A stretch of 64,000 nucleotides of DNA from NCBI GenBank assembly GCA_902727895.1, contig CACVAP010000053.1:1-64000 (forward strand), written 5' to 3'. Shown in pieces: positions 1 through 64,000 of the stretch (position 1 is its first letter; each line of letters opens with the position of its first letter). The notes beneath the pieces are model-generated. The model was not told the DNA's origin. It saw only the letters and a program-made list of their open reading frames with translations, and ran no database searches. A program made the translations under genes and the position numbers. The stretch is from an uncultured Sulfurovum sp. (GTDB lineage Bacteria; Campylobacterota; Campylobacteria; Campylobacterales; Sulfurovaceae).

Positions 1-88
1 TAGCTTTTCCCATTAAATAACCTATAATCCAACCTAATAGTGCTGCCAAAATAAGGCAGATGATAATTTGTGATGCAACTTCCAACAT
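1..88 (-). CDS. small membrane protein, 3' part cut by window edge
   Basis: The ORF begins at an ATG two bases after the end of the OmpA-like gene and runs off the window edge. The visible 29 residues (MLEVASQIIICLILAALLGW and on to a GYLMGK segment) form one hydrophobic helix with small residues, so it is a membrane-anchored protein. A good ribosome binding site (AGGAG, about six bases before the ATG) lies inside the end of the OmpA gene, so the two are translationally linked and probably one operon. The function is not recognisable from this piece. Confidence 0.7.
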   Translation of the reverse strand, partial: MLEVASQIIICLILAALLGWIIGYLMGKA

Positions 89-89
89 G

Positions 90-1127
90 TTATTCTCCTA
101 GTATTTTAAATTCAACACGACGGTTTTTACGTCTGTTCTCTTCGGTATCATTAGATACAAGTGGTTTAGTTTCTCCGTAACCTATGGCTTTAATTCTATT
201 TGCTGAAACTTCCATCGCTACAAGTCTTTCTTTTACCATATCAACACGTGATTGTGACAGCGTTAGGTTGTAGGTTTCATCTCCTGAACCATCAGTATGC
301 CCTTCAATTTCAACATGCACATTTTGATGTTCTTTTAATACAGTAGCAATTTGACGAAGGGTGTTGATACTTTTTTCAGTGAGTGTTGCTTTATTTAGTT
401 CAAAATTTATATCTTCAAAGGCAATAATCTTTTTTATTTTTATTTCTATAGCTTGCACTACTTGTTCTTTTTGCTCTTCGTTTTTTTGTGCTTCGGCTAA
501 TTCTTTAGCCTCTTGTATTGCTTTTTCATCAGCTAAGAGTTTAGCTTTTTTGGCTTCTTCTACTTTTATTGCTTGAAGTTTAGCTTCCTCTTCTGCTTGA
601 ATCGCTGCAATTTCTTCAACTGTAGGTTCTGATGGAACAATAATTGTATTGTTCTTTGAGGGAACTTTTGAGTTAGCAAGTAAAGTACCTAAGGCATATT
701 TGTCTGCTTGTGTAGATACGATACCATCTATAATAAGTTGATTATTTTCATAGAGGATAGAACCTGTCTCATATTTTTCATAAAATAAGGGGAGTAGGGT
801 TTGAGTAAGTGCTAGAACATCATCTTTAGGAATTAAGTTTTCATCTATGATACTTGAGTTGTCTAACTCATTGATACCCAGTGCTGAATGTATCTTTTCC
901 ACTTCTTGTTGATTAGAAAAGCTTCCTTGTAATTCAAATACATTTTTATTCTTTTGTAAATAAAAATTGATGGGTTCAGCGTTAAGTATGTTGCTACTTG
1001 AGTGTATCATCTCACTTGAGGATATTGCTCGTTTTTTAACTATTTTACCTGTATGACACCATGTACATAATATGATTAACAGTAGTAGTAAAAATAGTAA
1101 AATCGGAATCAATTTGTTCCTATTCAT
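90..1127 (-). CDS. OmpA-family peptidoglycan-binding protein with N-terminal membrane anchor
   Basis: 345 residues. Residues about 6-24 are a strongly hydrophobic helix with no clear signal-peptidase site, so the protein is probably anchored in the inner membrane with the rest in the periplasm. A Glu/Lys/Ala-rich stretch (about 168-226) looks like a long helix or coiled coil. The C-terminal 110 residues are an OmpA domain: the GHTDGSGDETYN segment and the NLTLSQSR segment carry the Asp and Arg that bind diaminopimelate in this family, followed by GYGETKP and NRRVEF. It probably ties the envelope to peptidoglycan; a divergent BON-like region may lie at about 50-160. It follows rnj on the same strand after a 208-base gap and is coupled to the next small membrane gene. 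Confidence 0.85.
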   Translation of the reverse strand: MNRNKLIPILLFLLLLLIILCTWCHTGKIVKKRAISSSEMIHSSSNILNAEPINFYLQKNKNVFELQGSFSNQQEVEKIHSALGINELDNSSIIDENLIPKDDVLALTQTLLPLFYEKYETGSILYENNQLIIDGIVSTQADKYALGTLLANSKVPSKNNTIIVPSEPTVEEIAAIQAEEEAKLQAIKVEEAKKAKLLADEKAIQEAKELAEAQKNEEQKEQVVQAIEIKIKKIIAFEDINFELNKATLTEKSINTLRQIATVLKEHQNVHVEIEGHTDGSGDETYNLTLSQSRVDMVKERLVAMEVSANRIKAIGYGETKPLVSNDTEENRRKNRRVEFKILGE

Positions 1128-1150
1128 TGTCTCTCCTTTTATACGAAAAA

Positions 1151-1176
1151 ATATGATTTTTATACTAAAATCATAT
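1151..1176. promoter_or_regulatory. perfect 10-bp inverted repeat upstream of the OmpA-like gene
   Basis: ATATGATTTT and AAAATCATAT flank a six-base spacer, 24 bases before the OmpA-like start. It could be an operator or a hairpin in the 5' leader. The rest of the 208-base gap is very AT-rich with no other clear signal. Confidence 0.4.
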
Positions 1177-1306
1177 CTATTATATATTTTTATGGATTAA
1201 CTAAGCTTAAAATAATATTTTTTTATATTTTTTTTAAATAAATAAATCTAGAAATAATAATTTAAATTGTTAATATTTGTTAAGTAAAAAAGGGAAGAGG
1301 AATAAG

Positions 1307-1330
1307 ACACCTTAGTAGAAACTAAGGTGT
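1307..1330 (-). terminator. hairpin terminator after rnj
   Basis: A perfect 10-bp stem (ACACCTTAGT / ACTAAGGTGT) with a four-base loop lies five bases after the rnj stop. On the minus strand it is followed by a pyrimidine-rich stretch and, about 15 bases on, a run of six T, so it is a plausible but not textbook intrinsic terminator. Confidence 0.6.
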
Positions 1331-1335
1331 TAAGT

Positions 1336-3480
1336 TTACGCCATAAATATTACAGGTGTAATAATTGGATAACGTTTTTTGGTTCTAACTACAAATTTAC
1401 GTACAATACTTGCAATATTTTCTTGAATAACTTTAGGACTAGCTGTTTGTTTTTCTTCTGCATTGATTAAGAAAGTATCAATGATATTTTCGATTTCATG
1501 TGCAAAACGTTTGCCCTCTTTTTCTGGAACAAGTCCTGAAGATGAGATAACTGCTTTACCAATAAGTTTTTTTGTCTCTTTATTCACTTGCATCGCAATG
1601 TTTACAATACCATCTGATGCTAGTTTTTGTCTGTCTTCAACAACATCAGCTTTGATTTCTTTGTTATTTTGGTTATCAATATAGCTTTTACCTGTTTTAA
1701 CAGTTTTCACTTTTTTAAGATACTTAGTTGCTATCTCAATTTGATCACCATCACTCATAAGTAAGATATTTCTAGGGTCAACACCACAATCAATAGCTGT
1801 TCTTGAATGCTTATAGATATGGTTGTACTCACCATGAACAGGCAAGAAGAATTTAGGCTGGATTAATCTTAAAATTAATTGCTGTTCACCTTTTGAAGCA
1901 TGACCTGAAACGTGAATGTTTTCAAAGTCTTTATAACGTACTGTTACGCCAGCTTTTACAAGTTTGTTCATAAGTGAAGATACTGAACCTTCATTCCCTG
2001 GAATAGCATGAGCAGAAATGATGATAGTATCAGAAGGCTTTAGCTTTACATGTCTATGTTCATTGGCTGCCATTCTTGAAAGTGCTGCCATAGCCTCACC
2101 TTGTGAACCAGTGGTTACAATCAGTACTTGCTCTTCTGCATACTTTTGTACTTCATGTGCTTCAATGAAATGTTTATCAGGTAAATCAACATAGCCAAGT
2201 CTTCTTGTCGTTTCAATGTTACGCTCCATAGAACGTCCAATAACACAAATCTTTCTACCAGCTGCAATTCCTCTTTCCATTGCTTGGTAAACACGGTGTG
2301 TATTTGAAGAGAAAGTAGACATGATAACACGTCCTTTTGCTAAACTAAAGAGGGTGTCAAATGTTTTACCAACAACAGCTTCAGACTTTGTATACCCTGG
2401 GTTATGAGAGTTAGTACTGTCAGAGAAAAGACACAATACTCCTTTTGAACCATAATGAGCAAAACGTTGTAAGTCCATTGTTTGGTTATCAATAGGTGTA
2501 TGATCCACTTTAAAGTCAGCCGTGTGAATAAACGTTCCTACTTTAGACTCAATTGCCAATGAACAAGCATCAATAATAGAGTGCGTGTTATGCATCCACT
2601 CTAATTTAAAAGTACCAATGTCATATTGAGTTCTTTTTGTTACATAGTTAAAAAGTTTTACATTTTCCATAAGACCATGTTCTTGAAATTTGTTCTCAAT
2701 CATTGCCAATGCTAGAGGTGTTCCCCAGATTGGAAATTGAAGTTCTTTATATAGGTAAGGAACTGCACCAATATGATCTTCATGAGCATGCGTAATAATT
2801 ACAGCAACAATTTTGTCTTTAATAGCATGTAAGTAAGAAAAGTCTGGCACTAAAATATCAACACCATGCATGGTTTCATCTGGGAATGACATACCAACAT
2901 CAATAACAAAGGCACATTCATCATCTTCCATAACAGCCATGTTTCCACCAATTTCACCAAGACCACCCAGTGGGGTAAATCTTACTTTGTTGTTGTTGTC
3001 CATATTGATTTGTTTCCATGGATTCATTCTTGCATCATTCATCGCAACGTTTTCAGCAATAGAAGTTTTCATTTCTTCAGACATTGGTCCTGGTACAAAT
3101 TTCTTAGGACGTCTTCCACCTCCACCACTGTTTTTATTATTATTTGGTTTCTTAGCATTTGGATTATTATGCTGAGGCTTTTTAGCATTTGGGTTTGGCT
3201 TGTTATGTTGAGGTTTTTTAGGTTGTGAAGTTTTTTGGTTTGGATTAGGTTTAACTATTTGTTTATTACCATTAACTTCTTTATTAGGTTTCTCAACATT
3301 ACCATTTACTTTATGCTCTGGCTGAGGCTTATTTCCATCTACAGCTTGATTATTATTTTGTTGTCTTCTATGAGGGTTTCCAGCTCTCTTAGGTCTTTCT
3401 GGACGGTCTCTTCTTGGTTTTTTTTCTTCAGAAGTATTTTGGGGTGTTTTATTCTCATTGTTTTCATTATTATTTTCCAT
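1336..3480 (-). CDS. rnj: ribonuclease J
   Basis: 714 residues. RNase J is a metallo-beta-lactamase/beta-CASP exo- and endoribonuclease central to mRNA decay in Campylobacterota. Residues 1 to about 130 are a disordered, Asn/Lys/Pro-rich basic tail with repeated NPNAKKPQHN-like units, comparable to the long tail known in Helicobacter pylori RNase J. The catalytic core starts near residue 165. The zinc motif HAHEDH is at 231-236, and later beta-CASP signatures include SDSTNSHNPG, GSQGEAMAALSRMA and the HVSGHA and PVHGEY segments. The start overlaps the end of rsmA by 11 bases, so the two are translationally coupled. Confidence 0.95.
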   Translation of the reverse strand: MENNNENNENKTPQNTSEEKKPRRDRPERPKRAGNPHRRQQNNNQAVDGNKPQPEHKVNGNVEKPNKEVNGNKQIVKPNPNQKTSQPKKPQHNKPNPNAKKPQHNNPNAKKPNNNKNSGGGGRRPKKFVPGPMSEEMKTSIAENVAMNDARMNPWKQINMDNNNKVRFTPLGGLGEIGGNMAVMEDDECAFVIDVGMSFPDETMHGVDILVPDFSYLHAIKDKIVAVIITHAHEDHIGAVPYLYKELQFPIWGTPLALAMIENKFQEHGLMENVKLFNYVTKRTQYDIGTFKLEWMHNTHSIIDACSLAIESKVGTFIHTADFKVDHTPIDNQTMDLQRFAHYGSKGVLCLFSDSTNSHNPGYTKSEAVVGKTFDTLFSLAKGRVIMSTFSSNTHRVYQAMERGIAAGRKICVIGRSMERNIETTRRLGYVDLPDKHFIEAHEVQKYAEEQVLIVTTGSQGEAMAALSRMAANEHRHVKLKPSDTIIISAHAIPGNEGSVSSLMNKLVKAGVTVRYKDFENIHVSGHASKGEQQLILRLIQPKFFLPVHGEYNHIYKHSRTAIDCGVDPRNILLMSDGDQIEIATKYLKKVKTVKTGKSYIDNQNNKEIKADVVEDRQKLASDGIVNIAMQVNKETKKLIGKAVISSSGLVPEKEGKRFAHEIENIIDTFLINAEEKQTASPKVIQENIASIVRKFVVRTKKRYPIITPVIFMA

Positions 3481-4279
3481 CTATATTATCCTTGTTTAAT
3501 TCATTATATAAGTGATGATACATAGATGTCTCAGCTTCATGAGGTCGAATAGTTAGACTTATTCCCAGCTCTGTGAGTAGAGCTTCAATTTTATCTTTAG
3601 GGTAGTGGGTACTCAAGTTTTTAGAAAGTTTCTTTCTTGGTTGCTTAAATGCGACCTTTAAAAAATCTTCAAAATCTTTATTGTCTTCACTACGATTTTT
3701 ACATATTAAAAGAATGGCAGAAGTTATTTTTGGTGGTGGAACAAAGTTTTCTGCTCCAACATCAAAGAGAAGCTCTCCAAAACCTACTGTTTGTGTTAAA
3801 ACAGAAAGTCCTGAAAAAGCTTTTTCCCCTGGTTGTGCTGAAAATTTTTCAGCTACTTCTTTTTGAACCATAACCAATACCGATTGGCAGTGTTCATCTT
3901 TTAATGCTTTCAAAATAATATTGGTGGCAATATAGTAGGGTAAATTGGCTACTAAATGATAATCTTCATTTAGTAACGAACCTTCTTCCCAATGTTTTAG
4001 CACATCTCCACAATTTATTTTTAGCTTGTCCGTGTGGATGGCATCGCTAAAAGTATTTTGTAGATGTACACATAATCTTTTATCAACCTCAAATGCTGTG
4101 ACATTTCGAGTCAGAATTAACTCTTTGGTTAAATCACCTAAGCCAGGCCCAATTTCTGCAACCTTCAAGTTGTCGTTGGGAATCGATTGGATGATTCGTT
4201 TAATTATTGCGTCATTTTTTAAAAAGTTTTGACCGTATCTTTTGTTTGCAAATTCTGATAAGTTTTCAATTTTATTCAT
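3470..4279 (-). CDS. rsmA: 16S rRNA (adenine-1518,1519-N6)-dimethyltransferase
   Basis: 269 residues, the usual size for RsmA/KsgA. It dimethylates two adjacent adenines near the 3' end of 16S rRNA during late small-subunit assembly. The SAM-binding motif EIGPGLGDL is at 42-50, the FEVD acidic loop follows, and the catalytic motif NLPY is at 112-115. The N-terminal RYGQNFL is typical of the family. It is the first gene of the rsmA-rnj operon, divergent from hisF. This rsmA-rnj pairing is, to my knowledge, common in Campylobacterota. Confidence 0.95.
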   Translation of the reverse strand: MNKIENLSEFANKRYGQNFLKNDAIIKRIIQSIPNDNLKVAEIGPGLGDLTKELILTRNVTAFEVDKRLCVHLQNTFSDAIHTDKLKINCGDVLKHWEEGSLLNEDYHLVANLPYYIATNIILKALKDEHCQSVLVMVQKEVAEKFSAQPGEKAFSGLSVLTQTVGFGELLFDVGAENFVPPPKITSAILLICKNRSEDNKDFEDFLKVAFKQPRKKLSKNLSTHYPKDKIEALLTELGISLTIRPHEAETSMYHHLYNELNKDNIDGK

Positions 4280-4328
4280 TCTACACCATTCTTACTTAAT
4301 ATATAGTTATCTATTTTGACTATTTGGC

Positions 4329-4334
4329 TATAAT
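4329..4334 (+). promoter_or_regulatory. predicted -10 element of the hisF operon
   Basis: TATAAT lies 46 bases before the hisF start in the divergent rsmA/hisF gap. No good -35 is seen, as is usual for sigma-70 promoters in Campylobacterota. The ribosome binding site is AAGGA, seven bases or so before the ATG. Confidence 0.45.
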
Positions 4335-4380
4335 TTTAGCATAATTAATGTAGGTAAACACTGCTTAAGTAAGGAAAAGA

Positions 4381-5145
4381 ATGGAATATTTTGCAAAACG
4401 CATAATACCTTGTCTCGATGTGGACAATGGACGCGTAGTAAAAGGTGTAAACTTTGTAGGGCTAAGAGATGCTGGTGACCCTGTAGAAGTAGCGAAACGT
4501 TATAACATAGAAGGTGCAGATGAAATTACTTTTTTAGACATTGGTGCAACCCATGAAGGTAGAGCTACCATTGTGGATGTGGTCAGAGAAGTAGCCAAAG
4601 AAGTTTTTATACCTTTAACTGTTGGTGGTGGTATTCGAGAACTCAATGACATTTATAAACTTTTAAATGTTGGTTGTGACAAAGTGAGCATTAACTCAGC
4701 AGCCATTAAAAGACCAGAGTTTATTAATGAAGGGGCAAAGCGTTTTGGTTCTCAATGTATTGTGGTTGCCATAGATGCAAAAAAAGTTTCTGAAAACAAA
4801 TGGAACATCTTTACACATGGTGGAAGAAATGACACGGGCATAGATGCTATTGAATGGGCGAAAGAATCTTATGAACGAGGAGCTGGTGAGTTGCTTATTA
4901 CTTCTATGGATTCAGATGGAACCAAAGCTGGTTTTGCGAATGATTTAAATTCACGTATTGCAGAAATCGTAAATATTCCTATTATTGCTTCAGGTGGTGC
5001 TGGTACGATGGAACACATGAAAGAGGCTTTTACAAAAGGAAATGCAGATGCAGCTTTAGCAGCTTCTATTTTTCACTTTAGAGAAATAGATATTATGGAT
5101 TTAAAACATTACTTACGTGATGAAAAAATTCCAGTGAGGATATAA
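4381..5145 (+). CDS. hisF: imidazole glycerol phosphate synthase cyclase subunit HisF
   Basis: 254 residues, full length. HisF is the TIM-barrel cyclase that, with glutaminase HisH, converts PRFAR and ammonia to imidazole glycerol phosphate and AICAR in histidine synthesis. The two catalytic Asp residues are seen at D13 ([13 protein letters not shown]) and D132 (VVAIDAKK), and the phosphate-binding loops VGGGIR and ASGGAG are intact. It is the first gene of a run hisF - nucleoside phosphorylase-like - rlmN; the next gene starts one base after its stop. No other his gene is in the window. Confidence 0.97.
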
Positions 5146-5146
5146 G

Positions 5147-5731
5147 ATGTTTATTTGCGCAGGTGAAATCGAAACTTTTGATTTTGCAAAACCTATGGGA
5201 ATAGGGATGATTGATATGAGTATTAACTTAACAAAGTTATGCGCTTCGAATCCTCCTCCTTTTATATTTTTTGTAGGAACGGCTGGTTCATATGGTAATC
5301 ATGATATTTTTGATATTGTAGAATCTAAAACGGCAGCGAACATTGAGAATGGTTTTTTTAATGCTAAGGCTTACACCCCACTTGACAATGTTGTGTCAAC
5401 AGCCCAAGATGTTTCACGTGAAACAATCATAAACTCATCTAACTACATTACAACAGATGAAAGTTTAGGTAAGCACTATCTATCAAATAATATTCAACTT
5501 GAAAATATGGAATTTTTTGCTGTACTTAAAGTTGCCAAAGCATTTAATATTCCTGTGGCTGGTGCATTTATAGTAACGAACTATTGTAATGCAAAAGCAC
5601 ATCAAACTTTTCTTGATAATCATAAAGAAGCCCTATTGCGTTTGACAAAGCATATGCACAGTTCAAAAAGTATTTCTCCTGTAGCTATACAAGAGAATAA
5701 TAATGACTTCCCTGAATATCAATTTCCATAA
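5147..5731 (+). CDS. nucleoside phosphorylase-like protein
   Basis: 194 residues, shorter than classical purine nucleoside phosphorylases (about 230-250). The sequence resembles the small proteins annotated as purine-nucleoside phosphorylase in Campylobacterota: an N-terminal MFICAGEIETFDFA segment, a glycine-rich FFVGTAGSYG segment like the phosphate-binding strand, and a late LENMEFFAVLKVAKAFNIP segment matching the E-M-E nucleoside-binding motif of the PNP/UDP family. The usual terminal helix is short. It probably works in purine salvage, but substrate cannot be read from sequence. It sits between hisF (one-base gap) and rlmN (30-base gap). Confidence 0.7.
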   Translation: MFICAGEIETFDFAKPMGIGMIDMSINLTKLCASNPPPFIFFVGTAGSYGNHDIFDIVESKTAANIENGFFNAKAYTPLDNVVSTAQDVSRETIINSSNYITTDESLGKHYLSNNIQLENMEFFAVLKVAKAFNIPVAGAFIVTNYCNAKAHQTFLDNHKEALLRLTKHMHSSKSISPVAIQENNNDFPEYQFP

Positions 5732-5761
5732 GAGACAAGAAATAATAAAAAAAGAGACAGT

Positions 5762-6844
5762 ATGAGAACAGAAAAAAAACCATGTATCCAAGACTACACA
5801 AGAGAAGAGTTGAGTGAAATTATAAAACCTTCTTTTCGTGCCAAACAAGTTTACTCTTGGCTTTATCATAAATATGTAAACTCTTTTGAAGAGATGAAAA
5901 ATCTACCAAAAGCTTTACAAGATGAGCTGGCTAGTAAGTACCGAATTGAGCCTTTAAGACTTGCGAAAAAAGAGCAGAGTAAAGACGGAAGTATCAAGTA
6001 TCTTTTCCAACTAGAAGATGGCAATACCGTTGAAACAGTTTTACTCCTCATGAAGAAAAAACTTTTTAATGAAGACGGATCAGTAAAGCAACAAGAAAAG
6101 TATACTGTTTGTATTTCTTGTCAGGTTGGTTGTAAAGTTGGTTGTGCATTTTGTTTAACAGCCAAGAGTGGTTTCATTGCAAACTTGACAGCTGGTGAAA
6201 TTGTAGAGCAGATTCGTTACATCAAAAAAGACAATGACATTGATGCTAACAGAAGACTCAATATTGTTTACATGGGTATGGGTGAACCTCTTGATAATCT
6301 CGTGCCAGTGGCTCAAAGTTCAAGAGTATTTGCTGATCCAGATGGTATGGCAATTGCACCTCATAGACAAACCATTTCAACTTCTGGTTTATCAACCAAA
6401 ATTACTAAATTGGGTAAATTAGAGTTAGGTGTTAACCTTGCCATTTCTTTACATGCTGTTGACGATGAGCTAAGAGAACAGTTGATGCCAATTAACAAAG
6501 CTTATAACATTCAGTCAATCATAGATGCTGTAAAAGATTTCCCTATCAATGATAGAAAGAGGGTAATGTTTGAGTACCTTGTGATTAAAGATGTAAATGA
6601 TTCTATGGAAGCTGCTAAAAAGCTCTTGTCATTACTTAATGGAATCAAATCAAAAGTAAACCTTATTTACTTTAACCCATATGGTGGAACTGAGTTTAAA
6701 AGACCAGAAGAAAAAGACATGAAAGCGTTTCAAGAGTATTTAACCCATCATGGTTTACACTGCACCATCAGAGAATCAAAAGGTCTTGACATCTCTGCTG
6801 CATGTGGACAACTACGTGACAATGAATTAGAAAAGGAGGTTTAG
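5762..6844 (+). CDS. rlmN: 23S rRNA/tRNA adenine-C2 methyltransferase RlmN
   Basis: 360 residues. This radical-SAM enzyme methylates C2 of A2503 in 23S rRNA and of A37 in some tRNAs. The cluster motif CxxxCxxC is at C124, C128 and C131. C117 and C348 (in DISAACGQLRD) match the resolving and methyl-carrying cysteines of the E. coli enzyme. GMGEPLDN is the SAM-binding motif. The gene ends within the AGGAGG ribosome binding site of the following small ORF. Confidence 0.96.
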   Translation: MRTEKKPCIQDYTREELSEIIKPSFRAKQVYSWLYHKYVNSFEEMKNLPKALQDELASKYRIEPLRLAKKEQSKDGSIKYLFQLEDGNTVETVLLLMKKKLFNEDGSVKQQEKYTVCISCQVGCKVGCAFCLTAKSGFIANLTAGEIVEQIRYIKKDNDIDANRRLNIVYMGMGEPLDNLVPVAQSSRVFADPDGMAIAPHRQTISTSGLSTKITKLGKLELGVNLAISLHAVDDELREQLMPINKAYNIQSIIDAVKDFPINDRKRVMFEYLVIKDVNDSMEAAKKLLSLLNGIKSKVNLIYFNPYGGTEFKRPEEKDMKAFQEYLTHHGLHCTIRESKGLDISAACGQLRDNELEKEV

Positions 6845-6845
6845 C

Positions 6846-6941
6846 ATGTCAGCAATGGATATTTCATTTGTTGTATTTTTAGCTTTGGTTGTGGTTGGTT
6901 CAGCTTATGGTGTTTACAAAGCCATGACGGAAGACGACTAA
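6846..6941 (+). CDS. 31-residue single-span membrane peptide
   Basis: This ORF is too short for the supplied track. It starts one base after the rlmN stop with a near-perfect AGGAGG ribosome binding site placed seven bases before the ATG. The product has a short polar start (MSAMDIS), one hydrophobic helix (FVVFLALVVVGSAYGVY) and a KAMTEDD tail. The strong ribosome binding site, tight spacing and terminator right behind it argue that it is translated. The function is unknown; it could be a small membrane-protein partner. Confidence 0.65.
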   Translation: MSAMDISFVVFLALVVVGSAYGVYKAMTEDD

Positions 6942-6953
6942 CTTCTGACTTTA

Positions 6954-6988
6954 ACTTTGACAAGCTCAGTAAATGAACTTGTCAAAGT
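6954..6988. terminator. bidirectional terminator between rlmN operon and RluA-type gene
   Basis: An 11-bp perfect stem (ACTTTGACAAG / CTTGTCAAAGT) with a 13-base loop lies exactly between the stop of the small ORF and the stop of the convergent pseudouridine synthase gene, so it can end transcription from both sides. The plus strand continues with a T/C-rich stretch. Confidence 0.65.
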
Positions 6989-7942
6989 CTATTCTTCTTC
7001 GATTTTGGAACCTGTTGAAGTAAAAAACTTCCGTTTCTCTTTTGCACAAATCTCTTTCTTGGCTTCTAAAAAATCAACCCTTGTAAATATACTATATTGA
7101 TTTCCATAAGGAAAATGTAAAGCATGTGCATGTAGGAGTAGGCGAGTAGCACCTGTCTCTATGGAACGCTCTTCATCACTTATGTTCATGTCAAGATACT
7201 TGTCAGAAGCTTCAAATGATGTTCCATAAATTGGGTCACCTAGTATAGGATGTTTCACGTGAAACAAATGAATACGTATCTGATGTAGTCTTCCTGTATG
7301 AGGTTTACACTCTACTAAGGTAGTATCTAATTCTTCATCGTACTCTAGGGGTATGAAATCTGTAGTCGCCTTCTTACCCTTCTCGCAAATCTCTACTTTA
7401 TGCTTTTTAGTGGTGTAGTCATTACGTACACAGATAGAAGCTTCTACGGTAAAAGGTTCTGTCAATTTTCCTGTTACCCATGCTAAGTATTGTTTCTTAA
7501 TGGTCTTCTTCTCAAAAGAACCTTTTAAAAAACGTTCTGCATCTTTATGACGTGAGGCAAGAAAAAGACCAGAAGTTTCCATGTCTATTCTATGTGTACC
7601 ATTGGCATTTTGTCCAGAGTGTGTTCTGACTTCATCAAGCATTGAGTATTCAGTTGCCATTGTATTTGGATGGACGAGTACGCCAGAAGGTTTGTCAAAA
7701 ACTAAAAAGTCCTTGTTGACAAAGATAGGTTTTGCTCCTCGGCTCTTTGGCTCAAAGTAAACGACTTCAATATCACCTTCTATAATGGCACCTGTATCAA
7801 AAATAGATTCACCATTAATTATCACACGACCTCTAGCAATAAGTCGTTGTGATTCTCCTTGGGTAAAGTTGAATTTATGCATAATATATAGAAATGCTTT
7901 AATAGGTTTTTCTACATGGAAAGGACGTTTTACGAATGGCAT
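6989..7942 (-). CDS. RluA-family RNA pseudouridine synthase
   Basis: 317 residues. The enzyme isomerises specific uridines in rRNA or tRNA. An N-terminal S4-like RNA-binding segment (about 1-65) precedes the catalytic domain. The catalytic Asp is D120 in HRIDMETSG (commonly HRLDxxTSG), followed by KKQYLAWVTG and the PHTGRLHQIRIH signature. The length and layout fit RluC/RluD-type proteins, but the RNA target cannot be assigned. It is convergent with the rlmN operon and divergent from purB. Confidence 0.92.
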   Translation of the reverse strand: MPFVKRPFHVEKPIKAFLYIMHKFNFTQGESQRLIARGRVIINGESIFDTGAIIEGDIEVVYFEPKSRGAKPIFVNKDFLVFDKPSGVLVHPNTMATEYSMLDEVRTHSGQNANGTHRIDMETSGLFLASRHKDAERFLKGSFEKKTIKKQYLAWVTGKLTEPFTVEASICVRNDYTTKKHKVEICEKGKKATTDFIPLEYDEELDTTLVECKPHTGRLHQIRIHLFHVKHPILGDPIYGTSFEASDKYLDMNISDEERSIETGATRLLLHAHALHFPYGNQYSIFTRVDFLEAKKEICAKEKRKFFTSTGSKIEEE

Positions 7943-7969
7943 ATTTTTACCTCTTTTTTAGTCGAATTG

Positions 7970-7983
7970 GATAGAATTCTATC
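7970..7983. promoter_or_regulatory. 14-bp perfect palindrome in the divergent rlu/purB promoter region
   Basis: GATAGAATTCTATC is self-complementary and sits about 40 bases before the purB start. It could be an operator. Palindromes of this size do occur by chance in AT-rich DNA, and the function is not known. Confidence 0.3.
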
Positions 7984-8019
7984 ATAAAAATCTAACACTC
8001 TATGTGCAAGGAATGAGAA

Positions 8020-9348
8020 ATGGTAGAACGATACGCAAGACCCGAGATGGAAGAAAAGTGGACACAACATGCAAGATACGCAGCATGGCTTGAAGTTGAA
8101 AAAGCAGCTGTAAAAGCTTGGGCGAGACTTGGAAAGATTCCTCAAGACGATGCAGACAAAATTGTTAAAAATGCTACTTTCTCAGTTGAGCGAATCGAAG
8201 AGATTGAAGCGATTACTAGACATGACTTAATTGCTTTTAATACTTCTGTTTCAGAATCATTGGGTGAAGAGTCAAGATGGTTCCACTATGGTATGACATC
8301 TTCGGATGCAGTTGATACTGGTGTAGCACTTCAGATGAAAGCTTCATTAGAAATTATTATTGCTGATACAAAGATGCTAATGGAGTCAATTAAAAAACGT
8401 GCCCTTGAACATAAGATGACACTTATGGTAGGTAGATCTCATGGTATTCATGGAGAGCCTATTACTTTTGGTTTGACACTGGCTGTTTGGTATGATGAAA
8501 TGGCAAGACATTTATTAAACTTAGAGCAGACTATGGATGTTATTGCAGTAGGTCAAATCTCTGGTGCTATGGGTAATTTTGCACATGCACCACTTGAGCT
8601 TGAAGAATATGCGATGGAAGAGTTAGGGTTAAAACCTGAGCCTTGTTCAAACCAAGTTGTTCATAGAGATAGATATGCAAGACTTGCAACAGCATTAGCA
8701 ACCATGGCTTCTTCTATTGAAAAGTTTGCCGTACAAGTTAGACACTTACAAAGAACAGAAGTATATGAAGCAGAAGAGTTCTTTGCCAAAGGTCAAAAAG
8801 GTTCATCTGCAATGCCTCATAAAAGAAATCCAATTCTTACAGAGAACATTACAGGACTTGCAAGAATGATTAGAGCTTACGCAGCACCTGCTATGGAAAA
8901 TGTTGCGTTATGGCATGAGAGAGATATTTCTCATTCATCTACAGAAAGATTCTGGTTACCAGATGCATTCATTACAACTAACTTTATGATGCACCGTATG
9001 AACAATGTTATTGCTAACTTAACGGTAATGCCAGAGAATATGATGAAGAACTTGAACCTAACAGGTGGATTGGTATTCTCTCAAAGAGTATTACTTGAGT
9101 TACCTCTTCAAGGTGTATCAAGAGAAGATGCTTATAGAATTGTTCAAAGAAATGCCATGAAAGTTTGGGAAGAGATTCAACAAGGTAAAGCAAGTACCAA
9201 TGAAAAAGGGGAATCACTTTACCTTTTACACTTACTAGCAGATGAAGAACTTGCTGAGTCATTAAGTGAAGAGCATATTAGAGAGTGTTTCAATTTTGAT
9301 TATTACACTAAAAATGTAGATGCAATTTTCAAAAGAGTTTTTAAATAA
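8020..9348 (+). CDS. purB: adenylosuccinate lyase
   Basis: 442 residues, full length. PurB cleaves fumarate from SAICAR and from adenylosuccinate in purine synthesis. The family signature SSAMPHKRNP is at 262-271, with the flexible catalytic serine just ahead. GRSHGIHGEP (catalytic His141) and TSSDAVDTG are also clear. The ATG chosen is preceded by AAGGA. It is monocistronic as far as can be seen; 192 bases with REP-like palindromes follow before nrdA. Confidence 0.97.
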   Translation: MVERYARPEMEEKWTQHARYAAWLEVEKAAVKAWARLGKIPQDDADKIVKNATFSVERIEEIEAITRHDLIAFNTSVSESLGEESRWFHYGMTSSDAVDTGVALQMKASLEIIIADTKMLMESIKKRALEHKMTLMVGRSHGIHGEPITFGLTLAVWYDEMARHLLNLEQTMDVIAVGQISGAMGNFAHAPLELEEYAMEELGLKPEPCSNQVVHRDRYARLATALATMASSIEKFAVQVRHLQRTEVYEAEEFFAKGQKGSSAMPHKRNPILTENITGLARMIRAYAAPAMENVALWHERDISHSSTERFWLPDAFITTNFMMHRMNNVIANLTVMPENMMKNLNLTGGLVFSQRVLLELPLQGVSREDAYRIVQRNAMKVWEEIQQGKASTNEKGESLYLLHLLADEELAESLSEEHIRECFNFDYYTKNVDAIFKRVFK

Positions 9349-9356
9349 AATATATT

Positions 9357-9439
9357 ATGTCGGCTAAAACCGATTCCTATTAGGTAGTTAATTTTAATAT
9401 AATTTGAAGTTCGTAGGGTTGGCTTTAGCCAACGTTATT
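9357..9439. repeat. pair of inverted REP-like palindromes
   Basis: Two short hairpin-forming sequences lie head to head in the purB-nrdA gap. The left one (GTCGGCTAAAACCGAT then TCCTAT) and the reverse complement of the right one (GTTGGCTAAAGCCAAC then CCTAC) follow one pattern: GTYGGCTAAARCCRAY followed by YCCTAY. Each folds as a 5-6-bp stem with a short loop. The arrangement is like BIMEs built from REP sequences mobilised by RAYT transposases. No transposase is in the window. Confidence 0.55.
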
Positions 9440-9540
9440 AAATATAGATAAATAATTTAAATAAATAATAGATAATAATTTTTAACAAATTACAAAGTAA
9501 ATTTTAAGTAATATAATAGATATAATCAAGGAGAAGTTAC

Positions 9541-11928
9541 ATGATAAGAGTTGTAAAAAGAAATGGTCGTGTTGAGACTTTAGACATCACAAAAATTCAA
9601 AAAAATACTTCATCTTCAGTAGAAGGTTTAGAAGGCGTAAGTCAAAGTGAACTTGAAGTTGACGCTAATTTACAGTTTCAAGACATGATGACTTCTGAAA
9701 ACATTCAACAGACACTTATTAAGACAGCTGTTGATAAGATAGACATCGACAAGCCTAACTGGACGTTTGTGGCCTCTAGGCTCTTCTTGTATGATTTATA
9801 TCATACAGTAGGACGTAATGTAGGTGGAACTAAAGGAGAAGCTTACTTCCATTTAACGAAGTACTTTGAACGTGGAGAAGCAGAAGGAAGAATTCTTCTT
9901 GGTTTAAAAGACAAGTATGACCTTGATGATTTAAATGACTATTTACAACCTGAACGTGATTTACAGTTTAACTACCTTGGTATTAGAACACTTTACGACC
10001 GTTATTTACTTAAAGACAAAAATGGCGTTCCCATGGAACTTCCTCAACAACTCTTTATGGGGGTTGCGATGTTCTTGGCACAAAATGAATTTGATTGTCA
10101 AACATGGGCAAAAAAGTTTTATGACATTTTGTCAAAGTTTGAAGTTATGGCTGCAACACCAACCTTGTCAAATGCACGTACACCTAGACACCAGTTGTCA
10201 TCATGTTACATTGGTTCAAGTCCAGACAACATTGAAGGTATTTTCGATGTTTACAAAGAGATGGCACTGCTTTCTAAATTTGGTGGTGGAATTGGTTGGG
10301 ACTGGTCACAGGTTCGTGGTATGGGTTCATTTATTGATGGACATAAACATGCAGCAGGTGGAATTGTACCGTTCTTAAAGATTGCCAACGACGTTGCCAT
10401 TGCAGTTGACCAACTTGGAACACGTAAAGGTGCTATTGCTGTTTACATTGAACCTTGGCACATTGATGTACGTGATTTCCTTGATCTTAAAAAGAACTCG
10501 GGTGAAGAGCGAAGAAGAGCACATGATCTTTTCCCTGCTTTATGGTTAAATGACTTGTTTATGCAACGTGTTGAAGAAGATGGACGTTGGACACTTTTTG
10601 ACCCGTATGAAGTTAGAGAGTTAACAGACATGTATGGAAAAGAGTTTGAAGCACGTTACCTAGAGCTAGAAGCTGGGACAGATGATATTGCTAGAGAGAC
10701 CATTTCGGCTAAAGGGTTATGGAAAGAAATTTTACGTTCATACTTTGAAACAGGTAACCCATTCTTAACTTTTAAAGATACAGCAAACAAGTCAAACCCT
10801 AACAAACATGCAGGAATTATCCGTTCTTCAAATCTTTGTACAGAGATTTTCCAGAACACAGCACCAAATCACTATAAGATTAAATTGACTTACAGTGATG
10901 GAACAGTTGACGTTTTTGAAGAAGAAGAAATGTTAACCGTAGACAATGGTATGACAAAGCCAGCTAAGAAAGTGACAGCACTTGATGGTTTAAATGGTAA
11001 ACAAGTTTGGATGGTAGACAAAGAGTTAACTGATGGCGATACAGCTGTTTGTAACCTAGCATCAATCAACCTTTCTAAAATCCATACAAATGAAGACATA
11101 GCGAGAGTTGTACCAACAGCCATTAGAATGCTTGACAATGTTATTGACTTAAACTTTTATCCATTGGCAAAAGTTAAAAAGACAAATGAGAAGTCACGTT
11201 CTATTGGTCTGGGTGTTATGGGTGAGGCACAGATGTTGGCTGAAGAAAAAATTGTTTGGGGTTCAAACGAGCATTTCTTTAAAATCGATGAAGTGATGGA
11301 ATCAGTCTCTTACCACGCTATTAAATCTTCATCTGACTTGGCAATTGAAAAAGGACAGTATCCTACTTTTGAAGGTTCAGACTGGTCAAAAGGAATTTTC
11401 CCAATTGATAATGCGAACGAAGAAGCCTGTAAACTTGTTGAACGTGGTGGACTTTTTGGGTATACCCATGATTGGGCAAAATTGAAAGAGAAAGTAAAAA
11501 CAGATGGAATGCGTAATGGTTACTTAATGGCTGTTGCTCCAACTTCATCAATCTCTATTTTGACAGGAACAACACAAGCGATTGAACCAGTTTACAAACG
11601 TAAATGGTTTGAAGAAAACTTGTCAGGACTTATTCCTGTATGTGCACCAAAATTGTCAGCAGACACTTGGGGTTACTATACACCTGCTTATGATCTTGAT
11701 CAAAATGTGTTGGTTAAAGCTGGAGCTATTAGACAAAAATGGATTGACCAAGGTCAGTCGCTTAATATTTTCATTACACTTGATAAAGCATCAGGTAAGT
11801 ACTTAAATGAGATTTACATGAATGCATGGAAGTTTGGGTTAAAGTCAACTTACTACCTAAGAAGTCAATCGCCTGAAACTTCTGATGATGTTGAAGACCG
11901 TTCTCAAGAATGTGTTGGATGTCAATAA
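9541..11928 (+). CDS. nrdA: class I ribonucleotide reductase, large (alpha) subunit
   Basis: 795 residues. It reduces ribonucleoside diphosphates to deoxy forms using a radical supplied by NrdB. An N-terminal ATP-cone (about 1-95) begins with VVKRNGRVE. The active-site cysteines are visible in SSCYIGSSPDN, SNLCTEIFQN and AVCNLASINL. The radical-transfer Tyr pair is in STYYLRSQ, and the C-terminal redox pair is in ECVGCQ. The ribosome binding site is AAGGAG, about eight bases before the ATG. nrdB is not adjacent. Confidence 0.96.
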   Translation: MIRVVKRNGRVETLDITKIQKNTSSSVEGLEGVSQSELEVDANLQFQDMMTSENIQQTLIKTAVDKIDIDKPNWTFVASRLFLYDLYHTVGRNVGGTKGEAYFHLTKYFERGEAEGRILLGLKDKYDLDDLNDYLQPERDLQFNYLGIRTLYDRYLLKDKNGVPMELPQQLFMGVAMFLAQNEFDCQTWAKKFYDILSKFEVMAATPTLSNARTPRHQLSSCYIGSSPDNIEGIFDVYKEMALLSKFGGGIGWDWSQVRGMGSFIDGHKHAAGGIVPFLKIANDVAIAVDQLGTRKGAIAVYIEPWHIDVRDFLDLKKNSGEERRRAHDLFPALWLNDLFMQRVEEDGRWTLFDPYEVRELTDMYGKEFEARYLELEAGTDDIARETISAKGLWKEILRSYFETGNPFLTFKDTANKSNPNKHAGIIRSSNLCTEIFQNTAPNHYKIKLTYSDGTVDVFEEEEMLTVDNGMTKPAKKVTALDGLNGKQVWMVDKELTDGDTAVCNLASINLSKIHTNEDIARVVPTAIRMLDNVIDLNFYPLAKVKKTNEKSRSIGLGVMGEAQMLAEEKIVWGSNEHFFKIDEVMESVSYHAIKSSSDLAIEKGQYPTFEGSDWSKGIFPIDNANEEACKLVERGGLFGYTHDWAKLKEKVKTDGMRNGYLMAVAPTSSISILTGTTQAIEPVYKRKWFEENLSGLIPVCAPKLSADTWGYYTPAYDLDQNVLVKAGAIRQKWIDQGQSLNIFITLDKASGKYLNEIYMNAWKFGLKSTYYLRSQSPETSDDVEDRSQECVGCQ

Positions 11929-11943
11929 TATTTTGATTATTTG

Positions 11944-11967
11944 AGGGTGTAATTTACATTACACCCT
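11944..11967. terminator. hairpin after nrdA
   Basis: A perfect 10-bp stem (AGGGTGTAAT / ATTACACCCT) with a TTAC loop starts 16 bases after the nrdA stop. The following bases are AT-rich but carry no long T run, so termination strength is uncertain. The remaining 114 bases to the convergent nspC gene show nothing else. Confidence 0.6.
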
Positions 11968-12081
11968 GTAAATTTAAAGATTTAACCTAAAACCTTGATA
12001 AACCCCTCTAAATCCATCATTAATCCATTTTACTATCTTTTTTAACCTTTGGTATTAAAAAAATAAAATAAACGCTTATTT

Positions 12082-13146
12082 TTACTGAAGATAAAACCTT
12101 GCTTTTTCCATCCCATTAAACTCAGTCATCTTTACCATGGTGTAAGGCATCATGTCTTCAAATACAATTGTGTCTCCTATCTGTAAAGGCTCTGTAAAAT
12201 AGTATTTACCAATGAGGTCACCTTGTAGACAAGAATTTCCACTAAGTTCATAGAAGTAGGGTGTCACTTTTTTCTGAGTATTTTTTACTTGGAGTGATTG
12301 ATTGACTATGGCGACATCAAGTAAATGGGTTTCAATAGAAGTGTCAAGAATAGCAACCTCAATATCTTCTGTAACGACAATGTCTAAGACAGTTGTCATA
12401 AAGTCTCCACAGCCCTTAGTTACCGTTTCTCCTGGTTCAAAATAAAGTTTTATATTTGGGTATTTTGTCTGGAAATTATCAAGTAGTTTTACAAAGTTAT
12501 TCACATCATAATTGGCATCTGTAAAGTTATGTCCTCCACCAAGATTAATCCATTTTAGTTGTGGTAAAACTTTTTGATAGTATTTTACAATGTGTTCAAG
12601 AAGTAAACTAAGACCTTCTGTTTTATCTTGAAATAGTGCATGAAAGTGTAAGCCTTCTAGTTCTTCAAATTGACTTTTATTGTCATGGTATATGTCTAAA
12701 AAATCAACAAAATCAACACCCAATCTTGAAGAATTTAGATTAGGATTACAATGGGTTGGAATGGCTAAAGAGAGTTTAGGATTAATACGTAATCCTTTAG
12801 AAACAGGAAGTGACAAGAACTTTTGCCATTGTGTCAAAGAGTTTAAAGAAAGGGTTGAAATATTTGGAATCATCTCTTTTAAAACTTCTTCTTTAAAAGC
12901 AGGAGCATAGAGGTGAACTTTTTTAGCATTGGCTTTTTTAGCTATGTCTAACTCTTTAGGACTGGTGACACTCATGCCTGAGAGTTTAGCGCTTATTATG
13001 GGTAAGACAGTGTCTTGATTAAAACTTTTTACTGTATGCAAGATGTGAATATTTGCTTTTTCTTCTAACTCATTTAATTTTTTGAGGTTATGTATGAGCT
13101 TTTTTTCATACATCACAAAGTAAGGGGTTTGTATGGTGTTACTCAT
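12082..13146 (-). CDS. nspC: carboxynorspermidine/carboxyspermidine decarboxylase
   Basis: About 354 residues from the chosen start. NspC is a PLP-dependent alanine-racemase-fold decarboxylase that removes the carboxyl group from carboxyspermidine or carboxynorspermidine, the last step of the alternative polyamine route. The PLP lysine is in ILHTVKSFNQD; INLGGGHNF, EPGETVTKG and ELSGNSCLQGD are typical. The track start at 13179 adds 11 residues; I prefer the internal ATG (MSNTIQTPYF) because homologues begin near TPYF and a GGATGGGATG stretch lies just upstream. It overlaps the membrane spermidine synthase stop by eight bases. The partner dehydrogenase (lysine-type CASDH) is not nearby. Confidence 0.88.
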   Translation of the reverse strand: MSNTIQTPYFVMYEKKLIHNLKKLNELEEKANIHILHTVKSFNQDTVLPIISAKLSGMSVTSPKELDIAKKANAKKVHLYAPAFKEEVLKEMIPNISTLSLNSLTQWQKFLSLPVSKGLRINPKLSLAIPTHCNPNLNSSRLGVDFVDFLDIYHDNKSQFEELEGLHFHALFQDKTEGLSLLLEHIVKYYQKVLPQLKWINLGGGHNFTDANYDVNNFVKLLDNFQTKYPNIKLYFEPGETVTKGCGDFMTTVLDIVVTEDIEVAILDTSIETHLLDVAIVNQSLQVKNTQKKVTPYFYELSGNSCLQGDLIGKYYFTEPLQIGDTIVFEDMMPYTMVKMTEFNGMEKARFYLQ

Positions 13147-14659
13147 ACCAAACATCCCATCCTTCGTTATAGTATTCAATGAGCTTGTGGTTACTAAGTT
13201 TGTTAGGTTCTACCTCAACTTGGGCAATGTCTTTTTCAAAAATTTCCATACGCGTTAGAACATCTTTATTGAGATATTTTAAGTCGTCTCTTGGTGTGTA
13301 CTTTTCAAAGTGAATAGGAAATTTAGAAGCCATCACGAAACCCCATTCTCCAAAACTTGGTACATAAGTATGGTAGCCCTTTGTTTCAAGTCCTGTACTT
13401 GCCATGGTTTCTTTTATACTCCAAAAAGCTTTTGGGGTAAACATGGGTGAAGATGCTTGGGTTACCATGACTCCAGAACGGGAAAGGTTTGTGGCTAAGA
13501 TTTTATAAAAAACTTGAGAGTATAGACGTGAAAGAGAAATGTTGTTTGGATCGGGTAAATCTAATATAATCACGTCGTAAAGTGTCTGAGATGTTTCCAT
13601 AAACTTCCATGCATCTTGATTGATAACGGTTACCTTACTACTCTCATAAGCATTGTCATTAAGTTTACTTAGTGTTTTGTTTTCTTTGAAAATTTTGGTC
13701 ATCATAGGATCTAAGTCTACTAAGGTAATATTTTCTACGTCATCATACTTTAGTACTTCACGTAGCGCCATACCATCTCCTCCACCAATGATGAGTATGT
13801 TTTCATGTTTAGGACTGTGGAGCATAGCAGGGTGAACTAAAGACTCATGATATCGGTGTTCATCAATACTATCAAACTGAATGGCTCCGTTAATATAACA
13901 TTGAAAACGACCATTGTTCCCTGTAATCACTATCTTTTGATAAGGTGTTTGTGTTGCGTAAATAATGTTGTTTTTATAGAGCTTATTCTCCAATAAAGTA
14001 GTTAGTTTACTCGATTGCCAAAAACCTAACACTAAGATGACAAAAACTGTCAAGAGGTAGAGAATGTATTTTTTTCCAAGTAGCTCACGAAAAATATACC
14101 AAGACATGGTCGCTACAAAAAGGTTGAGTAATCCAAAAAGAAAAGAAGTTTGCATAAGACCCAGTTGTGGTACTAAAACCAAAGGAAAAAGCAAAGAGGC
14201 AAAGAGTGCACCTATATAATCTACTGTAAAAACGTTAGAGATATTTGTTTTAAGTGAAAAACTCTCTTTGAGTATACGAATAATAAGAGGAATCTCTATT
14301 CCTAACATTGAACCTAGAAAAACGGTAACTAGATAAAGAAAAGGGTCATAGTTATTTATGTAGGCAAAAGCAAAAAACAAAATAAAGGCAGAAAAACCAC
14401 CTAAAAGGGCAATACTAAGTTGAAGTTGTACAAAAGCACGTTCTAAATGATTCTCTATAAAACGTGAAAGCCAAGCACCAATACCCATAGAAGACATAAA
14501 CAGCCCGATTACCAACGAAAAGTGGTAAATAGAGTCTCCTAGTAAGTAAGAAGAGAGCGTTCCTTCTAAGAGCTGGTAAACAAGTCCTGAGATAGCAATA
14601 AGAAAAGTACCAAAGAGTAGGGCTACTTCTTTGCTTTTACTGTCTATAGATGTTGACAT
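13139..14659 (-). CDS. membrane-anchored spermidine synthase-like aminopropyltransferase
   Basis: 506 residues. The N-terminal half (about 15-215) holds seven or so hydrophobic helices; the C-terminal half is a spermidine-synthase domain with the SAM-type glycine loop IIGGGDGMALREVLKYDD, the acidic VDLDP, and DVIILDLPDPNN, the region of the catalytic Asp. The family transfers an aminopropyl group from decarboxylated SAM to a diamine, or a related reaction; the membrane domain may deliver or sense the product. The gene is one base from the DUF350 gene and overlaps nspC by eight bases. Presence of an aminopropyltransferase and NspC, which belong to different polyamine routes, in one operon is notable. 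The substrate is unproven. Confidence 0.85.
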   Translation of the reverse strand: MSTSIDSKSKEVALLFGTFLIAISGLVYQLLEGTLSSYLLGDSIYHFSLVIGLFMSSMGIGAWLSRFIENHLERAFVQLQLSIALLGGFSAFILFFAFAYINNYDPFLYLVTVFLGSMLGIEIPLIIRILKESFSLKTNISNVFTVDYIGALFASLLFPLVLVPQLGLMQTSFLFGLLNLFVATMSWYIFRELLGKKYILYLLTVFVILVLGFWQSSKLTTLLENKLYKNNIIYATQTPYQKIVITGNNGRFQCYINGAIQFDSIDEHRYHESLVHPAMLHSPKHENILIIGGGDGMALREVLKYDDVENITLVDLDPMMTKIFKENKTLSKLNDNAYESSKVTVINQDAWKFMETSQTLYDVIILDLPDPNNISLSRLYSQVFYKILATNLSRSGVMVTQASSPMFTPKAFWSIKETMASTGLETKGYHTYVPSFGEWGFVMASKFPIHFEKYTPRDDLKYLNKDVLTRMEIFEKDIAQVEVEPNKLSNHKLIEYYNEGWDVWYE

Positions 14660-14872
14660 TTAACGAATGGCTGCTGAGATAATCATACCAAGGGCAATAA
14701 TCATTGAACCCAATACAATTGCTAAGGCAATGTTGCCATCATCTGCAATTTTTCGGTTAATAGAGTATTTGGTTGCTACTTCTACGAGTAAGAGTACCAA
14801 TGCAAAAACTGCGATACCTAGACCAGCATAGATGAGTACAGAGAATAGACCTGAGATGTGAGATGTTTCCAT
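14660..14872 (-). CDS. DUF350 family small membrane protein
   Basis: 70 residues with two hydrophobic helices (about 8-33 and 45-68) joined by a charged KYSINRKIADDGN turn, the pattern of DUF350 (YjfL-like) proteins. The biochemical role of DUF350 is not known. Genes of this family are often found near spermidine-synthase-like and DUF4178 genes, as here. Its stop is immediately followed by the start of the membrane aminopropyltransferase gene, so the two are co-translated. Confidence 0.8.
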   Translation of the reverse strand: METSHISGLFSVLIYAGLGIAVFALVLLLVEVATKYSINRKIADDGNIALAIVLGSMIIALGMIISAAIR

Positions 14873-14899
14873 TATATTATTTCCTTGTAATTTAGTGTA

Positions 14900-15130
14900 T
14901 TATTTTCCATAGCTGTAACCTCCAGAATTGTAAGAGGAACCACCACTCCAACCAGAAGAGTTACCAGTACGGTAAGAGTTTGAACGCACACTTGAGCTAG
15001 AAGAACTACCTGTACGGTGTATATTCTCTTTTTCTAAGGTCTCAAGACGTTCTTGCCCTGCACCTGTGTAGGTGAAGTAGCTAACAGCTCCACCAGTAAT
15101 TAAGAAAAAGAGTATTATAAATTTTGCCAT
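14900..15130 (-). CDS. small Ser/Gly/Tyr-rich protein with N-terminal membrane segment
   Basis: 76 residues. Residues 3-22 form a hydrophobic segment that may be an anchor or uncleaved signal. The remainder is low complexity: a six-Ser run, Arg-Thr-Gly repeats and a GGSSYNSGGYSYGK tail. Such tails are flexible and may contact the envelope or polymerise. It lies nine bases after one DUF4178 gene and 27 bases before the DUF350 gene, so it belongs to the operon. No family recognised. Confidence 0.65.
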   Translation of the reverse strand: MAKFIILFFLITGGAVSYFTYTGAGQERLETLEKENIHRTGSSSSSSVRSNSYRTGNSSGWSGGSSYNSGGYSYGK

Positions 15131-15139
15131 AAGAACTCC

Positions 15140-16480
15140 TTAGTTACCAAAAGCTATGATTATAGCTATGGCAATGATTATAAGAACAATCGTGATTATT
15201 CCACTTTTTGTATTATGTTCTAAATCTTCATTTTCTATATCAATACCTCGTTCATAGGCAAGTTTTCGTTTGTAACGCCATTGGTAAAACTTGTAAAGTA
15301 TCCATAGTATAAAGGTAAAAGCAAAGAACCAGCCAAGGTAGTTAAGCCTTGAAGAAGCTTCATTAATACGTATAAAGAGTGTAGACTTGATGCTTGGATT
15401 AATAGGTTTAATACTTAGATGGTAGGTACCAAGTTCTTCTAGGTTTAATGATACTCGAACTTTTTTACTATCTTTGTCCCAAGGGTGTAGTTTCTTTTCT
15501 ATATGATTGGTCTTGCTGTTAAATATATAAGCAGACTGTGGGGTAAGTGAAAAAATAATGTTCTTGTCTTTATGGATTTGTAAGTTAAAGTTGTTGAGTT
15601 CCTTAGCTTTAGAGGCGCGTAGTTCCAAGTCAACCAAGTATTTACTACTATTTACAGTAAAGTCAGTACTCTTTACAGCCTGATTGTCAGCAGAAATACT
15701 TTTAATGAGTTTTCCTGAACCATCTACATTGCCAACCAGAGCAAATAAGGCAATAATAAAAAGAACGAAAAAAGCAATGTAAGAGAGTGACTTTAAAAAT
15801 GGACGTTTAAAAGGTTTTAAGACATTAAATGTTTTAGCTTCATCTTCTGCTTCAATGTTGAAAGCATCGTAGACAGTTGTACTGTCAAGGTACTCAGACT
15901 TATAGTACTCAATTTCTGAGTTTGTTTTTTCAGCACTGATGCCAAAAGGTGGGTTAATAAGGTCAACAAAGTAAGTTTTGTCATTACGTTTGGCTAACCA
16001 TGTAAGTTCACCTTCTATGTAAACGATTTTTGCTTCATAGTGGTCAAATGGTGTGAAGTCTTTTCGGTCAACACCTATGCTAGAGTGTTGTGTTAACTCT
16101 GACCAAGTTACATTTGGAAAGGTTCGGTTACGTTTGGAGTAGATAAGGTGACCATCTTCATAGGTTAAGTAGGCATAACCATAGAGAGGAGAAAATAGTA
16201 AGAAGTCTGTCCATTCTCCATGTGGGTACTCTCTTGCAGCATAGGTTACACGACCTATAATCGTATAGTCAATATCTTTAATTCGACCAACCATTCCGAT
16301 TGCAAAAGGCAGTTTTTGTGATTCTTTAACATTTTTAAAATTACTGAGTACTTTGTAATTGTCATTTAAGTCAAGCACAGATTTACAGTATGAACAAGTG
16401 ATACTTTCAACACGTCCCCCACCAATGAGGCTAAGAGGTGCTGCACAGTTGGTACATTTTATGCTTTTTACTTGGCTCAT
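15140..16480 (-). CDS. DUF4178 domain membrane protein with N-terminal zinc ribbon
   Basis: 446 residues. It opens with a zinc ribbon (CTNCAAPL and CSYCKS, about 10-35), followed by a DUF4178 beta-barrel domain (about 55-205; the GRVTYAAREYPHGEW and LLFSPLYGYAYL segments are typical), a transmembrane helix near 233-252, a likely periplasmic domain, a second helix near 390-410 and a last helix near 425-444. DUF4178 has no proven function. It overlaps the upstream shorter DUF4178 gene by one base. The pair of large and small DUF4178 proteins suggests a complex at the membrane with the DUF350 protein. Confidence 0.8.
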   Translation of the reverse strand: MSQVKSIKCTNCAAPLSLIGGGRVESITCSYCKSVLDLNDNYKVLSNFKNVKESQKLPFAIGMVGRIKDIDYTIIGRVTYAAREYPHGEWTDFLLFSPLYGYAYLTYEDGHLIYSKRNRTFPNVTWSELTQHSSIGVDRKDFTPFDHYEAKIVYIEGELTWLAKRNDKTYFVDLINPPFGISAEKTNSEIEYYKSEYLDSTTVYDAFNIEAEDEAKTFNVLKPFKRPFLKSLSYIAFFVLFIIALFALVGNVDGSGKLIKSISADNQAVKSTDFTVNSSKYLVDLELRASKAKELNNFNLQIHKDKNIIFSLTPQSAYIFNSKTNHIEKKLHPWDKDSKKVRVSLNLEELGTYHLSIKPINPSIKSTLFIRINEASSRLNYLGWFFAFTFILWILYKFYQWRYKRKLAYERGIDIENEDLEHNTKSGIITIVLIIIAIAIIIAFGN

Positions 16481-17094
16481 TAGTTTAGGACCTCAATATC
16501 CAGTGGATCAATCCATTTACCTTTAAAGGTTTGGCTTGAGTTCTTTGTAAACTCAAGTGTTACTAGATGTCCACCTCCTTCACTAAGGTGAATGTATTGA
16601 TGCTTCTCATCTATGTTAATGTTTTCAGGAAGTTCACCTTCAAAACCAATGCAAGTACCTTCACCTTTTTCGGTGACAATGTATTTACCATGACGAGATC
16701 CAACTTTAAATTTAGAAAAGTCTTTAAAGGGAAGAGATAGTTTATTTTTTTCTTCTAAAACAAAATCACCCTCATCAATACTTAGCCAAAATTCTTGATT
16801 TTTTTCATCTCTTAAGAACCACTCTTCCCAAAATCCACGACCATAACCATAACGTATTTTCCCCAGTGCTGTAAAAGTTTTATTTTGTAATTTGAACATT
16901 TTATGTAGTTCAATAAGTGAGGGTTCAGGACTTAAAGTAGAACCTTCTCCAATAAGTCGAACACTTTTATCTTCTAGAAAAATAGCTGAGCTACAAGATT
17001 GGCATTTGATAAGTTTTGAATACTTAAAAAAGATGTTTAGTTTATCTCCACATTGTGGACAATTATAGGTAAGGTTATCATTTTGGTAGAGCAT
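16480..17094 (-). CDS. short soluble DUF4178 protein with zinc ribbon
   Basis: 204 residues. A zinc ribbon (CPQCGDKL and CQSCSSA, residues about 14-38) precedes one DUF4178 domain (LGKIRYGYGRGFWEEWFL, about 75-195). No membrane helix is seen. It is the first gene of the six-gene polyamine-linked operon. The promoter should lie in the 17095-17135 region, which adjoins the first of two long tandem repeats. Confidence 0.78.
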   Translation of the reverse strand: MLYQNDNLTYNCPQCGDKLNIFFKYSKLIKCQSCSSAIFLEDKSVRLIGEGSTLSPEPSLIELHKMFKLQNKTFTALGKIRYGYGRGFWEEWFLRDEKNQEFWLSIDEGDFVLEEKNKLSLPFKDFSKFKVGSRHGKYIVTEKGEGTCIGFEGELPENINIDEKHQYIHLSEGGGHLVTLEFTKNSSQTFKGKWIDPLDIEVLN

Positions 17095-17134
17095 AGTAGT
17101 AAGAAGCTCCTATTATAAGCTATGGTTTTTAAAG

Positions 17135-17310
17135 TTATTTGTATAAGCTATATTACTACACGTAATATACACGTGAAAAATGTATAATTCCACCATGACT
17201 AACATAGCTAAAAATATAAGCTAACTAAGCTTATATCAATTTCATTATGATTTCCCTAAAATTAATGATTTTCTTCTTTCCTTTTATTATCTATGTTAGG
17301 ATTTAATCCC
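17135..17310. repeat. tandem element copy A with nested inverted repeats
   Basis: The copy starts with a 36-base block that recurs almost unchanged in copy B (TTATTTGTATAARCTATAT and onward). It then carries a perfect outer 9-bp inverted repeat (CTAACATAG at 17199-17207, CTATGTTAG at 17291-17299) around an inner 9-bp hairpin (ATATAAGCT / AGCTTATAT, 17214-17236). The right end adds a small GGATT-T-AATCC palindrome. No ORF is present. See copy B for comparison. Confidence 0.6.
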
Positions 17311-17358
17311 AAGTTGGATTGATATTACCCTTAAAGTTATAATCCCTTATTTTAATAA

Positions 17359-17542
17359 TTATTTGTATAAACTATATTACTACACATAATGTACACAGAA
17401 AGTTAGTATACTACATGAAGCCTAACACGAGAAGGTGTTTTTTTAAGCTAGTGAAGTTCACTAGGCTTATGATGTAAATAATACTCCCTGTATACATTAT
17501 ATTCTTCCCTCCCCTTTTACTTCTTGTGTTAGGACTAAATTC
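17359..17542. repeat. tandem element copy B with nested inverted repeats
   Basis: It shares the opening block with copy A and the same layout: an outer 8-bp repeat (CCTAACAC 17421-17428, GTGTTAGG 17526-17533), an inner imperfect hairpin with one bulge (17444-17469, TAGTGAA-G-TTCACTA at the core), then a pyrimidine-rich stretch before the right arm. Its right end pairs with TCCTAAC over the globin stop. The outer ends GCCTAAC and GTTAGGA resemble integron attC core sites. Together the two copies fill most of the 448 bases without a gene. Confidence 0.6.
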
Positions 17543-17983
17543 CTAACCTTGTGTATTTATCATCATGATTGAGAAACCATTAATATAATTCCAAAAACTT
17601 TGTAAGTCTTCGTCTTTAACAGATGATTCTAATGGCTTGAGTGCTTGTTCAAAACAAGTAAGCCAATGTAACCTTCCCTCAGCAGTAATGGTAAAAGGCA
17701 TATGTCTCCCACGCATTCTTGGCATTCCATGTCTTTGATTAAAATAAGCAGGACCACCACAAATTTGAATGAAAAAATCAGCAGAAGTTTGCGCAGCTAT
17801 TTCCATACCTTCAGCATCTTCAGGAGGAAAAATAGAGCGAATGGCACTTTTGTCTAAGCAGGCATAAAATCTAGAGAGTAAATCACGGATTCCTTGTTCT
17901 CCAACTTGAGGAAAAAATGTTAAGTTTGGTTTCTGTACAGGTGGGATGTAGTTTGCATTGTGTGCAATAATTGAATAGTTCAT
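17543..17983 (-). CDS. truncated haemoglobin (group II-like)
   Basis: 146 residues. The GGPAYFNQRHGMPRMRGRHM segment followed by PFTI and the WLTCFEQAL helix are typical of group II truncated globins; the His of RHMPFTI is the likely proximal haem ligand. Such proteins bind oxygen or nitric oxide and often serve in NO or oxygen defence. A 30-40-residue N-terminal extension precedes the globin core. It is monocistronic, between the repeat elements and a divergent membrane-protein gene. Confidence 0.85.
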   Translation of the reverse strand: MNYSIIAHNANYIPPVQKPNLTFFPQVGEQGIRDLLSRFYACLDKSAIRSIFPPEDAEGMEIAAQTSADFFIQICGGPAYFNQRHGMPRMRGRHMPFTITAEGRLHWLTCFEQALKPLESSVKDEDLQSFWNYINGFSIMMINTQG

Positions 17984-18119
17984 TATTAACCTTATATTGT
18001 ATAGGGCTATTTATAGTGGAAAATAACTTAATACTTAATAAATAAAATTGACTAAATATTCTTATTATAGAATTATATATATTCGATATAATGTAACATA
18101 AAAAAATAAGGAAAAACAA

Positions 18120-18623
18120 ATGCTAACACTATATTCAGAGGGAAGTTCTTTCAAAAAGAAAGTAACAGTAGTTGTTATTTGGTTAGTAGCGTTGGCGTTG
18201 AGCTTCTTGTTACTAGAACTTATTCGGTATGAGGGAAGTTCACTTTTAATGAAGGCTTTCCCTAGCCTAATAGGTCTTTTTATGATTGCTGGAATATTAT
18301 TGCGTTGTAAGTTTGCGAGAGCATTTACACTCATAACCATTTATATAATTGCTTTGTTTCCCATTGTCGCAAACTTTTTAGTAGATGGTTCAATTCTTCT
18401 TTTTTCGATGGATACAGAAGCATTATTTACGACTACAGAAATATTAATGACGAATATAATTTGGGCTTTACTCTTTATTGTACCCATTTACTTTTTGTCT
18501 AATAATAAGTCTATGGATATCTTTTTTATTGAATCTAACCCTATCGAACATCTCTTTTTTGTAGCTGTTGCAATAGGGCTGATATTTGCCTATACTAATT
18601 ACTATACATTAGCATTGTTGTAG
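18120..18623 (+). CDS. hypothetical membrane protein with about five spans
   Basis: 167 residues, mostly hydrophobic, with five predicted helices (about 13-37, 43-60, 67-93, 110-130 and 141-165). No family was recognised. The start is preceded by AAGGA. The gene converges on the ADP-ribosylglycohydrolase gene with only three bases between the stops. Confidence 0.65.
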   Translation: MLTLYSEGSSFKKKVTVVVIWLVALALSFLLLELIRYEGSSLLMKAFPSLIGLFMIAGILLRCKFARAFTLITIYIIALFPIVANFLVDGSILLFSMDTEALFTTTEILMTNIIWALLFIVPIYFLSNNKSMDIFFIESNPIEHLFFVAVAIGLIFAYTNYYTLALL

Positions 18624-18626
18624 ATT

Positions 18627-19514
18627 TTAGTCTATCAGATGATTTAACTTTTCATATTCATTAAGTTCTTCAATCCAAGAAGGCTTAATGGCTTCAAATC
18701 CATATCTTGCACCAAGAATCATCCCTGCTATCATCCCACGTGCTGCTGAGTCACCACCTGCTAATACATTTGCTTTTAAGAGTGCTTCAAAGTCATCATA
18801 ATAATTTATAAGTAAATAAATTGTTGAAGCCAAAGCATCTTTGATATCACAGGTACGACCTAAGGCTCTAATGGCTTCATTGGTAGGTATGTCTTTGGCT
18901 TCAAATGCAGCATTAACAGCTGTGTTAACAGTTTCGCCATAAAATGCTGCACGTTCTTTTATTGTTGTTACAACATCTAAGTTGTGAATCATGGCTAAGG
19001 TAACTTCTGTAATGTATTTACTAGCATCTATCATGTCTTTACTCATGTGGGTTAAACAGGTATGAAATTTCACTGATTCTATGATATCATCAACATTCTC
19101 AATACTAAAAATAATAGCAGCATGTCTTCCTACAATAGAAAGATCTTGAGAATCTGAACCAGCAGCTAAAAATGAAGTTCCTGCGTTCATATTAGCTAAA
19201 CTGGTAGTTGTAGCACCATCTTTATAGCCCGTATACTCAGTCATTTTGTCTTGCCAAATCTTTCCAAAAGCAAATGGATCGTAGATTTCAGCATCGTTCA
19301 TATACTCTAAAAGCCATTGACTTTGGTCACCATAATGTGTTAAATCACCAGCTTTTTTTGTAGGATGGTAAGGACATAAAGGGTCATTTAATCCAGAGAA
19401 GTTAAGCATTGAACTTTCTAATTCTCTTTGGTCATAAAGCCAATGACCACCCAAGCTATAAGCATCTGCGAGTAATGAACCCCAAATGAGTCCTTTTAAT
19501 TTGTCTTTTTTCAT
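18627..19514 (-). CDS. ADP-ribosylglycohydrolase family protein
   Basis: 295 residues. The all-helical ADPRH/DraG fold is suggested by the N-terminal GLIWGSLLADAYSLGGHW, the HYGDQSQW and the GGDSAARGMIAGMILGA signature with its metal-binding Asp. Family members remove ADP-ribose from arginine or other groups, or act on related small molecules. No nif gene or ADP-ribosyltransferase is in the window, so DraG function in nitrogenase control cannot be claimed. The ribosome binding site is GGACGA just before the ATG. Confidence 0.85.
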   Translation of the reverse strand: MKKDKLKGLIWGSLLADAYSLGGHWLYDQRELESSMLNFSGLNDPLCPYHPTKKAGDLTHYGDQSQWLLEYMNDAEIYDPFAFGKIWQDKMTEYTGYKDGATTTSLANMNAGTSFLAAGSDSQDLSIVGRHAAIIFSIENVDDIIESVKFHTCLTHMSKDMIDASKYITEVTLAMIHNLDVVTTIKERAAFYGETVNTAVNAAFEAKDIPTNEAIRALGRTCDIKDALASTIYLLINYYDDFEALLKANVLAGGDSAARGMIAGMILGARYGFEAIKPSWIEELNEYEKLNHLID

Positions 19515-19675
19515 AAGTCGTCCTATTGTCGAATTAAAACTACTTTAGCCAAATGATGCTTAATCTTTATCAAAGCATGTTTTTCCTTGTGTATAAGGAG
19601 CTTAAGCAATAAAAAAGTGAGTGATAAAGAGTGAGTATTTTATAAGATATAGATAGAATAGTTAATATTAGAGTA

Positions 19676-19696
19676 TATTATGCGACTCTTTCACGA
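19676..19696 (-). promoter_or_regulatory. 11-bp-spaced TCG direct repeat upstream of gltA
   Basis: On the minus strand the sequence reads TCGTGAAAGAG then TCGCATAATA, so the TCG half-site recurs after exactly 11 bases. It lies about 90-110 bases before the gltA start in a 270-base gap that otherwise shows AT-rich promoter-like DNA. The same spacing occurs before nuoA, frdC and the adenylate-kinase-like gene. Confidence 0.4.
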
Positions 19697-19784
19697 TTTT
19701 ACTTTGTTATGATGAATGTAGGACTAATGTTGAAACAGTAAAATGGGCGAGACGGAAGTGTAAACAAAATAAAAAGGATCAATA

Positions 19785-21077
19785 GTGGAAAATCAAAATA
19801 AGGCAACCATCATACTTGACATAGATGGGGAAAAAAAAGAATATACTTATGATATTTTAAAAGGTACCAAAGGCCCAGATGTTGTGGACATTCGTTCTTT
19901 TTATAAAGATACGGGACTCTTTACTTATGATGTGGGCTTAACTTCTACAGCTTCATGTACTTCTTCAATTACATTTATTGATGGAGAAAAAGGGGAACTA
20001 AGTTATCAAGGAATTGATATCGAAACCTTAGCTACTAAACATAGCTACCTTGAGACATGTTTCCTTTTATTACATGGAAGTTTACCAACTGAAGATGAGT
20101 TGATTGACTTTGACTTAGAGCTTCGTCACCGATCTTTCTTAAATGATGGACTCACTAACCTTTTTAAAGCATTTCCTGATGGTGCACATCCTATGTCATC
20201 ACTCTCATCAGCTGTTACTGCATTGGCATCATTCCACTTTGAACACCTTGACCTTAATCATCAAGAAGATTATGATGAGATGGCATACCGTATCTTAGGA
20301 AAAATACCAACCATTGCTGCCATGTCGTATCGTCATTACATTGGGTACCCTTCAGTTCAGCCTGATGTAAATTTAAGTTTTACAGAAAACTTTTTATTTA
20401 TGATGCGTGCTTACCCTCATCAACGTATGAAAATGACAAAAGAAGGTCCAGCACTTATTAAAGAAGTTGAAGTACGTGCTTTAGATAGTATCTTTACACT
20501 TCATGCTGACCATGAACAGAATGCTTCAACTACGGTTGTAAGAGGCGTAGCTTCAACAGGAGCGCACCCTTATGTGGCTATCTCTTCAGGAATTAATGCA
20601 TTATGGGGAAGAGCACATGGTGGTGCGAATGAGTCGGTAATTGCACAGCTTGAAATGATTGGTTCTGTAGACAATGTTGATGAATACATTGCTAAAGCAA
20701 AAGATCCAAATGATTCATTTAAACTTATGGGATTCGGACATAGAGTTTACAAAAACTTTGATCCACGTGCAAGAGTTTTAAAAGGGCTACAAGACGAACT
20801 TAAAGTGGAACTCAAACTAGATTCTCACTTAATGGAAATTGCTTCTAAAATTGAAGAAATTGCGTTATCGGATGAATATTTTGTAAAAAGAAACCTATAT
20901 CCAAATATTGACTTCTATTCAGGAGTTATTTTAACAGCACTGAAAATTCCAAAAGAGATGTTTACAGCAATCTTTGTAATTGGAAGAACAATTGGATGGA
21001 TTAGTCAATGGATTGAATCAATAGAAGATAAACAGTCAAAAATTGTAAGACCAAGACAACTTTATAAAGGGATGTAA
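19785..21077 (+). CDS. gltA: citrate synthase
   Basis: 430 residues, the size of type II hexameric bacterial citrate synthases, with the N-terminal beta-rich segment (KATIILDIDGEKKEY). It condenses oxaloacetate and acetyl-CoA. Catalytic residues are visible: His in LHADHEQNAST, His in GFGHRVYKNFDPRAR and Asp in YPNIDFYSG. The start codon is GTG, supported by AAAAAGGATC upstream. It heads an operon with mqo. In Campylobacterota that run a reductive TCA cycle, presence of gltA suggests an oxidative or reversible branch as well. Confidence 0.96.
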   Translation: MENQNKATIILDIDGEKKEYTYDILKGTKGPDVVDIRSFYKDTGLFTYDVGLTSTASCTSSITFIDGEKGELSYQGIDIETLATKHSYLETCFLLLHGSLPTEDELIDFDLELRHRSFLNDGLTNLFKAFPDGAHPMSSLSSAVTALASFHFEHLDLNHQEDYDEMAYRILGKIPTIAAMSYRHYIGYPSVQPDVNLSFTENFLFMMRAYPHQRMKMTKEGPALIKEVEVRALDSIFTLHADHEQNASTTVVRGVASTGAHPYVAISSGINALWGRAHGGANESVIAQLEMIGSVDNVDEYIAKAKDPNDSFKLMGFGHRVYKNFDPRARVLKGLQDELKVELKLDSHLMEIASKIEEIALSDEYFVKRNLYPNIDFYSGVILTALKIPKEMFTAIFVIGRTIGWISQWIESIEDKQSKIVRPRQLYKGM

Positions 21078-21082
21078 TCAAA

Positions 21083-22441
21083 ATGAATGAAAATGATACT
21101 TATGAAGTAATTATTGTTGGGGGTGGTGTGTCTGGTGCAGCTTTGTTCTATGAACTAAGTTATTACACAGATGTTAGTAAAATTGCCCTACTTGAAAAAT
21201 ATGCAGAGGTTGCGACATTAAACTCAAATGCCAGAGCCAATTCTCAAACCATCCACTGTGGAGACATTGAAACAAACTATACCTTGGAAAAAGCCAAAAA
21301 AGTAAAGCGTACAGCTAAAATGGTTGAGAAGTATTGTTTACAGTATGGCTACCAAGATAGTGTTATGTTCAAACATCAAAAGATGGCAATTGGTATTGGG
21401 TACAGCGAATGTCGTTTTATCAAAAACCGTTATAAAGAGTTTAAATCTCTTTATCCATATCTTGAACTTTATGACAAAGCCAAGCTTGAAGAGATTGAGC
21501 CAAAATTGGTAATTGATGAACATGGTAATGGTCGTAACGAAGAGATTGTTGGTATGGGTGCGCAAGATGAATATACAACGGTAAACTTTAAATTACTAAG
21601 TGATACTTTTATAGAAAATGCTAAAAAGAACACAGAGATTCAAACGGATATTTTTTACAATTCTCAAGTAGATGATATTAAAAAAATAGACGATGTTTTC
21701 CATGTTACTACAACGGATGGCAAGGTTTACAAGTCAAAAATGGTAGTGGTAGATGCTGGTGCACACAGTCTTTTCTTAGCTCATAAAATGGGACACGGTT
21801 TAAATTACGGACAATTACCTATGGCAGGAAGCTTTTATAAGACAGATAGAGCTATCCTTAAGGGGAAAGTTTATATGGTACAGAACCCTAAACTTCCTTT
21901 TGCTGCTTTACATGGTGACCCGGATGTAACTTTAGATGGTGCAACACGTTTTGGACCTACAGCATTGGTTATACCAAAATTAGAGCGTTTTAAACCAGGT
22001 ACTTACATAGACTTCTTTAAGACCTTAAAACTAGATACTAATGTTGTGAAAATATTTTATGACCTATTTAAAGATGGTGAAATTCGTAGTTATATTTTAC
22101 GAAATTATCTTTTTGAAATACCGTATTTTGGTAAGAGAGCCTTCTTAAGAGATGCTCAAAAGATTATACCTTCACTAAAAGTGTCAGACATACAATATGC
22201 CAAAAATTTTGGTGGTGTTCGTGGGCAGATTCTAGATAAAGAGAATCAAAAGTTGATGTTGGGTGAAGCGACTATTAATACAGGAGATGGAATCATTTTC
22301 AATATGACACCTTCTCCAGGTGCTACTTCATGTTTAGGAAATGCCCAGAGAGATGTAGAGTTAATCTGTGAATTCTTAGGGAAAAAATTTGATGAAGATG
22401 CTTTCAATAAAGATTTAGTAGAGGAGAATAACAATGAATAA
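21083..22441 (+). CDS. mqo: FAD-dependent malate:quinone oxidoreductase
   Basis: 452 residues. Mqo oxidises malate to oxaloacetate at the cytoplasmic face of the membrane and reduces the quinone pool. The N-terminal FAD loop IIVGGGVSGAALFYEL (about 10-25) is intact, and NSNARANSQTIHCGDIETNY, DAGAHSLFLAHKMG and the C-terminal FNMTPSPGATSCLGNA match the family as found in Campylobacter and Helicobacter. It starts five bases after gltA, giving a direct supply of oxaloacetate to citrate synthase. Confidence 0.92.
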   Translation: MNENDTYEVIIVGGGVSGAALFYELSYYTDVSKIALLEKYAEVATLNSNARANSQTIHCGDIETNYTLEKAKKVKRTAKMVEKYCLQYGYQDSVMFKHQKMAIGIGYSECRFIKNRYKEFKSLYPYLELYDKAKLEEIEPKLVIDEHGNGRNEEIVGMGAQDEYTTVNFKLLSDTFIENAKKNTEIQTDIFYNSQVDDIKKIDDVFHVTTTDGKVYKSKMVVVDAGAHSLFLAHKMGHGLNYGQLPMAGSFYKTDRAILKGKVYMVQNPKLPFAALHGDPDVTLDGATRFGPTALVIPKLERFKPGTYIDFFKTLKLDTNVVKIFYDLFKDGEIRSYILRNYLFEIPYFGKRAFLRDAQKIIPSLKVSDIQYAKNFGGVRGQILDKENQKLMLGEATINTGDGIIFNMTPSPGATSCLGNAQRDVELICEFLGKKFDEDAFNKDLVEENNNE

Positions 22442-23570
22442 AATGCTTTTTATAACTGATCAAGAACAATACAGCTCTAATGGAACAATTACTACCTTAT
22501 TTGATAAATATTTAAAAGAGTATTGGGAAGTTGATATTGTGTACATTACCAGCTATAAACATACGTATCAAAGAATAGGAAATGAATTAATTGTTCCTAA
22601 AAAATATCAGAATGAGATTATTGAATATCTTAGTACGGGTAATGACTTAACACAGTATGACTTTATTTTTGTACGTAATAAAAAAGAGGTACTTGAAAAT
22701 GTTCTTAAGCATAAAGAAGAGTATAACTATAAAGTAGGGTATAGAGTTTCTTATCCTAAACAACATCATGCCTTAGAGTTGAGTCAGTCATTTACCCCTT
22801 CAGGAATTTTTAACCGTGTTAAATATACGATGAAGATTAAAAAGAGAGATGAATTAGCAAACCATTGTGATCTCTTTTTACCTCCTTCTCCTGAAGCACA
22901 CCAAGCATTTTTCCCAAATATCCAGGTTAAAAGCTTCCCTCTATTTATTGGACTAGATCCTGAGAAATTAACTGAACATAAGTCAACTGAGAGTGATGTT
23001 GTTCGCTTTATTAATGTTGGAACAATGGATCAGTTAAGAGAGTTTGATGTTGTTCTTGATGCATTTGAGAAAATAGAATTGACAAACTGGCACTTAGAGA
23101 TAGTAGTTTCAGAAAAAGGTTATATCCGTGCACTTTTATCAAGTTATCCAAAGCTTAGTGATAAGATCACGCTACACGAAGGTATAGATACCTTAGAAAA
23201 ACTGAGAAATGTTATTAGTAAAAATGATGTAGGTATCGCACTTTTACCATCAAATGTTTTCCATAACACTGTTATTGCGAACAAAGTAATTCATTATGCG
23301 AGTTGTGGTCTACCATCGTTAATGATAGATAATGACAAAAACCGTTCTGTCTTTAATGAAGATGAGACGTATTTTAGTAGTTTTGATGTGGACAGTATTG
23401 CTGACACACTTAACAAAACACTTTCTTCTTCTAAAGAAGAACTTCTAAAAACAGGAAGGGCTAGTCAAGAAAAACTACTTGCAGTAGGAAGAAACTATCA
23501 AGACTTAGCCAGAGACTTAGCTAAAACAATGGATGACATCGTTAATGATGAAACTCCAGCGTCAGTATAG
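22434..23570 (+). CDS. glycosyltransferase-like protein (GT-B, GT4-like)
   Basis: 378 residues. The N-terminal half is a Rossmann-like domain (LFITDQEQYSSNGTITTLFD); the C-terminal half has VRFINVGTMDQLREFDVVLDA and the sugar-nucleotide region GIALLPSNVF followed by ANKVIHYASCGLPSLM, the pattern of GT4-type transferases. The sugar and acceptor are unknown. It overlaps the end of mqo by eight bases, an odd partner for two TCA enzymes; co-expression may be incidental. Confidence 0.75.
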   Translation: MNKMLFITDQEQYSSNGTITTLFDKYLKEYWEVDIVYITSYKHTYQRIGNELIVPKKYQNEIIEYLSTGNDLTQYDFIFVRNKKEVLENVLKHKEEYNYKVGYRVSYPKQHHALELSQSFTPSGIFNRVKYTMKIKKRDELANHCDLFLPPSPEAHQAFFPNIQVKSFPLFIGLDPEKLTEHKSTESDVVRFINVGTMDQLREFDVVLDAFEKIELTNWHLEIVVSEKGYIRALLSSYPKLSDKITLHEGIDTLEKLRNVISKNDVGIALLPSNVFHNTVIANKVIHYASCGLPSLMIDNDKNRSVFNEDETYFSSFDVDSIADTLNKTLSSSKEELLKTGRASQEKLLAVGRNYQDLARDLAKTMDDIVNDETPASV

Positions 23571-23593
23571 TTAAGAAGATTTATAATAACACT

Positions 23594-23619
23594 AAAAGGT
23601 ACCATTACTGGTATCTTTT
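23594..23619 (+). terminator. hairpin after the gltA-mqo-glycosyltransferase operon
   Basis: AAAAGGTACC and GGTATCTTTT form a 10-bp stem with one G-T pair and a six-base loop, 24 bases after the stop. The T run is contributed by the stem end (CTTTTA). Confidence 0.55.
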
Positions 23620-23766
23620 AACCTTCATCTTTCATTCACCCTTCCAGTACTAATTAAAATACACTCACTTAAATAACTAATTATGATTAAAATTTAATCA
23701 ATTTTTTATATATATTATGAACTAATATTAATTATAATATTTTATTAAAAATATTAGGAGTAAATT

Positions 23767-24291
23767 ATGACAAGGTTTAAAGTAAATAGGATGGTGACTC
23801 AGAGTCAGAATTTTTTAGAGATGGCTAAAGAACGATTAATGTTAGAAGAGTTTTTAGTTGAGAATGTAGATATCAACGCTCGTGATACTGATGGACAAAA
23901 TGCTCTTTTTTGGGCAATTAGAACATCACATAAACATAATATTGATTTACTTTTAAGTCATAACATTAGCCTTATGGTTAAACCTACTTATCATGCTCTT
24001 TTTCATGCCATTCAAAGTAATAATTTAGAGACTTTTTCTTTACTTCTAGAGTTAGTTAAAGATATTAAGATGAGAAATGACAAGGGTCAAACACTCTTAA
24101 TGACAGCAATTGAACAGGAGAATACCATTATGGTACAATATCTCCTTAATCATGGTATTAACCTCTACGCTAAAGATATGAATGGGTTAACAGCGCTAGA
24201 CTATATTAAAAAAGTTAAAAACCGTATGATTTATGACTTAGTTTACTATAAGAGTATATATCAAAAAGAGCAACTTAAAAAGGTCGCTTAG
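23767..24291 (+). CDS. ankyrin-repeat protein
   Basis: 174 residues with about four ankyrin-type repeats; DTDGQNALFWAIRTSHKHNI, DKGQTLLMTAIEQENTIMV and DMNGLTALDYIKKVKNRMIY show the TPL/TAL helix pattern. There is no signal peptide, so it should act in the cytosol as a binding scaffold. The partner is unknown. The ribosome binding site is TAGGAG. Its end overlaps the stop of the convergent Fur-family gene by four bases. Confidence 0.8.
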   Translation: MTRFKVNRMVTQSQNFLEMAKERLMLEEFLVENVDINARDTDGQNALFWAIRTSHKHNIDLLLSHNISLMVKPTYHALFHAIQSNNLETFSLLLELVKDIKMRNDKGQTLLMTAIEQENTIMVQYLLNHGINLYAKDMNGLTALDYIKKVKNRMIYDLVYYKSIYQKEQLKKVA

Positions 24292-24725
24292 TGATTCTCT
24301 TGACAATGATCACATACGCCTCTAAGGGTCATATTAATGCTGTTGACTTTATGTTGTTTTGCCATGTTGGAGAAATAAAGGGCATCCTCAAATTTTAATT
24401 CACCCAAACAGAAAACTTGATGACATGTTTCACATTCGAAATGAGGATGAGATTTTGCTCCTTGGTGAATGTACTCATATTGGGCTACTCCATCACTGCC
24501 TAAAAACTCTTGGACAATATCTTTCTCATTAAACTGTCGTAGTGATCGGTAGACTGTTGCAAGGTTTACAGAGGTCATTTTTGAACATGCTTCATAGAGT
24601 GTATTCACATCTTTAGGCGCGTGACTGCTTTTTAAAATATGGAGTAAAATACTTTTAGCTTTAGTATTTTTAATCCCTTTTAGATTGAGTTCTTCTTTAA
24701 TTTCATTACTATTCATGTAAGCCAT
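24288..24725 (-). CDS. Fur-family regulator, probable Zur
   Basis: 145 residues: an N-terminal winged helix (SVNLATVYRSLRQF is the recognition helix region) and a C-terminal dimer domain with two CxxC pairs (CETCHQVFC and CDHCQ) for structural zinc, plus HPHFEC. Family members repress metal genes when loaded with metal. It is the last gene of a set GTPase - znuA - regulator, which favours zinc (Zur), but Fur, PerR and Zur cannot be told apart safely by eye. A second Fur-family gene lies at 32653. Confidence 0.85.
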   Translation of the reverse strand: MAYMNSNEIKEELNLKGIKNTKAKSILLHILKSSHAPKDVNTLYEACSKMTSVNLATVYRSLRQFNEKDIVQEFLGSDGVAQYEYIHQGAKSHPHFECETCHQVFCLGELKFEDALYFSNMAKQHKVNSINMTLRGVCDHCQENH

Positions 24726-24761
24726 TGTAGGTGAATCTCCTTGAAACTATGCTTTATAGAA

Positions 24762-26053
24762 TTAGTTGTTATTGGCAATTGCTTTTGCTTTTTTAATTAA
24801 ATTTTCTGACCAATCTTTGGCTAACGGAGTCTCTTTGATAACTTTTATGTTTAATGCATGAGCAATGGTTTTGGCACTTTTATCTGAAAACTCTTGTTGT
24901 GTAAATATTGCTTTTATACCTTGTTGTCGCGCTTCTTTTATAATTCTTTGTAACATTTTTGGCTTGGGTTCTTTTCCATCTACTTCAACAGAGAGTTGGG
25001 TTAGTCCATACTCTTTAGCAAAGTATCCCCACGATGGATGAAATACCATAAACTGAGAGCCTAGTGGTAGTGCTGTAAGAATTTCTTTTATTGTTTTATC
25101 TGTTTGCTCAATTTCTTCTAGAAAGTTCTCATAGTTTTCTTTGTAATAGCTAGCGTTTTCAGTATCAAGTTTAACGAAGGTATTATAAATATTTTTTGCC
25201 ATAATTTTGACATTTGAGGGTGCTGTCCAAGTATGAGGATCTACTCCTCCATGATGGTGGTGATGAGTGCCATCCTTGGGATCTGACACTATGGGTTCAA
25301 TATCTTTATATGTCAAATCTTTTAGAAAATGCTCTTTATCTTCAAATTCAAAAGGCATATGTTCTGTAAAAAAAGATAATTTCCACTCTGTTTAATATCA
25401 AGTGTAAAAATTGTTTGATCTTTTGTTTCATCAAAAGTTAATTCATAGAAACTTTGCTGAGCATTTAAGATGTCACCATCTCTTACTATACTTGCTTCAG
25501 TTGAATAGAATAGGGCTTCGGCACTTTTTTTGTATTTGACTATTTCTTCGTTATTTTTTCCTGTAACTTGTAGCATTAAAAATTTCATTTTTGGATCAGC
25601 ATATTTTCCTGAAACTTTTGCAAAACTCCAATGGTATGTTCCTTTTTTTAATTTAAAGATACCTGCCCATTCATAAAGTATGTTTTGTGTACTTTTCTTT
25701 TTTTCAAAAGAGTAACTGGGTTTTGCTAATGGTATAAAGTTGACTCCTTTTGTCATATCAGAAATTTTCATCGTTTGATTATGATAAGCAAACTTGTCCA
25801 GCCAAGCATTTTCAAACTCAACCTTGATGGGAAAGTAGACATCTGCTTTAGAGAGTGCTACCATTTGAGAGGGTTTGGGTGAATAAGTATGTGGGTCACT
25901 TCCTGGTTTAACCATGGTGGTGACATGGACTTGGTCTCCACCAATTTTCTCAACAAAGGTTTGTTGTGGCAAAATACTTACGACAGCATTGATATTCGCA
26001 TAGAGAAAGCCATTTAGCCCAATCATGCTACTAAAAACTATTTTCTTGAACAT
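24762..26053 (-). pseudogene. znuA: zinc ABC transporter binding protein ZnuA, frameshifted, with inserted domain
   Basis: The two track ORFs (25322-26053 and 24762-25358) are one gene broken by a single-base shift at a seven-T run. With one T more the frame joins as GNYLFFTEHMPFEFE and gives 430 residues. The N-terminal part has a signal peptide and the ZnuA start (VVSILPQQTFVEKIGGD, PGSDPHTYSP); the second has HHHHHGG, DPHTWTAP, FMVFHPSWGYFAKEYGL and FTQQEFS. ZnuA proteins are normally about 300 residues. The excess is a block of about 130 residues, from SYSFEKKKS to the His-rich loop, sitting where the His loop usually is. No znuB or znuC is nearby. The break may be real decay, phase variation or a sequencing error. 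Confidence 0.85.
25368..25374 (-). other. seven-T homopolymer at the znuA frameshift
   Basis: On the coding strand the run reads CTTTTTTTACAG. Eight T, or five T, would restore the znuA frame. Runs of this length are prone to slippage in cells and to errors in assembly. Confidence 0.7.
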
Positions 26054-26068
26054 ATAAAACCTATCTTT

Positions 26069-27100
26069 TTAGTCATGCTGATGCTCATGTGTGTGACTAT
26101 GGTCATGATGATGGTGTTCATGATCGTGGTCTTCGTGTTCATGTGTCTCTTGAATAATGGTTAAATAGTCAAATTTACTAGACAATAACTCTAAATCCCT
26201 ATGCGTATCTTCTCCAATAAAAACAAGAGCAGACTCTCCAGTGTAATCACTTAACTCTTCAAAAGATACATTTCCAAAAGCGTAATTCACAATAAGTGGT
26301 GTTGGAACATCCTCTACTTTGACCATCCCTTTAACACGATAAATATTTTTTGGGAGTGCTTTTAAAAGTAAATCTAGATCATTAAAGTCAATCTTTTTAT
26401 TAAACTTCCCAACTTTTCTGTCTATGGCATCATGATGATGGTCGTGTTCCTGACCATCAGTGACCAGACCTATAATCTCATCAATTTGGTACACGCCTTC
26501 AAAGACATCCTTAGGAAGAACACCTTGTTCTGCATGATGAAGAAAATAGTTGTTGAAAACTTTTTTACCTGTCATAGTATTCTTAATGTCATGTCTCTCT
26601 TTATAGGTGATAATATCTATTTGTGCTTGGTTAAGCTCTTCTTCCGTAACCAAGTCAGTTTTATTAAGAACAATAATATTTGAACCACCTACTTGGTATT
26701 TGGCTGTAGGGTTATGCATATATGAATCATAGTTTTTGGCATCAACAACACAAATAACACCTTCAACAGATATTCCAAGGTTTTGAAGTGAAAGAAAGAC
26801 AGGGAAAGGTTCTGCTGCTCCAGAAGTCTCTACAAAGAGAATGTCAGGCTTGTACTTGTTAGTAATCTCAATGACACCACCTTCAAACTCTTGGGACATT
26901 TCACAACAAATACACCCTTCTGAAATCTCTATGACATCACTATGAACATTTTTTAAAATGTTTTGGTCAACACCTATTTCACCAAATTCGTTAACAATGA
27001 TGGCGACTTTTTTATCTGTAAAATGGTTTTTGATTGTATTGGTCAGCATACTACTTTTACCGACACCTAAAAATCCTGTAATAATGAATGAATGAATCAT
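26069..27100 (-). CDS. COG0523 (CobW/ZigA-type) GTPase, probable zinc chaperone
   Basis: 343 residues. Walker A is GFLGVGKS (9-16), the metal motif CxCC is at 63-66 (EGCICCEMS), the G4 motif is in IIVLNKTDLV, and the tail is a His-rich run (HEHEDHDHEHHHHDHSH and on). COG0523 GTPases insert or deliver metals, often zinc under starvation. The CobW C-terminal domain is at about 240-320. It is the first gene of the GTPase-znuA-regulator operon. A perfect 12-bp inverted repeat lies 39 bases before its start, strongly suggesting metal-dependent repression. Confidence 0.9.
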   Translation of the reverse strand: MIHSFIITGFLGVGKSSMLTNTIKNHFTDKKVAIIVNEFGEIGVDQNILKNVHSDVIEISEGCICCEMSQEFEGGVIEITNKYKPDILFVETSGAAEPFPVFLSLQNLGISVEGVICVVDAKNYDSYMHNPTAKYQVGGSNIIVLNKTDLVTEEELNQAQIDIITYKERHDIKNTMTGKKVFNNYFLHHAEQGVLPKDVFEGVYQIDEIIGLVTDGQEHDHHHDAIDRKVGKFNKKIDFNDLDLLLKALPKNIYRVKGMVKVEDVPTPLIVNYAFGNVSFEELSDYTGESALVFIGEDTHRDLELLSSKFDYLTIIQETHEHEDHDHEHHHHDHSHTHEHQHD

Positions 27101-27138
27101 GACTATCCTTTATGGTTCTTTTTTTAATTTTTGGATTG

Positions 27139-27171
27139 TATCATAAATGCGATTAATTTGCATTTATGATA
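27139..27171. promoter_or_regulatory. predicted Zur-type operator shared by divergent metal genes
   Basis: A perfect 12-bp inverted repeat (TATCATAAATGC and GCATTTATGATA) with a nine-base spacer lies in the gap between the COG0523 GTPase and the RibA-like gene. Its core AAATGC-N9-GCATTT recurs at 27797-27817 and, less perfectly, at 32598-32618 before the second Fur-family gene. The position allows control of both divergent genes. Confidence 0.7.
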
Positions 27172-27213
27172 TGGAGTGATATACTTTTAAAATTCATCAT
27201 GAAGGAACAAAAA

Positions 27214-27798
27214 ATGAATATTTTTAAAAAAATAAATAATTACGTTGATACAAAAAACGAAATAATACATTCTGAGATGGCAACTGTCTTTACAAAATAT
27301 GGTAAGTTTCAGATGAAAGCCTATAAGGATGACCATCAGGAATATATTGCAATTATGAATCAAAAGTTTTTTGATTTGGAGAGACCAGTTGTTTATATTC
27401 ACTTTGATGTACAGCATTCTGAGATGGATCACGATATGCACTGTTACTGTGCCAATCAAGTTGAATTGGCTTTAAAGATGATACAGAAATCAGGGGGCTT
27501 AGTGATTTATTCTTCTCGTGAAGATGCAAGTATTGATAATCTCTTAGAAGACATAAATACACGAAGACTTGATGAAGGTAATGCTATTAGAGGTAAGAGT
27601 AAAATAAAGTTTTCTGTAAAAGAAACAATAGTTTATCCTTCTTTGGCTTTTATATTAAGTGACTTAAAACTGTCAAATGTTAATTTAATTACTAATGATG
27701 AAAAAGTTATTGATATTGTGGAGTTATTGGGTATTAATATTTTAAGGATAGAACCTAATATCTCTTTTGACTATGGTAATAAAAAAGTAGCAAATTAA
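27214..27798 (+). CDS. divergent GTP cyclohydrolase II-like protein
   Basis: 194 residues from the chosen ATG (AAGGA nine bases upstream); the track start at 27166 lies inside the palindrome. The order of segments follows RibA: VVYIHFDVQHSEM, CYCANQVELALKMI, GGLVIYSSRE, LITNDEKVIDIVELLGINI. However, the first zinc Cys of the RibA motif (HSEC) is Met, the loop to CxC is short, and the RQEGRGIG segment is replaced by SSREDASIDN. It may be a paralogue with altered metal need or a different reaction. It diverges from the zinc GTPase and shares its operator-like palindrome, so it is probably induced by metal shortage. A role in riboflavin synthesis is not supported by its neighbours. Confidence 0.7.
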   Translation: MNIFKKINNYVDTKNEIIHSEMATVFTKYGKFQMKAYKDDHQEYIAIMNQKFFDLERPVVYIHFDVQHSEMDHDMHCYCANQVELALKMIQKSGGLVIYSSREDASIDNLLEDINTRRLDEGNAIRGKSKIKFSVKETIVYPSLAFILSDLKLSNVNLITNDEKVIDIVELLGINILRIEPNISFDYGNKKVAN

Positions 27799-27820
27799 AT
27801 GCAAAATATTCGCATTTAAT
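27794..27820. terminator. AT-rich hairpin between convergent genes, also operator-like
   Basis: ATTAAATGC and GCATTTAAT are perfect 9-bp arms around nine bases and overlap the stop of the RibA-like gene; the plus strand continues TTTTTA, so it can act as an intrinsic terminator. The geometry (AAATGC-N9-GCATTT) is the same as in the predicted operator at 27139-27171. Confidence 0.5.
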
Positions 27821-27832
27821 TTTTAAAAATGT

Positions 27833-29245
27833 TTAGCCTGCCAAAAGTAATACGAAACCAAGCCCAAAAATAAAGAGCAGACTTCCATAGTCTAAAACTT
27901 TGCGTAGTTTGTTATTGTTTAAAGTATTTTTTCTTACTTTTAAAGAGAGATAAGCAGCAATGAAAATAATAAGACTCATCCCAATACTCATAAAAATAGC
28001 AGAGAGTAACCCCACCCAATAAACTCCTAAACTAAGTGTAAATATAAAGATGGTTACAGTTCCTGGACAAGGGATGATACCAGCAGAGAGAATAACTCCA
28101 ATGTCTGTTGACTGGCTTTGACATGCACCACAGCCACAACTGTGTTCATGGGGTATGTCAGGTTTGTTTTGTGACCAAGGAGAGAGTTGTGGTTTTACTT
28201 TAGGTCGTTTAGGAATACGTTTATAGAGTAAATAAAGTGCAATTATGATGATAACGACAGCACTCACTTTGGTGGTCATGGTTTCAATGTTACTAAAATA
28301 ATTCTCCATGTAGGTGTTTAACAGATAATAAATCGTAAAGGTTAAAAGAAAGGCAGAGAAAGTATGCACCACACCAATGAGAGCAGAGACAGAAAAAGCT
28401 TTGGCTACAGAGCGATTGTTCCCTAGAAAATAAGCAGCAACCAGACTTTTCCCATGTCCTGGTCCTATGGCATGGATGACTCCATAGAGTAGCGAAAAGA
28501 AGAGCAACCAAAAGTAAGAGCTAGGACTTTGATTTTCTTTAATGTCTTCTAGAAGCACCACCACTTTCTCTTTAGTCTGTGTGAGTTGTTGACTGAGCCA
28601 TCCTAAAGCACCTTTTAATTCAGTTACTTTTGGATTTTGAGTACCAAGAGACTCTAATGAGCTTAACGGTGTTTGTTGATTAGGTGTGAGTGCAAAAGAA
28701 GCACTGTTTTCTAAGAGGGCTGTGCTGTTTTTATCTTGTTCTAAAGCGTGTATGACTTTATCTATTTTAAAAGAGAAAAAAGAGGCTTTATCATAAAAAG
28801 TTAAATAGAGTAGGTGCTCTTCTGTAGGTGTTAGATTGGTATCTAAAGTATAGGAGAAGTGTAATACATTGTTTGTAAAAGCAGTTTTTTCATTACTTGG
28901 CTTATACTTTAAATAGTCTATATCTTGATATTCTTTGTTAGAAGGGACATATTTTATGTAGCTTAGATGCTGTTCTATTTCAAGATACTCCATAATCATT
29001 TGATGGATATTTTCTAACTCATTTGGGTCTAAGGTTTTATTGCCATTTGTATCATGATCTAAGAGTGCTTCAGCACTAAACTTTTTGCTAAAGTCCCAAT
29101 TGATATCCAAGGTCATTATATCGTTGGTATGTGATTCATGAACAGAGACTTTAATGAACTGTGTAGCGTCTCCACAGAGTGTACAAGCATGGAGCCAACT
29201 GAAACTACTAATGATTAAAGCTAAGGTTATATAGAGTTTTTTCAT
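27833..29245 (-). CDS. NicO-type metal transporter with N-terminal periplasmic DUF1007-like domain
   Basis: 470 residues. A signal peptide (SFSWLHAC) leads to a periplasmic domain of about 200 residues that includes an EF-hand-like loop (DTNGNKTLDPNE, about 65-76). The C-terminal half has six or so helices with HAIGPGHGKSLVAAYFLG and the SAGIIPCPGT motif of the NicO/RcnA nickel-cobalt family, and a Cys-rich cytosolic loop (HEHSCGCGACQS). It may export or import Ni, Co or another divalent metal. A Fur-box-like sequence lies about 90 bases upstream. It converges on the RibA-like gene. Confidence 0.85.
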   Translation of the reverse strand: MKKLYITLALIISSFSWLHACTLCGDATQFIKVSVHESHTNDIMTLDINWDFSKKFSAEALLDHDTNGNKTLDPNELENIHQMIMEYLEIEQHLSYIKYVPSNKEYQDIDYLKYKPSNEKTAFTNNVLHFSYTLDTNLTPTEEHLLYLTFYDKASFFSFKIDKVIHALEQDKNSTALLENSASFALTPNQQTPLSSLESLGTQNPKVTELKGALGWLSQQLTQTKEKVVVLLEDIKENQSPSSYFWLLFFSLLYGVIHAIGPGHGKSLVAAYFLGNNRSVAKAFSVSALIGVVHTFSAFLLTFTIYYLLNTYMENYFSNIETMTTKVSAVVIIIIALYLLYKRIPKRPKVKPQLSPWSQNKPDIPHEHSCGCGACQSQSTDIGVILSAGIIPCPGTVTIFIFTLSLGVYWVGLLSAIFMSIGMSLIIFIAAYLSLKVRKNTLNNNKLRKVLDYGSLLFIFGLGFVLLLAG

Positions 29246-29332
29246 TTTATATCTTCTTCCTATTTTGTTATGCTCAAGTTAAAGATGAATTATATAGTTT
29301 TAGAACTATAAAGTTGTTTTTTCACCATACTT

Positions 29333-29351
29333 TAAAACGATTATCATTATA
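29333..29351. promoter_or_regulatory. Fur-box-like site
   Basis: On the minus strand the site contains ATAATGATAATC and matches about 15 of 19 positions of the classical Fur box (GATAATGATAATCATTATC). It lies between the divergent NicO-type gene and the small secreted peptide and could control both. Confidence 0.55.
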
Positions 29352-29383
29352 ATTATTACTTAAAAACAAAGAAAGGATACTCA

Positions 29384-29494
29384 ATGCGTCAACTATTTTT
29401 AGCTCTTTTGCTTCTTAGCTCTTTCTCATTTGCTGGTGAACATTCTCACGATGATAAATGTGATGATAAGAAAAAATGTTCTAGTGAAAAGTAA
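29384..29494 (+). CDS. 36-residue secreted His/Asp/Cys peptide
   Basis: This ORF is absent from the track. The ribosome binding site AAAGGA lies seven bases before the ATG. The product has a clear signal peptide (MRQLFLALLLLSSFSFAGEH) and a short tail, HSHDDKCDDKKKCSSEK, rich in metal ligands. A Fur-box-like site sits 33 bases upstream and a GC-rich hairpin follows 10 bases after the stop, so it looks like a complete small gene. It probably binds metal in the periplasm; its role is unknown. Confidence 0.65.
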   Translation: MRQLFLALLLLSSFSFAGEHSHDDKCDDKKKCSSEK

Positions 29495-29504
29495 GTACTA
29501 GATG

Positions 29505-29520
29505 GGGGGCAGTTGCCCCC
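29505..29520. terminator. GC-rich hairpin between convergent genes
   Basis: GGGGGC AGTT GCCCCC gives a very stable 6-bp stem in otherwise AT-rich DNA, between the small secreted peptide and the stop of the TonB receptor. There is no long T run; on the minus strand it follows the receptor stop by 18 bases. Confidence 0.5.
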
Positions 29521-29538
29521 AAACGCTAAAAATATAAA

Positions 29539-31617
29539 TTAATATTGGTATTCAACACCAGCAATAATTGCTCGACCAGGTAAAGGTGCCGTTTCTTTTA
29601 GGAATGATATATGATTTCTAGCAATATCATCGGTTAGATTTTCACCTTTAAGCCAGTAGTTTAGTTTGCTTTTTCCAATTTTTTGTTCGTAGTTCATGGA
29701 CGCGTTTAGGAATTTATATCCATTTGTTTCTGTCTCATTGACTGCTGTCTTACGGGCTTTGTCAACCCATTTGTAACTTACTTTATTGGTTAAGTTTTTG
29801 TATTGGTGTTCAACACTTGCTGTCGCATTATAAGGAGCCATACGTGGAATGTTTCCACCTCCATTGAGTTCACCTCTTAGCATGTTGAGTTGTAAGGTAT
29901 TGGTAAATTTATGTTTACCAAGTGTTGCTTTATAGCTCTCTTCAATTCCTAATCCATAAATCTTAGCACTCACACCACTCATTTTCCATACAGGACTTAA
30001 ATGAAATGGATCAATAACAGCCACACCATTTTGTGCTAACGGTGATTGATAGATATAATTATAAAAGTTGTAATAATAAGCACTAAGTTTAGAGTTAAAG
30101 TTTTCATTGTGAGCATAAAGCATATTCATATCGAGGTTCACTGAACGTTCTTTCTCTAAGTTCCTGTCTCCTAAAATATAACTCTCGGTTGCATGGTGAA
30201 AACCATTCCAGAGTAACTCTTGAGATGAAGGAAGACGTTCCATATAAGCCAATGAAGCTTGTGTTGTAAATTTTTCACTCCATGTATGCCACCAACCCAG
30301 TGAAAGACTAAGTGCAATGTCATTTTCATCACTGTAGTAATCAGCATCAATGGCTGTAGGCATTAGCCATGTCTCTTGAATATTTGAGCTGTCAGGGCTT
30401 AACTTTCGTACGACTGTGTTAACAGCAAGGCTAAGTTCATCTTCATCATAATAACGTTTGAGATTCACACCCATTTGAAGTTTTTGTTCTTTGGTATTGG
30501 GCATTGGGTGACCATGAGAGTAGGCAATGCCTCTGTCGTTGTAGTAGTTTTGTGTTGAAAAACCATCTTCTGCACTCGTTCTAGCAGGAGTTGTAAATTC
30601 ACTACATCCACCATGTTCATGACAGACTTTGAGTTCATTTTCAAGAAGTTCTGCACGAAAGTTTCCATCCATCTCATTAACAGTAAAGTCAAAAGCTGTA
30701 CTTAAACTTTGTTGTTGTTGATCAAAGGCACCATCGTATCTTAAACCTTCTCTTTCAAAGTGTTTGTAGTCACTAAGCTGATATTCGGTTTGAACATTTT
30801 TGAGTTTACCCAGTTCTTTATTATGGATGACAATCCCATAACGTTTTTGTTCCATTACGATGTCAGTTCGTTCAGTGGTGCTATTGGGAATACCATAATT
30901 TTTATCCATGGTATCAGCATAGACTTTTACCACAGTATTGTCTGTGGCTTGCCATCCTAGAACACCATGAAGTTGTTCACTAGAAGTGTCTGAGTTTTGA
31001 ATTTCTTGACCATCACTAGAGTAATTTCCTGCTTCATTTTTATAGTAGTTTAGGTAGCCTAAGTATTTATCATTTCCATATTCTGCTTTGAGGTTGGCTG
31101 TTCCTTTCCCTGTGTCAGAGTTAGTTGAAAGAGAAGCATTTGCACCAAAGCCCTTAGGAAGTTTTGCTTCATGCTCTTCACCTAGAGTACGAACAACACC
31201 ACCACTGTATGAACCATAGAGTAAAGAAGCTGGTCCTTTGACAAGTTCCAAGTGTTCAGCTACTTTAGCATTTAGTCCAACGGCGTGATCTTGACTCATT
31301 GCTGAAAGGTCATTGAGCATAATTCCACCTTGAGCAATACCAACACGGTAGCCTTCCATTCCATTTACGGTTGGTCGTCCAACAGCTGAACCATAAGTTG
31401 CACTTTCTACACCCAGTTCACCTGAGAGATAGTCTCCCAGTGTTTCCCCAGCACCTTTACGTTTACTAAGGGCCTTAACATTGTGAATGTAGCAATAAGA
31501 GAGCGATTCTTCTTGTTTACTTGCATCGTCTTCTATGGTAATGTCTCCAAGTAGTTCCTCTGCATAGAGGGAACTACTTACTAATAATAGAAGGGTAAGT
31601 AGACTAAGTTTAGTCAT
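29539..31617 (-). CDS. TonB-dependent outer-membrane receptor, ZnuD-like
   Basis: About 692 residues from the chosen start. The signal peptide is MTKLSLLTLLLLVSSSLYAE. The plug domain follows (GETLGDYLSGELGVESATYG, VNGMEGYRVGIAQGGIMLND, VKGPASLLYG) and then a 22-strand barrel ending in the aromatic GRAIIAGVEYQY. A His/Cys loop (CHEHGGCSE) may catch metal. The plug is close to ZnuD-type zinc receptors as I remember them. The track start at 31650 is longer; I chose the ATG that overlaps the lipoprotein stop by eight bases (ATGACTAA). It transports a metal or metal complex driven by TonB; zinc is favoured by the context. Confidence 0.85.
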   Translation of the reverse strand: MTKLSLLTLLLLVSSSLYAEELLGDITIEDDASKQEESLSYCYIHNVKALSKRKGAGETLGDYLSGELGVESATYGSAVGRPTVNGMEGYRVGIAQGGIMLNDLSAMSQDHAVGLNAKVAEHLELVKGPASLLYGSYSGGVVRTLGEEHEAKLPKGFGANASLSTNSDTGKGTANLKAEYGNDKYLGYLNYYKNEAGNYSSDGQEIQNSDTSSEQLHGVLGWQATDNTVVKVYADTMDKNYGIPNSTTERTDIVMEQKRYGIVIHNKELGKLKNVQTEYQLSDYKHFEREGLRYDGAFDQQQQSLSTAFDFTVNEMDGNFRAELLENELKVCHEHGGCSEFTTPARTSAEDGFSTQNYYNDRGIAYSHGHPMPNTKEQKLQMGVNLKRYYDEDELSLAVNTVVRKLSPDSSNIQETWLMPTAIDADYYSDENDIALSLSLGWWHTWSEKFTTQASLAYMERLPSSQELLWNGFHHATESYILGDRNLEKERSVNLDMNMLYAHNENFNSKLSAYYYNFYNYIYQSPLAQNGVAVIDPFHLSPVWKMSGVSAKIYGLGIEESYKATLGKHKFTNTLQLNMLRGELNGGGNIPRMAPYNATASVEHQYKNLTNKVSYKWVDKARKTAVNETETNGYKFLNASMNYEQKIGKSKLNYWLKGENLTDDIARNHISFLKETAPLPGRAIIAGVEYQY

Positions 31618-32548
31618 GGTCATGATCGTCTTCATCATCCGATTCACCAATACCTACGAATTCTGTTGGGCTAAAGTTTGTTGGTAAAAACTTGCTTCCT
31701 GTCCATTTACTATGTTGGTGGAAATCTTCACCATGAGAATCAACTAAATAGAGTGTTTGTGATTCTGCAGAAAAGATATATACTCCATAGTCACTTGCTT
31801 TAACAATTGAACTTCTGTCTTCTTCACATGTTGAAACACCTTCAAGTGCAAAAGCTGTTCCCTCTTGTTTGAGTGCTTCTTCTCCTTCTTCTTCATGGTA
31901 AACATAAACTTTTCCAGACTTTGTTAATGCAATGTGTGCTGCTTCTTCATGTTCCTCTTCTGTTGTACTTTCCTCTTCATGAGCATGCTCAAATACATAG
32001 AAGTTACATAGCTCTTCAGTACTTGGAAGTGCTTCGGCAATTTCTTCTCTAACCTCTTCTTGTTCCTTAAGATGTGTATTTAGTGAAACCAATGCAGCTT
32101 TTTTACCATCACTTGATACTTCTGGGTCAAATTCCTCGTTAGAGTGTGAAGCAAAAGTATTTACGTTGTCTTCTTCATGAAAATGACCTAAGTACTGAAA
32201 GTCATTGTAAGTTAAGTCACCATTATTGATATCAAAGTCATAATTTAACATTACAATCTTTTGGTCAACACCAGCTGCTGTTTCATGATCCCATCGAATT
32301 AGTTTTCCAGTTTTACCTGTCATGTTATAAGTTGCATTGTCATCATTATTCATATCTGTGTTTGTATCGCTTGTGGTATTATAAAGATACTGGTCTGAAC
32401 TTTCATTGTCAAAAAAGATGAATGTTTTTTCATCTGGTAAGTCAAGAGAACTTGTTAAGTCAACTGATGTAGATGTGCTAGAACTGCTTCCACAACCTAC
32501 TAGAAGAAGTGTTGTAAGTGATGCTACTGCGAAGTTTGATAATTTCAT
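31610..32548 (-). CDS. acidic, His-rich lipoprotein linked to the TonB receptor
   Basis: 312 residues from the ATG preceded by AAAGGA; the track adds 19 upstream residues. The lipobox is LLVGC, followed by a Ser/Thr linker. The body is acidic with many His-Glu runs (FEHAHEEESTTEEEHEEAAH, YHEEEGEEA) and a DDEDDHDHD tail. It could be a surface or periplasmic metal-binding or sensing protein feeding the receptor. No known family recognised. It is the first gene of a two-gene operon, divergent from the second Fur-family gene, with an operator-like palindrome in between. Confidence 0.75.
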   Translation of the reverse strand: MKLSNFAVASLTTLLLVGCGSSSSTSTSVDLTSSLDLPDEKTFIFFDNESSDQYLYNTTSDTNTDMNNDDNATYNMTGKTGKLIRWDHETAAGVDQKIVMLNYDFDINNGDLTYNDFQYLGHFHEEDNVNTFASHSNEEFDPEVSSDGKKAALVSLNTHLKEQEEVREEIAEALPSTEELCNFYVFEHAHEEESTTEEEHEEAAHIALTKSGKVYVYHEEEGEEALKQEGTAFALEGVSTCEEDRSSIVKASDYGVYIFSAESQTLYLVDSHGEDFHQHSKWTGSKFLPTNFSPTEFVGIGESDDEDDHDHD

Positions 32549-32597
32549 ATTTTTCCTTTGTTTTAATGAATTAGCGAATAATATAGAGATTTTATTT

Positions 32598-32618
32598 AAA
32601 TGCAACTTAGTCGCATAA
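32598..32618. promoter_or_regulatory. predicted Zur-type operator before lipoprotein/receptor operon
   Basis: AAATGC and GCATAA flank nine bases, with inner symmetry (CAAC-TTA-GTCG), so it matches the core of the operators at 27139-27171. It lies 50 bases before the lipoprotein start and just upstream of the -10 of the Fur-family gene, allowing control of both. Confidence 0.6.
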
Positions 32619-32640
32619 CTTCAAGTAAGTCTAGATAGTG

Positions 32641-32646
32641 TATAAT
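32641..32646 (+). promoter_or_regulatory. -10 box directly before the second Fur-family gene
   Basis: TATAAT ends seven bases before the ATG at 32653 and no ribosome binding site is seen, so the transcript is probably leaderless or nearly so. Confidence 0.5.
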
Positions 32647-32652
32647 CAATCT

Positions 32653-33018
32653 ATGAAATTAGAAGAACTTATTAAGAATAAAAAACTAAAATTCACACCT
32701 GCTCGTCAAATGCTTTTAGAGATTTTTTCTAAGGCATCACAGCCTTTGGCATATGAAGATATTAAGTCTCAGATAACCATGGACAAAGCTACGTTTTATA
32801 GGAATGTTACAACGTTTGAGGCATCAGGAATTTTGAATGGTTTTGAGTCTAATGACAAGAAAAGATACTATGAAATGACAGACAAGCAACATGCTCATTT
32901 TATCTGTTCAGAATGTCATAATGTGGAGTGTCTTGATGAGGAACTTCAGTTTACGTTGAAAGATTATAAAGTTGATAATATTATTGTTTATGGTGTCTGC
33001 AAAAAGTGTTGTGCTTAG
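32653..33018 (+). CDS. second Fur-family regulator, probable Zur
   Basis: 121 residues from the chosen ATG; the track start (GTG at 32638) includes the -10 box and is unlikely. The protein has the winged helix (DKATFYRNVTTFEASGIL), the HAHFIC metal segment and two CxxC pairs (CSECHNVEC, CKKCC). It is shorter than typical Fur (about 150). It faces the lipoprotein/TonB receptor operon across a palindrome, which suggests autoregulation and control of that operon. Which of the two Fur-family proteins reads the AAATGC-N9-GCATTT sites is open. Confidence 0.83.
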   Translation: MKLEELIKNKKLKFTPARQMLLEIFSKASQPLAYEDIKSQITMDKATFYRNVTTFEASGILNGFESNDKKRYYEMTDKQHAHFICSECHNVECLDEELQFTLKDYKVDNIIVYGVCKKCCA

Positions 33019-33039
33019 TCTTTATAGGGAAAGAGAAGA

Positions 33040-33074
33040 TGAGAATAGAGCGTAAAATACGTCTCTATATCTCA
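33040..33074. terminator. bidirectional hairpin between the Fur-family gene and nuoN
   Basis: TGAGAATAGAGCGTA pairs imperfectly with TACGTCTCTATATCTCA around an AAA loop; it lies between two convergent genes and likely ends both the regulator transcript and the long nuo transcript. Confidence 0.5.
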
Positions 33075-33094
33075 TTTAAAGTGTTCTGTAGGTA

Positions 33095-34591
33095 TTAGAT
33101 AAAAAGTGAAGCAATGGCTGTTTGTGTCACCACTAAAATCTCATCAATACTTGGAATAGGTACAAAGAATACAACAATACTTCCGATACCACCCCAGATT
33201 GTTAATAGTCCTAATGCACCAATTGCATAGGTGCTAATACGTTTATCATCAAAGGTTTGAAGAGGTATCTCTTTGTCACTTGAGTAAAAGTACATCATGG
33301 CTATGAGCTTGAAATAGTAGTAAATTGATATCATTGTAGCCAAAATAGCCAAGGTAGCTAAGAGTGTATATCCAGCACTAATCGCTTCTGTAAATACATA
33401 AAATTTCCCCATAAAACCAATTGTTGATGGAATACCAGCTAAGGACAGAAGGAAAATTGTCATCATGGCAGCAAGGTATGGACGTTCATGTGCCAAGCCT
33501 TTAAAGTCATCATAGGTAATCTTCACTTTTGTTTGTGCAATAATATGAGAAACCAACCCAAATGCTCCAATGGCTGATAGAAGATAAGCAATCAAGTAAA
33601 AGATAATCGCATAAGAACCAGCACCACCTTCACCCAACGCTAAAAACGCTAAGATAAGGTAACCAGTATGAACAATAGAAGACGCTGCTAGCATACTCTT
33701 AATGACTGTTTGATTCAATGCCATCCATGTACCAATAAGTAATGTTAATAGGGTAAGCGTTTCAAAAATAGGTTCCCATAATTCATGAATCATTGAAAAT
33801 TCTTGGATATAAAGACGTAAGAAAAGAGCAAAAATAGCAATTTTAAAAACAGACGCCATATACGCAGTAATTAATACAGGTGAACCTCTATAAACATCGA
33901 GTACCCATGATTGGAAAGGGAAGGCAGCGATTTTAAATAAGAAGGTAAAGAGTATCATGGTTAAACCAATATACAAAAGAGCGATGTTTTCTTGACTTTT
34001 TTGCATGAATTCTGCAATTTCTGTTAGGTTAGTTGTCCCTGTCGCACCATAAATAAGTGCTGTTCCTAAAAGGAAAAAGACACCAATAAAAGATCCTAAA
34101 ACCAAGTATTTAAACATTGCTTCAACACGTCTACCATCTTCACTGTTGAATCCTACCATGATGTAAACTGAGAAAGAGGCAATTTCAAAAGCAATATACG
34201 CCGTAATCAGTTCATTCGCATGGGCTAAAAGTAGCATCCCAAAGAGAGAGAAAAGCATAATGCTGTAAAACTCACCTTTAAGATAGGTTTTCTTATTGGC
34301 ATAACTTTCCCCAACAAGAATAATAAAGATAGTACCCACAAGAAGTAAAATACTAAAGAGGTTAGCGTAGGAGTCAAATACAATTCTGTCTCCAAGTATA
34401 ACAGGAAAGAGACTTTCACTGTAGAGGTCTCCAAAGTTACCCATCGAAAAGATGACTGCAATAACCAGTGCAATGACACTCACAGTAATAAAATGACGTA
34501 TTTTAAACGTGTCATACATACTCATAAACATTAAAACAAGTGCACCTATAAGTACACTTATCATAGGTAAGATTAATAGTATAGAATTCAT
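33095..34591 (-). CDS. nuoN: NADH-quinone oxidoreductase subunit N
   Basis: 498 residues, about 14 membrane helices, an antiporter-like proton-pumping subunit of complex I. The Glu of helix 5 ([19 protein letters not shown]) and the Lys-containing helices ([37 protein letters not shown]) are typical of the family. It is the last of 13 nuo genes; its start overlaps the end of nuoM by four bases. Confidence 0.95.
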
Positions 34592-36078
34592 TTAGTCGCT
34601 CCCGATGGTAATATATCCGAAATATAATGAAGTACACTCGGTTCAAATTTATCAATGAAATAATCTGGGTAAAGTCCCATAACAAAGATTAAAACAACCC
34701 ATGGAATTAAACCTAATATCTCTTTGATTTTTAAATCTCTCATAGGTAAGTCTTTACCATTGTCAGTTTCTCTGTCTTGTAAAATAGCCCGTTGAAACAT
34801 CCATAACATAAATGAAGCAGCAATCAGTACCGTAAGTCCTGAAATGTATCCTAAGACAGGATGAAATTCATAAAGACCAAAGATGATTAAAAGCTCTGAG
34901 GTAAAACCACTTGTTCCAGGAAGTCCTACATTTGAGAAAAGGAAAATAGCAAAAATAACGGTAAAGATAGGGGCTTGTTTCGCAATACCTCCTAAGTTAC
35001 TAATGGTTTTAAATCCTGTTTCACGATGAAGTATTCCAATCAATAAGAACAGTCCACCCGTTGCAATAGCATGGGCAATAATAAGGTAAAGTGCACCACT
35101 CATTCCATAAGCATTGAGTGAAAAAACACCAGCCGTAATGAAACTTAAGTGAGAAGCTGAAGCATAAGCGAACATTCTTTTAATGTCATTTTGCATAAGC
35201 GCAGCAATACCAAAGTAGATAAGACCAAAAATACCAATACATACAAAGAAGATTGAGAAGTCACTGTAAATCTCTGGGAAAATAGGAATTAAAAATCTTA
35301 CAATTGCATAAACCCCAAGTTTCGCCATAATTGCAGAAAGTATAAATACAGCACCTGTTGGTGCATTAGTATAGGTGTCTGTAATCCATGTATGGAAAGG
35401 GAACAGAGGAATTTTAATGGCAAATGCTGTTGCAAATGCTAAAAAGAGCCAAAGTTTTGCGTCATAACTAAGGGTGCTAATTTGGGTAAAACTATCAATG
35501 GCAAAAGACCATGTTCCAAATTCAGCATAATAAGCTGTACCCAAATACATAATTGCAATCAACATAAGTAGAGAACCAGCAATGGTATAAACGGTTACTT
35601 TAATGGTAGAAAAAATCTTGTTTCCTGTACCAAACATACCCATAATCAAGAAGATTGGTAACAGCATGGTTTCCCAGAAAAAGTAAAAAAGTACCATATC
35701 TAATGAAAGTAAAGCACCTGTAATTCCTGTTTGAACCAAGAGCATGTTAATCCAATACCCTTTGGTTCTACCTTCCCATAAAAGGAGGTAGGCAGGAGAA
35801 ATAAGTAAGGCAATTAGCATAAGAATGGTTAATGAAAAACCATCTACCCCAATATAATAATTAATTCCATATTGTTCAATCCATACATTGTTGGTTACAA
35901 ATTGTATACCAGCTTCTGGATCAAAACTAAGATAGAGTTTTAAAACCAGTCCAAAAATAATGATGGTGGTAACAAAAGCAATATTTCGTACCGTGTTGGC
36001 ATCTTTGGTGGTAATCATCAATATAAATGCCACAATTGCTGGCAAAAATATAATAAATGATAAAATATCTGCACTCAT
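34588..36078 (-). CDS. nuoM: NADH-quinone oxidoreductase subunit M
   Basis: 496 residues with about 14 helices, antiporter-like proton channel subunit of complex I. Conserved features are [17 protein letters not shown] (key Glu), [20 protein letters not shown] (key Lys and the substrate-channel Pro/Phe) and a late [14 protein letters not shown] segment. It follows nuoL by one base and overlaps nuoN, so translation is coupled along the operon. Confidence 0.96.
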
Positions 36079-36079
36079 C

Positions 36080-37972
36080 TTAAACTCCTTGCAGTTTCAT
36101 ATAGACATAATATGAGATAGCACTCATACCTATAAGCATGTAAAATGCGTAATATCGAACATTCGCATTTTGTAAAAATGTTAATCCTCGTCCAAAGGCA
36201 ACAAAGCCTTTAGAGAGTCCCATAAGTGAGGCATCAATTATTTTATTGTCGACAACATCACTAAAGAAGGTTGAGAGTCTTTGTGCGCTTTTAACAAAAA
36301 TAGTATTATAAACTTCATCTACATAGAATTTATTGTAAATCAATCCTTCTTCCGTCTCACGTTTAGAGAGGTCATAGTTTGCATAACGTTTGTATGCCAC
36401 ATAGATTCCTGAAGCAGCTACGGCAATACTTAAAATAATCAGTACGTACTCAGCAGCATGTGACAAGTCAAGAGGGGTACTATTTAACTGTGCCAACCAT
36501 GTATCTACATTATGATTTCCACCCAATACTTCTGGTAAGTTAATAAATCCTGCAAAGACAGCACCGATAGCCAGTACAAAAAGTGGGATACCAATGCTCC
36601 ATGGTGTCTTATGTGTCTCCATTTTACTTTGTTCATTTGGTGCAACAAATAAAATGAAGTAAAGTCTAAACATATAGAATGCTGTTAAAAATGCTGTAAA
36701 GAGTCCAATCAACCAAATAAGGTAATGTCCTCCTGAAAAAGCACCCGTTAAAATGGCATCTTTAGAGAAGAAACCAGCAAATGGTGGGATTCCTGAAATG
36801 GCAATAACCCCAATGAGGAAAGTAACACTAATAATTGGTAACTTTTTACGTTGTTTCCCCAGTTCAAATATATCTTGTTCATGATGAATGGCTAAGATTA
36901 ATCCACCAGCTCCCATAAATAGCATTGCTTTAAAGAATGCATGGGTAAACACATGGAAAAGTCCTGAACTGTAAAGTCCCAGTCCAACAGCGATAAACAT
37001 ATATCCCAGTTGACTCATGGTCGAGTACGCCAAGATTTTTTTAATGTCTGTCTGTCTAGTGGCAATAATCGCAGCAAAAAGGGCTGAGAAAGCACCAACA
37101 TAGGCAATAAACAGTCCTACACCAGGAATGGCATCATAGAGGAAATGGAATCTCGCAACCATGTAAACACCAGCTGTAACCATCGTTGCAGCATGAATAA
37201 GTGCCGAGATGGGTGTGGGCCCGAGCATCGCATCAGGTAACCAAGTATAAAGTGGAATCTGTGCAGATTTACCCATAGCACCTATAAAGAGTAGCACACC
37301 TGAAAGTATCAGTAACGGTTGAGATGCTAGCGTGATATTTTCTTGCATAGAAGAAAAACTAATTCCTGTTTCATTGAGTGCGAAAAAGAGGGTAATTACC
37401 CCTAAAAGGAATCCCAAGTCTCCAACTCTGTTTACAAGAAATGCTTTATTCCCTGCAACAACGTTTTCTTTGGTTTTATAGTAAAAAGAGATAAGTAAGT
37501 AAGAACATACCCCTACACCTTCCCAACCAATGAAAAGAATAATCGGATTATCAGCCAATACAAGTAATAGCATAGAAGCTAAGAAAAGGTTGAAGTAAGC
37601 AAAGAACTTACCAAACCCTTCATCATCTTTCATATACGCTACAGCATAGAGATGAATAAGTGTACCAACAAAAGTAACAAATAGAGACATAAAAATAGAA
37701 AGGTTGTCTCCTAAAAGTTGCATTGGAATGGTAAGCTTATCAATGTCTAGCCACATGAAAAGGTGCTGTGAATAAACCGAACCGTGTTCATTCATATCCA
37801 AAAAGAGGATAAGTGTAAAAACAAAAGCTAATAACGGAAATACTGTCCCAATAATGGCAAAGAGTAATTCAGGAATCTTCTGAATTTTTATGTGATAGAG
37901 ATAAAACCCTCCGTTGAGTAAACCACCCAACAAAGGAAATAATATAATCCATATTAAAAGAGAAGTATTCAT
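36080..37972 (-). CDS. nuoL: NADH-quinone oxidoreductase subunit L
   Basis: 630 residues, the largest antiporter-like subunit, with the C-terminal lateral helix (YNKFYVDEVYNTIFVKSAQR) that braces the membrane arm. Conserved pumping motifs include FIGWEGVGVCSYLLISFYYK and GKSAQIPLYTWLPDAMLGPT. It overlaps nuoK by four bases. Confidence 0.97.
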   Translation of the reverse strand: MNTSLLIWIILFPLLGGLLNGGFYLYHIKIQKIPELLFAIIGTVFPLLAFVFTLILFLDMNEHGSVYSQHLFMWLDIDKLTIPMQLLGDNLSIFMSLFVTFVGTLIHLYAVAYMKDDEGFGKFFAYFNLFLASMLLLVLADNPIILFIGWEGVGVCSYLLISFYYKTKENVVAGNKAFLVNRVGDLGFLLGVITLFFALNETGISFSSMQENITLASQPLLILSGVLLFIGAMGKSAQIPLYTWLPDAMLGPTPISALIHAATMVTAGVYMVARFHFLYDAIPGVGLFIAYVGAFSALFAAIIATRQTDIKKILAYSTMSQLGYMFIAVGLGLYSSGLFHVFTHAFFKAMLFMGAGGLILAIHHEQDIFELGKQRKKLPIISVTFLIGVIAISGIPPFAGFFSKDAILTGAFSGGHYLIWLIGLFTAFLTAFYMFRLYFILFVAPNEQSKMETHKTPWSIGIPLFVLAIGAVFAGFINLPEVLGGNHNVDTWLAQLNSTPLDLSHAAEYVLIILSIAVAASGIYVAYKRYANYDLSKRETEEGLIYNKFYVDEVYNTIFVKSAQRLSTFFSDVVDNKIIDASLMGLSKGFVAFGRGLTFLQNANVRYYAFYMLIGMSAISYYVYMKLQGV

Positions 37973-38283
37973 CTGTTAATCTCCGGTTTAAGTTTAATAA
38001 ATAAGTCACTATCAAGTGAGCCTTTTGATCTAAAAAGAAGAATCATAACAGTTAAAAAGATTGCTGCTTCAGCTGCTGCAATGGCAATAATCATCATGGC
38101 AATAATCTGTCCGTCCATATCTTGATGTAGTTTTGAAAAGACCACAAGCAATAAGTTTACTGCGTTGAGCATTAACTCAATAGACATATACATTACAAAG
38201 ATATTTCTTCTGGCAACGACACCAATCACCCCTATTGAAAAGAGTATGATTGCAATGGTTCCATATCCTAAAAGTGTTGTCAT
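37969..38283 (-). CDS. nuoK: NADH-quinone oxidoreductase subunit K
   Basis: 104 residues, three helices. The two buried Glu residues needed for proton transfer are in MYMSIELMLNAVNLL and AIAAAEAAIFL. It overlaps nuoJ and nuoL by four bases each, as is common in bacterial nuo operons. Confidence 0.97.
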   Translation of the reverse strand: MTTLLGYGTIAIILFSIGVIGVVARRNIFVMYMSIELMLNAVNLLLVVFSKLHQDMDGQIIAMMIIAIAAAEAAIFLTVMILLFRSKGSLDSDLFIKLKPEINR

Positions 38284-38798
38284 TGTTTAATCTCCTTTTT
38301 TGATTTTTGTTTAGCTAGTACGATTACACCAATAAGGGCAACCAGAAGTAAAACAGAGATAAGCTCAAAGGGAAGTAACCATTCTGTGTACAGTTGCATT
38401 CCCAGTGCTTTGATTGTTCCAAAATCTGACTCTACTAACACCATGTCGATGTTAGGAAGGGTAGAAAGTGCTTTAAAAATTAACATGTTAATCGGAATCA
38501 TTAATACAGCACCTAAAGTGATTAACATATATTTTTTAGGCTCATGAGGTAAGTCCTCTTTCTTAATGTTAAGAAACATGAGTAAAAATAAGAACAGTGT
38601 TAATACGGCTCCTGCATAAACAATAATCTGAACCATAAATAAGAATGAAGCATTTAAAAGTGCAAAGAATCCACCTACCGATAAGATAGAAATCAAGAGT
38701 CCTAAAGTAGCGTACATAGGTTCTTCTGCTGTTATCATGGTAATTGCACCACCGATAGCTAAAATAGCAAATAGTATAAAGAAAATATCAATCATCAC
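38280..38798 (-). CDS. nuoJ: NADH-quinone oxidoreductase subunit J
   Basis: 172 residues, five helices. The conserved flexible helix 3 reads FLFMVQIIVYAGAVLTLFLF, close to the quinone-linked E-channel. It overlaps nuoI by 11 bases and nuoK by four. Confidence 0.95.
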   Translation of the reverse strand: MMIDIFFILFAILAIGGAITMITAEEPMYATLGLLISILSVGGFFALLNASFLFMVQIIVYAGAVLTLFLFLLMFLNIKKEDLPHEPKKYMLITLGAVLMIPINMLIFKALSTLPNIDMVLVESDFGTIKALGMQLYTEWLLPFELISVLLLVALIGVIVLAKQKSKKEIKQ

Positions 38799-39294
38799 TA
38801 AAATCCTTTGATCGAGTATTCGCTAGAAGTGCTTCTTTGGAAAGTATGAAGTCTTTTCTTTGGTCAGCAACAAAAGAGAAGATACCTGTGTCCATACGAA
38901 TCGCATCACAAGGACAAGCTTCAACACAGTATCCACAGAAAACACACTCAAGTAAATCAATGTTAAACACGGCAGGCATTTTTTCGTCTACCCCGTCTGT
39001 TCTCTCTGTAGCTTCAATAAACATACAGTCAGCAGGACATGCTGTTGCACACATATAACAGGCAACACAGCTTATACTGTCGTCTTCTCTTTTAGTTAGC
39101 CTGTGAACACCTCTGTACCTATCTGTAATGTCTGTAGGTTGTACCTCAGGATAAGACTTTGTAATCAAATTAGAATTGTCTTTAATGTTTGTAACAAAAT
39201 GACGCATGGTTGTTTTCATTCCTGAAACAATTGCAGGAATATAGAGTTTATCTCTTAACGTATCACCATGTCTTTTAACAGTTTTTATACCCAT
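38788..39294 (-). CDS. nuoI: NADH-quinone oxidoreductase subunit I (two [4Fe-4S])
   Basis: 168 residues. Two ferredoxin motifs, CVACYMCATACPADC and CVFCGYCVEACPCDA, hold clusters N6a and N6b that pass electrons towards NuoB. An N-terminal amphipathic segment attaches it to the membrane. It follows nuoH by one base. Confidence 0.97.
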   Translation of the reverse strand: MGIKTVKRHGDTLRDKLYIPAIVSGMKTTMRHFVTNIKDNSNLITKSYPEVQPTDITDRYRGVHRLTKREDDSISCVACYMCATACPADCMFIEATERTDGVDEKMPAVFNIDLLECVFCGYCVEACPCDAIRMDTGIFSFVADQRKDFILSKEALLANTRSKDFSDD

Positions 39295-39295
39295 T

Positions 39296-40579
39296 TTAAG
39301 CTCCTAACACAAGCACGTAGGTGGCTGTGATAACTATGTTTAACAACGCCAAAGGAAGAAGAACTTTCCATCCAAGTAGTTGTAATTGATCGTAACGGAA
39401 TCGTAAGAGTGTCCAACGAATCCATACAAAGAAGAAGTTTATTAAGAAAAATTTCAGTAAGAAAGTCGATACTTGTATCATCGCTGTAGCAATGTTTGTA
39501 CCATTCGTACCCAATCCAAAAAGAAGCAGTAATGCTAATATAACAACAACAGCAATGGCAATCCCTTTAAAGATTTTAATCAAGATCTTTGACTCTTTAG
39601 CTCTTGGATCATTTTCATCTACCCAAGTGTTGTTTTTCTTAATCCATTGTGTAAAGAAGTAAATGGTTGCTGGTAAAATAATCATCATCGCAAATAAGAC
39701 AATGTTAATGTTCTCTTGCAGTGCTTGAGTATTTAACCAAGGAACTTGGTATCCTCCAAAGAACATCGTAACAATTAATGCACTCGCAGCACTCATGGCT
39801 GCAAATTCACTTACTTGGAAAAGACCAAATCTCATTGCCGAATACTCAGTATGGTATCCTGCAACAAGTTCACTTTCACCCTCGGCTAAGTCAAATGGTG
39901 CTCTGTTTGTCTCTGCAAATGCAGCAACAATAAAGATAAGTGCAGCCAAAGGTTGCATGATAATACCCCAAGCAGGAATAAATCCAAAGAGTAATCCACC
40001 TTGATATTCAGCAATATCACTTAAGTTCACAGAACCATAAACGATAAGCATAGAGATAATAGCAAGACCCATTGAAGCTTCATAAGAAATAACCTGTGCA
40101 ATGGCACGAATAGAACTTAAAATACCAAATTTACTGGTACTTGCATATCCACCCAAAACAATTCCGTAAACACTTAGTCCTGCAAAAGCTAAAAACCATA
40201 AGATACCTAAATCAATAGGCAGTGCTTGCATGGTATAAGTTACCCCATCAATTACCAGCCTATCAGCAAAAGGAATAACTCCTACCGTTAAAAATGAACA
40301 GATGAACATGATAACTGGTGCCATGATAAAGAACATTTTATGCTTAATAAACGCAGGAATAAAATCTTCTTTAAAAGCCAGTTTAATCATGTCAGCAACT
40401 GACTGAACCAATCCACCTAAACGAATTCCTCCAATGTGTGCACGGTTAGGACCAGATCTACCTTGCATAAATCCAGAAACCCTACGTTCCCACCACACCA
40501 TAATAGGCGTGGTTCCAACAGCTAAATTAACAGCAAGGAGAATATTAATAAATATAATAACTACAGCAGCAAATTCCAT
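39296..40579 (-). CDS. nuoH: NADH-quinone oxidoreductase subunit H, with extra helices
   Basis: 427 residues against about 325 in E. coli. The core is normal: WWERRVSGFMQGRSGPNR, FVFAETNRAPFDLAEGESEL-type loop (here AAFAETNRAPFDLAEGESEL) and the final IRWTLLRFRYDQLQLLGWKV. After GGYQVPWL there is an additional stretch of roughly 90 residues with two further hydrophobic helices (ILPATIYFFTQW, IAVVVILALLLLFGLG). It is the quinone-chamber subunit joining the arms of complex I. The stop of nuoG shares one base with its start region. Confidence 0.95.
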   Translation of the reverse strand: MEFAAVVIIFINILLAVNLAVGTTPIMVWWERRVSGFMQGRSGPNRAHIGGIRLGGLVQSVADMIKLAFKEDFIPAFIKHKMFFIMAPVIMFICSFLTVGVIPFADRLVIDGVTYTMQALPIDLGILWFLAFAGLSVYGIVLGGYASTSKFGILSSIRAIAQVISYEASMGLAIISMLIVYGSVNLSDIAEYQGGLLFGFIPAWGIIMQPLAALIFIVAAFAETNRAPFDLAEGESELVAGYHTEYSAMRFGLFQVSEFAAMSAASALIVTMFFGGYQVPWLNTQALQENINIVLFAMMIILPATIYFFTQWIKKNNTWVDENDPRAKESKILIKIFKGIAIAVVVILALLLLFGLGTNGTNIATAMIQVSTFLLKFFLINFFFVWIRWTLLRFRYDQLQLLGWKVLLPLALLNIVITATYVLVLGA

Positions 40580-42015
40580 TATGCCTTCTCCTTAGATAGG
40601 GACTCTATCGCTTTCCAAAGTGAAGTGAGTGTTCCTACAGGAGCATTTTTTCGTATACCACTTTTGATGTGTTGTGTTACACTCTCGCTATTGGTATAAC
40701 TTCCATCTTTTTCTAAAAATGAAGCAACAGGCAGAACGGTATTGGCAAACTCTTTTACCTTAGTGTCTTTTGAGCTAAATAAGATTACTTTTTTGTCTTT
40801 AAAAAGTTCTGCTTTGTCTTCAAAGTAACTGTTTTCAATAACAACAATCACCTTTTTCTGAGAAAGTAACTCGTTAAAGTCTTTTTCATTTTCATTGATA
40901 CGCAACGCCATCATTCCTGCACGGTTAGGTGATCTGTCAGAAGTACGTAACATATCATCAGCAAAGCTCTCATCATAGTATTGAGGTGAGTATCCAGAAA
41001 GTGTTGTACCATTATTGAGCGTATACTCTTTAATCAGTGCTAACTCTTCATTCGATAAGAAAGGAGAAACAAGTAAAAGCGTGTCATTTGGATTTGCAGT
41101 AAGTACGTCTGCTATGTTTGTGAGTGCTTCTTTAGTAGAAACAGTCTCTTGATTGATGCTCGCATCATTGAGTCGGTTGTCATTCTCATCTTTGTAGCTT
41201 AGTCTTCCATCATCACAAATAAAGTAACCATTTACATCATGGTCTTCACGTGGTCTAAATCTAAAGATTTGATCATCTTTGTATTTCTCTTTTTTGTGAT
41301 CAACATGGATGCTACACCCTTTTGAACAACCACTACAGATTGCTTCAAAGCTTTCTAAGAACCATACCCGTTGATTAAATCTAAAGTCTTTACTCGTTAA
41401 GGCACCAACAGGACAAAGGTCAACAATATTCATAGAATAGTCACTCTCAAGTTCTTGTCCTGGAAAAGTACTAATCACAGAATGGTCAGCTCTTGAAAAA
41501 ATACCCAGTTCATTCGTGTGTGTAATTTCATCGGTAAAACGGGTACAACGTGTACATAAAACACAACGTTCTTGGTCAAGCATTACATTTTTACCAAGGT
41601 CTACGGCTTTCTTCGCTTTTACTTTACTCTCAGCTTCTAAACGACTTTCGTAGAATCCACCAGCCATGTAATAGTCTTGAAGTTTACACTCTCCAGCTTG
41701 GTCACAAGTTGGACAATCAACAGGGTGGTTAATAAGTTCTAACTCTAAGATATCACGACGTACTTGCTCAATGTTTTCACCTTGAGTACGTACTACCATT
41801 CCTTCTTTTACAGGGGTGTCACAAGAAATTTGAGGACGTTTAGAACCTTCAATCTCTACCATACACATTCTACAGTTCCCATCTGTCCCCAAAGCAGGGT
41901 GATAACAGAAATGAGGAATGTCAATGTCTTGTTTAAATAAATAATCTATTAGTACAGCACCTTTTTCAGCTTCAACTTCTTTGCCATCTATGACTATATT
42001 CACTATATTACTCAT
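40579..42015 (-). CDS. nuoG: NADH-quinone oxidoreductase subunit G, short form
   Basis: 478 residues, about half of E. coli NuoG. The N-terminal part is complete: [2Fe-2S] (CYHPALGTDGNCRMC), the His-ligated cluster (HPVDCPTCDQAGEC), and two more four-Cys sites (CVLCTRCTRF and CSGCSKGCSI). The remainder is a shortened molybdopterin-oxidoreductase-like domain that binds no cofactor here. It overlaps nuoF by eight bases. Confidence 0.94.
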   Translation of the reverse strand: MSNIVNIVIDGKEVEAEKGAVLIDYLFKQDIDIPHFCYHPALGTDGNCRMCMVEIEGSKRPQISCDTPVKEGMVVRTQGENIEQVRRDILELELINHPVDCPTCDQAGECKLQDYYMAGGFYESRLEAESKVKAKKAVDLGKNVMLDQERCVLCTRCTRFTDEITHTNELGIFSRADHSVISTFPGQELESDYSMNIVDLCPVGALTSKDFRFNQRVWFLESFEAICSGCSKGCSIHVDHKKEKYKDDQIFRFRPREDHDVNGYFICDDGRLSYKDENDNRLNDASINQETVSTKEALTNIADVLTANPNDTLLLVSPFLSNEELALIKEYTLNNGTTLSGYSPQYYDESFADDMLRTSDRSPNRAGMMALRINENEKDFNELLSQKKVIVVIENSYFEDKAELFKDKKVILFSSKDTKVKEFANTVLPVASFLEKDGSYTNSESVTQHIKSGIRKNAPVGTLTSLWKAIESLSKEKA

Positions 42016-43282
42016 GTTCAGCTCCTTGATTGTTCAATATATATGTTTCAAATTCATCTCTAAATTTCACAACAATGCTTCCAATAATATCAGCAACAGC
42101 AGGGGCGAAAACACAAATGGTTTTACCATTTAGCGTGCCACAAACATCTGATATATTGTCAATATCACTTAGTTTACCTTGCTGATGAATGACTTTATGA
42201 AGAATGGTGTCAATCCAACCTGTTCCTTCACGACAAGGCGTACACTGTCCACATGACTCATGGTGATAAAACTCAATAATGTTTTTCGCCACTTCAACCA
42301 TACAAGCATCTTCATCAATAATAACCATTCCACCCGTACCTAAAGTAGAACCGATATCCCACATTGATTCATAATCAAGGACAGCTTTGTTAACTTCATC
42401 AGCAGTTAAGATAGGACAAGAAACACCTCCAGGAATAACAGCTTTAAGTTTTTTCCCGTCTTTCATTCCTCCACCTAAAGTGTTAATCACATCAATCATT
42501 TTGTGACCAAAAGCTAATTCATACACCCCTGGGTTTTTAACTGGTCCACTCAATGCAAAGAGCATGGTTCCTGGTGACTTTGGAGTTCCGTGTTTGGTGT
42601 AGGCTTCATAGCCAAACTCAACAATCTCAGGCACCGAAGCAATGGTTTCAACATTGTTCACGGTTGCAGGATCACCAAAGTACCACTCACACTCTTTTTG
42701 ATGTGGCTTTAAACGTGGATGACCACGTTTTCCTTCAAGTGACTCAATCAATGCAGACTTTTCACCACAAATATAAGCGCCAGCTCCACGATGCACGACA
42801 ATGTCCAGTTTAAAGTCACAAGCACCATTCATCAATGTCTCACCAATAATTCCAGCTTCATATGCTTCATCAATCGCCGTATTCAATCTATCAGCAAGCC
42901 ATTTGTACTCACCTCTAATATAGATGTAGGCTGTGTGAATGTTCATGGCATACGAAGAACAGATAATCCCCTCAATAAGTAAGTGTGGGTCTTTGTCCAT
43001 AACTTCTCTGTCTTTAAAAGTTCCGGGTTCACTCTCATCAGCATTGACAATTAGGTAGGCAGGTCGTGGGTCATTGAGTGGCATGTAACGCCATTTTTGA
43101 CCACAAGATGCACCTCCTCCACCTTTTCCTCTTAGGTTGGACTTCTCAACAGCTGTAATTACTTCATCGGGTGTCATAGTAAAGAGTTTCTCTAACGAAC
43201 CATAAACACCATGTTTTTTAGCAACTTCGAGTTTATATGACTCTGGAATATGAAATCTTTTACTTACAATTTTAGTTTCCAT
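42008..43282 (-). CDS. nuoF: NADH-quinone oxidoreductase subunit F (NADH- and FMN-binding)
   Basis: 424 residues. NADH/FMN motifs are LRGKGGGGASCGQKW and GAGAYICGEKSALIESLEG; the [4Fe-4S] N3 motif is ESCGQCTPCREGTGW. This is a true NADH dehydrogenase module. Campylobacter and Helicobacter lack NuoE and NuoF and use other proteins there, so this organism probably feeds NADH to complex I. It overlaps nuoE by 11 bases. Confidence 0.96.
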   Translation of the reverse strand: METKIVSKRFHIPESYKLEVAKKHGVYGSLEKLFTMTPDEVITAVEKSNLRGKGGGGASCGQKWRYMPLNDPRPAYLIVNADESEPGTFKDREVMDKDPHLLIEGIICSSYAMNIHTAYIYIRGEYKWLADRLNTAIDEAYEAGIIGETLMNGACDFKLDIVVHRGAGAYICGEKSALIESLEGKRGHPRLKPHQKECEWYFGDPATVNNVETIASVPEIVEFGYEAYTKHGTPKSPGTMLFALSGPVKNPGVYELAFGHKMIDVINTLGGGMKDGKKLKAVIPGGVSCPILTADEVNKAVLDYESMWDIGSTLGTGGMVIIDEDACMVEVAKNIIEFYHHESCGQCTPCREGTGWIDTILHKVIHQQGKLSDIDNISDVCGTLNGKTICVFAPAVADIIGSIVVKFRDEFETYILNNQGAEHE

Positions 43283-43757
43283 TTGAAGACTCCTTCAGTA
43301 AGGTTTTTACTTTGTCAACGGTAAGGTTTTCCACATAGTCACCGTTAAAGGCTAACATTGGTGCACCCCCACATGAACCTAGACACTCAACTACTGAAAG
43401 CGTAAACTGCCCATCAGCACTGGTTTCACCCGGTTTAATCTCCAGAGTCTCTTCAAGGTAAGCAATAATTTCTTTGCTTCCACAGAGCATACAAGAGGTT
43501 GTTTTACAAACTTCAATATGGTGTGTACCTGTAGGTTTTGTGTTGTACATGGTGTAGAAAGTTACGACTTCATAAACACGTATAGGTGTTGTATTCAGTA
43601 GTTCAGAGACAGTTATCATCGCCTCTGGGCTAATCCATCCCTCTTGTTCTTGTACCAACCATAAAGTTGGCAACATCATAGAGTCAATTTTAGGATAACG
43701 CTTTGAAATTTTTTCAAATTTCTCTTGGTTTTCAGGTGTTAGTGTAAAATTTTTCAT
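43272..43757 (-). CDS. nuoE: NADH-quinone oxidoreductase subunit E
   Basis: 161 residues, thioredoxin-like fold with a [2Fe-2S] cluster bound by Cys residues in CKTTSCMLCGS and VVECLGSCGGAP. It forms the flavin-side module with NuoF. It shares one base with nuoCD. Confidence 0.95.
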   Translation of the reverse strand: MKNFTLTPENQEKFEKISKRYPKIDSMMLPTLWLVQEQEGWISPEAMITVSELLNTTPIRVYEVVTFYTMYNTKPTGTHHIEVCKTTSCMLCGSKEIIAYLEETLEIKPGETSADGQFTLSVVECLGSCGGAPMLAFNGDYVENLTVDKVKTLLKESSNGN

Positions 43758-45382
43758 TATCTGTCAAACTCCCCTGCAATAAAGTTCATACTAGCCATGG
43801 TAACTACGGCATCTGCGAGCATAGTGTTTTCAATAATTTTTGAATAAGCACCTAAAGCATAGTAACAAGGTGGTCTACATTTTACTTTATGAGGTGTACC
43901 TGAACCATCACTAACTACGTAGAATCCAAGTTCTCCGTTAGCAGCTTCTGTGGAAGAGTAGTATTCACCTTTAGGTACTTTCACCCCTTCAAAAACCAAT
44001 TTAAACTGATTCATCATTCCTTCAATAGATCCATAAACTTGATCTTTTGGAGGCAGAGCAACTGCTCTATTATCTGTAATAATAGAACCATCAGGTATTT
44101 GTTTAATCGCTTGTCTAATAATTCTAATACTTTGAATCATTTCTTCAAAACGTACCATCATTCGGTCATAAACATCACCATGACTTCCTACAACCACATC
44201 AAAATCAAAACTGTCATAATGATAATATGGTTTGTCTTGTCTCATGTCACGAGGGCTACCTGTAGAACGAAGGTTTGGTCCTGTGATACCAGCACTAATG
44301 GCAAATTCTTCTGTGATTATCCCAACATCTTGTGTTCGGTCTAAGAAAATCTTATTACGAGCAATTAATGAAAGTGCATCATCAATAGATTTTTCTGTTG
44401 AACGCAGTACAGATTCAACTTCTTCTGCAAAACCGTCATACAAGTCATAACTTAATCCACCAATACGCGTGTAAGAGTTCGTAAGCCTAGCACCTGTAAG
44501 TTTTGAGAGTACTTCATAGGCTTCATCTCTTGGATTAAAGATGTACCAAAAGTTGGTTAATCCACCCAAGTCGACACAGTTGGCTGCATTACAAACAGCA
44601 TGATCCATAATACGGCTAAGTTCTCCAACAATCACACGAATAAATTTAGCACGTTCAGGTATTTCAATGTCCATCATGTCTTCAATACTTTTACAGTATC
44701 CGATGTTATTTAAAATAGCAGAACAGTAATTTAGTCTGTCAGTATAAGGGATAATTTGACTGTAAGTATGTGTTTCACAAGCTTTTTCAAAACCTCTGTG
44801 TAGGTAACCAATCTCTGTAGTTGCTGCTACAATTGATTCCCCTTCCATTGCCAAAAGATTTCGAATGGTTCCATGCGTAGCAGGGTGAGAAGGTCCTACA
44901 TTTAGAAGCATTACTTCATCTTCTTCATAACCTTTTTGTTTTAGAAGAGGACGCATCTCATCCATTAAATCTTCTGTTTCCGTACAGATTTGTCCATCGG
45001 TAATAACATAATCTTTTCTTAGAGGATGACCCACAAACTGATGGTGGTTCAATACTCTTTTTAGATTAGGATGACCTTCAAAAATAATTCCATACTGATC
45101 AAATACTTCTCTCTCACCCCAATTAGCTGCATAATAAATATCACTAATTGTGAGTAAAGTCAAAGTCTCATCATCAACCATGGTTTTTATGATAACTTCA
45201 TTTTTGAAAGTGCTGTCACGTAAAATATAAACCACAGCAAATCGCTCTGCTTTATGACCAGGATAATTTAGGTAATCAGTAGCTGTAACATCCAGTAATA
45301 AAGTAAAGTCTTCATTTTCTTTAAGGTTTAAAATGGTTTCTCTTACTTTTTCGTGAGATACTTCATATACTTTGTTATGCAT
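43757..45382 (-). CDS. nuoCD: fused NADH-quinone oxidoreductase subunits C and D
   Basis: 541 residues. Residues 1 to about 140 are the NuoC (30-kDa) domain ([20 protein letters not shown]); residues about 155-541 are the NuoD (49-kDa) domain, with [18 protein letters not shown], the quinone-site His/Tyr region and the terminal [15 protein letters not shown] fusion is known from several bacteria, including E. coli. It overlaps nuoB by eight bases. Confidence 0.96.
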
Positions 45383-45905
45383 CTAAGAACCCTTTAAAAT
45401 CACGATCATGTTGACGATCTTTTTCCAGAATTGATTCTCTATTCGACTTCTCTTGAATTCTAATAAGTGAATCAAAAAAAGCTTCTGGTCTAGGAGGACA
45501 TCCTGCAATGTATTCATCAACAGGAATAATCTGATCTATACCTTGAACGGTTGTGTAGTTGTCATAAAAACCACCACTACAAGCACAAGCACCCATGGAG
45601 ATAACCCATTTAGGTTCAGGCATTTGATCGTAGATTTTTTTAAGGATTGGTGCTTGTTTATAACTGATGGTTCCAGCTACTACTAAGAGGTCTGCTTGTC
45701 GTGGAGAAAAACGAACAACTTCAGCCCCAAATCTTGATATATCGTGCTTTGACGCAGCAACGGACATAAACTCAATACCACAACATGCTGTTCCAAATAC
45801 CATTGGCCACATTGAATATGATCTTGCCCAGTTAACAGCTGTATCTAATTTGGTAACAAGTACTGAGTCACCAAGTGAGAGATCTTCCTCTTTTTTTAGT
45901 TCCAT
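45375..45905 (-). CDS. nuoB: NADH-quinone oxidoreductase subunit B
   Basis: 176 residues. NuoB holds the terminal cluster N2 next to quinone; its ligands are in [20 protein letters not shown] and AGCPPRPEA. It overlaps nuoA by 10 bases. Confidence 0.97.
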
Positions 45906-46258
45906 AATAAAGCCTTTTTCTTATAGATATAAATTAAACCTGCAGAAAGAAGAGCCATAAATGTAAACATCTCTCCCAAACCTAGATAGCCCAATTCTCG
46001 TACATTTACGGCCCACGGAAACATAAAGATGATTTCCACATCAAAAATTACAAAGAGAATAGCAACAATATAAAATTTAATACTAAATTTTATATTGGTA
46101 CCACCTACAGGTTTACTAATACCACTCTCATAGACAGTATTTTTGTTAGCACCTTTTTTTCGTGAGGGTCCTAAGTATGTTGTTAGCATAAACACTGCTG
46201 ATAAAAGAATACCTATGAGTACAAATACAGAAGATGCTAATAGCAGTTCATTTGACAT
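45896..46258 (-). CDS. nuoA: NADH-quinone oxidoreductase subunit A
   Basis: 120 residues, three helices. The conserved loop YESGISKPVGGTNIKFSIKF and the FDVEIIFMFPWA helix are typical. It is the first gene of the nuoA-N operon. A hairpin and two TCG repeats lie in the region upstream. Confidence 0.97.
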   Translation of the reverse strand: MSNELLLASSVFVLIGILLSAVFMLTTYLGPSRKKGANKNTVYESGISKPVGGTNIKFSIKFYIVAILFVIFDVEIIFMFPWAVNVRELGYLGLGEMFTFMALLSAGLIYIYKKKALLWN

Positions 46259-46279
46259 GAAAATTCCTTAAAGTTTTAT

Positions 46280-46309
46280 AATTATCTTTTCTTATGAAGA
46301 AAGATAATT
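46280..46309 (-). promoter_or_regulatory. perfect 10-bp hairpin in the nuoA leader
   Basis: AATTATCTTT and AAAGATAATT flank a ten-base spacer, 22 bases before the nuoA start. It may shape the 5' end of the nuo mRNA or be an operator. Confidence 0.35.
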
Positions 46310-46335
46310 TATTACTTTAAATATATAGTAAACTA

Positions 46336-46421
46336 TTCGCATATCAATCGTTTTATGCGATATGATTCAGTTAATATTTAAGAATTTATGCTTAGAAAAT
46401 CGCATAATAATCGCGTTATTG
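46336..46421 (+). promoter_or_regulatory. two pairs of 11-bp-spaced TCG repeats upstream of nuoA
   Basis: Pair 1: TCGCATATCAA then TCGTTTTATG (half-sites at 46337 and 46348). Pair 2: TCGCATAATAA then TCGCGTTATTG (46400 and 46411). They lie 79-163 bases upstream of the nuoA start. Direct repeats of 10-11 bases are typical for OmpR-type response regulators. A distant inverted TATGCGA is also present at 46354-46360. Confidence 0.45.
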
Positions 46422-46485
46422 AACGGTTTATTATTTAAATAGATTTCAGCCATGAAGAAAGTTCAGCTTTATGAGGAGTTGGGTT

Positions 46486-46704
46486 ATGGAGTTTTTGAAT
46501 TTGAATTTATCAAGAGAGTTTTACCTATACTATATACGAGTAGATGAAGTAAATTATAATCTAGCTAAAGATATTTTAGCCAAGTTAGGACTTAACTATT
46601 CACAAGCCATAAGTGTTTTTAACAATATGGTAGTGATGAACCAAGGTCTTCCTTTTGATGTAAAAATTCCGACTAAAGAGACTGAAAAAGCCTTAAAAAT
46701 GTAG
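46486..46704 (+). CDS. RelB/DinJ-type antitoxin, apparently without toxin
   Basis: 72 residues from the ATG that has AGGAG seven bases upstream; the track start at 46471 overlaps that ribosome binding site. The ribbon-helix-helix pattern YIRVDEVNYNLAKDILAKLG followed by LNYSQAISVFNNMVVMNQGLPFD is that of RelB/DinJ antitoxins. The expected RelE-type toxin does not follow; only a 13-codon open stretch is found. It is an orphan or remnant antitoxin. Confidence 0.75.
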   Translation: MEFLNLNLSREFYLYYIRVDEVNYNLAKDILAKLGLNYSQAISVFNNMVVMNQGLPFDVKIPTKETEKALKM

Positions 46705-46831
46705 ATGATTTATTTAAAAATTTGGATAACTAAATGTATGAAATAGGGTTACCACATCAAGAGTTTATGGATTGAATATTTGCTATAAATAAAAAATGAT
46801 ATAATCAAAATAAACGAGAAAGGTTTATAAA

Positions 46832-47134
46832 ATGATGCAACTACAAATTAGTAACCCTAAAATGCAAAAGATTTTTGAAACACAATTTCACTCTAACACA
46901 GATAAATTTATGGAATTTATTGTTAACTTTGTTAAAGATAATAGTAAAGTTGTAGATAGTTACATTCACAACACTACTACTCCTAAAAAGTTTTCATATC
47001 AAAAACTAGACCCAATGGAAAACTTTTATACATTAGATAAAGATGATAACCATATAGAAATGACAAACCCATTTGAAGATGTTCAAGATTCAGTTACATT
47101 TGCTAAACAACTTAGAGAAGATTCCTATAGATGA
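46832..47134 (+). CDS. probable antitoxin of the PIN-domain toxin
   Basis: 100 residues. The sequence is not clearly of a named antitoxin family. It precedes a PIN toxin gene with a four-base ATGA overlap and is preceded by AAAGG, the arrangement typical of type II antitoxins. The last 20 residues (NPFEDVQDSVTFAKQLREDS) resemble the flexible toxin-binding tails of VapB-like proteins. Confidence 0.7.
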   Translation: MMQLQISNPKMQKIFETQFHSNTDKFMEFIVNFVKDNSKVVDSYIHNTTTPKKFSYQKLDPMENFYTLDKDDNHIEMTNPFEDVQDSVTFAKQLREDSYR

Positions 47135-47499
47135 TATTTCTTGATACCAATATTTTGATTGAATATCTTAAGGGAAATAAATCTATTACTGCTCAATATT
47201 CACCAAATGAACTGTTTATCAATGATATCGTGGTTATGGAACTTTATCAAGGTGCAAAAAGCAAAAATGATTTAAGATTTATTGTCAATGAGATTTCTAA
47301 TTTTAAAATATTAAAGACAAATGATGAAATTATTAAGTTAGCTACTCAATTGCTTAAAGAGTACAATTTATCACATAATATGAAGATGATGGATGCAATT
47401 ATAGTATCTACGGTGATGATTTATGATATCCCTTTAATGACTTTAAACTTGAAAGATTTTAGATATTTAGATGGGGTTAAGTTGGTAGATATAAGATAA
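47131..47499 (+). CDS. PIN-domain toxin, VapC-like
   Basis: 122 residues. The metal-binding acidic residues of PIN ribonucleases are visible: D5 in MIFLDTNILIEYLKG, Glu in VVMELYQGAKS, Asp in KMMDAIIVSTV, and a late Asn/Asp in TLNLKDFRYL. VapC toxins cleave tRNA or rRNA to stop growth. It is coupled to the antitoxin gene by an ATGA overlap. Confidence 0.88.
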   Translation: MIFLDTNILIEYLKGNKSITAQYSPNELFINDIVVMELYQGAKSKNDLRFIVNEISNFKILKTNDEIIKLATQLLKEYNLSHNMKMMDAIIVSTVMIYDIPLMTLNLKDFRYLDGVKLVDIR

Positions 47500-47730
47500 A
47501 AAAGCAAAGATTCTAGGTTAAAATATGAATCTAAAAGAAGATAGAAGTTATAACCATCAACTAATTTGAGATGCTTGACCAAATATTTATTAAAAATTAG
47601 AGAAAAGACTATTCTAGGAAAATTTAAAGAGATATGGTTAGTTGTCGATGCTGAAAAATTGTATAGAATACATTAATTTTTTAAAAGTAGTTTATAAAAG
47701 TCAAAGAATCTGACTCCAAATAATATTATT
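47500..47730. other. non-coding, probably decayed DNA
   Basis: This AT-rich stretch follows the PIN gene and has stops in all frames. Short peptides such as MNLKEDRSYNHQL suggest gene decay, but I cannot assign a parent gene. Confidence 0.4.
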
Positions 47731-47823
47731 TTACTCGTTGTCAATCTCTTTTTTTCTGATGAGGGAGTAGAGACTATTAGAATAATATCGGCAAGAAAAG
47801 CAAATAGTTATGAAAAATGTTAG
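47731..47823 (+). pseudogene. C-terminal remnant of a BrnT-type toxin
   Basis: One frame reads LLVVNLFFSDEG followed by ETIRIISARKANSYEK and a stop. The IRIISARKA segment near the C-terminus is the hallmark of BrnT (DUF497) ribonuclease toxins. The N-terminal half is missing (an in-frame stop lies about 36 bases upstream) and no BrnA antitoxin follows. It lies next to two other toxin-antitoxin genes. Confidence 0.6.
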
Positions 47824-47857
47824 TTCATTTTATAAAAGGATTGAAGGAGAAAGAAGA

Positions 47858-47886
47858 AACAGCATAAAATAAAATTTTATGCTGTT
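47858..47886 (-). terminator. terminator after the aldehyde dehydrogenase gene
   Basis: A perfect 12-bp stem (AACAGCATAAAA / TTTTATGCTGTT) with a five-base loop lies 25 bases after the stop. On the minus strand it is followed by TTTCTTCTTTCTCC. Confidence 0.65.
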
Positions 47887-47910
47887 TTGAGTCGCTTAGT
47901 TAAGCGTTTT

Positions 47911-49302
47911 TTAGAGTGATGGAGATTTAATAACCATCAGTTTTTCATTTGTCATTTCTTCCATAGAGTGACCAATACCACCTAGACCAAGTCCAGATGC
48001 TTTTGCTCCACCAAATGGCATCCAGTCAACTCTGAATGCTGTATGATCATTAACCATAACAGCTGTACCATTAAGTCTTTTAACACCTTTAAGTGCTGTG
48101 TCAATGTTCTTTGTAAAGATAGCAGCTTGGAATGAAACTTCCAAAGAGTTTGCACGGTCAAATGCATCTTCAATGTCACTGTAGCTGTAAACACAAACTA
48201 CTGGTCCAAATACTTCATGCGTAGAAACTTGAATGTCATCTTTAGGGTTTAATAAAACCGTTGGTTCATAACATGAATCAGAGATACGTTTACCACCAGT
48301 TAAAACTTTGGCTCCTGTATCAACAGCTTCTTGTACCCATTCTTCAATTCTGTTTACTTCATTATGATTAATCAGTGGACCAACATCTGTTTTTGGATCA
48401 AGTTGGTCACCAACTACTAGTTTAGAAGCATAGTCAGCAAGTCTAGTACTTACTTCATCTACAATACTCTCATGTACATAAACACGTTGAACTGATACAC
48501 ATACTTGACCAGCGTGGTAGAAACCACCTTTACCAATAGAAGGAATCAAATCATCAATATCAGCATCTGGCTCAATAATAACTGGTGCAACACCACCATG
48601 CTCAAGAGCAACACGTGTTCCATCGGCTACTTTTGAGTTTAAGTACCAACCAACAAAACCTGAACCAATAAAAGTTAAGAAATTAATCTTAGGAGAAGTT
48701 GCTAGAAGTTCTCCTCCTTTTCTGTCACAAACTACAGCTTGCGCCCAACCTTTAGGAAGACCAGCCTCTTCAAGGATTTCTACAAGTTTAACAGCAGACA
48801 TTGGTGTTTGTGTCGCTGGTTTAATAATTACAGAACATCCTGCAGCCAATGCAGGAATTACTTGGTGTACTGCAAGGTTAAACGGGTGGTTAAAAGCTGA
48901 AATAGCAGCTACAACACCAATTGGTTCTTTTAGTGTGTATGCCATACGGTTTGCTGAAGAAAGAGTATGCCCCATCGCAATCTCTTTCCCTTCAGATTTA
49001 CCTATCTCTTCAATGGCAATTTTAATACCATTAATAGCACGTACAATTTCTACTTTAGAATCTACGTAAGGTTTTCCACCTTCACTTGCACAAAGAATTG
49101 TAAGTTCTTCAATTTGTGAAGACATAATCTCCATTGTTTTTTCTAAAATTTCTACACGTCTATATTTAGGAAGATGACTTTTATGATCATTAAAAGTATC
49201 TTGAGCAAGAGTTAGTGCTTCCTCTACTTCTTCAACTGAGCTAAATGGTACAGTTCCTACTACTTTTCCATCAAATGGGGTGGTTACTTCTATTGTTGTC
49301 AT
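47911..49302 (-). CDS. NAD(P)-dependent aldehyde dehydrogenase
   Basis: 463 residues, ALDH superfamily. The catalytic Cys is in GQVCVSVQRV and the Glu general base is in ALEHGGVAP; SAFNHPFNLAVHQVIPALAAG and TFIGSGFVGW are the cofactor-binding segments. The sequence is closest in feel to lactaldehyde/glyceraldehyde-type enzymes, but the substrate cannot be fixed. It follows the TPP enzyme gene after 28 bases; such a pair could turn a 2-oxoacid into an acid via an aldehyde. Confidence 0.88.
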   Translation of the reverse strand: MTTIEVTTPFDGKVVGTVPFSSVEEVEEALTLAQDTFNDHKSHLPKYRRVEILEKTMEIMSSQIEELTILCASEGGKPYVDSKVEIVRAINGIKIAIEEIGKSEGKEIAMGHTLSSANRMAYTLKEPIGVVAAISAFNHPFNLAVHQVIPALAAGCSVIIKPATQTPMSAVKLVEILEEAGLPKGWAQAVVCDRKGGELLATSPKINFLTFIGSGFVGWYLNSKVADGTRVALEHGGVAPVIIEPDADIDDLIPSIGKGGFYHAGQVCVSVQRVYVHESIVDEVSTRLADYASKLVVGDQLDPKTDVGPLINHNEVNRIEEWVQEAVDTGAKVLTGGKRISDSCYEPTVLLNPKDDIQVSTHEVFGPVVCVYSYSDIEDAFDRANSLEVSFQAAIFTKNIDTALKGVKRLNGTAVMVNDHTAFRVDWMPFGGAKASGLGLGGIGHSMEEMTNEKLMVIKSPSL

Positions 49303-49330
49303 TATTAATCCTTAATTTTATTTGTTTAGT

Positions 49331-50977
49331 TTATTGTATTTTTACTCTATCATGTAATAGTTCATTTAAAATAGAATGATTTAACGAATAGTCAACGGCT
49401 AAATCAATCAGATGAACACCTTTTGAATTGACACAATGTTCTAAGGTCTTTTCAAAGTCTTCACAAGAATCAGGTCTGTATCCATTTGCACCATACGATT
49501 CTGCGTATTTTACAAAGTCAGGGTTTTCTAAATCTAGTCCATAGTTATCGAAGCCCATACCTTCTTGTTTCCACTTAATCATTCCATAAGAGTTATCGTT
49601 TAATATGATTACTGTAATATCGAGTCCTAGTCTTACTGATGTCTCTAATTCTTGAGAGTTCATCATGAATCCACCATCACCACATACGGTAACAACTTTT
49701 TTGTCAGGATGTACCATTTTAGCAGCCATAGCAGAAGGAAGTCCTGCACCCATTGTTGCCAAAGCGTTATCAAGTAAAAGCGTGTTCGACTCAGCACAAC
49801 GATAATTTCTTGCAAACCAAATCTTATAAACACCATTGTCCAGTGTAAGGATATCAGAAGCACCCAAAGTATTTCGAATACTTTTAACAGCTCTTTGAGG
49901 TAATATAGGGAAACGTGCATCTTCGAAATATTTAGAAAGTTTGTCTTTTACCAGACCAATTACTTCCATGTCTACTTTAAAGTCCCAGTGATCTTGTTTT
50001 GAAATAGCTGAAGTAATTGAAGACATATTTGTCGCAATATCACCAATAACATCCAGTTGTGGGAAATAAGTATCATCTACTTCTGAAGGTAAGAAGTTAA
50101 TGTGAATTACTTTTGTCGCATCTGGTTCATTACTCATAAAGAATGGTGGCTTTTCAATTACATCATGTCCAACATTAATAATTAAGTCGGCTTTATCAAT
50201 AGCATCATGAATAAAGTCATCCATAGAAAGTGCTGCCGTTGAAAGACAAAGTTTATGATTTTCATCAACCACACCTTTACCCATTTGTGTTGAGAAGAAA
50301 GGAATACCTGTTTCATTAACAAAGTCAGTTAGTACATGACCAATACGGTTTCTGTTTGCACCTGCTCCAATTAATAATAAAGGAGATTTCGCAGTCTCAA
50401 TCATTTTTACAGCTTCATTCACAAGTTGTTTACATGCCATAGGATAACGTACACTTTTCACTGGGTAAACATTATCTTCTACTTCTTCAGCAGCAATGTC
50501 TTCAGGAAGTTCAATATGCACAGCACCGGGACGTTCTGTTGTTGCTATTTTGAAAGCATCTCTTACCATACCTGGAATATTATTACCATTTACTACTTGT
50601 TTTGCATACTTAGTCATAGGTTTCATCATACCAACAATGTCAATAATCTGGAATCTACCTTGTTTTGATTTTTTAATAGGTTTTTGACCTGTAATCATCA
50701 TCATTGGCATTGCACCTAATTGTGCATAAGCTGCTGCTGTTGCGAAGTTAGTAGCACCGGGTCCAAGTGTCGAAATACAAACACCAACTTTACCTGTTAA
50801 ACGTCCATAAGTTGCTGCCATAAATCCTGCAGCTTGTTCGTGACGTGTTAAAATCAATTTTATGTCTGACTTTCTTAATGACTCTAAAAAGTCTAAATTC
50901 TCTTCTCCGGGGATACCAAAGATATATTCTACACCCTCATTTTCTAATACTTTTACCAATAAATCAGAAGCTTTCAT
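49331..50977 (-). CDS. thiamine-diphosphate-dependent enzyme, acetolactate synthase-like
   Basis: 548 residues with the three-domain layout of the family. The N-terminal Glu (E47 in LTRHEQAAGFMAATYGR) activates TPP; the TPP/Mg motif is GDGGFMMNSQELE to NDNSYGM. The FAD-fold middle domain is present in outline. It may be a catabolic acetolactate synthase, or a 2-oxoacid decarboxylase or related enzyme. No regulatory small subunit follows; instead an aldehyde dehydrogenase does. It starts nine bases after the second dynamin-like gene. Confidence 0.82.
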   Translation of the reverse strand: MKASDLLVKVLENEGVEYIFGIPGEENLDFLESLRKSDIKLILTRHEQAAGFMAATYGRLTGKVGVCISTLGPGATNFATAAAYAQLGAMPMMMITGQKPIKKSKQGRFQIIDIVGMMKPMTKYAKQVVNGNNIPGMVRDAFKIATTERPGAVHIELPEDIAAEEVEDNVYPVKSVRYPMACKQLVNEAVKMIETAKSPLLLIGAGANRNRIGHVLTDFVNETGIPFFSTQMGKGVVDENHKLCLSTAALSMDDFIHDAIDKADLIINVGHDVIEKPPFFMSNEPDATKVIHINFLPSEVDDTYFPQLDVIGDIATNMSSITSAISKQDHWDFKVDMEVIGLVKDKLSKYFEDARFPILPQRAVKSIRNTLGASDILTLDNGVYKIWFARNYRCAESNTLLLDNALATMGAGLPSAMAAKMVHPDKKVVTVCGDGGFMMNSQELETSVRLGLDITVIILNDNSYGMIKWKQEGMGFDNYGLDLENPDFVKYAESYGANGYRPDSCEDFEKTLEHCVNSKGVHLIDLAVDYSLNHSILNELLHDRVKIQ

Positions 50978-50986
50978 GTTTGTCCT

Positions 50987-52984
50987 TTATGTAATTTTTG
51001 CAATAGCCGTTAAGGCACTTATTTTATCTCGAATAACGTTTTGTCTTTTTCCTATATAGTCCATGTTGTCTTTGTATATCCGTCGATTTGTATCCTTTAA
51101 GTGATGTAGTTTTATCTGTATATCATGTTTTAATGATGCATCATGATTGGCGTCAAAGACTTCCTTGACAAGCATTGATATCTCATCTTTTTTAGGAAAA
51201 TAGATGGGAAACTTTGTGGGTTCTTTCTGATGTAAAAGTACCGAATTTTCTATCTTATTTTCTAAAGTGTTAAGGCTTGTTCTAAATGCTACAATCAGTT
51301 CGTATTTAAATTTGCTATTGTGTTTCTCAAATTGTAAGGATATGCTGTTTCTCGTTTTATAAAGTTCCTCCTTATATTGTTTCATAATGTTTTCATCAAT
51401 TTGCGCAGCGAAAAGTCGTAAATGTGAAAACTCCATTCCCGAGGCAATATCACGCTTCTTCTTAATCAACATATAACTCATCTGCCATTTTTTGACAGAA
51501 GAATATAGCTTTTTAAAAAGTTGTTTATTCCCACTTTCTATCTGAGACTCTATTAGTTTCATGTTGTCAACATGAACAAGAAGTCTGTGATTCAGTGGAC
51601 TCTCTTTTGCCAAGAGTTCTTTGTCTAACTTTTCTTTGTCTATGGTTGGATGTGAATAACTTTTTTTCTCATAAAGCCCCTTATGCATAAAGCCTTCCTT
51701 CTCAACATAGAGAGCTTGTTCTTTTTTCTGAATATGACCATAAAGTAGGTAAGAGAGATCCTCTATAATCTCATTGTAATCCTCTTCAATATTTGAAAGA
51801 TCTGAAGTACTTGTATCTACCAAATCTTTAAATGCTGTGTGAGATGCCTCTTCTGTATTTTCTAAAATCAAAAGAAGTTGATTGTAAACTTCTATGATTG
51901 ATTCATATTGTTCAATAAGTGCAGCAATCATATTTTGTAATGTGTATATAATTGCAAGCTTTTTCTTCTCTTTTGCAGAGGGAAGAATGTCTTCTTTAAT
52001 AAACTTAAGTACTTCATTAATATTAGAGGCTTTCAGTTTTTCATCTTCCAAACTGTAGTCTTTACTATTAACCTCTACAATATTTTTTTGATGTTCATTA
52101 AAAAGGTTTAGGTAATTGTCTTTATTTTCACCATTACGTCGAATAAATTGCTCTAATAACTCTAAGAAATTTTGTTTCTCTTTCTCTAGAAGTTTCTCTT
52201 TACGATGCGCTCTTCCTTCTAAGGCAAGTTTTGCTGATATAGGCGTTACTTGTGTAAAGTAGTGACTGAATTTTTCTTCAACATAAGCTTTTGTCTGGGC
52301 AATCTGTTCAGGGCTATATTTGTCTTTTTGATTGAGTAAACAAATGGTTTTCTCTTTAAAAGATTTCATATACTCTTCTAAAGTAATAGCCTCAGAATGT
52401 TTTCCAGCATTGTCAATCAGTGAAAGCCAAATAATTCCTCCTACGTGTTGTAGAACCCTATTGGTTGTTTCTGTATCACTTTGAGATTGAGAGTTTAGTC
52501 CAGGAGTATCAACCAAAGAGATACTTCTAAGCAAGTCAAGTGGCGCGTATAAAGTAAGATATTTTATGTCTTTAATTGTACTTTTTCTTTGGTCTAAATA
52601 ACTCTCCATCTCTGTAATGGGTAAAAAAACTGATTTACCTGACACATAAGTTACTTTCATTTCATAACGTTCACCAAAATTGATGTAGGTAACCTTTGAA
52701 GTAACAGGGGTAATACCCGTTGGCAAAATATCTTTTGAAAGTAGGGCATTTAGAAAAGTTGATTTTCCTGATGAAAATTGTCCTACAATGGCTATTTCAA
52801 TAGGGTACTCAACACGGCGTATCTGTTTATTTAATGCTGTTCTTAACTCTTGAGAGGGAAGAAACTTTTCATCTAACAAAGCATTAGCAACACGTTTAAC
52901 ATCACCTAGAAAACCTAACTCAAAATGTTGTTCTTCTTTTTGATTTTGTTTGAATTCATTAACGAATTTTTCTAAAACTTTCAT
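50987..52984 (-). CDS. dynamin-like GTPase (second of a pair)
   Basis: 665 residues. The GTPase motifs are G1 GQFSSGKST (about 68-76), G3 DTPGLNSQ, and G4 LLNQKDKYS. Long helical stretches follow. Bacterial dynamin-like proteins tether or remodel membranes; in Campylobacter jejuni a tandem pair forms a hetero-oligomer, as I recall. The start overlaps the preceding dynamin-like gene by four bases, so the two are made together. Confidence 0.88.
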   Translation of the reverse strand: MKVLEKFVNEFKQNQKEEQHFELGFLGDVKRVANALLDEKFLPSQELRTALNKQIRRVEYPIEIAIVGQFSSGKSTFLNALLSKDILPTGITPVTSKVTYINFGERYEMKVTYVSGKSVFLPITEMESYLDQRKSTIKDIKYLTLYAPLDLLRSISLVDTPGLNSQSQSDTETTNRVLQHVGGIIWLSLIDNAGKHSEAITLEEYMKSFKEKTICLLNQKDKYSPEQIAQTKAYVEEKFSHYFTQVTPISAKLALEGRAHRKEKLLEKEKQNFLELLEQFIRRNGENKDNYLNLFNEHQKNIVEVNSKDYSLEDEKLKASNINEVLKFIKEDILPSAKEKKKLAIIYTLQNMIAALIEQYESIIEVYNQLLLILENTEEASHTAFKDLVDTSTSDLSNIEEDYNEIIEDLSYLLYGHIQKKEQALYVEKEGFMHKGLYEKKSYSHPTIDKEKLDKELLAKESPLNHRLLVHVDNMKLIESQIESGNKQLFKKLYSSVKKWQMSYMLIKKKRDIASGMEFSHLRLFAAQIDENIMKQYKEELYKTRNSISLQFEKHNSKFKYELIVAFRTSLNTLENKIENSVLLHQKEPTKFPIYFPKKDEISMLVKEVFDANHDASLKHDIQIKLHHLKDTNRRIYKDNMDYIGKRQNVIRDKISALTAIAKIT

Positions 52985-55236
52985 GCTTCTAGCCTCTGTA
53001 AAATAAGGCTTAATTTCTCTTTACGAGAAAGAAGTGAAGAGATGCTATCTTCTAAAGAGTCATCTCTATGCTCGAATTGTCTTATACTTTCTTCAAGCAT
53101 TTTTTCTTCATTTTTTTCTTCTTTTTCAATATGCTCAATGTGCGTATAAAAAAGTTGAAAGAATGCTTCAATACGTGCTAAAGATTTATCATGTGCTTTG
53201 GTCTTAATTTGTTCAACGTCCATTTTCTCTGAGATGGTTTCATTTAAATTCACATGTAAAAGGTCAAACTCTTTAGGTTTGTTTTTCGCAATGAGTTGAA
53301 GTACATCCTGCGTGACCTCTTCAGTTGAAAAAGTTAAAAATCCTTTATAAAAAGGTTCAGAGAAAAGCCTCTCAAATTCTGTTTTCAAAAAGTTTAATTG
53401 GCTATTTTTTAAAATTTCAAAACGTTTCTGACAACCTCCAATGAGTTGTTCACAACGTTTATGTAATTTATAACCACAATCCCTTGTAATCTCTAAAACA
53501 CCATCTTTAATGGTTGTGGCAATAATGATTTTGATACGATTTTCATCTGGTTTCTTTTTAGATTTTTGATAAGTGTATTGTACATCTGAAAAAATACGTT
53601 GTGTTAAAAGTACTTTTAAATCTATAAACTCTTCATCTAAGAAAACATCTAATCGTTCAACATAATCAGAGGTTGTTTTTTGTAGGTTTTTAATGTCATT
53701 TCTTAATGCGTTAATGGCACGTTGGCTTTTGGCTTGATGGCTTACTAAACTCTCTTCAAGCTCTTCTTTGTTTTGTGAAAAAAGAGAGAGTTGATAACTG
53801 TCTTTGGCTTGTTGCTCTTCTATGAAATAACGTAGCTTTTCTTTAGATTTGTGTAAAACTAATTCTGCTTTCAAGGCATCTTTACCATAAAGTAATTGTT
53901 CTAAATGCGCTTCAATTGCTAAAATACCTGTTGCTTTAATTTGCTCTTTTTGTACGTCTTTTTGAGTTCGGTACGCCAAGGCTGCTTTTGCTGAAACAGG
54001 AAGAAAATGGATATTCTGAAGTATAAAAGAAAGATGTGATGACTTTCCTAAGGCTTCAAGCTGTGACGAAATAGAAGATTTAGTATAAGCAATAACTTCT
54101 TCCATTTCTGTTGTAGTGACGGTATCTGCATGACTCAAAACTATTAGAAGATGAGATATTTTTTGATACAAAAGTGCATCAATAATAAATTCTACATCTT
54201 TTTGTGTGGCACTTTGATTGACATTCATTAAATGAATCATGGCATCACACTGACTTAAGTACTCTTTACTTATTTCTTCTCTAAGAATCACAGGGTCATC
54301 TAAACCAGGGGTATCAACTATCTCTACACCTGCCGATAAAAAAGGAGCTTCTTGATAAAGTTCAACGGCTTTAACAAGCTTATAATGATTGTCTTTAGAA
54401 GCTGTTGCAGAAGTAAATTCACGCATCTTTTCAATGCTAATATTTTGTTGATAAGATTCTTTATGAATATACTGCTCAACTAAAGAAGTGTTTTCCATTC
54501 TGTTCGTTGTGGTAGCAGAAATCTTTTCCCATTCTTTTTCATTCCAGTAAGAAACATGTGCTGAGGGTTTACCCTCTTTAATGATGGTAAGGTTTGCTGT
54601 TTCTGGCACCATGGAATTACCTAAAATTTCTTTACCAAGTAGAGAATTAATAAGAGTAGATTTTCCTGCATTGATAACCCCTGTTATCCCCACAGAAAAG
54701 CGTTGAGATAAAAGGTAATCTTCAATTTCTAGCAATGATGTTTTATCATTGTTAGATACAAATAGTGTAGAGAGTTCTTTAATGGTCTCTTGAAAGGCTA
54801 TTTTACTGTCTAAAAATGAGTTCTCTTCAACTTTACTTTCTATTTTTCTAGTTGGTTTCCGTGCTTTATGAAATAGAGAAAGAAGTTTTTGATAATTAAC
54901 TTTACTAATAATCTCTTCTTCTCGTAAATATTCTATGTCTTCAAGTACCTGTTTATAATCATAACTAGAGTCTTCACTGGCAAGAAGGGCTAAAATACTG
55001 TTTTTTAAAGGGAGGAGGTCTGAAATATTTGAAACAGGAGGGTGTTCCATTTTTTCTAGAAGCTCTTGAAAACTATTCATATCAATCATTTTTGAAATGT
55101 AATTTTTACTAATTGAAAGAACAAGAGAATAGATACTATATTCGTCTTGATTTAACTCTTTGAATTTTGCAAAAGTTATATCCTGACTGTTTCTAGAATG
55201 AAACAGCAGAAAATAGTTTTTAGAGACCTCTGTCAT
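52981..55236 (-). CDS. dynamin-like GTPase (first of a pair)
   Basis: 751 residues. An N-terminal helical region of about 170 residues precedes the GTPase domain: G1 GVINAGKST, a switch threonine in VPETANLT, G3 DTPGLDDP, G4 LSHADT. The remainder is a long helical stalk with a hydrophobic stretch near KPYKGFLTF-type sequence (here EPFYKGFLTFS) that may touch the membrane. It lies six bases after frdB, so it is probably transcribed with fumarate reductase. Campylobacter jejuni has the same order frdC-frdA-frdB-DLP-DLP, from memory. Confidence 0.87.
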   Translation of the reverse strand: MTEVSKNYFLLFHSRNSQDITFAKFKELNQDEYSIYSLVLSISKNYISKMIDMNSFQELLEKMEHPPVSNISDLLPLKNSILALLASEDSSYDYKQVLEDIEYLREEEIISKVNYQKLLSLFHKARKPTRKIESKVEENSFLDSKIAFQETIKELSTLFVSNNDKTSLLEIEDYLLSQRFSVGITGVINAGKSTLINSLLGKEILGNSMVPETANLTIIKEGKPSAHVSYWNEKEWEKISATTTNRMENTSLVEQYIHKESYQQNISIEKMREFTSATASKDNHYKLVKAVELYQEAPFLSAGVEIVDTPGLDDPVILREEISKEYLSQCDAMIHLMNVNQSATQKDVEFIIDALLYQKISHLLIVLSHADTVTTTEMEEVIAYTKSSISSQLEALGKSSHLSFILQNIHFLPVSAKAALAYRTQKDVQKEQIKATGILAIEAHLEQLLYGKDALKAELVLHKSKEKLRYFIEEQQAKDSYQLSLFSQNKEELEESLVSHQAKSQRAINALRNDIKNLQKTTSDYVERLDVFLDEEFIDLKVLLTQRIFSDVQYTYQKSKKKPDENRIKIIIATTIKDGVLEITRDCGYKLHKRCEQLIGGCQKRFEILKNSQLNFLKTEFERLFSEPFYKGFLTFSTEEVTQDVLQLIAKNKPKEFDLLHVNLNETISEKMDVEQIKTKAHDKSLARIEAFFQLFYTHIEHIEKEEKNEEKMLEESIRQFEHRDDSLEDSISSLLSRKEKLSLILQRLEA

Positions 55237-55242
55237 AACGAT

Positions 55243-55971
55243 TTATTTTACCGAGACCATTTTTCGTCTCATGTAAGCAATTTTATTTTGTAACGGTAAG
55301 TTTTTTGGACAGTGATCTTCACAACCAAGTAAAGACATACATCCAAATACACCATCATCATCACCAATAAGCTCATAAAAGTCTTCATCCGTTCGTTGAT
55401 CATGTGGATCCATTTGAAATCTTGCTACTCTATTTAAACCAACAGCTCCTACAAAGTTAGGACGCATGAGTTTTGTCGCACATGAAGCAAGACAAAGCCC
55501 ACACTCAATACATCTATCAAGTTCAAAAACTTCTTCTGCAACTTTAGGTTCAACTTTTGCTTCAACTTTTGAGATATCAGTCTCTTCATTGGTAACAATC
55601 CATGACTCTACACGTTTTGACATCTCATCCATCCATTTACCTGTGTTAACCGATAAATCTTTAATAAGTTCAAATGCTGGCATAGGAAGTAGGGTAATTA
55701 CACCCTCTGGATAAGTACTGGTAAGTGTTCTACAAGCAAGTACTGGTTTTCCATTAACAACCATTCCACAAGACCCACAGATACCTGCACGACAAACAAA
55801 ATCGTAAGAGAGATCTGCATCTTGGTTTGAACGGATGCTGTTAAGTGCAATAAAAAGTGTCATCCCAGGAGTTTCTTCCAGTTTGTAGTCTACAAATCTT
55901 GGTTCAACAGTTTTATCTTGAGGGTCATACTTTAAGATGGATATTGTTATTTCTCTGTTTGCCTGACTCAT
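55243..55971 (-). CDS. frdB: fumarate reductase iron-sulfur subunit
   Basis: 242 residues. Three clusters are visible: [2Fe-2S] ([16 protein letters not shown], then C in PVLAC), [4Fe-4S] ([11 protein letters not shown]) and [3Fe-4S] ([14 protein letters not shown]). It passes electrons between the flavin of FrdA and the haems of FrdC. It begins two bases after frdA. Confidence 0.95.
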
Positions 55972-55973
55972 AA

Positions 55974-57956
55974 TTAATCACCTACTCTTTCATTTTTCTG
56001 TTTGTAGTTCATTGGTAAGTCAAAGTCCATGAGTGCCTCTTGGATTTCATGTCTGTCTTTACCTGCTGCTTGCATTTCTTTTGTTAAGTTGTCAACTTCT
56101 GCTTGACGTACACTCGCATCTTCATGCTCAATGGTCATACCTTTTGCTCCATATCCTCTAAAGGCTGGAGGCATTTCCATGGTCTTAATGTCTATGTCTT
56201 CATAAGTAATGGTTGGTTCTAAATCTTCATCACTTTTCCATGAAGTAAGGGTACGTTTTAACCAGTTTTCATCATCTCTTTTAAGGAAATCTTCACGATA
56301 GTGAGCTCCTCTTGATTCTGTTCTTTCTCTTGCACCTTTAGCCACACAAAGTGCTAGTTTTAACATTTTAGGAACACGGTATGCTTCTTCAAGTTCAGGG
56401 TTGTTATGCATTTTAGTAGAAGCAATTTTGAGCTTTTTACTTCTTTCAAGAAGCTCTTTTAATTCCTCTACGGCATCTGCTAGATTTTTTCCATCTCTGA
56501 AAATACCTACTTTGTCATCCATGATTTCTTGCATACGTTCTTTAATCTTAAAGACATTTTCTGTACCTTGTCCTTTTACCAGACCTTCAAGATATGTTTG
56601 TTGCTCTTCAAGCTTTTTACTAATAGTAGCTGTTGAGATTTCAACATCATTGTTTGCACAGAAGTCGGCAAAATAGTTACCAATAATCATTCCAGCAACA
56701 ACGGTTTCTGAAACGGAGTTTCCACCTAGACGGTTGAACCCATGTAAATCCCAACATGCTGATTCTCCACAAGAGAATAAACCTGCCATGTTTTGTGATT
56801 CACCTGTTGGGTTAATTCTTATTCCACCCATTGAGTAGTGTTGCATTGGACGTACTGGCATCCAACCTTTTTCACCTTCAACAGCAGGATCAATTCCGTT
56901 AAATACTTGGCTAATCTCTTGTACATCACGAAGGTTTTTCTCAATATGCTCACGACCTAAAATAGAAATGTCTAACCATAAGTGGTCACCATATGGAGAA
57001 GGTACTCCTTTACCATTTCTAATGTGTTCCATCATTCTACGTGAAACAACATCTCTTGATGCTAACTCTTTTTTCTCTGGCTCATAGTCTGGCATAAAAC
57101 GGTGTCCATCAACATCACGTAAAAGACCACCATCACCACGACAACCCTCAGTTAAAAGGATTCCAGAAGGAACAATAGGAGTAGGGTGAAACTGTACAGC
57201 TTCCATATTTCCTAAAGTTGCAACACCAGTTTCTAAGGCTAAGGCTGCTCCAATTCCTTCACAGATTACTGCATTGGTAGTAGACTTATAAAGTCTTCCA
57301 TAACCACCCGTTGCAATACAAGTTCCTTTTGAAACATAAGCTTCAAGTTCTCCTGTAATTAAATCTCTTACAATCGCTCCATAACAACGGTTGTTTTCGT
57401 GAATAAGTGAAATCGCTTCTTTTCTATCACGAACATCTACATCATGTTTTAACGCTTCGTTTGCCACAGAGAAAAGCATGGTGTGACCTGTTGCATCAGC
57501 TGTGTAACATGTTCTCCATTTTTTAGTTCCACCAAAGTCACGAGACATAATCAGTCCATGACGGTCTTGATCTTCTGTAATCGTTGTTTGTTTCGCATTA
57601 ATAATAGCTGTTCTTGCACCTTCTTGAACACGCGTCCAAGGGACACCCCAAGCAGCTAATTCTCTAATTGCTTTTGGTGCAGTATGTACGAACATTCTTG
57701 CTACTTTTTGATCACAACCCCAGTCAGAACCTTTAACAGTATCTGCAAAGTGTAAATCTTCATTATCACCCTCAGACATCTTTGAGTTTCCTAAAGAAGC
57801 TTGCATTCCCCCTTGTGCTGCTGCACTATGAGAACGTTTTACAGGTACTAACGAAAGTACGATGGTATTTAAACCTTTTTTTTGTGCTGCCACACTCGCA
57901 CGTAAACCTGCTAAACCACCACCAATAACCAATGCATCACAATAATGTACTTTCAT
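55974..57956 (-). CDS. frdA: fumarate reductase flavoprotein subunit
   Basis: 660 residues. The FAD loop [18 protein letters not shown], the covalent-FAD His in [16 protein letters not shown], and the active-site Arg region ([16 protein letters not shown]) are present. In frdCAB enzymes this subunit reduces fumarate to succinate with electrons from menaquinol, and can run in reverse; it could serve fumarate respiration and the reductive TCA cycle. It overlaps frdC by one base. Confidence 0.95.
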
Positions 57957-58726
57957 TATGCCACCTCCACTTTATCTATTTGGTACACCATGGCAGTGCT
58001 TGGCACATAGCGTTCTCCGACATTATGTCTATGGTCGTATCCAATTTTCATGTAAGCACCCAGTGTTGTGAATCCTAAAATCAAGAAGAACCATGTCAAA
58101 TAATTTTTTACTTTTTTCAATGTTTTTCTTGTTTTTCTTGGATCTTCACCATCAAACCATCCCCACTTCACACATAATCTGTAAAGACCAATGGTTCCAT
58201 GAAATTCAACAGCCAATAAAAGTAAAATAAATAGAGGCCACATCCATCCAGACCAAATTCTGTCTGCACTTGCGTATGGTCCAATCTGATCAGGGTTGGT
58301 CATAATGATGTAAATATGAATCGACCCTAAGAAGAACATCGCAAACCCTGTAAAGGCTTGAATAAACCAAAGTTTTGTATCTTCATGATTTAAAGTACTA
58401 GATGTTTCTTTGATAACTTTGTATTGTTTATAGTTAGCTGGTAGCTTACGCATACCCAAGAAAGCATGTACTATAAATACAACAAAAATAAAGAAAGCGA
58501 AACCCGAAACTAAAATAGGGGCACCACCTTCAAATAAAAAGCTTCCTTCAAAAAATTTAGTGACTGAATACATAAAGTCTTTACTGACCAAAATAGAGGA
58601 GACCATAAGCATATGCCCCCACATGAAAAGACCCAGTATTAGTCCTGAACCACTTTGAAAGTAATCCAATCTCGCTGGCATCCGACTTTTTTTCATACCC
58701 ATGTTGCTGCTCTTTGTAGTATTCAT
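57956..58726 (-). CDS. frdC: fumarate reductase cytochrome b subunit
   Basis: 256 residues, five membrane helices, the size of the di-haem FrdC of Wolinella and Campylobacter. Conserved His residues lie in [32 protein letters not shown] and [11 protein letters not shown]. It anchors FrdAB and oxidises menaquinol. It is the first gene of the operon and is preceded by a 263-base gap with a TCG repeat. Confidence 0.94.
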
Positions 58727-58775
58727 AATCTTCCTCGTACAGTAATTTTATATTTATTATCTTACCCCTAAATAA

Positions 58776-58797
58776 TCGTACAATAGTCGCAATTTTA
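58776..58797 (+). promoter_or_regulatory. 11-bp-spaced TCG repeat upstream of frdC
   Basis: TCGTACAATAG is followed by TCGCAATTTTA, so TCG recurs after 11 bases (58776 and 58787), 50 bases before the frdC start. The layout is like that before nuoA, gltA and the adenylate-kinase-like gene. Confidence 0.4.
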
Positions 58798-58947
58798 TAA
58801 ATATTTAGCGATTCTTTTGTTGTAATATATTTTATTTAAATAATGTACAGCTATAAATTAAGATTTATTTAATCTTTTTAATTCTCTTTTTCTCTATTTT
58901 TAATAAACAGTGACCCTTATATGGGCTATATGAAATTTGAATAAATG

Positions 58948-58953
58948 TATAAT
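58948..58953 (+). promoter_or_regulatory. extended -10 box of the histidine kinase gene
   Basis: TGTATAAT lies about 40 bases before the kinase start in very AT-rich DNA; no -35 is seen. Confidence 0.4.
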
Positions 58954-58989
58954 AAATTTTAATTTATTCAAATAAATAAGGTTAATAAC

Positions 58990-60054
58990 ATGGAAAAAGA
59001 AGTTTTTCTTGAAGACCAGCAATCTATCATCTTTAAAGAGGCATTAGATCATTCTCCAGAAGGAGCATATTGGTTTAATGAAGATGGGAAATTTGTTTAT
59101 GTAAATAAAGCCATTTGTACCATGAGTGGCTACACTCCTGAAGAATTTGAAAACATGTATCTTTCAGACCTTGACACAAGTATTCCTAAAGTAGAACTTC
59201 CATATTTAATGAATAAAATTTTCACTACTGATGATTGGTCTGCTGAAACAATCTATCAAAGAAAAAATGGAACGAGTTATCCCATTGAAGTACTTGGAAA
59301 TGGTTTTATTTATAATGGCAAAAAAGTTATTTGTGCTTTTGCCAGAGATATCACTCAGCGAACAATATTTAGAGAAAAATATTTAGATACTACCAGAGAA
59401 TTAAAAAAATCACTTAAAGAAAAAGAAGTACTTATTAAAGAGATACATCATCGTGTTAAGAATAACATGCAGATTATTTCTGCATTACTTGACATGCAAA
59501 GTAGAAGAAGTGATGATACTGTACTTAAAAATGCATTGCAAGAGAGTAGAAGCCGTATTCATACCATGGCTTTGGTACATGAACTACTTTATCTTGGAGA
59601 TAACCTTGCTTACATAGACCTTCCTACCTATATTAATAAACTGGTGTATGATATTAAGGAGTCTTGTACTTCAAATAGCAATCCAGTTAATTTTAAAATT
59701 GATATTGAACCCGTTTCTTTCTCTTCTAATAAGTGTATTCAGGTTGGAATGATTATTCATGAACTCGCCGTAAATGCATTTAAATATGCCTTTACGAGTA
59801 AAGATAATAATATTTTTCTAATGAAGCTTTCAGTTGTGGAAGAAGAGTATTGTGACTTTATAGAGCTTTATATTAAAGATAATGGAGATGGCTTTAGCCC
59901 TGTTAAAAAGCCCATGGAAAATAACTCTATAGGGATGACCTTGGTACATTCTATTGTAGAGGATCAATTAGATGGTTCAATTACTTATAGTACAGGTGCT
60001 GATGGCGTAGAATACAAAATAATTTTCCCGTATTTGGAGAGTATACATGACTAA
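58990..60054 (+). CDS. PAS-domain sensor histidine kinase, HisKA_2 type
   Basis: 354 residues, no membrane helix, so a cytosolic sensor. A PAS domain (about 12-130; GAYWFNEDGKFVYVNKAIC and CAFARDITQR) precedes the dimerisation helix with phospho-acceptor His (IKEIHHRVKNNMQIISALLD, about 155-175) of the HisKA_2 class, and a HATPase domain (NAFKYAF, IKDNGDGF, IGMTLVHSIVEDQL). The PAS ligand is unknown; redox or energy sensing is common. It overlaps its response regulator by eight bases. Confidence 0.9.
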   Translation: MEKEVFLEDQQSIIFKEALDHSPEGAYWFNEDGKFVYVNKAICTMSGYTPEEFENMYLSDLDTSIPKVELPYLMNKIFTTDDWSAETIYQRKNGTSYPIEVLGNGFIYNGKKVICAFARDITQRTIFREKYLDTTRELKKSLKEKEVLIKEIHHRVKNNMQIISALLDMQSRRSDDTVLKNALQESRSRIHTMALVHELLYLGDNLAYIDLPTYINKLVYDIKESCTSNSNPVNFKIDIEPVSFSSNKCIQVGMIIHELAVNAFKYAFTSKDNNIFLMKLSVVEEEYCDFIELYIKDNGDGFSPVKKPMENNSIGMTLVHSIVEDQLDGSITYSTGADGVEYKIIFPYLESIHD

Positions 60055-60826
60055 GAAAAAGATACTAATTATTGAAGATGAATCAGTTATTGCACTAAAT
60101 TTAAAAGAAGTACTTATTGATTTAGGATACGAACCCTGTGGAATTGCACCAAGTAGATACAAGACTTTAGCACTTTTAGAAAAAGGAATTAAACCTGATT
60201 TAATACTGATGGATATTTATCTTAAAGGTACAGTGACGGGTATAGAATTGGCGAAAGAGTTAAAAAATATTATTCCTGATATACCGGTTATATTTTTGAC
60301 AGCAAATTCAGAAATCTCTACGATTAAACAAGCAACTTCTTGTTATGCCTATGGGTATTTAATTAAACCTGTCAAAGAGAGAGAACTTCAGGCTAACATT
60401 GAGTTAGCACTTCAAAAATCTAGCTTAGATGTTAAAACAAAAGAAGAGCTCAAGAGTATGGAAAATGTAGCAAAAATATTGGAACATACCTTAGAGGAAA
60501 GTGGTAATGAAAAGTCGACACTTATTACGTTGAAGTACGGATATGTATTTTGTATAGAGACAAAAATACTCTATTTAAAAGAAGAGATGGTGAATCTTAC
60601 CGTTAAAGAAAGAGACCTTGTGGCACTTCTTTGCCAACAAAAAGGTAGCTATGTATCACGTGAACAAATAGAACATAGTATCTGGGTGAATGAACCAGCT
60701 GGAGAAGCTGCCTTTAGATCACTAATGTTTCGTGTTAGAAATAAGCTTCATAAAGATTTGATTGTTAACAGAAATAATATTGGGTATAAAATAGCGAGGA
60801 ACCCTAGCTCTTCGAGAGATAGTTAA
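60047..60826 (+). CDS. response regulator with OmpR-type winged-helix output
   Basis: 259 residues. The receiver domain (1-125) has acidic EDES, the phospho-acceptor Asp in LILMDIYL, Thr in FLTANS and Lys in YLIKPVKE. A linker of about 40 residues leads to a winged-helix DNA-binding domain (about 170-255: VNLTVKERDLVALLCQQKGS, SLMFRVRNKLHK, NNIGYKIA). It pairs with the upstream kinase. OmpR-type domains bind direct repeats of 10-11 bases, so the TCG repeats before frdC and the adenylate-kinase-like gene on both sides are candidate sites. Confidence 0.92.
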   Translation: MTKKKILIIEDESVIALNLKEVLIDLGYEPCGIAPSRYKTLALLEKGIKPDLILMDIYLKGTVTGIELAKELKNIIPDIPVIFLTANSEISTIKQATSCYAYGYLIKPVKERELQANIELALQKSSLDVKTKEELKSMENVAKILEHTLEESGNEKSTLITLKYGYVFCIETKILYLKEEMVNLTVKERDLVALLCQQKGSYVSREQIEHSIWVNEPAGEAAFRSLMFRVRNKLHKDLIVNRNNIGYKIARNPSSSRDS

Positions 60827-60835
60827 GAAGAAAGC

Positions 60836-60873
60836 GTAGATAAGAAGGTTACGCTATGTTCCTTCTTATCTAC
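60836..60873. terminator. bidirectional terminator
   Basis: A perfect 13-bp stem (GTAGATAAGAAGG / CCTTCTTATCTAC) with a 12-base loop sits between the response regulator and the convergent thioesterase gene. Confidence 0.7.
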
Positions 60874-60885
60874 CATAAACAATTT

Positions 60886-61290
60886 TTATAATTGTTCTCT
60901 GATATAGTCAGCAATATCATCACGTAATACTTCTCTTACATTACGAGGCTTTTTATTTTCATCAACAATTACAAAAGTAAAGGTGGCATTGGTAACAGAA
61001 TATTCGTCATGTGTTTCTCTACATTTTATTTGTACATCGACAGCTACTTTCACTGAACTGTTTCCAACTTTTACTATTTCTGTATAAATGGTAAAAATAG
61101 CACCACTGTAAACAGGACGTAAAAAGTTCATGTCACTAACTGCTGCTGTAACAGCAGGTGATATAAGTATGTCTTCTATGGCAATTGATGCTGCTTTATC
61201 CATTTGTCCCATAAGCCAGCCACCAAAAACTGTCCCAGCATGGTTTAAATCTGTGGGGAAGACGCGTCCTCTTATTGATATTACTTTCAT
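60886..61290 (-). CDS. acyl-CoA thioesterase, hotdog fold (YciA-like)
   Basis: 134 residues. The catalytic segment LNHAGTVFGGWLMGQMDKAAS contains the Asp and Asn typical of hotdog thioesterases, followed by FLRPVYSGAIFTIY. It hydrolyses acyl-CoAs; chain length is unknown. The ribosome binding site is GAAAGAGG, close to the ATG. Confidence 0.88.
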   Translation of the reverse strand: MKVISIRGRVFPTDLNHAGTVFGGWLMGQMDKAASIAIEDILISPAVTAAVSDMNFLRPVYSGAIFTIYTEIVKVGNSSVKVAVDVQIKCRETHDEYSVTNATFTFVIVDENKKPRNVREVLRDDIADYIREQL

Positions 61291-61322
61291 ATTTACCTCT
61301 TTCGTTGTTTAAAAATTATGAT

Positions 61323-61346
61323 AACAAGGTGAATGAATTCCTTGTT
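61323..61346 (-). terminator. hairpin after the adenylate-kinase-like gene
   Basis: AACAAGG and CCTTGTT flank ten bases, 26 bases after the stop; the minus strand continues ATCATAATTTTT. Confidence 0.45.
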
Positions 61347-61371
61347 TACAGCAGGCTGAGTTCAATTATTA

Positions 61372-61839
61372 TTAAATGTTTCCTAATCTAGGAAGTACAA
61401 TTAATTCAGTGACAGAACAGATATTAGATAAGTATTCTTCACTACTTTGTACTTTTAAAAGCCCCTTCTCCTTGTAGAAGGATTGGATTTCTTTTAAATT
61501 CTTTTTATCTAATTCATCTTCTGCTTTTACTAGGGTGTGTTCCATACGCTCTTCTCTTATTTCGTCTTTGGCTTCTAAGTTGAGTACCAAAGTTAATTCT
61601 ATATCTTCTTCTTCTTTTAATTTTCCATCTAAGGCATACATCTCTTCAGTTGTTCGAGGATAACCATCAAGCAAGACACCTTTTGTGTTAAAACCTTCTA
61701 CTTCCTTAAAAATAGTATCAATGGATTTCCCCTCAGTAGAGTAATAAGTTAAACACTCTGAGTGTCTATCACATAAATAACGCGCATTTTTGGTACGTCC
61801 TGTACCCTCCAGTCCTGTGATTAAAAATAATTTTTTCAT
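61372..61839 (-). CDS. degenerate adenylate-kinase-like P-loop protein
   Basis: About 155 residues from the ATG preceded by AAGG; the track start (61896) adds 19 residues that reach towards the promoter repeats. It keeps the order of a nucleoside monophosphate kinase: FLITGLEGTGRTKNARYLC (P-loop), and LLDGYPRTTEEM (the D-G-Y-P-R-T motif). However, the invariant P-loop Lys is Arg, the LID domain is missing, and the length is well below the usual 190-215. It may bind nucleotides without catalysing transfer. A true adk is expected elsewhere. Confidence 0.65.
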   Translation of the reverse strand: MKKLFLITGLEGTGRTKNARYLCDRHSECLTYYSTEGKSIDTIFKEVEGFNTKGVLLDGYPRTTEEMYALDGKLKEEEDIELTLVLNLEAKDEIREERMEHTLVKAEDELDKKNLKEIQSFYKEKGLLKVQSSEEYLSNICSVTELIVLPRLGNI

Positions 61840-61889
61840 GAAATCAACCTTTTTTTTTGATTTTATATAATTAATAGTAGCTGAAGATG

Positions 61890-61922
61890 TTCGCAAAGTA
61901 TTCGCAAATTATTCGCGAATAA
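61890..61922. promoter_or_regulatory. three 11-bp tandem repeats upstream of the adenylate-kinase-like gene
   Basis: TTCGCAAAGTA, TTCGCAAATTA and TTCGCGAATAA follow each other without gaps, 51-83 bases before the start. The regular 11-base period suggests a protein-binding array. Confidence 0.5.
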
Positions 61923-62251
61923 GAAATATCTTTATAATTAGAATTAATAATTAAATAAAACATTAACTGTTTATTGGGTAATTAGAGGGAAGTAATTGCT
62001 TAAATTTAAAGGATTATAGATTAGCGATAAACTTGTTGAAGATAGGTTATTGTGGATGATTATGAAAATAATAGAGTAGCTTTCACCCTGACCAAATAAA
62101 GTCGGGTGGGAAAGAAAATATAAAGTAAAAGCTAATTAATAAGAGTCTAAAAATAATTTAAGTGAGGGAAAAACGATATGAACGACTCTCATAACAGCAT
62201 TATAGTATCAAGTTGTGTTCTAATTGTGAAAATTTAGAAATTTGTTATAAT
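61923..62251. other. intergenic region with a bulged hairpin, no ORF
   Basis: The stretch is AT-rich with no credible ORF. One imperfect hairpin (CTTTCACCCTGAC and GTCGGGTGGGAAAG around CAAATAAA, near 62080-62114) is unusually GC-rich for the region and could belong to a small RNA. I could not match it to a known RNA family. Confidence 0.35.
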
Positions 62252-63028
62252 TTATGAATGTTTAAATTTGTACATCATGATTGAGGCTGCTACGGCGACG
62301 TTAAAACTCTTAATATTTTCTTCCATCTCTATGTGAACTACCTCGGAACATAAATCTAAAATTTCTTGGGAGATACCATGTCCCTCATGACCCATAAGTA
62401 AAACCCATTTATCTGAAACCTTTATGTCTGAGAGGGCTGTAGAGTCTTTTGTTATTTCAGCTGCATAAATGGTATAACCTTGCTCTTTTAGTGCTTCTAG
62501 AGTTACTTTAATGTCATCATAGAGATGTGTTTTTAAACGGCTTGTATGTCCCATAGAAACTCTTAAGGCACGTCTACCAAAAGGATGAGGTCCTTGCTTG
62601 GGGAGTAAATAGGAGTTTATGCCCAGTGCAGCAGCAGAACGGGCTATGGAACCTACATTTTCACTAGAGGTAATGTTGTCAAGCATGACAATGTTTTTGT
62701 CAAGTTTTTCAAGTGCTATCTGACTAGGGCGAATACCATGTAACATGACATTGTGGTGGACTTTATGCCCCACAATTTTTTGCATAAGTTCTTTTGTGGC
62801 AACATAGAGTTTAGCAATATTTTTCTTTTCTATAAGTGTTGTAAACTCATCATAGTATTCTTGAGTAGCAAAGATACTTTTGATTTCTATGTTAGTTTCT
62901 AAAATAAGATTAACAACTTTAGAAGAGTCAGCAATGAATGAGTTGTCTTCTGTAAAGGCATTATCACGAAGTTGTTGATAAATAAGTAGTTCTGGAATAT
63001 TAGGATTGTCTATGGTGATTAAATTCAT
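62252..63028 (-). CDS. SpoU/TrmH-family RNA 2'-O-methyltransferase
   Basis: 258 residues. The C-terminal SPOUT domain is clear: NITSSENVGSIARSAAALG (motif 1), LLMGHEGHGIS (motif 2) and IKSFNVAVAASIMMYKF (motif 3), forming the knotted SAM site. An N-terminal substrate-binding domain occupies about 1-105. It methylates ribose in tRNA or rRNA; the target is unknown. It begins 11 bases after the CAP-domain gene. Confidence 0.9.
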   Translation of the reverse strand: MNLITIDNPNIPELLIYQQLRDNAFTEDNSFIADSSKVVNLILETNIEIKSIFATQEYYDEFTTLIEKKNIAKLYVATKELMQKIVGHKVHHNVMLHGIRPSQIALEKLDKNIVMLDNITSSENVGSIARSAAALGINSYLLPKQGPHPFGRRALRVSMGHTSRLKTHLYDDIKVTLEALKEQGYTIYAAEITKDSTALSDIKVSDKWVLLMGHEGHGISQEILDLCSEVVHIEMEENIKSFNVAVAASIMMYKFKHS

Positions 63029-63039
63029 ACAGAATTATA

Positions 63040-64000
63040 TCAGTATTCGTTCTGTATATCCAAAGTTAAATGGTGTTTACCAATTCTTAATGTTTGTTTT
63101 CTTTGTACGCTAGAAAGTGCAGTAAGTTTAATGGTGTTTTTGTCAATAAACTCAATGTCCACATTAGAAGGGTAGGCAATGTCTCTTAACAAGTCTACTT
63201 TTGAACTTGGAGGAAAGTAAAAAATATGAGAGTCTGCTTCATTCATTTTAAAAACAGTATCATTGTTTTTAACTATATGTAGAGGCATTTGAAACTTTTG
63301 TGTTTGAAAGCTCCACTCTTTAGAAACAACTTCTTTATCAACAATAGCTAAAAACTTTACATGGTATTGGTTATTCCATTCAAGTCTTTTTAAAGGGAAC
63401 AGTACAAAGTCAAGTTTCTCTAAACGTTTATTTGGATCAGTCTTATGATCAAACTTTAGGGTATTGGTTATTTCAACATTGTTACTGTCAAAAAGTTGAA
63501 AGTTTAGCAGTTTTGCTTCTTTATGATACATTGAATTAAAAGAAATACTAATAGGAAAACCACTAACTCTATGTTCAGGAAGAGGATCTGGTAGCTCATC
63601 AAAAAATGCTGGTGGTACTTCTTTTTGAGTGTCAAAAGGGTAGATAATTACATTTTTATTACGCTTTTTATTAGCGTTTAGTGCCTGTTCTAGTTGTGAA
63701 CTGTTAACTTTCTCATTCTCTTTATAGAGTGTTTCAAGTGCATTTGAACTCATGTTGTAGACAAATGCTGTTTGTGTCTTTGTATTTTTGTTTTGACTTA
63801 TACCAATACCAACAGCATCTGAACGAAAGTCTAAGAAAGCAAAACGGTGATAAATGGCAGCAAAGAGTCCATCAATAGATGACTTATAGTTTTGGTTGTG
63901 TGTTGAAACATTTTCTATGACCTGAGGTGTAGCATAACCAGCATGGGTAACCCGAGCAGAAGCAAATTCTCCTGTAAAGTCTTGGTGGCTTTTATCTTGT
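63040..64000 (-). CDS. CAP-domain protein, 5' end outside the window
   Basis: The track begins this gene at 63753, but the frame stays open to the window edge, giving over 319 residues. The upstream part reads QDFTGEFASARVTHAGYATP and, further on, SIDGLFAAIYHRFAFLDF then DAVGIGIS, which is a CAP (SCP/PR-1-like) domain. The part after it (about 240 residues) is a beta-rich region with PISISFNSMYHKEAKLLNFQ, perhaps an immunoglobulin-like domain. CAP proteins are usually secreted; the signal peptide would lie outside the window. The function is unknown. Confidence 0.75.
   Translation of the reverse strand, partial: QDKSHQDFTGEFASARVTHAGYATPQVIENVSTHNQNYKSSIDGLFAAIYHRFAFLDFRSDAVGIGISQNKNTKTQTAFVYNMSSNALETLYKENEKVNSSQLEQALNANKKRNKNVIIYPFDTQKEVPPAFFDELPDPLPEHRVSGFPISISFNSMYHKEAKLLNFQLFDSNNVEITNTLKFDHKTDPNKRLEKLDFVLFPLKRLEWNNQYHVKFLAIVDKEVVSKEWSFQTQKFQMPLHIVKNNDTVFKMNEADSHIFYFPPSSKVDLLRDIAYPSNVDIEFIDKNTIKLTALSSVQRKQTLRIGKHHLTLDIQNEY

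Follow-up and report, generated by a model that had tools for sequence, protein, structure and literature searches.

Does a gene whose product resembles GTP cyclohydrolase II (RibA), and which lies next to a GTPase gene among genes for zinc uptake, still encode a zinc enzyme, or has it been turned to another use? This question is raised by a reading frame of 194 residues at positions 27214–27798 (plus strand) of the 64,000-nucleotide stretch of DNA analysed here, referred to below as the window. We call its product pseudo-RibA.

Identity and predicted fold of pseudo-RibA

The pseudo-RibA frame is directly preceded by an AAGGA ribosome site. Its preliminary description as a GTP cyclohydrolase II-like paralogue is borne out by a match to the Pfam domain PF00925 (E 4.6e-17, above the Pfam cut-off) and by fold matches; on the RibA equivalog profile it scores 66.5 bits, far below the curated cut-off of 205.85. 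The closest relatives in the PDB by sequence are the GTP cyclohydrolases II of H. pylori (4rl4) and E. coli (2bz0), and the same two structures are the top Foldseek matches (probability 1.00, E 1.9e-9) of an AlphaFold model, built as a monomer with a mean pLDDT of 64. RibBX ranks seventh, and pseudo-RibA is a free protein with no fusion to RibB. The core strands and helices of the model mostly have pLDDT values of 80–90, and the old active-site loops (residues 67–80, 103–109 and 112–138) fall below 50, which is insufficient to judge the metal site.

Loss of the RibA active site

Although 4rl4 and 2bz0 are the best matches by both sequence and fold, the zinc triad and the GTP-binding and catalytic residues are not conserved in pseudo-RibA. 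Seven pseudo-RibA orthologues were compared with 51 intact relatives in the numbering of E. coli RibA, in which we take Cys54, Cys65 and Cys67 to be the zinc triad and Tyr105 and Arg128 to be catalytic. Arg49, Cys54, Arg90, Tyr105 and Lys154 are conserved in 51 of 51 intact relatives. All seven pseudo-RibAs have lost the zinc ligand Cys54 (Val66 in the window protein), Arg90, Lys154 and the C-terminal GHLL tail, and carry Tyr in place of Arg49 (Tyr61 in the window protein); Tyr105 is lost in six of them and is Arg in the window protein. Ile occupies the Arg128 column of the window protein, in a loop of uncertain alignment, and SREDASID replaces the RQEGRNIG loop. The zinc triad of the window protein is incomplete, Cys65 and Cys67 being kept as Cys77 and Cys79. 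An N-terminal extension, helical in the AlphaFold model, and one inserted residue, Asp108, are common to the whole group.

These results amend the preliminary description in several respects. The losses of the RQEGRGIG/RQEGRNIG loop and of the first zinc Cys stand, but the Met assigned to the latter position does not, the residue being Val66; the register that set HSEM over HSEC was discarded, as the orthologues (YIHSESHTCD...CYC) and a profile alignment place His63 on His51. The changes at Arg49, Arg90, Tyr105 and Lys154 had been overlooked, as had the missing C-terminal tail and the helix gained at the N terminus. A working, metal-altered RibA, as then proposed, is unlikely, because all seven orthologues have lost substrate-binding and catalytic residues in addition to a metal ligand; to judge from sequence, these losses argue against a protein that does the job of RibA without zinc or with less of it.

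It had also been proposed to look for a canonical ribA in the genome, and one was found elsewhere in it (G000:C96). Pseudo-RibA is therefore not the sole GTP cyclohydrolase II of this organism, and the other genomes checked likewise hold a canonical RibA in addition to it. That pseudo-RibA is simply a normal, functional RibA in which some residues are unusual, as its PF00925 match might suggest, is scarcely credible in view of the residue losses, a score so far under the equivalog cut-offs and the canonical enzyme elsewhere.

Orthologues, phylogeny and selection

The six orthologues of the window protein come from Sulfurovum-like and other Epsilonproteobacteria MAGs, with identities to it of 79% (L045), 49% (L046) and about 38% (L047 and L048); the others are in L095 and in L094, which shares its contig with L089. 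The pseudo-RibAs thus far found belong to a group of marine bacteria that oxidise sulfur. All seven loci derive from MAGs or draft genomes, one with 10% contamination, and searching the whole class with a stringent cut-off added no further members. In a tree of 58 proteins the seven form one clade (support 100/100), whose long branches make its internal branching and its precise point of attachment uncertain. Among the intact relatives compared by BLASTP, the closest to pseudo-RibA is a HisI-RibA fusion from L094, at 43% identity, whereas the canonical RibA of its own genome is only 28% identical; on these comparisons the clade is nearest to RibA copies from zinc loci. An origin from the X domain of the genome's own RibBX-like protein (C46) was discarded, BLASTP giving no useful match between the two.

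Between the window and L045, the dN/dS of pseudo-RibA is 0.12/0.74 = 0.17, compared with about 0.09 for the GTPase and Zur-like genes, a ratio that speaks for purifying selection and led us to discard a pseudogene. Taken together with the residue losses in all seven proteins, it suggests that catalysis has most likely been dropped and the scaffold kept. The long branches and fast loops would also fit a decaying copy heading for loss, but seven open frames in diverged genomes, the ratio of 0.17 and a promoter and operator kept at all seven loci make this very improbable. An in-frame stop reported for L016 proved to be merely a shorter C-terminus.

Might the pocket have acquired another function? 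The Cys65/Cys67 pair is retained in six of the seven pseudo-RibAs, five have a new Cys three residues past the lost Cys54, and the residues that are invariant in this group specifically include Tyr61 and Asp108, so that a relocated Cys/His loop could bind a metal, zinc or otherwise, and the pocket could accept a different substrate. In the window protein the new-Cys position is occupied by Ser, amid three His and several Asp and Glu residues. Other observations speak against an enzyme with an altered metal or a new activity. The former active-site loops show the lowest conservation in the protein and are modelled with low confidence; codons 121–150, which encode the old active-site loop, are the only ones that look unconstrained, their dN equalling or exceeding dS; the presumed phosphate-binding Arg and Lys residues have been lost; and L094 lacks both Cys65 and Cys67. 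We regard this alternative as unlikely.

Operator and promoter

A 33-bp operator-like palindrome, TATCATAAATGC-N9-GCATTTATGATA (27139–27171), lies between the pseudo-RibA gene and the divergent GTPase gene and is common to both, as had been noted earlier; its arms form a perfect 12-bp inverted repeat (27139–27150 and 27160–27171), and an inverted repeat is kept in this setting at all seven loci. In L048 a pyrC gene stands between operator and pseudo-RibA gene. TAAATGC-N9-GCATTTA occurs twice in the window as against zero times in 300 simulated 64-kb windows, and the 2.96-Mb genome has just two exact matches to AAATGC-N9-GCATTT, at 27145–27165 and 27797–27817, flanking the pseudo-RibA gene. The second of these palindromes (TAAATGC-N9-GCATTTA, 27796–27818) overlaps the stop codon of pseudo-RibA, and no gene begins downstream of it in the window; an equivalent site precedes the Zur/Fur gene in L045 and the intact RibA in L048, and the window copy is probably an operator left over after rearrangement. 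A third operator-like site, with core ATGCAACTTAGTCGCAT (32597–32619), matches exactly the motif derived from the loci and has a lipoprotein/TonB-receptor unit on one side and a Fur-family gene on the other. Apart from these three zinc-locus sites, a relaxed motif gives mostly background in this genome.

A search of 175 related genomes with the full motif returned ten exact occurrences, compared with zero for the reversed control, and nine of the ten are at zinc loci. The palindrome sites include znuABC/Fur loci with no RibA (L096 and L097), a TonB-receptor locus (L098) and intact RibA copies, and a further znuABC/Fur case was found separately (L103). One exact palindrome, at L099:310-332 (G173), falls between genes with no evident link to zinc (AAA-type and ankyrin-like, by eye).

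The pseudo-RibA promoter (27157–27185, plus strand) has a -35-like TTTGCA within the palindrome and an extended -10 element, TGATATACT, with TATACT at 27180–27185; a TGnTATAMT box follows the palindrome by 12–14 nt at all seven loci. The palindrome covers the -35 region, a layout suited to repression, and from the genomic context we infer that the protein that binds it is Zur.

The zinc locus and its relatives

The gene had been placed in a zinc-starvation locus, and its neighbours (ZnuA, the COG0523 GTPase and Fur-family genes), together with the distribution of the palindrome, bear this out. A Fur-family regulator (32638–33018, plus strand) is the candidate Zur; in L096, L097 and L103 its orthologues adjoin znuABC and a copy of the palindrome. 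The following genes are all on the minus strand: a second Fur-family regulator (24288–24725); the zinc-binding protein ZnuA, in a broken reading frame whose first part (25322–26053) is overlapped by the second (24762–25358); a NicO/DUF1007 metal transporter (27833–29245), convergent to the pseudo-RibA gene; a TonB-dependent outer-membrane receptor (29539–31650), a candidate zinc receptor; and a His/Glu-rich lipoprotein-like protein (31610–32605), which is paired with the TonB receptor in relatives too. The break in ZnuA, near 25340–25360 within a T-rich run, reflects a genuine frameshift or else a mistake in the assembly; L045 has an intact copy of 416 residues. ZnuA also has an insert of about 120 residues relative to the Pfam family.

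In relatives, intact RibA genes occupy similar settings. The zinc island of L048 comprises GTPase, DksA, PyrC, degenerate RibA, intact RibA and HisI; L055 has the order znuC-znuB-ribA-nicO, and in L103 a fur-ribA pair adjoins znuABC. In L094 and L095 the GTPase is followed by a HisI-RibA fusion and then a TonB receptor; such fusions also occur in L100 and in L101, there after znuCB. HisI, PyrC and DksA are listed as Zur-linked paralogues (PMC2770081), and ribA is known to be Zur-regulated in Vibrio cholerae and V. parahaemolyticus (PMC8248653, PMC6103462, PMC9817125). Since their neighbours are Zur-linked paralogues, and the Vibrio ribA is itself Zur-linked, the intact RibA copies can be read as spare enzymes. 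The earlier suggestion of a spare zinc enzyme thus holds for the intact RibA in the zinc loci of relatives (L048, L051, L052, L055 and L103) but not for the window protein. An intact RibA accompanies pseudo-RibA at three of the seven loci and is absent from the other four.

The fusions, in which the RibA part is intact, were located at L094:9946-10854, L095:10088-10990, L100:5163-6074 and L101:4822-5781, and those of L094, L095 and L101 sit in zinc loci; HisI is phosphoribosyl-AMP cyclohydrolase. In L046 the pseudo-RibA gene is adjoined by a gene for a His-rich protein of 117 residues with no Pfam family (L046:6326-6679, minus strand), and a similar protein is encoded at L094:13895-14251.

Pairing with the COG0523 GTPase

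The neighbour across the palindrome (26069–27100, minus strand) is a COG0523 GTPase of the CobW/YciC type, with PF02492 (E 8.5e-43) and PF07683 domains, a CxCC motif (GCICC) and a His-rich tail, which agrees with its earlier description as a zinc-type GTPase. COG0523 proteins of this bacterial family are of two types: type A, associated with neither palindrome nor RibA, and type B, which is found in the zinc locus and includes the window protein. Type-B GTPases form a clade with 100/100 support and are the partners of pseudo-RibA at all seven loci, and in a search of 175 genomes the five that encode a type-B GTPase were the same five that encode pseudo-RibA. In nearly all genomes checked (L109-L130), type A directly follows genes for 2-oxoacid:ferredoxin oxidoreductase-like subunits, with which it is possibly linked.

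Comparison with known systems

Like the Vibrio ribA, pseudo-RibA is a GTP cyclohydrolase II homologue within a zinc-starvation regulon. The two are set apart by description, the Vibrio protein being reported as a GTP cyclohydrolase II, whereas pseudo-RibA is without the active site; the true counterparts of the Vibrio gene are the intact RibA of L048, L051, L052, L055 and L103 and the HisI-RibA fusions. Pseudo-RibA would then be a degenerate, probably non-enzymatic offshoot of a spare zinc-locus RibA. With the Zur-controlled spares that accompany COG0523 (FolE2, PyrC2, HisI2, DksA2 and HemB2; PMC2770081) it has in common its descent as a zinc-enzyme paralogue, a COG0523 neighbour and a zinc-type operator, but in those proteins the activity is kept or replaced, and in pseudo-RibA it has most likely been lost. 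PMC2770081 makes no mention of RibA.

A third comparison is with RibBX, the X domain of which is GTP cyclohydrolase II-like, lacks that activity and is reported to regulate RibB in Shewanella (PMC10012899). The X domain (PDB 6mnz, Acinetobacter baumannii) has the GTP cyclohydrolase II fold with no activity, as is predicted for pseudo-RibA, but it is fused to RibB, whereas pseudo-RibA is free, is the product of a separate loss and belongs to a zinc locus.

Proposed role of pseudo-RibA

We give a probability of roughly 0.5 to the reading that pseudo-RibA is a zinc-starvation protein acting as an accessory to the GTPase or to RibA. It would have the fold of GTP cyclohydrolase II, would not hydrolyse GTP and would be produced under zinc scarcity. 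As long as zinc is present, a Zur-type repressor would occupy the palindrome, covering the -35 region, and hold both genes off; with zinc absent, the GTPase and pseudo-RibA would both be made. Pseudo-RibA would then serve as a non-catalytic accessory, most likely together with the GTPase, either as a RibA-shaped adaptor or as a small zinc carrier using Cys77, Cys79 and the preceding loop of His, Asp and Cys residues, and scarce zinc would be steered to enzymes that depend on it, for example RibA. As L094 lacks both Cys65 and Cys67, not all pseudo-RibAs can require zinc binding. The GTPase is favoured as partner because this pairing is exclusive, whereas the zinc site, the substrate pocket and the RibA neighbour are each dispensable. 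A more specific form, in which a RibA-derived pseudoenzyme induced by zinc starvation became the dedicated partner of a COG0523 metallochaperone, as an adaptor or zinc relay taken from its likely client, is put forward tentatively, at somewhat less than even odds; the link, drawn from genomic pairing in seven MAG loci, could reflect merely a shared promoter.

The main rival to the GTPase partnership is regulation of RibA: pseudo-RibA would pair with RibA or RibBX and alter riboflavin synthesis in zinc shortage. The retained fold and lost catalysis suit such a role, a pairing with RibA is conceivable given that GTP cyclohydrolase II is a dimer, the X domain that is reported to regulate its attached RibB in Shewanella provides a precedent (PMC10012899), and a canonical RibA was always present in the genomes checked. 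The pseudo-RibA genes, however, have no riboflavin-gene neighbours save the intact zinc-locus RibA at three of the seven loci, which weakens the case for a fixed RibA partner, and the protein shows no sequence closeness to its genome's own RibBX. We consider a riboflavin regulator possible but rather doubtful.

The clients of COG0523 GTPases, and how they are recognised, are a long-standing question. Under the favoured GTPase partnership, a strictly co-inherited pair of COG0523 protein and degenerate zinc enzyme would name GTP cyclohydrolase II as a candidate client, since in some relatives the intact enzyme, too, is encoded at these loci, and pseudo-RibA as a possible helper. The intact copies, with the HisI-RibA fusions, extend the zinc-starvation RibA from Vibrio to Campylobacterota.

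Other RibA-type proteins in the genome

The RibBX-like protein at C46 (L004:1489-2523, minus strand) consists of RibB with a degenerate RibA domain, so that the genome holds two independent degenerate RibA domains. At C51 a large protein of 775 residues is encoded (L002:919-3246, minus strand), the central part of which is a RibA domain (PF00925) that looks intact; its start is glycosyltransferase-like and its end YbiA/NADAR-like, both as judged by eye.
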